IMG/VR virus record: IMGVR_UViG_3300046009_009870
Coordinates: 1 to 41,687 of that record
DNA length: 41,687 nt
Direction: 5' to 3' (one strand)
Source: a virus
Under the pieces are notes generated by a model, which was given only the letters and a program-made list of their open reading frames with translations, was not told the DNA's origin and made no database searches. The translations under genes were made by a program, and so were the position numbers. Below are positions 1 to 41,687 of the stretch, piece after piece. The stretch's first letter is position 1, and each line of letters starts with the position of its first letter.

Positions 1-2
1 AA

Positions 3-383
3 ACAGGTGTTGAGTGGACCGATGCTACCGGCCGTCGCCGCGTATCGAACTACTGGCCCGCAAACGAATCGTTCCAGGTTGGTTCTGTAGTGGCTTACTT
101 CTACAGCGACCCCGCCATTGTGTATGAGATCCAGGCCGCAGGTTCCCTGAATCAAACCTCAATCGGCGACGAGTTCGACATCACCAACGAAACCGCTGGC
201 TCCACCACAACCGGTCTGTCCCAGGCTACCCTTGGTACCTCGGCCGCTGGATCGGGTAGCGCCAAGCAAATGCGTGTCGTAGATCTTGCACCCTATCCGG
301 ATAACGCCTGGGGTGACTCGTTTACGATTGTCCGTGCAATCATTAGCGAACATCAGTACGCAGGTACTGTTAACGCGATTTAA
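3..383 (+). CDS. Virion-associated protein, 5' truncated
   Basis: The reading frame is open from the left edge of the window, so the gene begins outside it; 126 C-terminal residues are visible. A GTG at 90 lies inside this frame, but coding continues upstream, so it is not needed as a start. The visible part is rich in Gly, Ser, Thr and Ala with no charged or catalytic motif, and reads like a beta-structured head or decoration protein. It ends 14 nt before the major capsid gene, so it belongs to the head module, the usual position for a scaffold, protease or decoration gene. I do not recognise the family; the role is inferred from position. Confidence 0.75.
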   Translation, partial: TGVEWTDATGRRRVSNYWPANESFQVGSVVAYFYSDPAIVYEIQAAGSLNQTSIGDEFDITNETAGSTTTGLSQATLGTSAAGSGSAKQMRVVDLAPYPDNAWGDSFTIVRAIISEHQYAGTVNAI

Positions 384-397
384 GGAGGGCATAGAAA

Positions 398-1312
398 ATG
401 GCAGCCCCGATGCGTAGTACCGACTTTCGGTCGATTGTTGAGCCAATTCTCAACGAGTGTTTTGACGGAGTCTATGATCAGCGTACCGATGAATGGTCAC
501 GGGTTTTCCGTGAGCAGCAAGGTATCCCCCGTAACTACCACGAAGAGCCCGTCCTGTATGGATTCGGCGCTGCGCCCCAACTGCCTGATGGCACCCCGGT
601 GTCCTATCAGCAGGGTGGCGTACTCTTCCTGAAGCGCTATGTGTACAACGTGTATGGCCTCGCCTTCGCGCTGACCAAAGTGCTCGTGGAAGACGGCGAC
701 CACATCCGTATTGGTCAGGTTTATGCCCGTCACTTGGCTCAGTCCCTGATTGAGACCAAAGAGACCCTTTCGGCGAACGTTCTCAACCGTGCGTTTAACT
801 CTGCTTATCCTGGCGGTGACGGCGTGCAGTTGAACTCCAACGCTCACCCGATTGTGAACGGCACCTTCAGCAACCTGCTGACGACCGCCGCTGTGCTGTC
901 GCAGACCTCACTTGAGCAGATGCTTATTCAGATCCGCCAAGCAGTGGACAACAACGGCAAGAAGATTCGTCTGGTTCCCCGCCAACTGGTGGTGGCCCCG
1001 GGCAACGTCTTCCAGGCTGAGGTTCTCCTGAAGTCTGTTCTGCGCTCCGGTACCGCCGACAACGACATCAACCCGATCAAGTCCATTGGACTGCTGTCGG
1101 AGGGTGCCGCTGTTCTGTCGCGTCTCACCAGTGCTACGGCATGGTGGGTGCAGACCGACGCGCCGGAAGGTATGAAGCTCATGATGCGTCGTGCTCTTGA
1201 GAAGACCATGGAAGGTGATTTCGAGACCGATTCCATGCGTTACAAGGCCACGGAGCGTTATGACGTTGGCTTCACCGACCCGCGTGCGATGTACGGTACG
1301 CCTGGAGTCTAA
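398..1312 (+). CDS. Major capsid protein (HK97-fold, Mu gpT-like)
   Basis: A 304-residue protein that would form the icosahedral shell. The central segment (about residues 100-150) has the run typical of this group: HLAQSLIETKETLSANVLN followed by a Phe-Asn-Ser stretch, GGDGV and a short AHP motif. This matches major capsid proteins of many environmental phages and the Mu gpT-like family as I remember them. Length is normal for the fold, with no obvious N-terminal delta domain or cleavage site. An AAGGAGG ribosome binding site sits 9 nt before the ATG. The gene is followed by a hairpin at 1321-1346, consistent with a strongly expressed, separately tuned message. The capsid call is confident; the exact subfamily is not. 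Confidence 0.88.
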   Translation: MAAPMRSTDFRSIVEPILNECFDGVYDQRTDEWSRVFREQQGIPRNYHEEPVLYGFGAAPQLPDGTPVSYQQGGVLFLKRYVYNVYGLAFALTKVLVEDGDHIRIGQVYARHLAQSLIETKETLSANVLNRAFNSAYPGGDGVQLNSNAHPIVNGTFSNLLTTAAVLSQTSLEQMLIQIRQAVDNNGKKIRLVPRQLVVAPGNVFQAEVLLKSVLRSGTADNDINPIKSIGLLSEGAAVLSRLTSATAWWVQTDAPEGMKLMMRRALEKTMEGDFETDSMRYKATERYDVGFTDPRAMYGTPGV

Positions 1313-1320
1313 GCAATACC

Positions 1321-1350
1321 CCTCCCGCTGGGCGACTGGCGGGAGGTTTC
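1321..1350 (+). terminator. Hairpin after the capsid gene, weak intrinsic terminator
   Basis: Perfect 8-bp GC-rich arms CCTCCCGC (1321-1328) and GCGGGAGG (1339-1346) with a 10-nt loop, starting 9 nt after the capsid stop. Only TTTC follows, so it may be a partial terminator or an mRNA 3'-end stabiliser rather than a full stop. Confidence 0.55.
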
Positions 1351-1366
1351 ATCTGGGATCGTTTTA

Positions 1367-1426
1367 GCCCGTCAGACCGCCCCAGCGGACGATGCACAGA
1401 CGGACGGGCCACTTGTGCATAAGGAG
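1367..1426 (+). promoter_or_regulatory. Putative pseudoknotted leader ending at the ribosome binding site
   Basis: Two perfect 7-bp inverted repeats interleave in A-B-A'-B' order. GCCCGTC (1367-1373) pairs with GACGGGC (1403-1409); ATGCACA (1392-1398) pairs with TGTGCAT (1414-1420). A small hairpin CCGC/GCGG (1377-1380 with 1385-1388) lies inside. The last arm ends directly against the AAGGAG ribosome binding site at 1421-1426 of the next gene. The pairings are visible in the sequence; a folded regulatory pseudoknot is inference. Confidence 0.4.
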
Positions 1427-1432
1427 AGTTAA

Positions 1433-2020
1433 ATGGCTCGTACTACCTTCTCTGGACCAGTTCGGTCCAATAACGGCTTTGAATCTGGTACCTCGGCTGA
1501 ACCGATTGTGGTTACCGAGGCCGGTAACGTAACCAGTTCCTACGCAACCTCTACCGCTACCACGGGCGACGTTCGGCTCAATTACAGCCGTCTGACGATC
1601 AACTCGACCGGTTCCGGTGAGACTGCTCGTTTTCTGACCCGTGTAACGGCTGCAAACGCCGCTACAGGAGGCACCGTCAATGGCGCTCATATTTCCCTGT
1701 CTGTTAACTCTGGCGGCACTATCTCTGGCGCTGGTAACGCTCTGCGCGTCACACTGGGCGCCGCTGCTGGCGTCAACCCTGGTGGCACGACCGCGGTAAT
1801 CCAGGCTGACTCGGACTTCAACGCCACGGCCACCGTACCGACCAATTGCTCGTTTATCCGCGTGACGAATAGCAACACGGGCACGATTGGCAACCTGTTC
1901 AACCTGCCTGCTGCGATGGTTCAGGCAGATGTTGATACCGCAGGTACTACGCATAAGGTCAAGTTCATTGATGCGACTGGCGCGGTGTACTACCTGATGG
2001 CCACCACGGTAGCGCCCTAA
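1433..2020 (+). CDS. Head decoration-like structural protein
   Basis: A 195-residue protein, low in charge and rich in Gly, Thr, Ala, Ser and Asn, without cysteines in any metal-site pattern. Predicted by eye to be all beta (alternating hydrophobic/Thr strands, for example around residues 20-35 and 165-190). It follows the capsid gene, separated by a 120-nt leader with hairpins, and is preceded by AAGGAG 6 nt before the ATG. Its stop overlaps the next start (TAATG). Position and composition suggest a capsid decoration or stabilisation protein; no specific family is recognised. Confidence 0.72.
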   Translation: MARTTFSGPVRSNNGFESGTSAEPIVVTEAGNVTSSYATSTATTGDVRLNYSRLTINSTGSGETARFLTRVTAANAATGGTVNGAHISLSVNSGGTISGAGNALRVTLGAAAGVNPGGTTAVIQADSDFNATATVPTNCSFIRVTNSNTGTIGNLFNLPAAMVQADVDTAGTTHKVKFIDATGAVYYLMATTVAP

Positions 2021-2196
2021 TGGCCATAACCCGTGAATATCTACAGGCTGAGCTTCAGAACATGATTCGGCAACGCACCCAAGGGCATGAACTAGCCGTT
2101 GCGGCGCAGGGCGCGATTGATGTTTTGCAGGCTCTGCTTGTAAAACTTGAACAGGAACAATCAACCGAACAGGAGTCCGAAAATGGGACAGTTTAA
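2020..2196 (+). CDS. Small coiled-coil protein (58 aa)
   Basis: Starts at the ATG overlapping the upstream stop (TAATG) and runs 58 residues to TAA at 2194-2196, overlapping the next gene by 14 nt. It begins MAITREYLQAELQNMIRQRT and is helical throughout, with Gln/Glu-rich heptad-like spacing (LQAEL, LQALLVKLEQEQ). Small helical proteins of this type, often starting Met-Ile-Thr-Arg-Glu, are common in phages near structural genes; function unknown. Translational coupling on both sides supports reality. It fills what would otherwise be an uncoded gap. Confidence 0.72.
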   Translation: MAITREYLQAELQNMIRQRTQGHELAVAAQGAIDVLQALLVKLEQEQSTEQESENGTV

Positions 2197-3214
2197 GCCG
2201 ATGGTCAAGATGATGACCACAGAGCCCACCGTTGAGTTAAAGCTCAAAAAGGGCGGGAAAGTAGAGAAGAAAATGCAGATGGGCGGCACGCCCGCTATGG
2301 CTCCGGATATGACCGAGGCCATGGGCCGTGCAGCGCAGGCTTCTATGCCTGCTCGTGGCGGAATGATGGGCGCCGCATCTCCCAAGAAGCCTGGGCTCTT
2401 TGCCCGTCGTCGCGCTATGCGTGGCATGGGTGCTGGTCCTGCGGGCCCGCTTGGCCGTGGCTCCGACATGATGGAAGACATGGAAACTCGCCGCGCTATG
2501 GCTCCGACTCCCGCCATGAAGAAGGGCGGCGAGACCAAGGCTGAGCACGCTGCCGAGATGAAGAAAATGTCCTCGACTGAGAAGAAGCTCAAGGAGCACG
2601 CCGACAAGCCTGCTAGTAAGGCTCACAAGGGCCTGAAAACTGGCGGAGTGGTGATGGGCCAGGGCGGCTACAAAGAGGGCGGAATCATCAAGACAACCGC
2701 CAAGAAGACGACCAAAATGGATACCGCTCACCCAGATCGCGATCAGGGCCCCACGGGCGGCGTGAAGCTTGGTAATGGCGGTGGCTACAAGAAGGGTGGC
2801 GCAGCAAAGAGCAACTGCTACGCGACCGGTGGCGTCGTCATGGGCCAGGGTGGGTACAAAGAAGGCGGTGATGTAAAAAAGCAAAAAGCTACGGGAAAAA
2901 ATGCTAGCGGCTCTCCCGTAGCTATGCCTCAAGGCCGCAAACCTGCTCCAAAGGCTGTTGCCATCAACGAGCTGTCCGGCACCTATAAAAAGGGTGGCCC
3001 GGTCATGACTCCCGCTCAGAAGCGCTTGGATAACATTTTCCAAAAGGAGAATGCTCCTGCGATGAAGGCGGCCAAGAAGATGAGCAACGAGAAGTACGGT
3101 AAAAAGATGGCCTACGGCGGAAGTCCCGAGGCAATCACCGAGACCGAAAGGTCTGTCACGGTGGTGCCAGGAAAGAAGCACGGCGGTAAAATGGCCCGAG
3201 GCGGCTCTTGCTAA
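2183..3214 (+). CDS. Lys/Gly/Met-rich repeat protein
   Basis: A 343-residue, strongly basic, low-complexity protein. The ATG at 2183 is chosen because AGGAG lies 7 nt upstream; an in-frame TTG at 2147 has no better site. Residues about 150-235 carry two near-identical copies of GGVVMGQGGYKEGG (about 2642-2685 and 2828-2871), and the rest repeats shorter YKKGG and KKGG elements, with many Met and Lys. No catalytic motif or membrane segment. Similar Lys/Gly repeat proteins occur beside capsid genes in uncultured aquatic phages. DNA contact inside the head is plausible from charge, but this is inference. The gene is followed by a strong terminator. Confidence 0.78.
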   Translation: MGQFKPMVKMMTTEPTVELKLKKGGKVEKKMQMGGTPAMAPDMTEAMGRAAQASMPARGGMMGAASPKKPGLFARRRAMRGMGAGPAGPLGRGSDMMEDMETRRAMAPTPAMKKGGETKAEHAAEMKKMSSTEKKLKEHADKPASKAHKGLKTGGVVMGQGGYKEGGIIKTTAKKTTKMDTAHPDRDQGPTGGVKLGNGGGYKKGGAAKSNCYATGGVVMGQGGYKEGGDVKKQKATGKNASGSPVAMPQGRKPAPKAVAINELSGTYKKGGPVMTPAQKRLDNIFQKENAPAMKAAKKMSNEKYGKKMAYGGSPEAITETERSVTVVPGKKHGGKMARGGSC

Positions 3215-3218
3215 ATAA

Positions 3219-3244
3219 GGTGGGGGCTTAGGCCCCCGCTTTTC
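3219..3244 (+). terminator. Intrinsic terminator after the Lys/Gly-rich gene
   Basis: GGGGGC (3222-3227), loop TTAG, GCCCCC (3232-3237), extended by outer G-U and G-C pairs and followed by TTTT (3240-3243). It lies just before the ribosome binding site of the next gene, so it probably reduces rather than blocks downstream transcription. Confidence 0.75.
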
Positions 3245-3255
3245 TGGAGGACTTT

Positions 3256-4041
3256 ATGTCAACGACGATTTCTTCAATTACCCGCCAGGGAGCGTTTGAG
3301 CCTTTTGAGTTGCAAGTCGCTCGTGGGCAGATTCAAGGGCACAAGTCACTTTTTGTGTTCGGCAACAACGCTGATATCAATGGATCTGTAGAGACGATCT
3401 GGAGTCAGGGCGGCGTATACGCTTATCCAGCAGCCGCTACAGCCATGAAAGTGTCTAGTTCTAGCACTGATGACGACGCGGCTGGCACTGGTGCCCGCAC
3501 AGTTGTAGTCACTGGCTTGGATGAAAATTACAACGAGGCAAGCGAGACTGTAACGCTTGATGGCCAGACTGAAGTTCTGACCACCACGACTTTTATTCGC
3601 ATATTTGCCGCTTATGTAGCGACTGCGGGATCTGGTGGAACCGCGGCCGGAACTATTTATGTGGGCACCGGAACGGTCACTGCTGGTGTTCCTGCAACGA
3701 TTTATGCCGCTATTCCTTTAGGCGAGAATCGCACTCAGTCTTGTATTTGGACGGTTCCAGCCGGCTATACCTTGTACGTTACGGGCGGCACATTCTCGTC
3801 GGCTTCAAACAATGCTGCTCAGTATGTGCTGGGCAAGTTTGTAATTCGCCCCTTTGGTGGTGTATTCCAAAACACAGCAGACATTACGGTCAACTCCAAT
3901 GTCTTCAAGTATGACTGGGAAGTGGCGCTTCCGATTCCAGAAAAGACAGACATTGAGGCGCGTGGTATTGCGCTGTCTGGAAGCAATTTTTTTGTGACCG
4001 CAGCGTTTGAGGGCATCTACATCAAGAACAGCGGAGAGTAG
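3256..4041 (+). CDS. Virion structural protein (beta-rich)
   Basis: A 261-residue protein rich in Gly, Thr, Ala and Val with few charges. The N-terminal part (about residues 8-50) reads FEPFELQVARGQIQGHKSLF, then FGNNADI and an ETIW element. This opening is familiar from many environmental phage virion proteins, usually annotated as structural or head-fibre/neck protein. The C-terminal region (about 190-260) contains a receptor-like beta segment ending FEGIYIKNSGE. TCTGGAGG lies upstream of the ATG. It follows the terminator at 3219-3244 and precedes the DUF3008/DUF6321-like gene by 2 nt. The virion role is fairly secure; exact location in the particle is not. Confidence 0.75.
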   Translation: MSTTISSITRQGAFEPFELQVARGQIQGHKSLFVFGNNADINGSVETIWSQGGVYAYPAAATAMKVSSSSTDDDAAGTGARTVVVTGLDENYNEASETVTLDGQTEVLTTTTFIRIFAAYVATAGSGGTAAGTIYVGTGTVTAGVPATIYAAIPLGENRTQSCIWTVPAGYTLYVTGGTFSSASNNAAQYVLGKFVIRPFGGVFQNTADITVNSNVFKYDWEVALPIPEKTDIEARGIALSGSNFFVTAAFEGIYIKNSGE

Positions 4042-4043
4042 CG

Positions 4044-4448
4044 ATGCCAGCCAAAAGCCAAGCTCAGTTTCGCCTGATGAAGGCGGCCGAAAACAATCCC
4101 AAATTCGCGAAGAAGGTGGGTATTAAACCGAGCGTGGCTAAGGAGTACACTGAGGCAAATGTTGGCAAGAAGTCGTATGCCGATCTGCCAAAGAAAATGA
4201 AGGATGGTGGCCCCTCGCTTGCAATTGGACGCGGTGAAAAACTGCCGGCAGAGCGAGGCGCTGGACTAACGGCCAAGGGCCGGGAAAAGTACAACCGAGA
4301 GACAGGTTCCAATCTCAAGGCTCCACAACCCGAGGGGGGTAAGCGGCGCGATTCGTTTTGCGCCCGGATGGGTCCAGTCGCTGAAAAAAGCGAGAAAGGA
4401 AGTAGAGCGAGGGCTTCGATGAAGCGCTGGAACTGTCCGGGATGGTGA
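4044..4448 (+). CDS. DUF3008-like / DUF6321-like basic protein
   Basis: A 134-residue basic protein with two recognisable parts. Residues 1-50 (opening MPAKSQAQFRLMKAA) resemble the DUF3008 family of small basic proteins. Residues about 75-134 (GLTAKGREKYNRETGSNLK, then RRDSFCARMGP and RWNCPGW) resemble the DUF6321 family, including its two conserved Cys and terminal RWNC. Both families are uncharacterised and frequent in phages. The protein could bind nucleic acid, given its charge, but nothing catalytic is visible. It starts 2 nt after the upstream stop and ends 1 nt before the next gene, inside the head/neck block. Family calls are from memory, not from a search. Confidence 0.75.
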   Translation: MPAKSQAQFRLMKAAENNPKFAKKVGIKPSVAKEYTEANVGKKSYADLPKKMKDGGPSLAIGRGEKLPAERGAGLTAKGREKYNRETGSNLKAPQPEGGKRRDSFCARMGPVAEKSEKGSRARASMKRWNCPGW

Positions 4449-4449
4449 T

Positions 4450-5511
4450 ATGGCCTACTCTGGAACCGTTGGAACGACCGTAATCGATGTCCAAACGCTG
4501 ATTGACCACGGCGCCCGCAGAGCGGGGAAGCTTGCCGAGGAGCTGACCTCGGAGCAGGTACTGTCTGCACGGCAGTCTTTGTTCTTTCTGCTGTCAAACC
4601 TGATCAACATCGGCATTCAATACTGGGCAATCAACAAGGTCGTGATTGGCCTTCAGCCGGATAAGGCGGTCTATGAGCTGCCCCTGGGGGCCAACGACGC
4701 CCTGAATGTTCTGTACCGCACGATGAACCGCCCCTCTGGCAGCTATGGCACGAGCGCAGGCGGCAATGTGGCCAACGCCTTCGATAGCAATACCGACACG
4801 ATCTGCACGCAGAACGCTCCGAACGGCAACCTGTCGGTCAATTTCGGCACCAATAACGGCGTCTACGTGGGCTCAATCGGTGTCCTGCCGGGGACTACGG
4901 GTAGTTTCAATGTCGTGTTCGAGTATTCCAACGACAACATCTCGTGGAGCCCGCTGTATGCGCCTGGACCTACCGCTTGGGTCGACGATCAGTGGCTTTG
5001 GTACGATCTGAACACGAGCACGACAGCTCAGTATTACCGGATGAGAGAAACCGGAGGGAATACTTTGTCTGTTCGCGAACTGTACTTCGGGAATAACAGC
5101 ACTGAAATCCCGATGGCGCGTTTAAATCGCGACGATTACACCAATCTCCCCAACAAAAACTTCACCGCGAACCAGCCGTATCAATTTTGGTTCGATCGGA
5201 CGATCCCCAGGCCTGCTTTGTACCTCTGGCCGGTGCCTTCTGACCCGTTTGTGCAGATGACTGTCTGGTATTCCCGGCAGATCATGGACGTGGGCCAGCT
5301 TTACGGCGAGCTTGAGATTCCCCAGCGCTGGTTTTTGGCTATTCAGTCGATGCTAGCTCATCAAATGAGCCTGGAGCTGCCTGGAGTGCCCCTTGATCGC
5401 GTGACTTACCTTGAAAGACAGGCCGACAAGTACCTCTTGCAGGCCGAAATGGAAGAGCGCGACCGCGGCCCGATCTACCTTGCACCTGGAATCCAGGTCT
5501 ACACGAGGTAG
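4450..5511 (+). CDS. Neck/tail-tube-like protein with discoidin-like insert
   Basis: A 353-residue virion protein. The N-terminal half (residues 10-95) is helical with QTLIDHGARRAGKLAEELTS and a beta segment ending ELPLGANDALNV. Residues about 95-215 look like an inserted discoidin/F5-8-type C beta-sandwich: SNDNISWSPLY, YYRMRETGG and LSVRELYFGN are typical strand motifs of that fold. The body then resumes with PMARLNRDDYTNLPNK and ends in a helical segment. The body resembles podovirus tail tubular or adaptor proteins found next to capsid genes. The insert could bind a surface glycan. Fold assignments are by eye. Confidence 0.72.
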   Translation: MAYSGTVGTTVIDVQTLIDHGARRAGKLAEELTSEQVLSARQSLFFLLSNLINIGIQYWAINKVVIGLQPDKAVYELPLGANDALNVLYRTMNRPSGSYGTSAGGNVANAFDSNTDTICTQNAPNGNLSVNFGTNNGVYVGSIGVLPGTTGSFNVVFEYSNDNISWSPLYAPGPTAWVDDQWLWYDLNTSTTAQYYRMRETGGNTLSVRELYFGNNSTEIPMARLNRDDYTNLPNKNFTANQPYQFWFDRTIPRPALYLWPVPSDPFVQMTVWYSRQIMDVGQLYGELEIPQRWFLAIQSMLAHQMSLELPGVPLDRVTYLERQADKYLLQAEMEERDRGPIYLAPGIQVYTR

Positions 5512-5513
5512 AA

Positions 5514-5849
5514 ATGGCTCTTTTCCTCGACACCCGCGGCTATTCCGACATTGCGATCGCTATATGCGACCGCTGCCGGATGAAACGCCCGCACGCGGTG
5601 ATGAGATCAGACCCCAATTTCCCCGGTTTGCAGGTCTGCGACCAGGGCTGCGCGGATCAATTTGACCCGTACCGTCTCCCGGCCAGGAAAACCGAGAAGA
5701 TTACGATCAGATTCCCTCGGCCGGATGCTGATATTGCGGTAGATGACAATAACCTGATCACGACCGGCGACAATGAGTTTGTGATCTCGACCCAAGAAAA
5801 TAACGACAACCCCAGCAATAACGGGAATCTTGACGGCATAGAGGTGTAG
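5514..5849 (+). CDS. Conserved phage zinc-ribbon protein
   Basis: A 111-residue protein starting 2 nt after the previous stop. Residues 16-50 contain a four-Cys pattern, ICDRCRMK (two Cys, CxxC) and later VCDQGC (two Cys), followed by DQFDPYRLPARKTEKI. The run MALFLDTRGYSDIAIAICDR plus the DPYRLP element is a combination I recall from many phage genomes, always near structural genes and without an assigned function. The C-terminal 45 residues are acidic, Asn-rich and probably disordered. A structural zinc ribbon in a small neck or adaptor-type protein is likely, but nothing more specific can be supported. Confidence 0.75.
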   Translation: MALFLDTRGYSDIAIAICDRCRMKRPHAVMRSDPNFPGLQVCDQGCADQFDPYRLPARKTEKITIRFPRPDADIAVDDNNLITTGDNEFVISTQENNDNPSNNGNLDGIEV

Positions 5850-5850
5850 C

Positions 5851-8613
5851 GTGGCCAATGTAACCATTACCCAACTCCCCGCGGCTGGTCCGATTACCGG
5901 TACAGAGTCCGTGCCCATCGTTCAGAACGGGCAGACAGTACAGACGACTACCGGGGCTATTGCAGCCTCACCCAGCCAGCAGCAGACCTTTCTAACGCTC
6001 AACAACGAGCCCAGCCTGCCAAATAGCCGGTATTTGTCGACCGGTACGGGTCTAGGACTAACCGACGGTGGCGCGCAGTCTGACCTAGAGATCATCCTCA
6101 ATGGCGCCTCCGGCAGCCTCGAAGCAGCCGGCAATGGCGTGATTGTGAAGACCGGCAGCACTACGGTGGCCGCCAGGACCATTACGACCTCTGGGGCGGG
6201 CCTGACGATCACCAATGGCAACGGAGTATCGGGCAACCCAACGATCGCCCTGAGCGGCCTAGCAGCCAGCCTAGCGAACATGGGTGGCACCGGGGTGCTT
6301 GGAGTGGTGAGCGGGTCATCGATCACCTCGTTCGTGATCACCGGCACCGCAAACCAGATTGATGTGGCTAACGGCGCAGGCCCGGGCAACCCGACACTTT
6401 CAATCAGCACCAACCCGGTAATCCCCGGCACGGGCGCGATGACGATCCCCAAGGGAACTACCGCTCAGCGTCCTGGTGGCGTGGATGGGATGATCCGATT
6501 CAACACCGAAACAAGCGCCTACGAGACCTTTGACACGACCGGTGGATGGTCTACCCTTCCTTCGGGCGCTGTGACCTTTGTAGGCACGGGAACCGGCCTT
6601 ACCGGTGGCCCGATTACTTCGGCAGGCACAATCTCCATTGCAAACACGACCGTAGCGGCTGGGTCGTACGGCAGCGCGTCATCGGTTGGAACCTTCACGG
6701 TTAATGCCCAAGGGCAACTGACCGCGGCAGCAAGCGCAAGCATCGCGATCTCTACCTCGCAGGTTACCTCGGGGGTCTTTGAAAACAGTCGCGGCGGCAC
6801 GGGCGTGAGCACTTATGTGCAGGGCGATATTCTGTACTACGACTTTGGGAATACGCTCTCTCGTCTACCGGTAGGGACAGCCAACTACCTGTTGGCTTCC
6901 AGCGGCACCACGCCAATCTATGTAGATCCAGCGACCGTCACAGTAGGCACCGCATCTCTGGCTCTAGAGGCGAGCAATATAGCGGGTGGTAACACCAACA
7001 ATATCCCTTTCCAGACCGCCGTTGATACGACTGGATTCATTGCGGCGCCGACCATAGCGAGTACGTTTTTGTCGTGGGACGGGTCTGGATTTGTGTGGGA
7101 TGTTGTGCCCCAGGGTACAGTTACCTCGGTCGATATTGACCCAGACACTACCGGCCTGACCTTTTCCGGTGGCCCGATAACCTCGTCTGGGGTGTTCACG
7201 GTCGGCGGCACCCTGGCGGTGCTCCATGGTGGAACGGGAGCGGCAGACGCCAGCACGGCGCGTCTGAACCTGTCTGCGGCTGAATCTGGGGCGAACACCG
7301 ACATCACCTCAATCGCACTGACGACCGGCACGATCTCCACGACGCCCATGAGCGCTGATGACATTGTGCCCAAGTCTTATGTGGACGCGATCGCTGAAGG
7401 GCTGCATGTCCATGCCCCGTGTGCGGCAGGCACCACCGACACCTTAGCGAACCTCACCGGCGGCACGGTCACCTATAACAACGGTACCGGCGGCGTGGGG
7501 GCAACCCTGACGTTAAGCAACCCGCTCACGACCCTTGACACTACCTACACCCTGCAAAACGGGGACCGGGTCATGGTCAAGAACGAAGCAAACGCCGCGC
7601 ATAACGGAATCTACACCTGGGCCACTGGTGGAACGGTACTGACCCGAGCAACCGATTACGACACCCCTACCGAAATGGCTGGTGGTGACTTTACCTTCAT
7701 TCAAAACGGCACCCTTTACGCTGACACGGGATGGGTGCAGGTAGACGCCGTTGCAATTGTCGGGACTGATCCAGTTAACTTCGTGCAGTTCTCCGGTGCC
7801 GGTACATACACCGCTGGCACTGGTTTAACCCTGGTAGGCACGCAATTTTCGCTGGTCACCCCGGTGGCCGCAGCGAATGGTGGCACGGGGATCTCCTCGT
7901 TTGGAGTGGGTGACCTGCTCTTTGCAAACACCACCACCACGCTGGATAAACTGCCGATTGGGCTTTCGACTTACATCCTGACCTCAAACGGCACCGCACC
8001 GACATACACAGATCCGGCCACGATCACGGTAGGAACCGCGACAAGCGCGACCTCAGCGACCTCAGCAAGTAATGTAGGCGGTGGTGGCGCAGGGCAGATC
8101 GTATACAACACCGGGGCATCTACCACCACTTTCCTGCCGCTTGGCACATCGACTTATCTCTTGCGTGCGGGCGCCTCTGCTCCTGAGTATGTAGATCCAG
8201 CCACAGTAACCGTAGGGACGGCTACTAATGCAACGAGCGCGACTGCGGCGACCAATATTGCAGGTGGTGGTGCGGGGCAGATTGTTTATAACACCGCGGC
8301 CAGCACGACGACATTCTTAAGCCTGGGAACGCTGGGATATATCTTGACTGCTGGGGCTACCGCGCCTCAGTACACCGATCCGTCCACGATTACTGTAGGC
8401 ACCGCAACAAACGCAACAGATGCGACAAATGCCGACAATGTTGCGGTTTCGGCATCGTCTGTAAATGCAACTTTTTACCCGACCTTTGTCGACGCAACGA
8501 GTGGCGATCAGGCTATAGAGGTTGACACTGATCTTACTTACAATCCAAACACCAACACATTAACCGTTCCGAATTTGGTAGCAACCACGGGCATCTCTGG
8601 AGGTACCTTCTAA
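5851..8613 (+). CDS. Tail fibre protein with NGGTG repeats
   Basis: A 920-residue, Gly/Thr/Ser-rich, low-charge protein starting at GTG, with a GAGG upstream at 5838-5841. Recurrent NGGTG/GGTGxS elements, GDLLFA, YILTSNGTAP and DPATITVGTA blocks are typical of trimeric phage tail-fibre shafts. Residues about 500-660 contain the module MSADDIVPKSYVDAIAEGLH, then NGIYTWATGG and FSGAGTYTAGTGL, widespread in long fibres and associated with the receptor-proximal region. Residues 721-862 are 61-residue tandem repeats. The C-terminus GISGGTF is nearly the same as that of another fibre at 18635-19876. The stop overlaps the next start (TAATG). It likely mediates host adsorption. Confidence 0.82.
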   Translation: MANVTITQLPAAGPITGTESVPIVQNGQTVQTTTGAIAASPSQQQTFLTLNNEPSLPNSRYLSTGTGLGLTDGGAQSDLEIILNGASGSLEAAGNGVIVKTGSTTVAARTITTSGAGLTITNGNGVSGNPTIALSGLAASLANMGGTGVLGVVSGSSITSFVITGTANQIDVANGAGPGNPTLSISTNPVIPGTGAMTIPKGTTAQRPGGVDGMIRFNTETSAYETFDTTGGWSTLPSGAVTFVGTGTGLTGGPITSAGTISIANTTVAAGSYGSASSVGTFTVNAQGQLTAAASASIAISTSQVTSGVFENSRGGTGVSTYVQGDILYYDFGNTLSRLPVGTANYLLASSGTTPIYVDPATVTVGTASLALEASNIAGGNTNNIPFQTAVDTTGFIAAPTIASTFLSWDGSGFVWDVVPQGTVTSVDIDPDTTGLTFSGGPITSSGVFTVGGTLAVLHGGTGAADASTARLNLSAAESGANTDITSIALTTGTISTTPMSADDIVPKSYVDAIAEGLHVHAPCAAGTTDTLANLTGGTVTYNNGTGGVGATLTLSNPLTTLDTTYTLQNGDRVMVKNEANAAHNGIYTWATGGTVLTRATDYDTPTEMAGGDFTFIQNGTLYADTGWVQVDAVAIVGTDPVNFVQFSGAGTYTAGTGLTLVGTQFSLVTPVAAANGGTGISSFGVGDLLFANTTTTLDKLPIGLSTYILTSNGTAPTYTDPATITVGTATSATSATSASNVGGGGAGQIVYNTGASTTTFLPLGTSTYLLRAGASAPEYVDPATVTVGTATNATSATAATNIAGGGAGQIVYNTAASTTTFLSLGTLGYILTAGATAPQYTDPSTITVGTATNATDATNADNVAVSASSVNATFYPTFVDATSGDQAIEVDTDLTYNPNTNTLTVPNLVATTGISGGTF
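8011..8445 (+). repeat. Tandem 61-residue repeats in the fibre gene
   Basis: The motif DPAT/S-x-TVGTAT begins at 8011, 8194 and 8377, exactly 183 nt apart, giving in-frame 61-residue units; the third is partial. A more distant copy lies at 6925 and another in the following fibre gene near 9020. DNA copies differ at many synonymous positions, so they are old or held at protein level. Confidence 0.8.
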
Positions 8614-9827
8614 TGGCACAGACCGGCTTTACTCCAATCATCACGTATCACTCCACGACGCCTGCGGCCGTTCCAGTTGCTGGGAACCTTAACAATGGCG
8701 AACTGGCGATCAACATCGCAGACGAGAAACTGTACTTCAAGAACTCCAGCGGCACGGTTAAACTGCTCGCTGATGCTTCTGTCTCGGCGCCAGTTACGAG
8801 CATATCTTTCGGTACCACAGGCCTGACGCCCAATACCGGAACGTCTGGGGCGATTACGGTAGCCGGTACGCTCATCACGTCAAATGGCGGCACAGGGCTT
8901 ACGACCTACTCCGCAGGCGATCTGGTCTACTACGCAGCCGGTACGGCGCTGAGCAAACTAGCGATTGGGTCCAGCACCTTCATGCTGACCTCGTCTGGCA
9001 CCGCTCCGCAGTGGACAGACCCCGCGACAGTAACGGTAGGCACGGCGACGACTGCCACAACCGCAACCACCGCAACCACAGCAACTAATGTGGCCGGTGG
9101 CACTGCTGGGGCCTTGGTGTACCAGACCGGTGCGGGAGCGACCACTACCCTAGCCCTCGGAACCTCGGGATACCTTTTAAAAGCCGGCGCATCGGCTCCG
9201 GAATACTTGCAGACCGTACCCCCTGCGAATGGCGGCACGGGGGCCACAGCGGTCCCCACAAACGGCCAGATTCTGATTGGTAATGGCACCACCTACTCGG
9301 TGTCCACGATCACCCAGGGAACCGGTATCACGATCACTAACGGTTCGGGAACGATCACGATCGACAACGCTGGGGTGACTGCTTACCCAGGCGCAGGGAT
9401 CGCGGTTTCGACGGGTTCAGCCTGGGGAACTTCCCTGACCGCTCCGACGGGCGCGATTGTTGGCACGACCGACACCCAGACCCTGACCAACAAGCGGGTC
9501 ACGCAGAGGATTGGAACGGTAGCGGACGCCGCAACGATTACTCCGACCGCAGATTCAAGCGACCAGTACAACGTTACAGCGCTCGCCCAGGCGGCAACGA
9601 TTGCTGCCCCGTCTGGCACTCCCACGGATGGGCAGCGACTGACCATCAGACTTTTGGATAATGGTACGGGAAGGGCGTTGACATGGACGACCTCGTCGGG
9701 TGGATATCGGGCTATTGGCGTGACGTTACCTACGACCACGACAGCGAACAAAACCACCTATGTCGGGTGCATTTACAACAGCGCGGCTGTATTTTGGGAC
9801 GTGGTCGCAGTGACCACGCAAGCATAA
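8613..9827 (+). CDS. Second tail fibre protein
   Basis: A 404-residue protein. Its first 45 residues (FTPIITYHSTTPAAVPVAG, then NGELAINIADEKLYFKN) form the common fibre N-terminal element that precedes shaft repeats. The shaft has the same NGGTG, YAAGTALSKLAIGSS and DPATVTVGTAT blocks as the upstream fibre. Residues about 290-404 (DTQTLTNKRVTQR, then PSGTPTDGQRLTIRLLDNG) form a C-terminal beta domain common in phage fibre tips. The two adjacent fibres may assemble together or represent shaft and tip chains. Its start overlaps the previous stop. No enzyme motif is seen. Confidence 0.8.
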   Translation: MAQTGFTPIITYHSTTPAAVPVAGNLNNGELAINIADEKLYFKNSSGTVKLLADASVSAPVTSISFGTTGLTPNTGTSGAITVAGTLITSNGGTGLTTYSAGDLVYYAAGTALSKLAIGSSTFMLTSSGTAPQWTDPATVTVGTATTATTATTATTATNVAGGTAGALVYQTGAGATTTLALGTSGYLLKAGASAPEYLQTVPPANGGTGATAVPTNGQILIGNGTTYSVSTITQGTGITITNGSGTITIDNAGVTAYPGAGIAVSTGSAWGTSLTAPTGAIVGTTDTQTLTNKRVTQRIGTVADAATITPTADSSDQYNVTALAQAATIAAPSGTPTDGQRLTIRLLDNGTGRALTWTTSSGGYRAIGVTLPTTTTANKTTYVGCIYNSAAVFWDVVAVTTQA

Positions 9828-9837
9828 GGAGAAGAAG

Positions 9838-10149
9838 ATGTCTGATTTTCAAGAAGGACTGGTTGATCTGGGCAACGGGCGGGTGAAGGTCAATTTCCGC
9901 AAGGTAAGCGAGGACGGGAAGCACAAGTACCAGGATGCCCTGCATTTCTCTCAGCAAGAGTACGAGGCGCTTACCGAGGCTCAGATTGAAGCGATGAAGC
10001 AGGAGCGCTTTGATAACTGGTACGCAATCATTACTGATCCAGCACCCGCACCTGTGATTGAAGACCCTGTAGTCGTTGAAGAGGTCGTGGAAGAGCCGGA
10101 AGAGTTCTTGATTATCAACGGGGTTAAGTACATCAAGTCCAAGGAATAA
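9838..10149 (+). CDS. Small acidic protein between fibre genes
   Basis: A 103-residue protein with AAGGAGAAG before the ATG. Residues 1-60 are mixed alpha/beta (DLGNGRVKVNFRKVSEDGKH, then FSQQEYEALTEAQIEAMKQ). Residues 75-92 are Pro/Val/Glu-rich and probably a flexible linker, followed by a short strand FLIINGVKYIKSKE. It resembles no family I can name. Placement between two fibre-type genes suggests a fibre assembly factor or a small fibre-associated protein; that is inference from position only. Confidence 0.68.
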   Translation: MSDFQEGLVDLGNGRVKVNFRKVSEDGKHKYQDALHFSQQEYEALTEAQIEAMKQERFDNWYAIITDPAPAPVIEDPVVVEEVVEEPEEFLIINGVKYIKSKE

Positions 10150-10151
10150 GT

Positions 10152-13100
10152 ATGGGAACGCGTTACGCAGTCGCTACCGGAAACTGGGATAACCCAGACG
10201 TTTGGTCTGAGACCTCGGGTGGGCCGTCTGGTGCCTTACCCCCTGGGCCAGAAGATGATGCTATTTTTAATGCAGCATCTGGTGCGATTACGGTGACCGT
10301 TACTCAAACAGGCTCTAACCAAGGTGGTATTGGGAATAATACCGTCATGTATTGCAGAAATTTGACTTGCACTGGGTTTACGGGAACGATTGCCGGAACA
10401 TACGCACTTTATGTTTTTGGAGATGTGCTTTTAAGTTTTGGCATGACATACACCCATACGGGTGGCTTTGCTTTTAGAAACGAATCATATTCATCAACGC
10501 AAACCATTACCAGTGCCGGTAAAACCATAGGCCCTATTGGAATTATTACCGTAGATGGCACGGTTCAGTTAGGCGACAATCTTACGTGCGGCGCAATAAC
10601 AATTGGCACAGGAACTTTTGACACAACTGTAAACAACTACTCGTTGTCTTGCGGAAATTTAACCATGGGAGTTTCACAGGCCTACGAACCCATGACGTTA
10701 AATTTAAATTCGTCGTCTGTAACTCTTAGCGGCAATCTCTCGATTCCCGCAAATTACAATGTCTCTGCAAGTGTTTCTAACGCTACATTAACTTTTACTG
10801 GTGCTAGTTCATCGCTAACTGCTACCAACAAGGCATTCAATTCGGTTACGTTCAATAACGCTGGTGCAGCAGGAACGTGTGCTATTGGAAGCGCCGGAAA
10901 CACATTTACCAATTTAACGATTAACGGCCCTTCTTCTGGTATTCGGTTGTTTTCGTTAGCGGCAGACATCACCGTCACCGGCACTTTGACTGTGAGCGGC
11001 AACGGTGGTGGGTCTCAACTTCGAGTCATATCAAACACGCTCGGCACTCAGCGCACGATCACCGCAGCCGCATATGCAGGATCTGCAACTGACGTTGTGT
11101 GGCGCGATATTGTTATTGCGGGGGCTGCTGCACCGATCTCCGGTACGCGGTTTGGCGACATGGGGAATAACAGCGGCATCACAATGTCCGCCCCCAAGAC
11201 GGTGTATTGGAATCTGGCGGGCTCGCAGACGTGGACGGCAACCGCTTGGGCCACTGGAACCGGTGGGTCTCCCGGCATTGATAACTATCCTTTACCTCAA
11301 GACACAGGTGTTTTTGATGACGCAGGCAGCATCACTACGCTAACCCTTTCTGACGACGTGATGGGCACCGTGGATATGTCGGCTCGCACGTCCGCAATGA
11401 CCGTGACCGCCAGCACATCTTTAGTGATCTATGGTGGGTGGGCGTTCGGTTCTGGTGTAACAAGTACATCAAACGCCAACACCATAACATTTAGACCTGT
11501 TGGCGCTAAAACAATTACAAGTAACTCAAAAACTTTTGGTAGCCCGGTAACAATTGACACCGGTGCAAGTACAAGAACAGGCACCATTCAACTTGGTGAT
11601 GCGTTACTTCTTGAGTCCGGGAAAACTTTAACTATTACGGCGGGTACTTTTGACGCAAACAACTATAGTGTTACCGCTGGCTCAATGGTTTCATCAGGAA
11701 CTCTTACCCGATTTATAAAAATGGGTTCAGGAACCTGGACATTAATGTTTCCAACCACTACGATTAACGCGAACGCTTGGAATATATCAGATTCTACAAA
11801 TTGTTCACTAGACCCAGGAACTTCTGAGATATTATTAGCCAGCACTGGAACTGGTCAACGTTCTTTTTATGGCGGAAGTTTGTCTTACAACAAAGTAACG
11901 GTTGGCCCCGCTGCTGGGACAGCGCAAACAATTTTTTGGGATTTTAATGTTTTTAACGAATTGGCGTCTATAAAAACTGCCGCGTTTTCCGTGTTTTTTC
12001 ATACTGGAGGTTCTCATTATATTAAAACATGGTCATTAACAGGAAGCGCGGGAAATGTAGCAACCCTTAATAGAACATTTACGAGTCAATGGAGTCTTGT
12101 ACTTTTTAATCGTTCATCTGGAATTGACTACCTGAATGTTAGCAATTGCACGGTGTCAACAGCATCAGCGGCAGAGTTTTATGTTGGTGCAAACTCCACA
12201 AATACCACTGGCAATACCCGAGTTGTTTTTACTGCTGCTCCGGCAGCAAGAACCTTGTATTGGGTTGGCGGCACCGGCAACTGGTCGAGTAGCACAAAAT
12301 GGTCTCTGTCCTCTGGTGGCGCAAGCGGTGAAGCGCAGCCAACATCTGCTGACGATGTCATCTTTGATGCGGCATCAAACGCAACAGCCTACACAGCCAC
12401 CATAGATAGCAATCTAGGCGCTCGATGCAAAACGTTGACTATGGGTGGCCCGACATCGGGGAACATTACTTGGGCTGGTTCTCAACCCATGTACATTCAC
12501 GACGATATCAGCCTGTCTGGTGGCGCCAACATCACCAGGACATACACGGGCGTCATTCACCTGTGCGGAACAGGATCTGGGCTCTCTGTGAACTCCAATG
12601 GAGTAACCCTTGCATCGACCATCAATATTTACAGCCCGACAGCAGAGTGGGTACTTGGTAGTGCTCTTAACATTGGAGCGGGGGTATTAACGGTCATTTA
12701 CGGATCTATTGATCTTGATACCTACAACCTGACCGCTGCCGCTATTTCATCCGATTACGCGACAAAGCGAAGCATCGATCTTGGGTCTGGTACTGCGACG
12801 TTGAGCAGCACAACCCCAATAATATTTGGTACAACGACACGGGCATTAGATACGTTGGTGCTCACCAAGGGCACATCTACGCTGACATGCTCGTCTGCTA
12901 CCGCTTTAACGTTCGCAGGAAATGGCAACACATTTCACAACGTTAGTTTCACCGGCACATCAGCGGTTACGCATACGATCACGGGTGCTAACACATTCAA
13001 TAACCTAACCTTTACAGCACCGGCATCGGATGGAATCACATACATTTCGTTCCCCGCAAACCAGACCATAAGCGGCACATTAACGGCATCTGGTGCCACT

Positions 13101-16091
13101 GTTTTACGACGACTGGCTTTGATATCAGATACGCTTGGCACCGCTCGCACGCTTTCTGTCGCTACCTACGCAGCGTCTGCTCAAGATACGGACTTCCGAG
13201 ATATCAGGGTTACAGGCGGCGCAGCCCCTCTCACCGGCACCAGATTGGGCGACTGGGGTGGGAATACAGGCATCACTACCGCTACCCCCAAAACGGTTTA
13301 TTGGAACCTCTCTGGCACACAGAATTGGACTGCAACCGGCTGGGCGACATCATCTGGTGGGTCACCAGCAGCAAATAACTTTCCGCTCGCTCAGGACACT
13401 GCGATTTTTGATAACACCGGTGCAGCAGGAACTATTACGGTCACCAGCACATACGCATTACCAAGCATTGACGGATCTGCTCGCACTTCTGCGATGACGC
13501 TCTCCGCTAGCAGCAATATGGTTTGCTATGGTGGCGTGGTGCTTGGATCTGGAGTCTCCACATCTTGGTCGACTGTTATTTTGTCATTTTACGGTCGAGG
13601 TTCATACAACTTGAACTCTGCCGGTAAAACAATGCCTGCCATAACTATGTACGGTATCGGCGGCACGCTAACAATGCAGGCATCACTTACTGCGGGCAAT
13701 CCGTCAGGAACCAGTTATTTATCACTGTCCGCTGGTAAGTTTGATTTGAATGACTACACATTTACAACTGGTAGGTTTATTTCTCACACCGCTTTAAATA
13801 GAACTTTGGATTTTGGCACCAGCGGTCAATTGAATCTTGGCTGTACGATTAGCACAGATGAAAATAGTTCAGTCGTGGACATGAGATTTGGGGGTACAGG
13901 ATTTAATGTAGATGGAAACTCAGTTATTAATCTTACTGCCAATACAGCCTCGGTTCGTTGCGTACAACCGGCAACTCCTTATTTAAACATTAATGTTACT
14001 GCCGGAACTGGACAAATAGTTAGCAGTTTTGGAAGTGGTGTAAATCCATCTTATGGCAATCTTAGTTTCGTTGGTTCGACCGGGGGTGAGATCAGGGCTA
14101 GGTCAGAAATGACCATTTATGGAAATCTTACGTTAGTTTCTGGAATGACCATTTTTGATTCTAGTTCAGTAGGAATTACATTTGCCGGAAACTCTATTTT
14201 TGATTCTGCCAACGTTTCTATGAGGCGGATGCAAGTTTTTGGCGTTTTAAAATTGGCTTCTAACCTTACTCAAGTATCCGCAAACGTAATTGAGTTTGGT
14301 GGCGGAATTATTGATCTTAACGGGTATGATTGGACGCCAGGGCCAGGAACTTCAACGTTTGCATTTGGAAACTCTAGCAACATAAAAATAATTAAGAGCA
14401 ATGGCGGCGAGATTGTTCTTACTGGTAATAACACAACCATTCTGAATGGTGCAAACCTTTATTTGATTGCGCTTTACAACGACAAGGCCACAATTAATTG
14501 CACGTATGCCGGTGGGGTAGGAACCAGGACGCTCTCATTTACATCCCCAAGCGGTATCCTCAACCCAGAATCGTACCAAAATGTGGTATTAAAATTTCCA
14601 TCTGGGACAGACGTAATTGCGTTTAGCAACGCCCCACCGTCTTGTGATTTTACTGGTTTCTCTGGGTCACTTTCTAACCTTGGTAATAGAAGAGTCATGG
14701 GTGATGTTATATTGTCATCAACCATGTCTGTTACAGCGGGTAACATTTGGGAACCGGTGCAAGGATCTGGGCGGCCGTTTCTTTTCGACTTTGCTGGAAT
14801 TACCCGAGAGACACCTATTAGGGTATACGGAGGCTTGCCCGGTGGAATTAAATTCGTTTCGGCAACCACCCTTGGATCAACGCGTGAATTAAGGTATGAC
14901 TTTGGGCTAGTAGATTGCAACGATTATTCTGTGTCGGTAGGAACAATCTTAACAAGCGCTTCAACCCCAAGAATGATTAACACAGGGTCAGCGGGTATAA
15001 ATTTATTAGGCAGCAGCACTACCGTGTTTTCTGCTAATACCCCGACGTTTCATTTTACCAAAGGCGCCGGTGGTATTAATTCAACTTACTCTGGTGGCAC
15101 GGGAACTAGAACTTTTGATGTTGGTTCAACAAGCACTGTTCCTAGTGCGGCAAACGCAAAATACATTCCGCCACTTAATTTCACAGCCGGTACAGATATC
15201 GTTGCCATATCGGGTGGATCTCGTGTCTATGGCGATATAAACTTTACCGGCTTTTCCGGCACGCATACAGTACAAGCAAACAATATTTGGTACGGAAGCG
15301 CAACGTTCTCTGGAACCATGACGCTCACGGCCTCTGCATCTGCTCAATCGTTTAATGGGAATGTTACTCAAAATATCAGAACAAACGGATTGACGATTGA
15401 TTGGCCCGTGACGGTCAATAAAAGCGGCGGTGCGTTTACATTGCTCGATAACATGACCATTGGTGCAAGCAGGACGCTTACGCTGACTGCTGGCAATATA
15501 GACCTGAACAATTTCACTCTAAGCGTTGGAATATTCAGTTCGGCAAACTCAACCGCTCGCTCGTTAACATTTGGCTCTGGCACACTGACTTTGGTCGGTG
15601 CTGGTACGGCATGGAACGCTGCGACCTCCACTAATTTCACCATCAACGCTGGCACGGGCACGATCAGCATGACATCGGGTAGCGCGAAGACGTTTGCTGG
15701 TGGCGGGTTGTCGTACCCCAAACTTAACCAAGGTGGGGCTGGATCACTTTCAATCACAGGCACAAACACGTTCGCGGATATCAGTAACACAAACCCCACA
15801 GCCTGCACGATTATCTTTCCGAACGTCACGACTACGGTAGCGGACTTCACCGCATCAGGAACCTCTGGGAACCTTCTCACCTTGGCTCGTACCGGTGCAA
15901 GCGGTACCTTTGCCCTATCCAAAACGAGCGGTGTGGTCGGAGTCAATTTTATATCGGTCAGCAACTCCGTAGCGACCGGTGGGGCCACTTGGTACGCTGG
16001 CGCAAATTCAACCGATGGCGGGAATAACACTGGGTGGATCTTCACGGCGCCACCAGGAACCGCTAGTAGCAACATGTTCTTCATGTTCTAG
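10152..16091 (+). CDS. Giant modular beta-rich adhesin/tail protein
   Basis: A 1979-residue protein with almost no charge, rich in Gly, Thr, Ser and Asn. Four modules start with a signature (for example TLYWVGGTGNWSSSTKW followed by SSGG and a DDVIFD element) at about residues 3, 350, 701 and 1048, spaced about 347-351 residues. Within modules a shorter unit recurs: an ITAGTFDANNYS-type turn followed by a GSGT strand, consistent with a beta-helix or stacked beta-solenoid. Residues about 1400-1979 are more divergent and end WYAGANSTDGGNNTGWIF plus a short hydrophobic MFFMF tail. It probably forms a long receptor-binding or surface appendage. No signal peptide, no catalytic motif. Placed between fibre and lysis genes. 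Confidence 0.8.
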   Translation: MGTRYAVATGNWDNPDVWSETSGGPSGALPPGPEDDAIFNAASGAITVTVTQTGSNQGGIGNNTVMYCRNLTCTGFTGTIAGTYALYVFGDVLLSFGMTYTHTGGFAFRNESYSSTQTITSAGKTIGPIGIITVDGTVQLGDNLTCGAITIGTGTFDTTVNNYSLSCGNLTMGVSQAYEPMTLNLNSSSVTLSGNLSIPANYNVSASVSNATLTFTGASSSLTATNKAFNSVTFNNAGAAGTCAIGSAGNTFTNLTINGPSSGIRLFSLAADITVTGTLTVSGNGGGSQLRVISNTLGTQRTITAAAYAGSATDVVWRDIVIAGAAAPISGTRFGDMGNNSGITMSAPKTVYWNLAGSQTWTATAWATGTGGSPGIDNYPLPQDTGVFDDAGSITTLTLSDDVMGTVDMSARTSAMTVTASTSLVIYGGWAFGSGVTSTSNANTITFRPVGAKTITSNSKTFGSPVTIDTGASTRTGTIQLGDALLLESGKTLTITAGTFDANNYSVTAGSMVSSGTLTRFIKMGSGTWTLMFPTTTINANAWNISDSTNCSLDPGTSEILLASTGTGQRSFYGGSLSYNKVTVGPAAGTAQTIFWDFNVFNELASIKTAAFSVFFHTGGSHYIKTWSLTGSAGNVATLNRTFTSQWSLVLFNRSSGIDYLNVSNCTVSTASAAEFYVGANSTNTTGNTRVVFTAAPAARTLYWVGGTGNWSSSTKWSLSSGGASGEAQPTSADDVIFDAASNATAYTATIDSNLGARCKTLTMGGPTSGNITWAGSQPMYIHDDISLSGGANITRTYTGVIHLCGTGSGLSVNSNGVTLASTINIYSPTAEWVLGSALNIGAGVLTVIYGSIDLDTYNLTAAAISSDYATKRSIDLGSGTATLSSTTPIIFGTTTRALDTLVLTKGTSTLTCSSATALTFAGNGNTFHNVSFTGTSAVTHTITGANTFNNLTFTAPASDGITYISFPANQTISGTLTASGATVLRRLALISDTLGTARTLSVATYAASAQDTDFRDIRVTGGAAPLTGTRLGDWGGNTGITTATPKTVYWNLSGTQNWTATGWATSSGGSPAANNFPLAQDTAIFDNTGAAGTITVTSTYALPSIDGSARTSAMTLSASSNMVCYGGVVLGSGVSTSWSTVILSFYGRGSYNLNSAGKTMPAITMYGIGGTLTMQASLTAGNPSGTSYLSLSAGKFDLNDYTFTTGRFISHTALNRTLDFGTSGQLNLGCTISTDENSSVVDMRFGGTGFNVDGNSVINLTANTASVRCVQPATPYLNINVTAGTGQIVSSFGSGVNPSYGNLSFVGSTGGEIRARSEMTIYGNLTLVSGMTIFDSSSVGITFAGNSIFDSANVSMRRMQVFGVLKLASNLTQVSANVIEFGGGIIDLNGYDWTPGPGTSTFAFGNSSNIKIIKSNGGEIVLTGNNTTILNGANLYLIALYNDKATINCTYAGGVGTRTLSFTSPSGILNPESYQNVVLKFPSGTDVIAFSNAPPSCDFTGFSGSLSNLGNRRVMGDVILSSTMSVTAGNIWEPVQGSGRPFLFDFAGITRETPIRVYGGLPGGIKFVSATTLGSTRELRYDFGLVDCNDYSVSVGTILTSASTPRMINTGSAGINLLGSSTTVFSANTPTFHFTKGAGGINSTYSGGTGTRTFDVGSTSTVPSAANAKYIPPLNFTAGTDIVAISGGSRVYGDINFTGFSGTHTVQANNIWYGSATFSGTMTLTASASAQSFNGNVTQNIRTNGLTIDWPVTVNKSGGAFTLLDNMTIGASRTLTLTAGNIDLNNFTLSVGIFSSANSTARSLTFGSGTLTLVGAGTAWNAATSTNFTINAGTGTISMTSGSAKTFAGGGLSYPKLNQGGAGSLSITGTNTFADISNTNPTACTIIFPNVTTTVADFTASGTSGNLLTLARTGASGTFALSKTSGVVGVNFISVSNSVATGGATWYAGANSTDGGNNTGWIFTAPPGTASSNMFFMF
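10158..14330 (+). repeat. Four ~348-residue protein modules
   Basis: Module heads (T-x-Y-W/A...G-x-W...W-x-x-x-SGG...D-D/T) begin at 10158, 11199, 12252 and 13293, that is 1041, 1053 and 1041 nt apart. Modules 2 and 4 share YWNLxGxQxWTATxWAT, and modules 1 and 3 share TGNW. Pairing of 2 with 4 is closer than with 3, suggesting unequal duplication or later divergence. Confidence 0.78.
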
Positions 16092-16099
16092 GGCCGGAT

Positions 16100-16516
16100 A
16101 TGGAAAAAGAAATCAAAATGCTTATGGCGCAGGCCAAGATTGAATTGGCCCGCTTGGAGGCTGAGTCGCCCGCCAAAGACGTCGCTGGTAAGGCGATTGG
16201 CAAGCACGGGCTGCCCTACATAACGATCATCGTGGTCATCGGGGTCATTGCAAGCATATTCCTCGACGAGGGGAAGATGGCCGCCGTGATGGGGCTTTTA
16301 GGGGCCTCGCTGACTGCCCTCATTTCAATGATGAACGGCATCGCGGGGACGGCCCCTAAGCAAGAGCGCCCAGAGTTTGAGGTCATTAAAACACTGATTG
16401 AAAAACTCGACCGCCTTGCAGACAAGGATCAACCCATGTCAGTTACGGTAGATGGTGAAAAAGTAACCGTAAAAAAGGGAGACGACATCATTGTTACAGA
16501 CAAGGGGAAGAAATAA
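16100..16516 (+). CDS. Two-TM membrane protein, putative holin
   Basis: A 138-residue protein. Residues 1-35 are a charged helix; residues about 40-55 (YITIIVVIGVIASIFL) and 61-82 (MAAVMGLLGASLTALISMMN) are membrane segments; the rest is a soluble Lys/Asp-rich tail. The gene starts 8 nt after the giant adhesin gene and overlaps the next gene by 1 nt. Sitting immediately before a GTA-type holin and an M15 endolysin, it is probably a second holin or antiholin-like partner. The membrane topology is clear by eye, the lysis role is inferred from context. Confidence 0.72.
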   Translation: MEKEIKMLMAQAKIELARLEAESPAKDVAGKAIGKHGLPYITIIVVIGVIASIFLDEGKMAAVMGLLGASLTALISMMNGIAGTAPKQERPEFEVIKTLIEKLDRLADKDQPMSVTVDGEKVTVKKGDDIIVTDKGKK

Positions 16517-16914
16517 TGCTACCCATCGCCGCCCTGTTATCCATCGGAGAAAAGGTGCTCGATAAGGTACTGCCCGATCCTCAGGCTAAAGCAGAAGCCC
16601 AGGCCAAACTCATGGAGATGGCCCAGAAAGGGCAACTGGCTGAACTTCAGGCAGATATGAATGAGCAGGACAATCTGACGGAGCGGGCCAAAGCAGACAT
16701 GGCCTCCGACTCCTGGCTGTCCAAGAACATTCGCCCGATGACGCTGATTTTTATCCTCGTGGTCTATACCGTGTTTGCCATGATGTCGGCCTACGGATAC
16801 AACGCCAACGAATCCTACGTGACGCTGCTTGGCCAGTGGGGAATGCTGATCATGAGTTTCTATTTTGGCGGCCGGACGCTTGAAAAGATCCTGGCCATGA
16901 AGGGGCAGAAATGA
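16516..16914 (+). CDS. Holin, GTA_holin_3TM-like
   Basis: A 132-residue protein. The N-terminal part (IGEKVLDKVLPDPQAKAEAQ, then a Gln/Glu/Ala helix) matches the opening of the gene-transfer-agent-type 3TM holin family as I know it. Two hydrophobic segments follow at about residues 75-93 (MTLIFILVVYTVFAMMSA) and 103-120 (VTLLGQWGMLIMSFYFGG). In this family the protein permeabilises the inner membrane so that the endolysin can reach the peptidoglycan. Its start overlaps the previous stop and its end overlaps the endolysin start by 4 nt (ATGA), so the cassette is translationally coupled. Confidence 0.82.
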   Translation: MLPIAALLSIGEKVLDKVLPDPQAKAEAQAKLMEMAQKGQLAELQADMNEQDNLTERAKADMASDSWLSKNIRPMTLIFILVVYTVFAMMSAYGYNANESYVTLLGQWGMLIMSFYFGGRTLEKILAMKGQK

Positions 16915-17378
16915 CTCAACTGACCGCGAACTTCAGCCTAGCCGAGATGATCAAGTCGGAGACGGCCCTGCGTAAAGGTTTGGACAATACTCCTGGGGAG
17001 GTGGAAATTGGCAACCTTGGAATTCTATGTAAAAACGTGCTCCAGCCCGTCCGGGACCATTTTGCTAAGGGCGTTAAGGTCAACTCCGGATACCGGTCAC
17101 CAGAGGTCAATGCCGCAGTGGGTGGATCAAAGACCAGTGATCACTGTCGGGGGCAGGCTGCCGACATTGAAATTCCAGGCGTGGCTAACGCTGACGTAGC
17201 GAAGTGGATAGCGGATAATTTGGATTACACGCAACTGATCCTTGAGTTTTACACGCCCGGCGTACCGGATAGCGGCTGGGTGCATGTCTCGTATGATCCC
17301 AAAGACTTGAAGAAGCAGAATCTCACAGCAACACGGAAAGACGGCAAGACGGTTTACCTTCCAGGACTCGTAGCGTAA
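16911..17378 (+). CDS. Endolysin, M15-family zinc peptidase
   Basis: A 155-residue protein matching the peptidase M15A (D-Ala-D-Ala carboxypeptidase/endolysin-type) fold. Expected metal ligands are visible: His78 and Asp85 in SDHCRGQAAD and His125 in GWVHVSY; Glu112 (LILEF) is a candidate catalytic base. The SGYRSPEVNAAVGG element upstream is diagnostic. It would cleave peptide cross-links in the host cell wall. No signal peptide or SAR anchor is seen, so export depends on the holin encoded just upstream. Overlaps the holin gene by 4 nt. Length is normal for a single-domain phage enzyme. Confidence 0.9.
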   Translation: MTQLTANFSLAEMIKSETALRKGLDNTPGEVEIGNLGILCKNVLQPVRDHFAKGVKVNSGYRSPEVNAAVGGSKTSDHCRGQAADIEIPGVANADVAKWIADNLDYTQLILEFYTPGVPDSGWVHVSYDPKDLKKQNLTATRKDGKTVYLPGLVA

Positions 17379-17389
17379 AGGAGCGCGGT

Positions 17390-17611
17390 GTGGATACCCA
17401 GGTTCTCATTAATCTCGGATTTGGTCTTGCAGGCGCCTTTGGCGGCTGGATTCTCAACTCCATTTCAAGATCCATCATTAAGATCGAGGACCGGTTATCG
17501 GAACTGCCTCTTATGTACGTGACGCGTGACGACTACCGCAACGATGTGAATGACATCAAGAAGATGCTCGACAAGATCTTCGACAAACTGGACAACAAGG
17601 TCGACAAATGA
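17390..17611 (+). CDS. Small membrane/coiled-coil protein of the lysis cassette
   Basis: A 73-residue protein starting at GTG, with AAAGGAG about 6 nt upstream. Residues 4-24 (VLINLGFGLAGAFGGWILN) form one membrane segment, followed by a charged helix with heptad-like spacing ending in IKKMLDKIFDKLDNKVDK. This one-TM plus coiled-coil plan is seen in XhlA-like and spanin-like proteins and in many unassigned phage lysis-region genes. There is no lipobox or Rz1-like Pro-rich partner overlapping it, so a spanin call is not secure. It ends 4 nt into the next gene. Confidence 0.72.
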   Translation: MDTQVLINLGFGLAGAFGGWILNSISRSIIKIEDRLSELPLMYVTRDDYRNDVNDIKKMLDKIFDKLDNKVDK

Positions 17612-18000
17612 GTTCCGCCGTTAAGACCCAGCCGGAGAAGTGGGAGCGCATAAAGTCCCAGGTGAAGGCGTCGGGTAAGGGCGGCTCCCCGGGTCAGTGG
17701 TCGGCTAGGAAGGCTCAACTGGCCACTCAGAAGTACAAAGCCTCTGGTGGGGGTTACAAGGGCCCCAAAAAGGCGGATAATTCGCTCTCAAAGTGGACGA
17801 AAGAGGACTGGGGAACCAAGTCTGGTAAACCGTCCACGCAGGGCCCGAAAGCGACTGGCGAGCGTTACCTGCCAAAAGCGGCACGAGAGAAGTTAACACC
17901 TTCTGAATACGCGGCAACCACCCGAGCCAAGCGTGAGGGAACAAAGGCCGGCAAGCAGTTTGTGCCCCAGCCTGAGTCGATTAAGAAAAAGGTGTGGTGA
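17608..18000 (+). CDS. DUF5872-like basic protein
   Basis: A 130-residue, very basic protein. The opening PEKWERIKSQVKASGKGGSP then GQWSARKAQLATQKYKASGG, the SLSKWTKEDWGT core and the ending RYLPKAAREKLTPSEYAATT are characteristic of the DUF5872 family, found in phages and some giant viruses. The family has no established function; repeated Lys and Trp suggest nucleic-acid contact. It is joined by ATGA overlaps to the lysis cassette upstream and the adaptor gene downstream. The family call is from memory and fairly confident. Confidence 0.82.
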   Translation: MSSAVKTQPEKWERIKSQVKASGKGGSPGQWSARKAQLATQKYKASGGGYKGPKKADNSLSKWTKEDWGTKSGKPSTQGPKATGERYLPKAAREKLTPSEYAATTRAKREGTKAGKQFVPQPESIKKKVW

Positions 18001-18638
18001 TGACTGTTGCCGCCGTAATGACCTATGACAGCCTGGTAGACGATATCTCGACCTACCTGGAGCGAACCGACCAGGCTACCCTGGCGAAGATTCCTACCTT
18101 CATTATGCTGGCTGAGCAGGTCATAGCGACCGACCTCAAGTTTCTTGGCAATCTCACGGTTGTAACCGCGACCATGGTTCCGGGAGAGGCCACCATTGAT
18201 AAACCCGCTCGGTGGCGCAAAACCGTTTCGATTAATGTTACGGCCAATGGCCAGCGCCAACCTGTGCTGCTACGGAAATATGAATACTTGCGGGAGTTTT
18301 GGCCAGATCCTGCCGAGACGGACACGCCGAAGTTTTACTGTGATTACGACTACACGCATTGGCTTGTAGCGCCCACTCCAGACGTGGCTTACAACTACGA
18401 GGTACTGTATTACGAGCGGGTCCAGCCTTTAGATTCATCGAATCAGAGCAACTGGTTTACTCAGTACGCGCCGCAGGCCCTACTGTACGGATCGCTTTTG
18501 CAGGCGATGCCATTTTTAAAGAACGACGAGCGCATCCCCATGTGGGAAGCTCAATACACCAAGGTCATTACTACCTTGCAGGCTGAAGACATCACTCGGG
18601 TGGCGGACCGTCAGACCATAGTAAGGGATGCATCATGA
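18000..18638 (+). CDS. Head-tail adaptor protein (SU10/P22-type)
   Basis: A 212-residue protein. The ATG at 18000 overlaps the previous stop (ATGA) and is preferred over two GTG codons just upstream. The opening MTYDSLVDDISTYLERTDQA, then FIMLAEQVIATDLKF, then a beta segment with GEATIDKPARWRKTVSI and a C-terminal helix (WEAQYTKVITTLQAED) follow the plan of podovirus adaptor proteins (SU10 type), which sit between portal and nozzle. It lies 1.2 kb upstream of the nozzle-like gene, as expected. The call rests on sequence pattern and synteny. Confidence 0.78.
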   Translation: MTVAAVMTYDSLVDDISTYLERTDQATLAKIPTFIMLAEQVIATDLKFLGNLTVVTATMVPGEATIDKPARWRKTVSINVTANGQRQPVLLRKYEYLREFWPDPAETDTPKFYCDYDYTHWLVAPTPDVAYNYEVLYYERVQPLDSSNQSNWFTQYAPQALLYGSLLQAMPFLKNDERIPMWEAQYTKVITTLQAEDITRVADRQTIVRDAS

Positions 18639-19876
18639 GCTTTATTAGCCCATTTACCGGCAACGTCATTCAGCCGACCGACGTTAGCTTCCGAGCGATT
18701 ACGCTCTCTGCAAACACGACCCTGAGTTGGCCGATCAACGGCAACGCTACAAACGATTACGCGGCCAGGATTATGAACGTCACCGCCACGACGGGCGGGC
18801 TGACCCTGCGTATGCCGCCTGCCAACCAGGCCTCGGTCGGTGAAGACGCTCTGATCCGCAATGTGGGGTCCAATACCTTTACGGTTGCGGATTACGACGG
18901 GAATACGATCGCCACCGTAGCGGCTGGGCTTGCCAAGTACATCTATATCACCACCAACGCCAATACGGCGGGCACCTGGGGGCTCATCTCCTTTGGCGTA
19001 GGGTCATCTGCGGTTGATGCTGCGGCCCTGGCTGGGAACGGTTTAAAGGCCATAGCGGCCACCCTCAACACCGCATTTAATGTCACGACCTTTGGGTCGA
19101 ACTACACCGCGGTAGCAGGCGATCGAGCTGAGACCTATGTCTGGACCGGCGGGGCCGGAACCTTGACCCTCACATCCGCTCCGGTGCTAGGAAATGACTG
19201 GTTTGTAGTTGTCCGAAACGGCGGCACTGGGACGCTTACCATTGCTCCAAGCGGCGGGGATCTGATTAACGGGGCTGCCTCAATTTCTCTTCAGCCCGCA
19301 GATTCATGCTTCATTACCTGCTCTGGCACCGCGTTTTATACCGTCGGACTGGGAAAGTCGACTCAATTTAACTTCACGCAACTGACCAAGGCGGTCACCA
19401 GCGGGACTGTGGTTTTGACCTCTGCGGAGGCCGGCAATGTCATCCAAAAGTACACCGGGACGCTCTCAGGAAACGTCACGGTGCAGATTCCCCCCACGAT
19501 TCAGGTCTACTACATCACCAACCAGTCGGATGGTACGGGCGCCAACTACACCATTACCTTTGAGACTGGCGTGCCTGGTGGGGCGACAGCCACGGTGCCG
19601 GCTGGTGAGCAGGTCATCCTTATCTGCGATTCTGTCAACGTACTGAATGCCTCCACGGTAGCGGCCGGTGCGACCTCTCTGTCTTTGATTAACGGCAGCG
19701 CTGGCACCCCATCGCTAAATTTCGCCTCTGAAACCAACACCGGTATTTACCGGCCAGGTTCATTCCAGATCGGAATGTCTGTGAACGGCATACAAAGGTT
19801 TGATTTAACCGCGACTGGTTTGACTATTACGGGGTCGGGAACCTTCACTACGGGCGTCTCTGGTGGGGCGTTCTAA
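18635..19876 (+). CDS. Fibre/spike-like protein
   Basis: A 413-residue beta-rich protein, low in charge. Residues 1-125 form an N-terminal beta domain (TLSWPINGNATNDYAARI, then LTLRMPPANQASVGED). Residues about 360-395 carry PSLNFASETNTGIYRPGS, a motif that recurs in phage fibre C-termini just before a trimerisation or chaperone region. It ends GVSGGAF, nearly identical to the end of the 920-residue fibre. The start overlaps the adaptor stop by 4 nt, and its stop overlaps the next ATG (TAATG). It sits between adaptor and nozzle genes, so it may be a fibre attached at the neck. Confidence 0.75.
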   Translation: MSFISPFTGNVIQPTDVSFRAITLSANTTLSWPINGNATNDYAARIMNVTATTGGLTLRMPPANQASVGEDALIRNVGSNTFTVADYDGNTIATVAAGLAKYIYITTNANTAGTWGLISFGVGSSAVDAAALAGNGLKAIAATLNTAFNVTTFGSNYTAVAGDRAETYVWTGGAGTLTLTSAPVLGNDWFVVVRNGGTGTLTIAPSGGDLINGAASISLQPADSCFITCSGTAFYTVGLGKSTQFNFTQLTKAVTSGTVVLTSAEAGNVIQKYTGTLSGNVTVQIPPTIQVYYITNQSDGTGANYTITFETGVPGGATATVPAGEQVILICDSVNVLNASTVAAGATSLSLINGSAGTPSLNFASETNTGIYRPGSFQIGMSVNGIQRFDLTATGLTITGSGTFTTGVSGGAF

Positions 19877-22104
19877 TGACCGAAAAAGTCTTTTCAATCG
19901 ACACGCTACCCGGCGTACAGCGTGACGGAACGGTCCTTGATAAGCAGTATTACAACGACGGCCGCTGGGTAAGGTTCCAACGCGGGCGCCCCCGCAAGAT
20001 CGGCGGCTTCCGGGTTATCTCCGGGCAACTCAAGGGGCCCTCTCGGGGGATCTGGCTCAACAGCCAGAACAACTTCACGTACATTTTTAGCGGCTACAAC
20101 GATGGCTTGCAAGTCCTGACAATTGATGACAATGGGGTCGGGGCGGGAATTCAAGACTTTACCCTGAGCGACTTCACCGCCTCGGATCTCAATTTGTGGC
20201 AGTTTGATGGATTTTTTGATGTCGCTGGCGCTGGCGTGCAAAGCCTGGTCGCGCATCCAGGCCAGAACCTGTTTTCGGTAGACGACACCAACAACACGCC
20301 AGTCTTGATTGGCGACATCGACGGCACTACTATGAGCCAGATCGGCGTCTTCACCGACACGGTTACCACGGCAAATGGCAACCCTGATGTGACGCTAGGG
20401 GCCATTAACACTTTAATTGGCGCCGGGCAAGCGATTACCGGGGCTGGCATTCCTGCTAACACCACAGTAGTGTCGGTGTCCGGAACCACGGTGACTTTGA
20501 GTGCAAATGCAACGGCATCTGCGACCGTTACGGCGACCTTCAACAATAATGTGGAGGTTTCCGGCGGCGTGGTGGTTCTCCACCCCTATGTCTTTGTGTA
20601 TGGCAACAATGGCCTGATTCGGAACTGCTCCGCGGGCAATGCCCAGGACTGGGTCTCTGCGGACGCCAATGAGGTCAATGTGGCCACCGGCAAGATCGTG
20701 CAGGGGTTACCCGTTCGAGGTGGATCAAATAGCCCTAGCGGCCTTTTCTGGAGCCTAGACAGCCTGGTGCGGGTCTCTTATGCGCCCCAGTCTCTCGGGG
20801 TGCCTGGGACTGCTGATTACGCGCCCCCCACCTTCTGGCGGTACGACATCATTTCTAGCCAGACCTCAATTATGTCCTCGCAGTGCGTCATTGAGTACGA
20901 CGGAATCTACTACTGGTGTGGCGTCGATCGATTCCTGCTCTACAACGGAACGGTCAAAGAGATCCCGAACTCAATGAACCAGAACTATTTCTTTGACAAC
21001 CTGAACTACTCTCAGCGGCAGAAGGTCTGGGCGCAAAAGGTACCGAGGTACGGCGAGATTTGGTGGTTCTACCCACGCGGCGACTCCACCGAGTGCAATG
21101 ACGCGATCATTTACAACGTCCGAGAAAACACCTGGTATGACGCTGGGCAGGCCGCAGGGGCTCGTAGGACCGCTGGGTACTTCTCTCAGGTCTTTGCCTA
21201 CCCGGTAGCCGCGGCGTGGCCGGGATCAATCTCTGAGGTTGTTTTCAGCGATACCTACGACATTGTGACGGGCAGCCCGTATCTGTCGTCTAGCACCTAC
21301 AACACGCTCGTTGAGGTGGGGCAGGTTGTGTCTGGGCCGGGAATACCGACCGGAACCTTGGTCTTGCAGATTCTTTCGAGCAGCATCAACGCGCTCACAA
21401 ACCTTGTGGGAGGCTCTGGCTATGCAGACAACACATACCCAGGAGTTGCAATTACCGGCGGCTCTGGTGGTGGCGCTACAGCAGATATTGTGGTTTCTGG
21501 GGGTACTGTCACCTCGGTGACGATTGTGAACCCTGGTAGCGGGTATCTACCAGGTGACACCATCGCGGTAGACGACGCCGACATCGGTGGAGGTACTGGG
21601 TTTAGTATTGATATCGACACGATCTGGGCTCAGACAATTGTCATGAATGATGACTCCCAGGCCACCTCTACCGAGACCCTCACCTTCCGCACGCAAGGCG
21701 ACCTGATCAAGATCTACCAGCACGAGATCGGCACCGACGAGGTAGATGGTCAGAACGTCTTCGCTATCCAGTCCTATTTTGAAACCAGCGACCTTGGTTT
21801 GGTAACTGGTGGCCCATCGCAACCTGCCATGGAAGGTCTGAACAGATGGCTGCGCTTGGAGAGGGTGGAGCCTGACTTTCTGATGTCTGGCAATATGAAG
21901 CTTTATGTGACTGGCCGTCCTTACGCGCAGTCTGAAGACGACACTTCTAGCCCGTACATCTTTGGGCCAGACACTAACAAGATAGATATGAAAGAACAAA
22001 GACGAGAGCTGCGGCTAAAGTTTGAGTCGAATGAAGCCGGCGGAAACTATCAGCTCGGCCGCGTGCTATTGAACGCCACATTTGGCGATGTCCGAGGTTA
22101 CTAA
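19876..22104 (+). CDS. Tail nozzle / hub-like protein with inserted beta domains
   Basis: A 742-residue protein. The opening LPGVQRDGTVLDKQYYNDGR followed by WVRFQRGRPRKIGGF matches the start of podovirus nozzle/gp10-like and hub proteins. The core (residues about 270-440) includes a Trp/Tyr-rich beta-propeller-like stretch (YDGIYYWCGVDRFLLYNG, then WWFYPRGDSTECNDAIIYN). Two inserts carry the AITGAGIPANTTVVSVSG type element (about 185-230) and a GSGGGATADIVVSGGTVTS/PGSGYLPGD element (about 510-575). The C-terminal 120 residues resume the core. Preceded directly by a fibre gene; overlap of 1 nt at both ends. DNA-exit channel role is inferred. Confidence 0.78.
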   Translation: MTEKVFSIDTLPGVQRDGTVLDKQYYNDGRWVRFQRGRPRKIGGFRVISGQLKGPSRGIWLNSQNNFTYIFSGYNDGLQVLTIDDNGVGAGIQDFTLSDFTASDLNLWQFDGFFDVAGAGVQSLVAHPGQNLFSVDDTNNTPVLIGDIDGTTMSQIGVFTDTVTTANGNPDVTLGAINTLIGAGQAITGAGIPANTTVVSVSGTTVTLSANATASATVTATFNNNVEVSGGVVVLHPYVFVYGNNGLIRNCSAGNAQDWVSADANEVNVATGKIVQGLPVRGGSNSPSGLFWSLDSLVRVSYAPQSLGVPGTADYAPPTFWRYDIISSQTSIMSSQCVIEYDGIYYWCGVDRFLLYNGTVKEIPNSMNQNYFFDNLNYSQRQKVWAQKVPRYGEIWWFYPRGDSTECNDAIIYNVRENTWYDAGQAAGARRTAGYFSQVFAYPVAAAWPGSISEVVFSDTYDIVTGSPYLSSSTYNTLVEVGQVVSGPGIPTGTLVLQILSSSINALTNLVGGSGYADNTYPGVAITGGSGGGATADIVVSGGTVTSVTIVNPGSGYLPGDTIAVDDADIGGGTGFSIDIDTIWAQTIVMNDDSQATSTETLTFRTQGDLIKIYQHEIGTDEVDGQNVFAIQSYFETSDLGLVTGGPSQPAMEGLNRWLRLERVEPDFLMSGNMKLYVTGRPYAQSEDDTSSPYIFGPDTNKIDMKEQRRELRLKFESNEAGGNYQLGRVLLNATFGDVRGY

Positions 22105-22370
22105 TGTCTACCGTATCGCCACCACTCGTTTACGACCCGAGGTTTCACACATTTGAGTCGTGGGCATCGCTTATGGTCGAGCAGTACGCTTCCAATCAGC
22201 TCGCTATTCCAACCCCGCAGACCGATTGGCGGGAATGGGGAGATGGGCTCAAAGCAATCGATGTCTTCACCAATGAAGCGATCCCCAACACGGGCTCGTT
22301 TGATAATTGGTTTGACTGGGCCTCTGCTCTCTTAGCGTCAATCAACCCCACGGTGATTGCAAATGGTTGA
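22104..22370 (+). CDS. Small Trp-rich conserved phage protein
   Basis: An 88-residue protein starting at the TAATG overlap with the nozzle stop. Residues 30-85 contain two similar Trp-rich helices: TDWREWGDGLKAIDVFTNEA and FDNWFDWASALLASINP. This pair of W-x-x-W-x-x-x-L elements recurs in small proteins beside ejection genes in many phages. No function is assigned. It overlaps the next gene by 8 nt, indicating translational coupling. Confidence 0.75.
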   Translation: MSTVSPPLVYDPRFHTFESWASLMVEQYASNQLAIPTPQTDWREWGDGLKAIDVFTNEAIPNTGSFDNWFDWASALLASINPTVIANG

Positions 22371-22785
22371 AGCTCCTGTAGAAGAGCAGCAAGAGGTCTT
22401 GCGAATTGTCACCGAATACTTTCAAAAAGAGTTTGGCGGTGACGAGAAAAAGGTCGAACAAGCTCTAGGTAACCTTGCAGGTATGCTTCAAGGTCAGGGC
22501 GTGAATCTAGTTCACATCCTCAATACCGTATTTCTAGTCGCTGTTATCGGCAAGGGCATGGTTGAGATTCACACCATGGCCGTGGATGAAGATACCAATA
22601 GCCTAGCGAAAGCTTTTAGAGGGCTTGCTGAATACCTGAAAGCCATAGACGTTAAGCTCGCATACACCTACACCGACAAGCCAGGGTATGACATTGTGGC
22701 TAAGCGCAGTCGCCTGCCGTTCAAAAAGAAACGCATGGAGATTGACGGCAAACAACAAGACGTCTACTACCTGGAGTTTAAATAA
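22363..22785 (+). CDS. Ejection-region protein of unknown function
   Basis: A 140-residue protein. The ATG at 22363 lies inside the end of the previous gene; an earlier in-frame TTG at 22357 is less likely. N-terminal 60 residues are an acidic helix; then VHILNTVFLVAVIGKGMVEI HTMAVDED continues into a region ending GYDIVAKRSRLPFKKKRMEI and a strand VYYLEFK. The second half has a weak similarity in layout to T7 gp13-type internal virion/acetyltransferase-like proteins, but no acyl-CoA loop is clear, so I leave it unassigned. Overlaps the 1982-residue gene by 1 nt (TAATG). Confidence 0.7.
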   Translation: MVEAPVEEQQEVLRIVTEYFQKEFGGDEKKVEQALGNLAGMLQGQGVNLVHILNTVFLVAVIGKGMVEIHTMAVDEDTNSLAKAFRGLAEYLKAIDVKLAYTYTDKPGYDIVAKRSRLPFKKKRMEIDGKQQDVYYLEFK

Positions 22786-25700
22786 TGCCTGCCGTCGCGT
22801 TTGTAGCGGTTGGCTTCGGATTAAGCGCAGCCGCAACTGCTATTGGTTCTGCAATAGCCGGGTCGCTTATCGGGGCCGGCATCGTTACATCGGTTGCACC
22901 AGCGGTAGCAACCGCGATTGGCTCTGCTGTTGTTGGCGCAGGAATGACCGCCATTCAAGGTGGCAGCTCTAGTGACATCCTTAAAAACGCAGTTCGATCG
23001 GGAGTTGGATCGTTTGCTGGTAGCCAGATTGGTAAAGCAGTAGGAAATGCCGTTGGTTTTGAGGTTGATGCAATGGCTCCTGGCAAGGGCATTCTTGCAG
23101 GCAACATTGCTGAGAAGATTGCAAGCGGTGTCGTTCGATCATCTATTCAGTCTGGCGACATTGAGCAGGGCATAAAGACCGGCCTTCTGTCCGGTGCGAT
23201 TGCCTCTGTACCAGATCTTCTAAATGAATCTCAGTCGTTTAAAGACCTTCCGCCGCTAGTCAAGAATGTTGTTACGCAGTCTGTTATGACATCACTTGCT
23301 GGTGGTGATGTTGCGACCGCGGCCACCAACACGCTTATTCAGGGGGCGTTAAAAAACGCCAACATCTTTTCGGCGATCTTGTCTGATGAACGAAACAAAG
23401 ACCTTGCAGATTTTGTAAAGCAGAATCCTGATGCGTCGATGTTAGTGATGTCAACACTTAGCACCGGCATTTCCGCAGCATTGCTAGACAAAGACGTAAG
23501 CAGCGCCGTTGAAAAAAATGTCATCAACTTCGCTACGGAAAAGATGCGCCAGGGCATTTCATCCGGCGCGATCAAAAGATCTATAGAGAACGCACAGAAA
23601 AATTACGCTGATGCGGAAAAACTCACAACAGAGCTTCAAGAAAAAGTAAAGGGCGCGGACGCCAGCATTGATGCGTTAAATAAGCAAAATGCATCTGTTG
23701 ATAAGATGATGAATCAAGCCGCTACTCAATATTATAGAGCTTATGACGAGTATACAAACCTTATAAGAAGCGGCGCTAGTATCGGAGCAATAAATGCGGC
23801 GGCCGCAAAAGTAAACGCGGCAGCAGAGTATTACAGTCGAGATGCAGGCATAGGCGAGTGGTTTGCTGAACAGAATCAAAAGCAGATTGAAGAAATACAA
23901 AAAGAAAAAAATGAAATTTTTTCTTTAGCTGAGCAAGCCAACAAAGCGGTTGACAATGTCACGGTCAACTCTTACATGTTCTCAAAGTACGCTGATGAGA
24001 TACAGCAAGAAGCAATAGACAATGCAGACATCTTTCTGGACCCTGACAGGTACTCAATTTACATGGCCAATCAGAAGAAGCTTGGCCTTGCGTATGACGA
24101 GTATCTTGCTAGCTTGCCTGAAGACACCGCAAAAGTCGTCTATCCAAACTCAGTCACTCAGAACTACAAGATTGATGACAATTACAACGTCATTGATCGA
24201 AAAAGCAATCAGGTTATTGGAAAGATCCCGCCTGACCAACGAGCAATTCAAACAATCCCTGTTACCCGAGATCCAGAGACTGGTGGGCTAGAAATTGCAA
24301 TCCGAGGGGTTGGGAATGTTGATGACGAAGATGGCGGAATTTTGCTCATTCGTCAGTCTGATCTTTTTGGCGTCAAAGGAATAGCTGAACCCATCATTGT
24401 TACAGAAACACGCGATGATAGCGGCAAGCTTAGTATTGATATCACCACTCAGAACGCCCTAGAAGAGCTGCAAGCCGAAGATCCAATGGCGTGGTTCTAT
24501 ACGGTGGCTCAACTTCCAGAGCGGCAGCGTAGTTCTATTCTGCCACCAGAAGTAAAGAGGGTTGTTGACAGTACGTGGCAATCGGTTAAGAACGGGGTTC
24601 CACCGGTAATCGCGGAAAACATTTCAAAGTTTATGGCTGCGGCCAAGCCAGAGACATCTACTTTGGCAACCTTAGAAGGAATGCTGGTTGGAACAAAGGC
24701 ACTGACTGATGCATTCGGAGCAAACAACAAAGCATCTCAGGCTTTGTCTTCAGCTCAGGTTTACATTCAGTCGCTATACAGCGCAGCAGCAAAACAAGAC
24801 CAACAAGAAGCCAATAAGATCATGGATGCAGCCAAAGATGCTGGCGTGCTTGATCAGGTTTATGCTGGATTAGAAGCGATTGCCGCCAATCCATCTATCA
24901 TTTTTCAGGCAGCTGGATCTTTAGCGCCGACGCTTATAGCAACCGCAGCGACCATGGGATTAAGCGCCCCAGTATCGGTTGCGTATGGAACCAATATAGG
25001 TTTGGGTATGGTTTCTGGTGCTGGAATTGTTAAGGGCTCCATTTACGACTCAACAAAACGAGCGCTAACTGAAGCAAACGACAAATACAAGCTCGGGTTG
25101 TCTGCCGGTCAGATTGAAATGCGAGCTCAAGAGGCCCAGGCATATAACGGAAAAAATCTTGGTCTGATTGTTGGTGGCATAGGTCTTGGCGGGCTTGCTG
25201 CTGGAACTGGCGCAGAAAAAATTATTTTCAAAAAAGTTGCAAGCGACATTGCCGAGGACATTGCCAAAAAAACAGCAACAAGACAATTTGTTGAGGGTGG
25301 TGTAGACCTTGCAAAAGCAGGTATCAAAGAGTCTTTTCCGGAGACCTTGCAGGCCATGCAAGAGCAATGGGCTCAAAACAAGGCTCTCCAGCGAGAAGGT
25401 TTTAATGTTCCCGAATTTAGGAGCGTCATTCTTGCTGGAACGGTAGAGGGTGTTGCAAGCTATCCAATGGGTTCTGCGGTGCAGGCAGCATCTAATTTGT
25501 CCGACTATCGTTTGAGCGACCAAGAGAGAAACAAACTACAGTCAGACATAGACAAATTCGCATCAGACTTTATCAACATTCAAAGCGAGAAGCTGTCCAA
25601 AACCTCTGGCATTGAGTCAACATTAGCTAAGCTTGAAAGCGACCTGCAAAAAGCAACTACAAGCAGTCAAAGATTTAGCATTGAGCGGCAGATCAACTCT

Positions 25701-28700
25701 GCAAAAACATCACTTGCGAATTTAGATCTTGAGTATGGGCGCAAAGAAGATGCATTGATCGCATCCGTTCTTCCGCCTGAGCAGAGACCGCTCACGACAG
25801 ATCAAAGGGTCGTGGCCACAAAGTTTCAAAATGATCTTGCATCTCTTGATGAAAAGATAACTGCCGCACGGAATTCATACAACGCATCTTTTACAAACGG
25901 CACTCCGCCGTCTGCGATTAATTCACTTAAAAACGACCTGGACAAATTGGAGTCGCAGAAGGCCACTCTCATCAACGGTACGCTTTCAAGCTTGCCAGTC
26001 GGTTCGTTAAATAACGATACTAAAGTCGAAGAGTTTTTTGGGTCATCCAATCTTTTGGGGATCAAGCTTGGGTCGCTTGTCGCAAATCCTGCTGACCTTG
26101 TAGGCTTGAAGAAGCCGCAGATTGCTCAAGAGGCTAGTCGTATATCGTCAACATACGATCAGCAAATTAGAGATCTTGAAAGCAAATCTTCAAAATCATA
26201 TGCCCAGTATTTAGATTATTTACAGAATTGGTCAGACTACCCAGATCTGGCCGATATGCAGTACACCAAATACTCACAAGATCTTTTTGCACTTAACAAT
26301 TTGAAGTCGAGTCGTGATCGAGATATCGCTAGACTCAAGAATGACTTGGCCACCACGCCGGTATTTGTGAATGAGCGCGAAGCTTCGGAAGCGCTTTCAA
26401 AAATTGGTATACCTGCTGCCGAGCTTGGCAAGTACGTTATTCCTGTAGATACGGTTGCAAAAAATGAAAAGCTTGCTAGAGAGGCTGATCGCATTGAGGC
26501 CGCACAGCAAGAATATGACGCGCAGCGTAGCGCTGAAGAGCGCGCAAGGCTTGATGAAGAGCGTAGAGTCGCCGAGGAGCAGCGTCTAGCTGAGGAGGCT
26601 CGTCTTGCTGAAGAGGCACGAGTAGCAGAAGAGCGCGCTGCGGCAGAAGCGGAAGCGGCAAGATTGGAGCAGGCCAGATTAGCAGCAGAAGCGGAAGTGT
26701 TGCGTCAACAGGAAGAGGCAAGAATTGCCGAAGAGCTACGTCTTGCCGACTTACAACGTGAAGCAGAAGAAAAAGCTCGGCAAGCAGAACTTGAAGCTCG
26801 GCGCTTAGCAGATGAAGAAGCGGCCGCCAGAGCTGAGGCTGAAAGACTAGCAGAGCAGGAAAGAATTCTTGCAGAAGAGAGAGCCGCGGAAGAGGCGCGC
26901 CTTGCCGAAGAAGCTCGTGTAAAAGCGGCTGAAGAAGCTCGTTTAGCAGAGGAGGCTCGTGTCGCTGAAGAAGCCCGGCTTGCTGAAGAAGCTCGGCTAG
27001 CAGAACAGGCACGCGTATCGGAAGAGGCTCGTCTCGCTGAGGAGGCCAGGTTAGCCGAAGAGGCACGCCTTGCTGAAGAAGCTCGATTAGCTGAAGAAGC
27101 TCGGATAGCTGAGGAAAATCGGTTGGCAGAAGAGGCTCGGCTTGCCGAGGAAGCACGAGTAGCGGAACAGGAACGGATCGCCCGTGAGCTTGCAGAGGCC
27201 GAAGCAGAAGCAATAAGGGTTGCTGAAGCTAGAGCAGCAGCGGAAGCTGAGGCTGCTAGATTGGCTGAAGACGCTCGCATAGCAGAAGAGTTGCGACTTG
27301 CAGATTTAGCGCGGCAGGCAGAAGAACAATCCCGTCTTGCTGCGCTTGAAGCAGAAAGATTAGCGCAAGCAGAGGCAGAGGCTCAGGCAGAGGTTGCTCG
27401 CCTTGCCGAAGAAGCTCGGTTGGCGGAGGAGGCGCGGTTAGCTGAAGAAGCACGAGTCGCAGAAGAGGCACGGTTGGCTGAAGAGGCAAGGCTTGCAGAA
27501 GAAGCACGACTTGCAGAAGAGAATCGGTTGGCAGAAGAGACGCGCCTTGCGGAACAAGCGCGCCTCAATGAAGAAGCACGACTTGCTGAGGAGGCACGGT
27601 TAGCAGAGGAAGCTAGACTTGCCGAAGAAGCCCGCCTTGCCGCGGAGCAGCAACCTCAACCCCAGCCTGAAGGTGAGCTTGAAGGTGAGGTTCAACCCCA
27701 GCCTCAACCCCAGCCTGAAGGTGAGCTTCAACCTCAGCCCGAACCCCAGCCCGAACCCCAGCCTGAGCCACAGCCAGAGCCGCAGCCTGAGCCACAACCT
27801 CAACCAGAGACTCCTCAGCCACCACCGCCGCCACCGCCCCCGCCTCCGCCACAACCTGAGCCTCCGCCACAACCTGAGCCAGAGCCAGAAGAGACGGAAG
27901 AGGAGAAAGCCAGGAAAGCCGCAGCGGCTGCTCGTGCTCGCCAACAACAACAGGCTAGACAGGCTACCTTATTGGGTGGGTTAACCACATTTTTAAGCGC
28001 CCCAACAAAATCCGAAGATACGGATCAATTTGGACCATTCAAGCCAATCACCACGAGCGGCGCCACCCCCGAGTTTAAGGGGCCGTTACAGGAATTCCTG
28101 GAAAAAGTCCAGGGCCAGTCTTATACTGGGCAAGAACCTTTCATGGCGCCGGAGACCAAGCAACCTGAGACTCCACAGACCGATATGATGAATACTCAAC
28201 CTGCACCGAGTTACTTTAACTACGGTAAAACCTCAGAAATTGATGACACATTAAATGTGGCTCGTGGCATCAGTCAGGAGATCTCGTCGGCGCTCAACCC
28301 GCTTGGCGGGACTCAGATGCCGTCATATGGATTCAAAGAAGGTGGGCTGTCCACTCCGATGTTTAATCAGGGTGGCACCACTCGATATGGTCGGTATGCT
28401 GGAGGTGGACTGAATGTAGTTCATCACTCTGGCAAGCCCAGAATTGATTTCAGAGAGGGGGACGCCGTGACTGGACCTGGAGATGGGCAGTCAGATGACA
28501 TCCCGGCCATGCTTGCTGATGGAGAATTTGTGTTTCCTGCTGATGTGGTAGCCGCTCTTGGAAATGGGTCCACCAAAGCAGGCAGCGACAAGCTTTACGA
28601 CATGATGCACGCGATTCGCGCTCAAGCGAGATCCGCGCATCCGGAAGACTTGCCACCCCCGGCGAAGTCACCACTTGATTACTTAAAAGGCAGCTCTCGC

Positions 28701-28733
28701 AAGGGCTCTAAAGATCGAAAGGCTAGGAGATAA
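22785..28733 (+). CDS. Giant ejection/internal virion protein with hexad-repeat helix
   Basis: A 1982-residue protein. Residues 1-60 are Ala/Gly-rich and hydrophobic (membrane-active or signal-like). About 60-1240 is mostly helical, with a hydrophobic Ala/Gly segment near 700-760. About 1245-1620 is a near-continuous LAEEAR hexad helix, then a Pro/Gln/Glu spacer (1623-1705). The C-terminal 100 residues carry GPGDGQSDDIPAMLADGEFV, then FPADVVAALGNGSTKAG and KLYDMMHAIR, a motif I recall from ejection-type proteins of many phages. It would be packaged and injected to form a conduit or act in the periplasm. A tape-measure role is the alternative, but the neighbours are podovirus-like. Confidence 0.75.
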   Translation: MPAVAFVAVGFGLSAAATAIGSAIAGSLIGAGIVTSVAPAVATAIGSAVVGAGMTAIQGGSSSDILKNAVRSGVGSFAGSQIGKAVGNAVGFEVDAMAPGKGILAGNIAEKIASGVVRSSIQSGDIEQGIKTGLLSGAIASVPDLLNESQSFKDLPPLVKNVVTQSVMTSLAGGDVATAATNTLIQGALKNANIFSAILSDERNKDLADFVKQNPDASMLVMSTLSTGISAALLDKDVSSAVEKNVINFATEKMRQGISSGAIKRSIENAQKNYADAEKLTTELQEKVKGADASIDALNKQNASVDKMMNQAATQYYRAYDEYTNLIRSGASIGAINAAAAKVNAAAEYYSRDAGIGEWFAEQNQKQIEEIQKEKNEIFSLAEQANKAVDNVTVNSYMFSKYADEIQQEAIDNADIFLDPDRYSIYMANQKKLGLAYDEYLASLPEDTAKVVYPNSVTQNYKIDDNYNVIDRKSNQVIGKIPPDQRAIQTIPVTRDPETGGLEIAIRGVGNVDDEDGGILLIRQSDLFGVKGIAEPIIVTETRDDSGKLSIDITTQNALEELQAEDPMAWFYTVAQLPERQRSSILPPEVKRVVDSTWQSVKNGVPPVIAENISKFMAAAKPETSTLATLEGMLVGTKALTDAFGANNKASQALSSAQVYIQSLYSAAAKQDQQEANKIMDAAKDAGVLDQVYAGLEAIAANPSIIFQAAGSLAPTLIATAATMGLSAPVSVAYGTNIGLGMVSGAGIVKGSIYDSTKRALTEANDKYKLGLSAGQIEMRAQEAQAYNGKNLGLIVGGIGLGGLAAGTGAEKIIFKKVASDIAEDIAKKTATRQFVEGGVDLAKAGIKESFPETLQAMQEQWAQNKALQREGFNVPEFRSVILAGTVEGVASYPMGSAVQAASNLSDYRLSDQERNKLQSDIDKFASDFINIQSEKLSKTSGIESTLAKLESDLQKATTSSQRFSIERQINSAKTSLANLDLEYGRKEDALIASVLPPEQRPLTTDQRVVATKFQNDLASLDEKITAARNSYNASFTNGTPPSAINSLKNDLDKLESQKATLINGTLSSLPVGSLNNDTKVEEFFGSSNLLGIKLGSLVANPADLVGLKKPQIAQEASRISSTYDQQIRDLESKSSKSYAQYLDYLQNWSDYPDLADMQYTKYSQDLFALNNLKSSRDRDIARLKNDLATTPVFVNEREASEALSKIGIPAAELGKYVIPVDTVAKNEKLAREADRIEAAQQEYDAQRSAEERARLDEERRVAEEQRLAEEARLAEEARVAEERAAAEAEAARLEQARLAAEAEVLRQQEEARIAEELRLADLQREAEEKARQAELEARRLADEEAAARAEAERLAEQERILAEERAAEEARLAEEARVKAAEEARLAEEARVAEEARLAEEARLAEQARVSEEARLAEEARLAEEARLAEEARLAEEARIAEENRLAEEARLAEEARVAEQERIARELAEAEAEAIRVAEARAAAEAEAARLAEDARIAEELRLADLARQAEEQSRLAALEAERLAQAEAEAQAEVARLAEEARLAEEARLAEEARVAEEARLAEEARLAEEARLAEENRLAEETRLAEQARLNEEARLAEEARLAEEARLAEEARLAAEQQPQPQPEGELEGEVQPQPQPQPEGELQPQPEPQPEPQPEPQPEPQPEPQPQPETPQPPPPPPPPPPPQPEPPPQPEPEPEETEEEKARKAAAAARARQQQQARQATLLGGLTTFLSAPTKSEDTDQFGPFKPITTSGATPEFKGPLQEFLEKVQGQSYTGQEPFMAPETKQPETPQTDMMNTQPAPSYFNYGKTSEIDDTLNVARGISQEISSALNPLGGTQMPSYGFKEGGLSTPMFNQGGTTRYGRYAGGGLNVVHHSGKPRIDFREGDAVTGPGDGQSDDIPAMLADGEFVFPADVVAALGNGSTKAGSDKLYDMMHAIRAQARSAHPEDLPPPAKSPLDYLKGSSRKGSKDRKARR
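26521..27645 (+). repeat. LAEEAR hexad (18-nt) coding repeats
   Basis: About 375 residues built mainly of LAEEAR-type hexads (variants LAEEARVAEE, LAEQAR, LAEENR), interrupted by an AEAEAARLAE-type linker near 27200-27400. Codons vary freely between copies (CTTGCTGAAGAG, TTAGCAGAGGAG, CTAGCTGAGGAG and so on), so the amino-acid pattern rather than DNA identity is kept. The pattern resembles the long helix of TolA domain II. Confidence 0.9.
27652..27900 (+). repeat. Pro/Gln/Glu spacer repeats
   Basis: Repeats of PQPE and PEPQ, plus EGELEGE, occupy residues about 1623-1705 and include a run of Pro near 27820-27850. This is a likely extended, flexible spacer after the hexad helix and before the conserved C-terminal domain. 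Confidence 0.85.
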
Positions 28734-28735
28734 CC

Positions 28736-29740
28736 ATGTCCATTATGCAAGGGTCGCCGCTACCGGATATTACGCAGAAAGAGACTACCACCACTGCTGC
28801 GCCGGACTATTACACAGACTATTTAACCGGCCTATCACAGGCAGCAGAAACCGCTATGGGCCGTGCTCCATCGGACATGGTTGCCGGGTACGACCCATTG
28901 CAAGATCTTGGATATGGTCAAGTCGAGGGTGCTGCTAGCGCTTATAAGCCAGGGTTAACTGCTGCTGGCCAGACGGCCGCGACTGCTGCCAGCGGAATTA
29001 CGCCTGAGCGCCTCACCGCACTGATGAACCCGTACACGACCAACGTGGTCGATGAGATGGCGCGTCTTTCGCAGCAGAATGTGCAGCGCAATGTGCTGCC
29101 CATGCTTAAGGCTGGGTTCGTTGGCCGCGGTGGCCTAGGAAGTCAGCGCTATGCTGGTGCCCTTGGACAGTCCATGGCGGACATCCAGTCAAGCCTGACG
29201 GGGCAACAGTACGGCGCTCTGTCAAAAGGCTATAGCGACGCTCTGAGGGCCGCTCTTGACGAGGGTAGTCTGCTAAACCAGGCTGCCCGCACGCAGGCTG
29301 ATATTGCCGGCAAAGAGCAGGAGTTGGGTCTGACCGGTGCTGGAGCGCTGACCAAAGCGGGGGCTGAGCGCCAGGCTTACGAGCAAAGCATTCTTGATGC
29401 GCCCATGAAAACGGCCACAGCAGCATCTGGTCTGATGCGTGGATACACGGTGCCAACCACGCAAGAGAAGACATTTGTGGGGCCCAAAGGAAAAGATTAC
29501 TACCAGAAGTCGGACCTTGAAAACATTCTCGGAATCATTTCTCTAATTGGCGCAGCCCAAGGTGGAACTTCTGGAGAGGGCGGAACAGCATTAGGAACCG
29601 GACTCGGTAGCGTTTTTGATTGGGTTAAAGGCACATTTGGCGGTGAAGTGCCTGGAGGAATGACCGAAGAAGCTTTTGAGGCAATTCTTCGTGATGCAGG
29701 TTTTAACCCGGTTGATGACACATTTTACGATCCTAATTAA
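28736..29740 (+). CDS. Ejection/internal virion protein
   Basis: A 334-residue protein starting 2 nt after the giant gene. A Thr-rich N-terminus (about 12-22) leads into an Ala-rich helical region. The conserved centre is NPYTTNVVDEMARLSQQNVQ followed by GFVGRGGLGSQRYAGALGQS, a segment I recognise from virion proteins of many environmental phages. The C-terminal half has a Gly-rich stretch (about 265-290) and an acidic tail. No enzymatic motif. Placed between the giant protein and the 584-residue protein, it is probably a subunit of the ejection complex. The family is recognised but function is inferred. Confidence 0.75.
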   Translation: MSIMQGSPLPDITQKETTTTAAPDYYTDYLTGLSQAAETAMGRAPSDMVAGYDPLQDLGYGQVEGAASAYKPGLTAAGQTAATAASGITPERLTALMNPYTTNVVDEMARLSQQNVQRNVLPMLKAGFVGRGGLGSQRYAGALGQSMADIQSSLTGQQYGALSKGYSDALRAALDEGSLLNQAARTQADIAGKEQELGLTGAGALTKAGAERQAYEQSILDAPMKTATAASGLMRGYTVPTTQEKTFVGPKGKDYYQKSDLENILGIISLIGAAQGGTSGEGGTALGTGLGSVFDWVKGTFGGEVPGGMTEEAFEAILRDAGFNPVDDTFYDPN

Positions 29741-29751
29741 GCGGGAAGATT

Positions 29752-31506
29752 ATGGCTACGCAACAATCTAAAGGCGCTTTAGCTGGATTCCTCCCGGAAG
29801 TGTCGCCGGAGGCGGCAGAGGCCAATCGTCGTTATATAGAGGCTCAGCGCAAGCTTGCAGAGACACTCGATGTTCGTAAAGGCCGCACCTTTAATCCGGT
29901 TTGGTTAGCGGCCGCGCAAGGGTTTTTAGGCCCTACCAGCACTGGCAGCGCTTTCGAGGCTTTTGGTCGTGCCGCAGGCAACATTGGTGAGGCGCAGACG
30001 AAAGAGCAGGAGCTTGCTAAGACGATCGCTGGCCAGGAGCTTGAGCTTGCTGGTGCGGGCCTTGGATTGGAAAGAATGCGTCAGCGCGATCTGGCGTTTC
30101 AACAAATGCTTGGTCAGGGAGACCCGACGCGAACCACTCTCACTACCGGACCTGCGGGTGCGTTACCTGCTGTCCCAGAAGGCGGAGCTGCGCTGCCCCC
30201 GTCTGTCGTTCGTAAGCCCACCGCTCCTGGTGGCGTTTTGCCTGCTGCTCAACCGCAAGCGCAAGGCGCTTTGCCATCCCCGCTTCAGGGCATGACAGGG
30301 GTTCAAGTGGCCCCGCCAAATCCAGACTTGATGAGCCGTCAAGAGTACATCACCATGGCCCGCCTTGATCCGAACGCTGATCCAGCGAAGGTGATAAAAG
30401 AGGCAAACGAGTTAGAACAGAAACGTTTGGAAATTAAAGAAGCCGGAGTTTTTGATAGAAGCACTGGTTTGTTTTATCAATTCCCGAAGGGCCAAGAAGA
30501 AGTCGAAATCGCTTACACGCGCCGCACTACAAAAATGCCCGCGCAAGATGCTTTCCGACTCAACAATGCGCTTGTAAACGAAGACTGGTCGACATACTGG
30601 AGAATTGCAAGCAAATATGGAGTTACGAAGCCAGAGGGCGCTCCAAGTGGTCCAGCACCGACAACCGGTGGAGCTCTTCCTGGTCGCGCACCGGCCGCAG
30701 GTGCACCAGCACGGTCGCCATTCCGTAGCACGAGCGAAGCTGCGGCGGAAGCAAAAGAAGCCGAGACGGTTGCGACTGAGCGCGCTAGAGCTGGCGTGAA
30801 AAAAGAAGAGTCGCTTGAATCTGACCTTGCAACAGCAGACAAGATTGGATTCATCACCACGCAGGCGATGGAGCAGATTAATACTGCGCCGGATCTGCTT
30901 GGAATTCTTGCCAAACCCGGTATTGGCTCTGCGATCGGCAAGCTAGTTACTGACGGCATTAAGATTGGCCAGACATCGATTGGCATTCCTGCGGTTGAAG
31001 ATGCGATTCGCGCTCTCCTTCCCGCGGCTGATCAGCCGAAACTTAATGCAGTAGCATCATTGGCCGGCAATCTTGCAGAACTTGAGCTGCTGTACACCCA
31101 GCTTTATATCAAGGGTCAAGGTGCCGTGACCGAAGGTGAGCGAGCGGTTGTTCGTCGCATACCTGGAACGATCTCGACGAACCCAGAGGTTCTCAAAGAG
31201 AAGATGACGCTGCTTCAGAAGCGCTCTGATTTTGATCGCAGGCGCATCGAAGCATTCAAAGATTACATGGATCAAAATCCACGCGGCAGTTACTTAAAAT
31301 TTGAGCGGTCTGATGAATTCAAACGCCTCAGAGAAGAGTACAACGAAGATCTCTATCGGACATTCAATCTTCCACGGCCTGGAAGATCTTCTACGGCGCC
31401 TTCTGCTCCGGCTGCTCCACGCTCAGCGCCCGCGGGAAGCAACACTTCTAGCGACATATTGAAAGAAGCTCAGAGGCGTCGCGCACAGCAGGGGGGTGCA
31501 CAATGA
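29752..31506 (+). CDS. Ejection/internal virion protein, helical
   Basis: A 584-residue protein. Residues 10-110 are helical (QRKLAETLDVRKGRTFNPVW, then EAFGRAAGNIGEAQ). Residues about 130-190 and 290-330 are Pro/Ala/Gly-rich, probably flexible. About 335-540 is a conserved helical domain: LATADKIGFITTQAMEQI, then LYTQLYIKGQGAVTEGERAV and RDFDRRR-like helices. The C-terminal 45 residues are again Pro/Ala/Ser-rich. The RRIPGTISTNPEVLKEKM stretch is common in ejection-type proteins. It overlaps the next gene by 4 nt. No active-site motif is seen, so a structural role is likely. Confidence 0.75.
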   Translation: MATQQSKGALAGFLPEVSPEAAEANRRYIEAQRKLAETLDVRKGRTFNPVWLAAAQGFLGPTSTGSAFEAFGRAAGNIGEAQTKEQELAKTIAGQELELAGAGLGLERMRQRDLAFQQMLGQGDPTRTTLTTGPAGALPAVPEGGAALPPSVVRKPTAPGGVLPAAQPQAQGALPSPLQGMTGVQVAPPNPDLMSRQEYITMARLDPNADPAKVIKEANELEQKRLEIKEAGVFDRSTGLFYQFPKGQEEVEIAYTRRTTKMPAQDAFRLNNALVNEDWSTYWRIASKYGVTKPEGAPSGPAPTTGGALPGRAPAAGAPARSPFRSTSEAAAEAKEAETVATERARAGVKKEESLESDLATADKIGFITTQAMEQINTAPDLLGILAKPGIGSAIGKLVTDGIKIGQTSIGIPAVEDAIRALLPAADQPKLNAVASLAGNLAELELLYTQLYIKGQGAVTEGERAVVRRIPGTISTNPEVLKEKMTLLQKRSDFDRRRIEAFKDYMDQNPRGSYLKFERSDEFKRLREEYNEDLYRTFNLPRPGRSSTAPSAPAAPRSAPAGSNTSSDILKEAQRRRAQQGGAQ

Positions 31507-32714
31507 ACCCACGTGACATGACCGATGAGCAGATCTTTCTCGCCGAAAAGATCGTTCAGCAAGCGCAGAAGTCTGGACTCAACCCAGACTTTGTTCTCAA
31601 GCTAATTTTTCAAGAAAGCCAGTTTCAGCCATCTCTGATGGGCGACTCTCCAGAAGAGGTCGATGAGAATATCGGCGTTTACATCAACACGATTAAAGAC
31701 CTTGGCGAAACCTTGAAAGGTGACCCCGCTAAAATTGCGGCGGCATTTTTTGCTGGTGGGTCTGGCGCTGATTTTGCCGACTCAAACAATCTTGCTGACT
31801 TGCCAGACGAAGCGCTTTTTAACGCCGAGAGCTTCATACAAAGCTTCGGCGGTCAGATTCCCTCCGTCTTTGCGGCTCCGTCCACAGACGAAGCTTTTGG
31901 TCCCGCATCACCCGAACCGGGGTTTGGCGAGATGCCACCCCCGCAACCGGAACTAATCAGTGACGCAGACGTGGAGGCCGAGCGCCGCACGGGCCAGGTT
32001 CTTGGTGGAATTGCTGGTGGCGCATTGACTACTGGCCGGTTGGCAAAAGACGTGGTCCGTGGATTCCCTCGGGCGCCCGCACAGCCGCCTGCACCGCCTA
32101 CCGCTACGGGAACTATGCGTACAGCCCCGCCGACCCCAGCAGGAGCCCTGCCGGGCCAGGTCCAGGCTAATACTCCTGGCCAACGATGGGCGCAGGCCGT
32201 TACAGGCGTCGTCAGACCGGGTACTGAGTCTGTGGTGGAGGCTGCTTCTGATTACCGGCGGGCTATGCCCAGCGGGAGGGTCAGCAAGCCCATGGCGCAG
32301 AAGTACGGTATCGGCGCCCCGCTGGATATTGGGCGCATCGCTGCTCAGAATGCCCCACCGGCCCAAGGCGGCCTGCAAGCCGTTACCAACATGTTCCAGC
32401 GTATGGCTCAGACCCCACTAGGTCAGGCAGCCACCGCAACGGGCCGTGGTGCCGCTCGATATGCTTTGCCACCTCTAGCCCTTGCATCTGGAGTTGGAGA
32501 GGCTCTGGGGGGCTATAGAGAGTTTCAGAAAGAAAAGCCAGACTATGTTGACGTAGGGCTTTCTGGTCTTGGTGCTTTGGGGGCGGGCCTGTCGCTATTC
32601 CCCGCAACTGCTCCGGTCGGTTTACCGCTTGCTATTGGTGCTCCAATGCTTCGGCAAGGATTAAAAAGGGGGGCAGAACCGCCTCCCCCGTCCATGGATT
32701 TAATGGCACCTTAA
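31503..32714 (+). CDS. Ejection protein with transglycosylase-like N-terminus
   Basis: A 403-residue protein. Residues 10-85 resemble a lysozyme-like transglycosylase: AQKSGLNPDFVLKLIFQESQ places Glu41 or nearby as the candidate catalytic acid, and later AKIAAAFFAGGSGADF mirrors the usual ALAAYNAG helix. The intervening GA-G-LMQ segment normally found is shortened or altered. Residues about 140-230 are Pro/Ala/Thr-rich; the C-terminus (330-395) has Ala/Gly hydrophobic stretches that may contact membrane. It would locally open peptidoglycan during ejection. The gene ends just before the late terminator. Confidence 0.72.
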   Translation: MNPRDMTDEQIFLAEKIVQQAQKSGLNPDFVLKLIFQESQFQPSLMGDSPEEVDENIGVYINTIKDLGETLKGDPAKIAAAFFAGGSGADFADSNNLADLPDEALFNAESFIQSFGGQIPSVFAAPSTDEAFGPASPEPGFGEMPPPQPELISDADVEAERRTGQVLGGIAGGALTTGRLAKDVVRGFPRAPAQPPAPPTATGTMRTAPPTPAGALPGQVQANTPGQRWAQAVTGVVRPGTESVVEAASDYRRAMPSGRVSKPMAQKYGIGAPLDIGRIAAQNAPPAQGGLQAVTNMFQRMAQTPLGQAATATGRGAARYALPPLALASGVGEALGGYREFQKEKPDYVDVGLSGLGALGAGLSLFPATAPVGLPLAIGAPMLRQGLKRGAEPPPPSMDLMAP

Positions 32715-32731
32715 CTTCTCCACCGTTGATG

Positions 32732-32896
32732 TCACCAACGGGTTTGCCCCCCTTCGTTGGGGGGGTTTTTTTGAGCGAGTACATACGCCTCAATAATCCT
32801 AGCGAACTCTAGGACATCCACCTCGGCGTAGTACCCCTCTTTGTCTTCATTGCTGCAATAAAAAAACAACTGCTTGATATCGTCATTCGATAGCAT
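32732..32896 (-). CDS. Small phage protein (54 aa)
   Basis: Leftward 54-residue gene starting MLSNDDIKQLFFYCSNEDKE and ending in a stop at 32732-32734. GGAGG lies 8 nt before its ATG (GGAGGCACAAAAATG). The centre, YYAEVDVLEFARIIEAYVLA, resembles a recurrent small phage protein with a conserved ...FARxIEAYVL helix. Function unknown. Its C-terminal codons (KNPPNEGG) are encoded by the rightward terminator hairpin. It is the last gene of the leftward early operon, overlapping the previous gene by 14 nt. Confidence 0.72.
   Translation of the reverse strand: MLSNDDIKQLFFYCSNEDKEGYYAEVDVLEFARIIEAYVLAQKNPPNEGGQTRW
32747..32772 (+). terminator. Late operon terminator
   Basis: CCCCCC (32747-32752), loop TTCGTT, GGGGGG (32759-32764), then a run of T to 32772. 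It is oriented for rightward transcripts and lies 33 nt after the last ejection gene. The hairpin lies inside the 3' end of the convergent gene at 32732-32896. Confidence 0.88.
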
Positions 32897-33092
32897 TTTT
32901 GTGCCTCCATTGCTCCCAGTGATGAATTGCCTGCCGGGCTACAGATCTCTGCGCGGAACCTTGATGCTTAAACTCGTCTAGGCACCTCTCAATGATCTGG
33001 TGCTGGTCGAGGAAGCCCTCGTGGTAAGCGGCCTCTTCCTGGTCCGTAAAGATTTTCCCGTCACGGGTTTCGTATGCGGTTATCTGTTTCAT
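32883..33092 (-). CDS. Small early protein (69 aa)
   Basis: Leftward 69-residue gene. Its ATG overlaps the stop of the nuclease gene (ATGA). The opening MKQITAYETRDGKIFTDQEE is a common phage start, forming a small beta hairpin plus helix; the rest is a Gln/His/Glu-rich helix (IHHWEQWRHKNAIE). No catalytic motif. Function unknown; co-expression with the exonuclease suggests a small partner or regulator, but this is only positional. Confidence 0.72.
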   Translation of the reverse strand: MKQITAYETRDGKIFTDQEEAAYHEGFLDQHQIIERCLDEFKHQGSAQRSVARQAIHHWEQWRHKNAIE

Positions 33093-33862
33093 TTGTGCTC
33101 GTTCTTTATCTGCCAGAATTGCAGTAGATGGTAAAACATCTGCCAGCCCCTCCTAAGATCCTCCTGGCTCCACTCCGCCACCACAGATAACCCAGGCTTG
33201 GTACGAGAAACAAAGACGTTCGCGCACCGAGCATTCTGGATTCCCAGGCCCACCCGGTAGGCGGCCAACTGCATCAGGTGGTCATCGAACCCTTTTACAT
33301 CCGCAGGGTCGGTGAACTCCTTCGTTTTGATGTCCACCACAATGCCCTCGAACCCCTCACTCGCAGGCACATGCAGGTCGACCTTGCCGCCGAACCCGGA
33401 GTCATGAGCAAAGGACCGCTCACAGATCCAGCCCCGATCCCCGTAGTGCCCGGAAATGGCCTTCACACAGCCTTTGACGTGCTCTTCGTGGTCTCGGTAT
33501 ACGGTGCCCTCATAGAAGGCCTGCACGGCCGCGTGGATGTCCGTACCGGCATCTGCGGCTAGCCTGCCCTGCTCTTTGCTGTCGTTGATGATCCGGTCAA
33601 GGTACTGCTCCTCGGTCTCCGAATCGATCTTCGGCAGGGTCAGAGCGGCCAGCAGAACCTGCTTCTGCATCCATTGCAGGAGCGCCGGCTTGGCGGCCAC
33701 ATTCAGGACGGTGGTGACGCTGGGAACCAGGTTTAATTTCCTGGCGTCCCGTAGCGTCGTGGCCCGCATACCGCCCTTAGCGGCCTCGACCGTGTACATG
33801 GGATCACCCTCCCGGGTGTACCAGTGCCCGGCTTCAGTAGCGCGTGCGGTCAGTTCAGCCAT
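33089..33862 (-). CDS. PD-(D/E)XK family nuclease (Cas4/RecB-like)
   Basis: A 257-residue protein with the motifs of a RecB/Cas4-type nuclease: AGTDIH (His110), GGKVDLHV (Asp162), VVDIKTKEF (Asp177, Lys179) and QLAAYR (Gln198 and Tyr202). These are the metal-binding and catalytic residues of the fold. No Fe-S cysteine cluster is evident. It would degrade DNA from ends, most likely to supply single strands for recombination alongside the SSB-like protein encoded upstream in the same operon. The ATG at 33862 has GAGGTGAAC upstream and overlaps the DUF3310 gene by 8 nt. Confidence 0.88.
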   Translation of the reverse strand: MAELTARATEAGHWYTREGDPMYTVEAAKGGMRATTLRDARKLNLVPSVTTVLNVAAKPALLQWMQKQVLLAALTLPKIDSETEEQYLDRIINDSKEQGRLAADAGTDIHAAVQAFYEGTVYRDHEEHVKGCVKAISGHYGDRGWICERSFAHDSGFGGKVDLHVPASEGFEGIVVDIKTKEFTDPADVKGFDDHLMQLAAYRVGLGIQNARCANVFVSRTKPGLSVVAEWSQEDLRRGWQMFYHLLQFWQIKNEHK

Positions 33863-34229
33863 TGTTCACCTCGATGAGCTTGTCCAAGAAGTGACGAGCC
33901 TTCTGAAGGTCTTGCACGCCCTCTTTGTCCTTCCAGCGGGTCACATACTTGATGACGTTACCTTCCAGGAACCCCAGGTTATTCTGAACGATGTAATCCC
34001 AGGGCTGGATGGCCAGAGTCTTGTAGTGGCTTCCACCTTCCTGCCGGGTGTTGGCTGCCTGAGCGGGTTCAGGCCACTTTTCCGCGGGTATGGCGTATTG
34101 CGCTCGTGCTTTATACACAAGCGCCACGCTCACCTTCAGTTTTTTAGCGACGTCTGCCGCCTTCTCGGTGGTGCCATTCTTATCGAAGTAGCGCGTAATT
34201 TTTGCAATCTTTGAAATTGGTTTTCTCAT
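33855..34229 (-). CDS. DUF3310-like protein with HTH-like N-terminus
   Basis: A 124-residue protein. The ATG at 34229 is chosen because GGGGAGAAG precedes it; upstream codons in this frame look unrelated. Residues 1-45 (KITRYFDKNGTTEKAADVAK, then KLKVSVALVYKARAQY) look like a helix-turn-helix. Residues about 67-124 match DUF3310: GGSHYKTLAIQPWDYI, LGFLEGNVIKYVTRWK and LQKARHFLDKLIE. DUF3310 proteins are widespread in phages near nucleotide metabolism and replication genes; function not established. The HTH plus DUF3310 combination is unusual to my knowledge. Confidence 0.82.
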   Translation of the reverse strand: MRKPISKIAKITRYFDKNGTTEKAADVAKKLKVSVALVYKARAQYAIPAEKWPEPAQAANTRQEGGSHYKTLAIQPWDYIVQNNLGFLEGNVIKYVTRWKDKEGVQDLQKARHFLDKLIEVNNG

Positions 34230-34239
34230 CTTCTCCCCC

Positions 34240-34512
34240 TTAGCGCATCCAGAGATGCTCAAATTTAGATTTGGCGCCCGCGGCCACCAGCTCTTCCCGC
34301 GTGTACACCTTGGTGTTGTAATTAAACGCAGGCGGCTCTGAGCGAAGCCGCGGATCATCAAGTTTAGGCTGCCAATACCCCGGACCTACCCACCCAGGTT
34401 TATTGCCAAATTGCGGTACAAGTAATACGTCGATCTTGTTGCCGTTGTAGTTCATCTTGGCCACAAAACACTCGACCATGCTTTTGCTCATACGAATTGC
34501 TGAATTAGTCAT
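34240..34512 (-). CDS. Hypothetical early protein (90 aa)
   Basis: Leftward 90-residue protein. The ATG at 34512 (MTNSAIRMSKSMVECFVAKM) is chosen over an upstream GTG because TGAGGGA lies at proper distance. It has one Cys, an aromatic/Pro-rich centre (FGNKPGWVGPGYWQP) and a basic C-terminal helix. No family recognised. It sits within the early operon between a membrane protein and the DUF3310 gene. Confidence 0.65.
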   Translation of the reverse strand: MTNSAIRMSKSMVECFVAKMNYNGNKIDVLLVPQFGNKPGWVGPGYWQPKLDDPRLRSEPPAFNYNTKVYTREELVAAGAKSKFEHLWMR

Positions 34513-34520
34513 TTTTTCCC

Positions 34521-34751
34521 TCACTGTTTGTTAGCCCATAGTTCCATGCATACAGCCTCAAGCTCCAAGCTGGGCGGATTGGTCTTGAGTGAATCTTTCA
34601 GTCCCATGCGATACGCTTCTACAACATTGCGCGGCATTTCTACTGCACTCGGGTCCGGCCGTGACATCAACCGGTCATAAGCAAGCACGGTCAACAGCAT
34701 CATGAGTGAGCCGAACAGCGTGCCCATCCAAAATGGTTCTTTGTGTTCCAT
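34521..34751 (-). CDS. Small single-TM early protein
   Basis: Leftward 76-residue protein. Two ATGs are possible, 34763 and 34751; the second has GGAGG spaced 5 nt upstream and is preferred. Residues about 8-26 (GTLFGSLMMLLTVLAYDRL) form one membrane segment; the rest is a Pro/Glu-rich soluble domain with one Cys. It follows the secreted Rap1a-like gene in transcription order, so the two could act together at the envelope. No family is recognised. Confidence 0.68.
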   Translation of the reverse strand: MEHKEPFWMGTLFGSLMMLLTVLAYDRLMSRPDPSAVEMPRNVVEAYRMGLKDSLKTNPPSLELEAVCMELWANKQ

Positions 34752-34765
34752 GAGCGCCTCCATGA

Positions 34766-35092
34766 TTAGGTGCCCTTCTTTTTTGAAGAGCACGGCCACA
34801 CTCTAGCGAATGATGCAGTCACAAGTAAATCAGCGGAAATATTCCGTACTTCCGGGTTTTGTTCCAGGTAGTTCTTTGCAATGTCAGAGACCTGACCGAT
34901 GGTAACGTTGGGCCCTGTGGCGCAATGAAAAGTACCGTGGCCAGTGTCAAATACGCCAGAGACATACCCTGCCGCAAAAATCTTTTCAAGACTATCTTTA
35001 GAAGTAAGCCGCGCATACAGATCATTGCCCGTCAGAAATTGCGCTTTTGCGCTTGACGTAACTAGCAATAACACAATCAATAATTTTTTCAT
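34766..35092 (-). CDS. Secreted Rap1a/Tai-like protein
   Basis: A 108-residue protein. The ATG at 35092 gives a clear signal peptide (MKKLLIVLLLVTSSAKA, cleavage after AKA). The mature part matches the layout of the Rap1a/Tai immunity family: GNDLYARL, FAAGYVSGVFDTG, a Cys in FHC, VTIGQVSDIAKNYLEQNPE, a late helix and a terminal WPC. In Serratia, Rap1a and the related Tai proteins are periplasmic inhibitors of T6SS peptidoglycan amidase effectors; that is established for those proteins. Here a phage encodes one. Periplasmic inhibition of a wall enzyme is inference. Its start overlaps the HTH gene by 71 nt. GAGGGG lies upstream. Confidence 0.75.
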   Translation of the reverse strand: MKKLLIVLLLVTSSAKAQFLTGNDLYARLTSKDSLEKIFAAGYVSGVFDTGHGTFHCATGPNVTIGQVSDIAKNYLEQNPEVRNISADLLVTASFARVWPCSSKKKGT

Positions 35093-35288
35093 GATCCCCT
35101 CGCTTGCATTTATTAAATGGATCGTGCCACTTTGCTGTGTGAAACGACGTCGTATAAATAATTGGGTACCCATCGCTCACGCGCACAACCTTTCGGTTGA
35201 GTTCCATCTCATTAACGCGTCGCCTCGCCGCCTTCTCTGATATCCGCAGCTCTTTAGCAAAGTCTTTTATGGTAAAAGTATTCTTCAC
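35022..35288 (-). CDS. Helix-turn-helix protein
   Basis: An 88-residue protein starting at GTG, overlapping the previous stop (GTGA). Residues 6-30 (TIKDFAKELRISEKAARRRV) form a winged-HTH-like recognition helix, followed by a basic wing. The C-terminal third overlaps the signal-peptide gene by 71 nt in a different frame, an unusually long overlap. DNA binding is likely; targets unknown. The C-terminal stretch (DHEKIIDCVIASYVKRKSAI) may be lightly constrained because it is read through the next gene's start. Confidence 0.68.
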   Translation of the reverse strand: MKNTFTIKDFAKELRISEKAARRRVNEMELNRKVVRVSDGYPIIYTTSFHTAKWHDPFNKCKRGDHEKIIDCVIASYVKRKSAISDGQ

Positions 35289-35596
35289 GGACCGTACACC
35301 CTGATCAATCGGCCATGAGCCTGGGGGCGCCTCGTGTTCTGATACCCCACCACGCGCAGGCCAATGTTTTTGAACACGGCACCCATCAACGCCGGATTGG
35401 CCTCCGGAGGCAGAGGCAGGGCCTCGTGGATATCGTCGCTGGACACCTCCCCGTTTTCGCGTGCGATCTTTACTGCTACAGCCCGGGCACGGGCCAACCA
35501 GTCCTGATGCTGACTGGAGACCCGCTTGATGCCCCGAGCTTGCAGATCAAGACCGAGCTGATACCCCTCAGAATGGGATGTCGTCGTCGAGGTCAC
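35285..35596 (-). CDS. Conserved early protein
   Basis: A 103-residue protein starting at GTG inside the 3' end of the SSB-like gene (29-nt overlap), preceded by GGAG in that gene. N-terminal ~25 residues are Ser/Thr-rich. The rest contains a helix (ARARAVAVKIARENGEVSS) followed by PEANPALMGAVFKNIGLRVV and a GYQNTRRPQAHGRLIRVYG ending. The last block is common in phage early proteins with a winged-helix-like fold, function unknown. Its stop is coupled to the HTH gene (GTGA). Confidence 0.7.
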   Translation of the reverse strand: MTSTTTSHSEGYQLGLDLQARGIKRVSSQHQDWLARARAVAVKIARENGEVSSDDIHEALPLPPEANPALMGAVFKNIGLRVVGYQNTRRPQAHGRLIRVYGP

Positions 35597-36230
35597 TTAG
35601 CGCTCCCTTACCGCTAGCTTTCGCATAGTCGGTCGCTTTGGTCTCTGTCTTGGTACCGTGGTACATCTGCCATTCTGGTGAAGACTTGATGGTCTCTTGC
35701 ATCTTCTCGGGAAGAGTCTCAAACACGGAGAGATCTTTATCGCTGATGCTGAAGATCACAAGCTTATTCACGCCCTCGGGCAAGCCGCGTTCTTTGATGA
35801 TTTTGGGCACCGGATTGATGTTGGCAATGTTGGTGAACTCCTTGCCATCCTTCCCGACATTCTTAGAGACAGTAATCATTGCCCACTGTCCAAGAATATT
35901 TTTTAACTCAAAGCCACGCTGCTCTTCAGCGGTGAAATCACGACCACGCCAGGAGGCAAGATCAGCCCGCAGGGTCGCTTTTTCAGCAAGAGATAGGGTG
36001 TAGCGCTTGCTGATACTCATCGGCTCACCATCGGCCGTTTTCAGAGGGTTGCCGCTGTCGTCCTCACCATGCACCTCAAACTGCACATGGATCCTGTGAA
36101 GTATTTTGGGTTTTCCCTGGTAATCAGACTTCTGGGTGCCAAGATCGATGATCCGGTAGCACCGAGCCAGATGCATACCTGGGGGGACCGGAGTAAAAGA
36201 ACCGCCGCTATTAGACGCTACAAGACTCAT
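35568..36230 (-). CDS. Single-stranded DNA-binding-like protein
   Basis: A 220-residue protein. The N-terminal two thirds match a phage SSB-like family: PGMHLARCYRIIDLGTQKS, then VQFEVHGEDDSGNPL and SISKRYTLSLAEKATLR. The acidic ending LDDDIPF is the SSB-type tip that recruits host repair and replication proteins. It would coat single strands made by the PD-(D/E)XK nuclease or at forks. ATG at 36230 has AAAGGTAA upstream. It is near the start of the leftward early operon, consistent with early abundant expression. Confidence 0.85.
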   Translation of the reverse strand: MSLVASNSGGSFTPVPPGMHLARCYRIIDLGTQKSDYQGKPKILHRIHVQFEVHGEDDSGNPLKTADGEPMSISKRYTLSLAEKATLRADLASWRGRDFTAEEQRGFELKNILGQWAMITVSKNVGKDGKEFTNIANINPVPKIIKERGLPEGVNKLVIFSISDKDLSVFETLPEKMQETIKSSPEWQMYHGTKTETKATDYAKASGKGALSDLDDDIPF

Positions 36231-36396
36231 TTGAATTTACCTTTCGCATTGGTAGTAAAGGCCGGCGCTTAGCCAAGCCACATTCGGACCAGATGATGTT
36301 CCAGTCCTCTTGCGTCGCGATGCCCTGCTCGGCCCGTATTAGCGCCTCCTCGGTCATCTGCTGACGCTCCTCCATCAACTGCTGCCATTCACCCAT
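36211..36396 (-). CDS. First gene of the leftward operon, small helical protein
   Basis: A 61-residue protein with a strong AGGAGG ribosome binding site (6 nt before the ATG). It is helical and Gln/Glu-rich at the N-terminus (MGEWQQLMEERQQMTEEALI). The centre includes EDWNIIWSECGL. It overlaps the SSB-like gene by 20 nt. The promoter at 36429-36457 drives it. No family recognised; a recurrent small early phage protein. Confidence 0.7.
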   Translation of the reverse strand: MGEWQQLMEERQQMTEEALIRAEQGIATQEDWNIIWSECGLAKRRPLLPMRKVNSNESCSV

Positions 36397-36428
36397 GTAG
36401 ACCTCCTGTCGTGGTTGAGTGCAAGTGG

Positions 36429-36457
36429 ATAGTAACCCACCTATTGAAAAAGTACAA
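36429..36457 (-). promoter_or_regulatory. Leftward sigma70-type promoter
   Basis: On the minus strand: -35 TTGTAC (complement of 36452-36457) and -10 TACTAT (complement of 36429-36434), spaced 17 nt, with the first gene starting about 33 nt downstream of the -10. Match to consensus is moderate. Confidence 0.5.
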
Positions 36458-36463
36458 CTTCAA
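36444..36463. promoter_or_regulatory. Palindromic operator
   Basis: TTGAA-N10-TTCAA, centred on GTAC, with 7 of 10 half-site positions matching. It overlaps the -35 of the leftward promoter and the candidate rightward -35, so one bound repressor could control both. The Cro/CI-like protein encoded at 36510-36716 is the natural candidate. Confidence 0.55.
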
Positions 36464-36509
36464 TTTAATTTCGTGTAACATTGGTCTACCTTAACTTACA
36501 GGAGGTGAT

Positions 36510-36716
36510 ATGACGTTGCAGGAGTTTTTTGCAGGACAACCGCGGGGCACCAGGGCGCGGATCGCTAGGGAGTGCGGGATCAGCAAGACGTGGATGAGTC
36601 TGATCCTGAGCGGGCGCCGGCCTGCTGGGGCTCAACTAGCGATCATGATTGAGAAGGCGACCAAAGGTGCTGTGACTAAGGCTGACATTCGGCCAGACAT
36701 ATGGGGGAAGAAATGA
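36510..36716 (+). CDS. Cro/CI-like helix-turn-helix regulator
   Basis: A 68-residue protein with AGGAGGTGAT before the ATG. Residues about 12-38 (GTRARIARECGISKTWMSLI) are a helix-turn-helix of the Cro/YdaS type; the LSGRRPAGAQLAIMIEKATK part completes the domain. Size fits a small Cro-like repressor without a dimerisation/cleavage domain. It lies directly next to the divergent operator, so autoregulation and control of the leftward operon are likely. The next gene overlaps it by 4 nt. Confidence 0.82.
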   Translation: MTLQEFFAGQPRGTRARIARECGISKTWMSLILSGRRPAGAQLAIMIEKATKGAVTKADIRPDIWGKK

Positions 36717-36880
36717 ACGGATTTTTTGGGTTTGCGTTTGTTGCGTGGATGCTGGGATCGTGGCTGACTCACGTGATCGTCTGCATTAATCAGTCCGAGT
36801 GGTTTTTTCTGATAGCCGGGGCACTGTTCTTCCCGATTGCGCTTATACACGGCACTGGTGTCTGGTTTGGGGTCTGGTGA
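36713..36880 (+). CDS. Small two-TM membrane protein (55 aa)
   Basis: Starts at ATGA overlapping the HTH stop and ends at TGATG overlapping the next gene. It begins MNGFFGFAFVAWMLGSWLTH and has two hydrophobic segments (about residues 3-25 and 30-53). Few charged residues. Tight coupling on both sides supports that it is real. Function unknown; an early membrane protein could affect superinfection or host membrane state, but nothing in the sequence decides this. Confidence 0.68.
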   Translation: MNGFFGFAFVAWMLGSWLTHVIVCINQSEWFFLIAGALFFPIALIHGTGVWFGVW

Positions 36881-37086
36881 TGGGCGGTCAGGCTGGTAAG
36901 AAGTGGCCAATGATGCCGAGGCAGAAGATGATCTTGCATCTGTACAACGCGGGTTTAAAGACTCCCCAGGTCGCAGAGATCATGGGCATTACGGTGCACA
37001 CGCTTTATACGCACATGACCAGGATCTACTACAAACTAAATGTACACAATCGCCGCGAAGCGATAGAACAAGGGATAGAAAAATGA
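36880..37086 (+). CDS. LuxR-type HTH protein
   Basis: A 68-residue protein starting at ATG 36880, overlapping the previous stop. Residues about 16-55 (MILHLYNAGLKTPQVAEIMG, then ITVHTLYTHMTRIYYKLN and RREAIEQGI) match the GerE/LuxR helix-turn-helix. No regulatory domain is attached, so it is a stand-alone DNA-binding module. It overlaps the next gene by 4 nt. It likely regulates phage early or late transcription. Confidence 0.8.
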   Translation: MGGQAGKKWPMMPRQKMILHLYNAGLKTPQVAEIMGITVHTLYTHMTRIYYKLNVHNRREAIEQGIEK

Positions 37087-37727
37087 CTGACCTACGCAAA
37101 GCAGCAGAGCAGGCGTTGGAGGCTTTGGAAACGCTATGGGGCATCTTGGATGACATTGACACCGCATCGGACATGGCTAAGGAAAACGATGCTTGGTACA
37201 GGAAGCGTGTCGAAGCGTTACAAAAGAAACGATGGGACACAATGATTGAAACAGACGGTTACAAGTTAAAAGGTGGCCCAGTAGAAGCACTACGCCAAGC
37301 ACTAGCGCAGCCGGAACAAGAGTGGGATTCACGCCACCCTAAAGCGCAAGCACTCATCGGGGAAAGGGCTCGGTTGCGAATCGAACTGGGGCTTGTCGAG
37401 CGACTCGTTGATGACCCGCATTTTGAGACAACACCTTCCGACATGGAGTATTGGGGGCCGCTGCACGACAAACTCGAAGAGGCGCTGACGCAGCCGAAAC
37501 AAGAGCCTGTGGCGTGGTTGTGGAAAAACCAAGATGGGCATCAGGTCCTTACCGATGACCCCGACTATGCTGACGGAACTTGGATTCCACTCTACACCGC
37601 ACCACCAAAGCGTAAATGGGTTGGGCTGACGCACGATGAGGTTAATTCTTGGGAACTACCAGACTGTCCGACTGTATTTGAGTTTGCACAGTTTATCGAA
37701 GCCAAACTAAAGGAGAAGAACACATGA
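37083..37727 (+). CDS. Conserved phage early protein
   Basis: A 214-residue protein starting at the ATGA junction. Residues 1-70 are helical (LRKAAEQALEALETLWGILD). It contains the ALRQALAQPEQE element and a QEPVAWLWKNQDG block followed by WIPLYTAPPKRKWVGLTHDE. These blocks recur in early phage proteins of many proteobacterial phages, without a known function. The C-terminal 35 residues form another helix. It is translationally coupled to the next gene. Confidence 0.78.
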   Translation: MTDLRKAAEQALEALETLWGILDDIDTASDMAKENDAWYRKRVEALQKKRWDTMIETDGYKLKGGPVEALRQALAQPEQEWDSRHPKAQALIGERARLRIELGLVERLVDDPHFETTPSDMEYWGPLHDKLEEALTQPKQEPVAWLWKNQDGHQVLTDDPDYADGTWIPLYTAPPKRKWVGLTHDEVNSWELPDCPTVFEFAQFIEAKLKEKNT

Positions 37728-37957
37728 GCGAACATCAAATTTTTATGTTGAAGATGTTCAAAGACGGATGGGGCTTTAAACTTTTTAACAAGAAGCCGGG
37801 GTCATGGAGTACGTATTGGTCTTTAAGGCGAAGGGGATATGTTGAGTCAAGTTTATGCAAGAAAACGCCCGCTGGGCTCGTGGCCATTTGTCATTTGACA
37901 GCGCTCGGTCAAAAAGCATTAGACAAAGCGCTCAGACAAAGGGAGCGTGCCTCTTGA
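37724..37957 (+). CDS. Small basic early protein
   Basis: A 77-residue protein with AAGGAGAAG before the ATG and ATGA coupling to the preceding gene. It is rich in Lys, Arg and aromatic residues; the layout (helix, GSWSTYWSLRRRGYVESS, then a C-terminal helix LTALGQKALDKALRQR) resembles a winged-helix domain, though no family is recognised. DNA or RNA binding is plausible from charge. Confidence 0.68.
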   Translation: MSEHQIFMLKMFKDGWGFKLFNKKPGSWSTYWSLRRRGYVESSLCKKTPAGLVAICHLTALGQKALDKALRQRERAS

Positions 37958-38130
37958 TCTGTCCTGCTTGCGAATCAAAGACGCAACGGTGTCTGGAGAC
38001 TCGGACCTTCGTAGATCCTAACAAGGGCTTTTACTACACCGAGCGCAGGCGTCGATGTGTTGATTGCGAAACCATTTACAAGACTATAGAAGTCCCACTT
38101 GAAACCTGGATGGAGCAACAACAAAAATGA
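37954..38130 (+). CDS. Stand-alone NrdR-like zinc ribbon protein
   Basis: A 58-residue protein starting at TTG, overlapping the previous stop (TTGA) with GGGAG about 8 nt upstream. It has CPAC (Cys3, Cys6) and, after a basic run, RRRRCVDC (Cys35, Cys38), then a TIYKTIEV strand. The order CPxC, then RRRR-C-x-x-C, then Thr/Glu closely follows the zinc ribbon of NrdR, the repressor of ribonucleotide reductase genes, but the ATP-cone domain is absent. It could bind NrdR boxes or act as a decoy; this is inference. It overlaps the DUF1376 gene by 4 nt. Confidence 0.72.
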   Translation: MICPACESKTQRCLETRTFVDPNKGFYYTERRRRCVDCETIYKTIEVPLETWMEQQQK

Positions 38131-38453
38131 CTGACTGGTACAAATTCAACTTCAAGGAGTACAAAGATGAGACCTTTGGATTACCTGACGCGGAAGATCT
38201 CGCCTACCGCAGGCTCATCGATATTTATTACTCCAACGAAGGCCCTCTGCCTGCGGATCAGGGGCTTCTGGAGCGAATGGTTGCGCTCGACTACGACTGC
38301 ATTCACCCGGTGCTCGTCGCATACTTCCAGCGGACAGCAGACGGATGGACGCATGGACGCCTGGATCAGGATCTTGCGAGACGCAAAGCAAAGGCCGATC
38401 AGGCCAGAGCCGCGGGTAAACGAGGTGGACGACCCAAAGCAGTAGTGGTATAA
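38127..38453 (+). CDS. Short DUF1376 protein
   Basis: A 108-residue protein. Residues 3-90 match the DUF1376 N-terminal domain of phage replication initiators: FNFKEYKDETFGLPDAED, YRRLIDIYYSNEGPLPAD and WTHGRLDQDLARRKAKAD. It ends after a basic GKRGGRPK stretch, with none of the C-terminal domain found in the next gene. It may be a truncated paralogue or a separate regulator of initiation. It starts at an ATGA junction with the zinc ribbon gene. Confidence 0.8.
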   Translation: MTDWYKFNFKEYKDETFGLPDAEDLAYRRLIDIYYSNEGPLPADQGLLERMVALDYDCIHPVLVAYFQRTADGWTHGRLDQDLARRKAKADQARAAGKRGGRPKAVVV

Positions 38454-38580
38454 AAGACTTCGCGCCGTGAGAAGCGCATTGGAAGTCAGATGGCAGTCTT
38501 CATTGGGCTGGTCTATCTGACCGTTTTGAACCCGTAAGGGTGCTGGCTTCCCGGAATTCTCACCGGATAGATCAGCACCA
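38454..38580 (+). ncRNA. Putative structured leader RNA between DUF1376 genes
   Basis: A 127-nt non-coding spacer with interleaved pairings. GGAAGTCAG (38481-38489) pairs with CTGGCTTCC (38543-38551), one G-U. The 13-nt segment at 38507-38519 pairs with 38564-38576 (two G-U). Together these form an H-type pseudoknot, with a short ACCC-GTAA-GGGT hairpin (38530-38541; a GNRA-type loop) inside. Additional pairs (GCGC/GCGC; AAGACT/AGTCTT) compete. The last arm ends 6 nt before the GGAG of the next gene. No known class recognised. Confidence 0.4.
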
Positions 38581-38592
38581 ATGGAGATTGTC

Positions 38593-39369
38593 ATGCACTT
38601 TTATCAGTTCAACATAGGCGACTACAGACGAGACGCCTCTCACCTGACCCTGCTGGAGCATGGGGTCTACCGGCAACTGCTCGACACGTACTACCTCGAC
38701 GAGAAGCCCCTCACTCAAGATTTGACCTCGCTTATGCGAACGCATTGCATACGCACTGCGGAAGAACAGCAGGCGCTCAAAAACGTATTAAAAGACTTCT
38801 TCGACGACACCCCAGAGGGGTTTATCCACAGGGGTTGTGACCGGGTAATTGAGGCTTATCGCAAGAAATCCAGGATGGCCAGCGAGTCTGCGAAGGCCAG
38901 ATGGAGCCAGTCTCATGCGAACGCATTGCCAACGGAGAGCGAAAGCAATGCGGACGGTATGCTAACCAATAACCAAGAACCAATAACCAAGAACCAAGAA
39001 CCAATATTAAAACCAAGAGAACCTAAGGGTTCTTTGTCGGGAAGCATCCCGACCTGCCCTCACCAGCAAGTCGTTGATCTTTTCCACAAGACGCTGCCAG
39101 AACTACCGGAGGTAAGGATCTGGAACACCACCAGGGAGGGTTTGTTGAAAGCCAGGTGGAGAGAGACGGCCAAGAGGCTGGAGTGGGCCAACACCCAGGA
39201 TGGCATCGAATACTTCGAGAAACTGTTTAATTGGATTCGGCAGTCGAAGTTTTTGATGGGGCAGGTCAACCCGAAGCCTGGGCAGAGACCTTTTGAGTGC
39301 GAGTTGGAGTGGATACTGCGCCCACAGAACTGGGCCAAACTAATCGAGGGGAAATACCATGCGGTCTAA
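38593..39369 (+). CDS. Replication initiation-like protein (DUF1376)
   Basis: A 258-residue protein. The ATG at 38593 is preferred over 38581 because GGAG lies 6 nt upstream and the family begins MHFYQFNIGDYR. Residues 1-95 form the DUF1376 domain (HLTLLEHGVYRQLLDTYYLD). A low-complexity linker (about 125-150, NQEPITKNQEPI) contains the DNA repeats described separately. The C-terminal region (about 175-258, ending ECELEWILRPQNWAKLIEGK) resembles the C-terminal part of phage replication/DnaT-like proteins. It probably recognises the origin and recruits the host helicase loader. It overlaps the next gene by 11 nt. Confidence 0.8.
   Translation: MHFYQFNIGDYRRDASHLTLLEHGVYRQLLDTYYLDEKPLTQDLTSLMRTHCIRTAEEQQALKNVLKDFFDDTPEGFIHRGCDRVIEAYRKKSRMASESAKARWSQSHANALPTESESNADGMLTNNQEPITKNQEPILKPREPKGSLSGSIPTCPHQQVVDLFHKTLPELPEVRIWNTTREGLLKARWRETAKRLEWANTQDGIEYFEKLFNWIRQSKFLMGQVNPKPGQRPFECELEWILRPQNWAKLIEGKYHAV
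38964..39053 (+). repeat. Iteron array and dyads in the replication gene
   Basis: Six head-to-tail 7-mers AACCAA[T/G] at 38964-39005 (order T,G,T,G,G,T) plus a seventh at 39011-39017. They are followed by AGAACC-TAAG-GGTTCT (39018-39033) and a perfect hairpin GTCGGGA-AGCA-TCCCGAC (39036-39053). Iterons inside a replication initiator gene are the layout of the lambda O origin. Origin function is inference. Confidence 0.6.
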
Positions 39370-39832
39370 AGAACTTGAAACCCTGGCTCCAGCGCCTGCT
39401 GCGGGTCCGACCTTCTGCTCAGCCTGGGGGTGCCCCATGGCAGGCACCTACGGCCGGCATACCTCCACCACGCCCAACCCGAGTTGGTGGTGCGGGTTCC
39501 ATACCGAGACCAACGAGAAGCAGACCGGTGATATCACGCAACTGGTTAAGCAGAACTTTAAGTTTATCCGGGCGGCTTACGCGGTGATGCTGGTGCCGGT
39601 CTCAAAAAAGCAGGAGCAGATCATGAAGGCGTTTGGCAGCACGATGATCAAGGCCGGCCGCCCAGACTTTGCTCCCAAAGAGAACGAGACGCCGTTTAAC
39701 GTGGGCTACCGCATCTTGCGTCAACTCCAGACCGAGATCAGCGGCGATAAGCGGCAGAGCGAGAAGACCGAGAGCGGCGAAGACAAAGACGTCGTTGAAC
39801 TGGGCGAGATCTTGCGTTCCCTGCGCGTATGA
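39359..39832 (+). CDS. Zinc-finger-like replication-region protein
   Basis: A 157-residue protein. Residues 17-50 carry a Cys/His pattern (FCSAWGCPMAGTYG, then WWCGFHTE) typical of a small zinc finger found next to phage replication proteins. About 60-155 is helical, Lys/Glu-rich, with PVSKKQEQIMKAFGSTMIKA. It overlaps the DUF1376 gene by 11 nt and the RusA gene by 4 nt. A role as replication accessory protein is likely from position; family recognised only in outline. Confidence 0.74.
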   Translation: MRSKELETLAPAPAAGPTFCSAWGCPMAGTYGRHTSTTPNPSWWCGFHTETNEKQTGDITQLVKQNFKFIRAAYAVMLVPVSKKQEQIMKAFGSTMIKAGRPDFAPKENETPFNVGYRILRQLQTEISGDKRQSEKTESGEDKDVVELGEILRSLRV

Positions 39833-40218
39833 AACTGATCCTGACCCTGCCCTGGCCGCCGAGCGTCAACCACTACTGGCGCAACTGGCAGGGTCGCACA
39901 GTGATCTCGCCGGAGGGTAGAAGGTATCGGAAGGCAGTCGAAGAAGAGGTGATGGTTTTCAGAATGAATAAAAAATTAAACAAGCAACTCAAGGTGACGA
40001 TTACGGCGTACCGGCCAGACAACCGGCGGCGAGATCTGGACAACCTACTGAAGGCGGTACTCGATGCCCTTACGCACGCCGGGGTGTATGAGGATGACCA
40101 TCTGATCTGTGACCTGCGGATCTGCTGGGGGGCGGGCAATCTTAAAAAACTAGACGTTCACATCGAGGAGATTGAAAGTGACGAGGGAAGAGAACCACGA
40201 CCCGCACGAGGCGATTGA
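39829..40218 (+). CDS. rusA: Holliday junction resolvase, RusA family
   Basis: A 129-residue protein. The core RPDNRRRDLDNLLKAVLDAL contains Asp69, Asp71 and Lys75, followed by Asp89/Asp90 in VYEDDHLI, the residues expected for RusA metal binding and catalysis. N-terminal LTLPWPPSVNHYW is the usual RusA opening. It would resolve four-way junctions formed during phage recombination and replication. It starts at an ATGA overlap. The C-terminal 10 residues are an Arg/Glu-rich tail that overlaps the next gene by 41 nt. Confidence 0.9.
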   Translation: MKLILTLPWPPSVNHYWRNWQGRTVISPEGRRYRKAVEEEVMVFRMNKKLNKQLKVTITAYRPDNRRRDLDNLLKAVLDALTHAGVYEDDHLICDLRICWGAGNLKKLDVHIEEIESDEGREPRPARGD

Positions 40219-40516
40219 GTTTATTTTCAAATACGCTAAGCATTACGCAAAGGCAAAGGCGCAACGGATTTACCTGGAAGAGTTTCGCAAAAGCAAGAAG
40301 GCGCTGCTGATGAAGGCTAGCGGCCAGGACACGATTGGAGCTCAAGAGCGGGACGCTTACGCGGCGGAGGACTATCGGGAGCTTCTTGAAGGCCTGAGAG
40401 AGGCGATTGAAAACGAGGAGGCGCTGCGCTGGTCTTTAGTTGCCGCACAAGCCAGGGTTGAAGTGTGGCGCACAGAGCAGGCAAACTATAGGGCAGAGGG
40501 TAAGGCAACGATTTGA
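40178..40516 (+). CDS. Conserved helical phage protein next to rusA
   Basis: A 112-residue protein starting at GTG 40178 with GGAG 7 nt upstream. It is helical and Lys/Glu/Ala-rich: FIFKYAKHYAKAKAQRIYLE, FRKSKKALLMKASG, LREAIENEEALRWSLVAAQA and a terminal RTEQANYRAEGKATI. This sequence is highly conserved among phages downstream of rusA; function unknown. Its stop codon directly abuts the first base of the tRNA. Confidence 0.82.
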   Translation: MTREENHDPHEAIEFIFKYAKHYAKAKAQRIYLEEFRKSKKALLMKASGQDTIGAQERDAYAAEDYRELLEGLREAIENEEALRWSLVAAQARVEVWRTEQANYRAEGKATI

Positions 40517-40591
40517 CGCGGGGTAGAGCAGTGGTAGCTCGTCGGGTTCATAGTCCGAAGGTCGTGGGTTCGACTCCCACCCCCGCCACCA
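40517..40591 (+). tRNA. Initiator-like tRNA-Met (CAT)
   Basis: A 75-nt tRNA with encoded CCA. Acceptor arms CGCGGGG (40517-40523) and CCCCGCC (40581-40587) pair except position 1:72 (C:C). D-stem GAGC/GCTC, anticodon CAT at 40549-40551 in a TCGGG/TCCGA stem, variable region AGGTC and T-arm GTGGG/CCCAC. Initiator features: mismatch at 1:72, A11:U24, and G29-C41 and G30-C40, although G31 faces U39 as a wobble. The sequence is close to the E. coli initiator tRNA over most of its length, with a shorter D loop. It starts one base after the previous TGA. Confidence 0.93.
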
Positions 40592-40608
40592 AAACGGTCC
40601 AGCCGGAG

Positions 40609-40704
40609 GTGACCGGGATTAGACACCGAAAAACACCGGCAGCAGGGGCCGCCATCCGATATGCAAGGTATCGGTTAACTCCAGGCGGTGACCCTGCACC
40701 ATGA
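40609..40704 (+). CDS. Possible tiny coupled peptide
   Basis: A 31-codon frame from GTG 40609 to the TGA at 40702-40704, which overlaps the next ATG (ATGA). The frame reads TGIRHRKTPAAGAAIRYARY and ends LTPGGDPAP. A perfect GGAGGTGA lies at 40605-40612 but the GTG sits inside it; at normal spacing the only in-frame codon is ATT (40618). So either initiation is at ATT, the GTG is used without its own site, or this is a leader for the nuclease. It is basic and helical. Confidence 0.35.
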   Translation: MTGIRHRKTPAAGAAIRYARYRLTPGGDPAP

Positions 40705-41006
40705 CCAACGAAGAGAAGAAGCACCTCTCCCGCGTGGCGGACCTAGGCTGCGCTGTCTGCCGGCGGATGGGGTTCCCTGGCACCCCAGCAGAAATCCATC
40801 ACAAAAGGGCAGGAACGGGGGCTGGAAGGCGCTCCAGCCACTGGGAGGCTATCCCACTATGCCCAGAGCATCACAGAGGCAACACGGGGCTCCACGGCCT
40901 CGGGACGAAGGGGTTCCCTAAGCGCTGGGGGTTCGACGAAGACGACCTTCTGGCCGACACCAGGGCATTGTTAAGCGATCTTTATCCTGGCCAGCGCAAC
41001 AGTTAA
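40701..41006 (+). CDS. HNH-type / Ref-like nuclease
   Basis: A 101-residue protein. It has a CxxC (LGCAVCRR, Cys17 and Cys20), EIHHKRAG (His33, His34), SSHWEAIPLCPEHHRG (His47, Cys54, His57, His58) and LHGLG. This is the layout of the HNH-like Ref family, whose phage P1 member is a RecA-dependent nuclease; the short size fits. It would cut DNA at sites set by host RecA or act as a homing-type HNH nuclease. The ATG overlaps the preceding stop. Confidence 0.8.
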   Translation: MTNEEKKHLSRVADLGCAVCRRMGFPGTPAEIHHKRAGTGAGRRSSHWEAIPLCPEHHRGNTGLHGLGTKGFPKRWGFDEDDLLADTRALLSDLYPGQRNS

Positions 41007-41018
41007 AAAATTCTCATG

Positions 41019-41036
41019 AAAAAAAGGGGCTTTTTT
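41019..41036 (+). terminator. Weak A/T-rich hairpin after the nuclease gene
   Basis: AAAAAAG (41020-41026), loop GGG, CTTTTTT (41030-41036). Low in GC, so a partial terminator at best; it ends the early operon 14 nt after the nuclease stop. Confidence 0.35.
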
Positions 41037-41058
41037 GCAAAAAAACAAGGGAACCCTC

Positions 41059-41087
41059 TTGCATATCGTTTAACTAACGATTACAGT
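41059..41087 (+). promoter_or_regulatory. Rightward sigma70-type promoter
   Basis: -35 TTGCAT (41059-41064), 17-nt spacer, -10 TACAGT (41082-41087); the next gene starts at 41135 with a leader of about 40 nt. The spacer is entirely an inverted repeat (next entry). Confidence 0.6.
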
Positions 41088-41116
41088 ATCACTACGGTCA
41101 CTTGATCGTAACTAAC
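41065..41116 (+). promoter_or_regulatory. Operator repeats over the promoter
   Basis: ATCGTT-TAACT-AACGAT (41065-41081) fills the 17-nt spacer between the -35 and -10. A related sequence, ATCGTAACTAAC (41105-41116), lies downstream of the start site. A bound dimer at the first would block RNA polymerase; the second could add cooperativity. Confidence 0.6.
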
Positions 41117-41134
41117 CAAAGCGAGGGAAACGCA

Positions 41135-41440
41135 ATGAACACAGTAGCCAACAGCACCGCAGTATCCGCAGACAAGATCGACGAGTTGGGCGCTCTGCTC
41201 AAGCAGATCAAAGCCCTGACTGAGCAGGCCGACAAGATCAAAGACGGCATTAAGGATTACGCCAACCTCACGGGTGATCGTCGCTTCGAGGGCGATTCTT
41301 TTGAGGCGCTCTACATCGAGTCCAACGTCTCGACGGTCAACTGGAAGAAACTGGCTGAGGAGATGAAGATCCCGGCCGACATGATCGCCAAGCACACCAA
41401 GACCTCGGCTCGTTTCAGCCTGAACGTCGACGCCAAGTAA
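41135..41440 (+). CDS. Conserved phage helical protein
   Basis: A 101-residue protein with GCGAGGGA upstream of the ATG at 41135. Residues 10-45 form a coiled coil (KIDELGALLKQIKALTEQAD). The C-terminal part (VSTVNWKKLAEEMKIPADMI, then AKHTKTSARFSLNVDAK) resembles a widespread small phage protein of the early region, often next to recombination genes; function not established. First gene of the operon driven by the 41059 promoter. Confidence 0.78.
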   Translation: MNTVANSTAVSADKIDELGALLKQIKALTEQADKIKDGIKDYANLTGDRRFEGDSFEALYIESNVSTVNWKKLAEEMKIPADMIAKHTKTSARFSLNVDAK

Positions 41441-41447
41441 ACCAGAC

Positions 41448-41463
41448 GGGGGCTCCGGCCCCC
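41448..41463 (+). terminator. GC hairpin between genes
   Basis: GGGGGC (41448-41453), loop TCCG, GCCCCC (41458-41463). No T-run follows, so it may attenuate or protect mRNA. Its arms match those of the terminator at 3222-3237. Confidence 0.5.
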
Positions 41464-41477
41464 TAAGCGAGGGAAAA

Positions 41478-41687
41478 ATGACATACGCACAAGCACTCAA
41501 AGATTTCTCAACGGTCGAGCATCTGACCTACTTTGACCCGGCGGATCACACAACGATCGGGGACCTCTGCTACCTCTGCTTGCACGAGTTGGACCTGCAC
41601 GCCGAGGGCGAGTATTGGCACCCGCTGAAGGAGCGCAGGGCGCTGTTGAAGTTCTGCCAGAAGTGGAGCCCGCAGACCGCGGACGGC
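41478..41687 (+). CDS. Partial CDS, unknown (3' truncated)
   Basis: Starts at ATG 41478 with GCGAGGGA upstream, the same ribosome-site motif as the preceding gene, and remains open for 70 codons to the window edge. The visible part reads MTYAQALKDFSTVEHLTYFD, then a Cys pair (LCYLCLHELDL) and His/Trp-rich sequence; it is helical. No family recognised from this fragment. Confidence 0.7.
   Translation, partial: MTYAQALKDFSTVEHLTYFDPADHTTIGDLCYLCLHELDLHAEGEYWHPLKERRALLKFCQKWSPQTADG

What the first reader, a model, noticed from the sequence alone, without database searches (positions are those of the whole stretch)
40517..40591. Phage-encoded initiator-like tRNA abutting an ORF stop
The tRNA has initiator hallmarks: no Watson-Crick pair at 1:72 (here C:C), A11:U24, and two of the three G-C pairs at the base of the anticodon stem, with the third changed to G-U. 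It closely resembles the E. coli initiator tRNA except for a shorter D loop. Phage tRNA-Met genes are common, but initiator types are rarer in my knowledge. The gene begins at the base after the stop codon of the preceding ORF, so RNase P must cut at the mRNA end. The C72 and the G31:U39 changes suggest altered formylation or P-site selection, which might bias translation initiation late in infection.
Basis: partly seen in the sequence, partly recalled or inferred. Interest (0 to 1): 0.72.

Follow-up and report, generated by a model that had tools for sequence, protein, structure and literature searches.

The report
Phage initiator tRNA with altered loop
This freshwater phage carries its own copy of the tRNA that starts protein synthesis, changed on both sides of the bond where a known bacterial toxin cuts the host's copy, so it may let the phage keep making protein when the host destroys its own starter tRNA.

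Summary
40517-40591 is a complete initiator tRNA-fMet gene with encoded CCA, starting at the base after a TGA stop. It is identical over 75/75 bases in two diverged relatives whose flanks differ by 10-15%, and it is the only tRNA in a 56.5-kb relative. So it is real and under selection.

Phage initiator tRNAs are not rare, and C1:C72 is one of many tolerated mismatches. It recurs in phages, never with C32 (16/16). Of 225 cellular initiators sampled, 224 read CUCAUAA; phages often do not.

Enteric VapC toxins cut tRNA-fMet between A38 and C39 (PMC4105405), here G38|U39. Best mechanism: a replacement initiator less sensitive to an anticodon-loop nuclease. This is inferred; drift of a spare initiator is a serious rival, since other positions are relaxed in phages too. 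New variant of a known kind.

The parts
40517..40591 (+). Initiator-type tRNA-fMet(CAU), CCA encoded, C1:C72 mismatch
   Evidence: 75/75 identical in L125, L164, L165
40542..40558 (+). Anticodon arm (positions 27-43) UCGGG-UUCAUAG-UCCGA: U32, G38, U39 where cells have C32, A38, C39
   Evidence: comparison sets
40178..40516 (+). Upstream ORF (112 codons, likely GTG start) ending directly before the tRNA; conserved in relatives, no known family
39829..40218 (+). RusA Holliday-junction resolvase
   Evidence: Pfam PF05866, 69.7 bits
40592..40700 (+). Conserved structured RNA directly 3' of the tRNA, two hairpins with covarying pairs; leader of the next gene
   Evidence: fold z -3.3; 5 pairs changed on both sides and kept in 3 sequences; below Rfam thresholds
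40701..41006 (+). Ref-like (RecA-dependent) HNH nuclease
   Evidence: Pfam PF16786, 42.9 bits

Best explanation
A working phage-encoded initiator tRNA that is charged with methionine, formylated and used for initiation, and that acts as a replacement when the host's initiator tRNA is cut in the anticodon arm (for example by a VapC-type PIN nuclease, which cuts between A38 and C39). Its changes C32->U, A38->G and C39->U alter the cut site while keeping the CAU anticodon, U33, A37, a seven-base loop and a paired 31:39. Shown: it is an initiator-type gene, conserved, the only tRNA of a near-full-length relative, inserted as a cassette, and its loop is of a type nearly confined to phages. Inferred: expression, charging, resistance to any nuclease, and the identity of the nuclease.
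For: Formylation and P-site determinants are intact except 31:39 G:U (PMC7949028). 75/75 identity while flanks diverged 15% and 10%; chance of no change 3e-6 and 3e-4. Sole tRNA in the 56.5-kb relative. Within the anticodon arm it differs from the usual proteobacterial initiator only at 32, 38 and 39, and VapC cuts between A38 and C39 (PMC4105405). G38: 11 pattern hits in 84,980 cellular genomes against 18 (16 real tRNAs) in IMG/VR; 8 of the 11 genomes also hold a standard A38 initiator. A Psychrobacter MAG shows the same three positions changed (G32, G38, U39) against its own standard initiator, in a tRNA sitting inside a phage capsid operon. 224 of 225 sampled cellular initiators have CUCAUAA against 109 of 118 phage ones (p 4e-4), and over 100 distinct phage initiators have 32 other than C. 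General precedent: van den Berg et al. 2023 (PMC10264068).
Against: Phage initiators are also relaxed at positions far from any known cut site (3, 4, 67, 69) and at 31:39, and 32/38 are not singled out in an unbiased sample, so loss of constraint could give the same changes. Most phage initiators in that sample keep the CUCAUAA loop (109 of 118), including isolates. The host is unknown, so no nuclease can be named. The effect of 32/38/39 changes on VapC cutting of tRNA-fMet was not found in the readable literature.
Confidence: 0.42

Rival explanations
1. A spare initiator tRNA that raises initiator dosage during infection; the loop and stem changes are near-neutral drift allowed because the host's own initiators remain.
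For: Phage initiators are relaxed at many positions, not only in the loop. High initiator levels help initiation fidelity (PMC7949028). Changes keep pairing (G:C to G:U).
Against: This tRNA is not drifting now: 0 changes in 75 while flanks changed 10-15%. The same 32/38/39 set appears in a prophage of another genus.
Confidence: 0.33
2. A passenger of a mobile cassette: the junction between the upstream ORF and the Ref-like gene is an insertion hot spot, and the tRNA with the structured RNA came in with, or is maintained by, homing-endonuclease traffic.
For: 14 relatives have the two genes overlapping or abutting, others carry 0.1-2.6 kb inserts there. In L164 an HNH_3/NUMOD4 homing-endonuclease-like ORF ends directly before the tRNA.
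Against: Explains arrival, not the retention of an intact, invariant initiator tRNA; no endonuclease is next to it in the window or L125.
Confidence: 0.13
3. One reading: an initiator with altered formylation or P-site selection that biases start-site choice late in infection.
For: 31:39 is G:U instead of G:C, and the three G:C pairs act in P-site selection (PMC7949028).
Against: The 1:72 mismatch and other formylation determinants are intact. Natural initiators with a changed 29:41 pair are common. No sign of unusual start codons was looked for or seen.
Confidence: 0.07

Closest known systems
Bacterial initiator tRNA-fMet (E. coli metZWV/metY type)
   Same: 1:72 mismatch, G2:C71, C3:G70, A11:U24, G:C at 29:41 and 30:40, CAU anticodon, A37, A73, CCA
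   Different: C72 for A72, U32, G38, 31:39 G:U, A9, 7-base D loop, changed T arm
Phage-encoded initiator tRNAs (e.g. Stenotrophomonas phage vB_Sm_QDWS359, Variovorax phage VBv52, Erwinia phage pEa_SNUABM_44)
   Same: Initiator-type tRNA in a phage; U32 also in these three
   Different: They keep A38 (or have U38) and C39; other gene neighbourhoods
Phage tRNAs with anticodon-loop changes proposed to evade host tRNA nucleases (van den Berg et al. 2023, PMC10264068)
   Same: Loop changes at or near a known nuclease cut site, others kept
   Different: That paper reports that phages generally avoid encoding tRNA-fMet in the VapC case; here the initiator itself is carried and changed. No experiment here
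tRNA-associated theta ribozymes of phages (PMC10879173)
   Same: A structured RNA directly 3' of a phage tRNA
   Different: No Rfam match to any ribozyme family at 40592-40700; related structure in L214/L215 stands without a tRNA

Membership tests
Bacterial initiator tRNA-fMet | No Watson-Crick pair at 1:72 | tested here: met
   C1:C72
Bacterial initiator tRNA-fMet | G2:C71, C3:G70 and A11:U24 | tested here: met
   determinants as listed in PMC7949028
Bacterial initiator tRNA-fMet | Three consecutive G:C pairs 29:41, 30:40, 31:39 | tested here: inconclusive
   29:41 and 30:40 are G:C, 31:39 is G:U. Many accepted initiators deviate at 29:41
Bacterial initiator tRNA-fMet | Charged with Met, formylated, enters the P site | not testable with these tools
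   needs biochemistry
Elongator tRNA-Met or tRNA-Ile(CAU) | Paired 1:72 and pyrimidine 11:purine 24 | tested here: not met
   C1:C72, A11:U24; best identity to this class 0.80 against 0.92 for initiators
Nuclease-evading phage tRNA (van den Berg 2023) | Bases at or next to the nuclease cut site differ from the host tRNA | tested here: met
   A38|C39 is G38|U39; host unknown, but 224 of 225 sampled cellular initiators have CUCAUAA and only 11 of 84,980 genomes gave a G38 pattern hit
Nuclease-evading phage tRNA (van den Berg 2023) | Resistance to the nuclease | not testable with these tools
   needs an in vitro or in vivo cleavage assay
Theta (HDV-like) ribozyme next to tRNA | Covariance-model match to an HDV-like ribozyme starting at the tRNA 3' end | tested here: not met
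   no ribozyme family among matches up to E 10

The most novel reading that the evidence does not exclude
Phage initiator tRNAs with changed bases at 32, 38 or 39 are a widespread, repeatedly evolved counter-defence: substitute initiators that keep translation running when the host cuts its own tRNA-fMet at A38|C39 with VapC-like toxins during infection.
Probability: 0.33. Interest if true: 0.78.

Novelty: new variant of a known kind. Interest (0 to 1): 0.52.

Why it matters
Why phages carry tRNAs is an old open question. Initiator tRNA is not explained by codon usage, because one initiator serves every start. A phage whose only tRNA is an initiator, changed on both sides of the bond that initiator-specific VapC toxins cut, gives a clean and easily tested case of tRNA replacement as counter-defence, and it conflicts with the published view that phages generally avoid encoding tRNA-fMet. 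If the idea fails, the set of phage initiators with loops not seen in cells still offers natural variants for testing what bases 32, 38 and 39 do in initiation.

Tried and rejected
Rarity of phage initiators: rejected. Elongator or Ile2 identity: rejected. Altered formylation from C72: not supported. D loop of 7 as special: common in phages. Theta or other known ribozyme after the tRNA: no match. Proteo-phage-1 RNA (RF03044) for the spacer: only 14.9-16.3 bits against a cut-off of 42, and the control genomes ring as well. Loop positions as uniquely relaxed in phages: not shown by the unbiased position table, so the evasion claim is kept moderate. Host by similarity: capsid is 76% identical to Caulobacter phage RW and 88% to an unassigned spring phage, replication genes point elsewhere, so the host stays unknown. 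A comparison of 29:41 between phage and cell sets was dropped because it follows host class.

Full report
What is there. The window is one 41.7-kb virus record, apparently a partial genome: capsid, head-decoration and adaptor genes lie at the left, a minus-strand early block at 33-36 kb, and replication/recombination genes at the right end. Its capsid is 88% identical to that of a 57-kb uncultured phage, in which terminase and portal-type (head-to-tail connecting) genes lie next to the capsid gene. None was identified in the window, though only selected ORFs were annotated. At 40517-40591 there is a complete tRNA gene. It has the marks of a bacterial initiator: C1:C72 mismatch, G2:C71, C3:G70, A11:U24, G:C at 29:41 and 30:40, A37, A73 and an encoded CCA. 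The third G:C pair, 31:39, is G:U. Elongator or Ile2 identity is excluded by 1:72 and 11:24 and by similarity.

It is conserved. Three IMG/VR contigs carry the same tRNA at the same place (L125, L164, L165). L125 and L165 differ from the window identically in the shared segments, so they count as one comparison. The tRNA is 75/75 identical to L125 and to L164, while flanking DNA differs by 15% and 10%; the chance of no change at those rates is 3e-6 and 3e-4. In the 56.5-kb record of L125 it is the only tRNA. This is purifying selection on a single initiator tRNA.

Neighbourhood. The gene order RusA - small ORF - Ref-like HNH nuclease is shared by many relatives. In 14 of them the small ORF and the nuclease gene overlap or touch (gap -1, -4 or -10), in L166 and L167 as GTGA. 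In others, 0.1-2.6 kb of other DNA is inserted there. So the tRNA is cargo at an insertion hot spot. That explains why it begins at the base after the stop codon: the cassette sits right at the end of the upstream ORF. In L164 the upstream ORF is a different gene, an HNH_3/NUMOD4 homing-endonuclease-like ORF, yet it too ends ATTTGA directly before the tRNA. The 109 bases after the tRNA fold better than shuffles (z -3.3) with covarying pairs. A shorter related structure occurs upstream of a terminase small subunit gene in L214 and at a similar place in L215. It is not a known Rfam family at threshold.

The unusual part. The loop is UUCAUAG; the usual one is CUCAUAA. With the same pattern in all sets, 126 of 126 initiators in 110 gammaproteobacterial genomes, leaving out one prophage copy, have CUCAUAA with C39. 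In Bacteroidia it is 98 of 99, leaving out two extra copies in the genome chosen for its G38. In the first 118 viral initiators it is 109; Fisher p 4e-4 against 224/225. G38 was then sought in whole collections: 18 hits in IMG/VR, 16 of them real tRNAs, all 16 with 32 other than C, which avoids a C32:G38 pair that would close the loop. There were 11 hits in 84,980 bacterial and archaeal genomes. Of those 11 genomes, 8 also hold a standard A38 initiator alongside a G38 tRNA, and a ninth (G010) has three standard copies and a hit that is not a tRNA. In G006 and G008 only the G38 copy matched. The G38 copy in the Psychrobacter MAG lies inside a phage head operon and differs from that genome's own initiator, within the anticodon arm, at exactly 32, 38 and 39, the same three positions as in the window. 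Isolates with known hosts show similar loops: Erwinia phage pEa_SNUABM_44 UUCAUAU; Variovorax VBv52, Stenotrophomonas QDWS359 and Salicola SCTP-2 UUCAUAA.

Mechanism. VapC of Shigella and Salmonella cuts tRNA-fMet once, between A38 and C39 (PMC4105405, citing Winther and Gerdes 2011). Both bases are changed here, and the base facing 38 as well. Van den Berg et al. (PMC10264068) proposed that phage tRNAs carry loop changes that make them insensitive to host tRNA nucleases, but noted that phages generally avoid tRNA-fMet in the VapC case. I propose that this gene is a substitute initiator of that kind. Steps shown: identity, conservation, cassette insertion, and rarity of the loop in cells. Steps inferred: transcription with the operon, RNase P cutting at the stop codon, charging, formylation, use in initiation, and resistance. 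A G:U at 31:39 should not prevent use, because initiators weakened in these pairs are accepted when the normal initiator is scarce (PMC7949028).

Why only moderate confidence. In the unbiased sample, phage initiators are relaxed also at 3, 4, 31:39, 67 and 69, so drift of spare copies explains part of the pattern. Some viral contigs may include host flanks, which would dilute rather than create the difference. The pattern fixes U33, CAU and A37, so nothing can be said on those. The cellular control covers two classes in depth and G38 only across all genomes. The host, and any nuclease it has, are unknown.

Noticed in passing
40592-40700: Conserved structured RNA with two hairpins and covarying pairs between the tRNA and the Ref-like nuclease gene; a related shorter form stands upstream of a terminase small subunit gene in L214 (5036-5114), and a similar one is in L215 (5122-5200). 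No Rfam family reaches threshold. May be a new RNA motif of freshwater phages.
   Followed up: partly
junction 40516/40701; relatives L166, L167, L173-L239: The junction between the small ORF and the Ref-like HNH gene is an insertion hot spot: abutting or overlapping in 14 relatives, 0.1-2.6 kb inserts in others.
   Followed up: partly
L164 about 855-1334: An HNH_3/NUMOD4 homing-endonuclease-like ORF ends directly before the tRNA, with the same last bases (ATTTGA) as the unrelated ORF in the window.
   Followed up: partly
L272 6035-6109: Initiator tRNA with G32, G38, U39 inside a phage head operon (capsid E, Mu Gp36-like) in a Psychrobacter MAG.
   Followed up: yes
L445, L453, L456: Bradleyvirinae phages of Stenotrophomonas, Janthinobacterium and Xanthomonas carry a tRNA-fMet/Met directly downstream of the large terminase gene.
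   Followed up: no
36510-36716: YdaS-like (Cro-like) protein next to a divergent early block; no clear integrase was seen among the proteins examined, so lifestyle is open.
   Followed up: no
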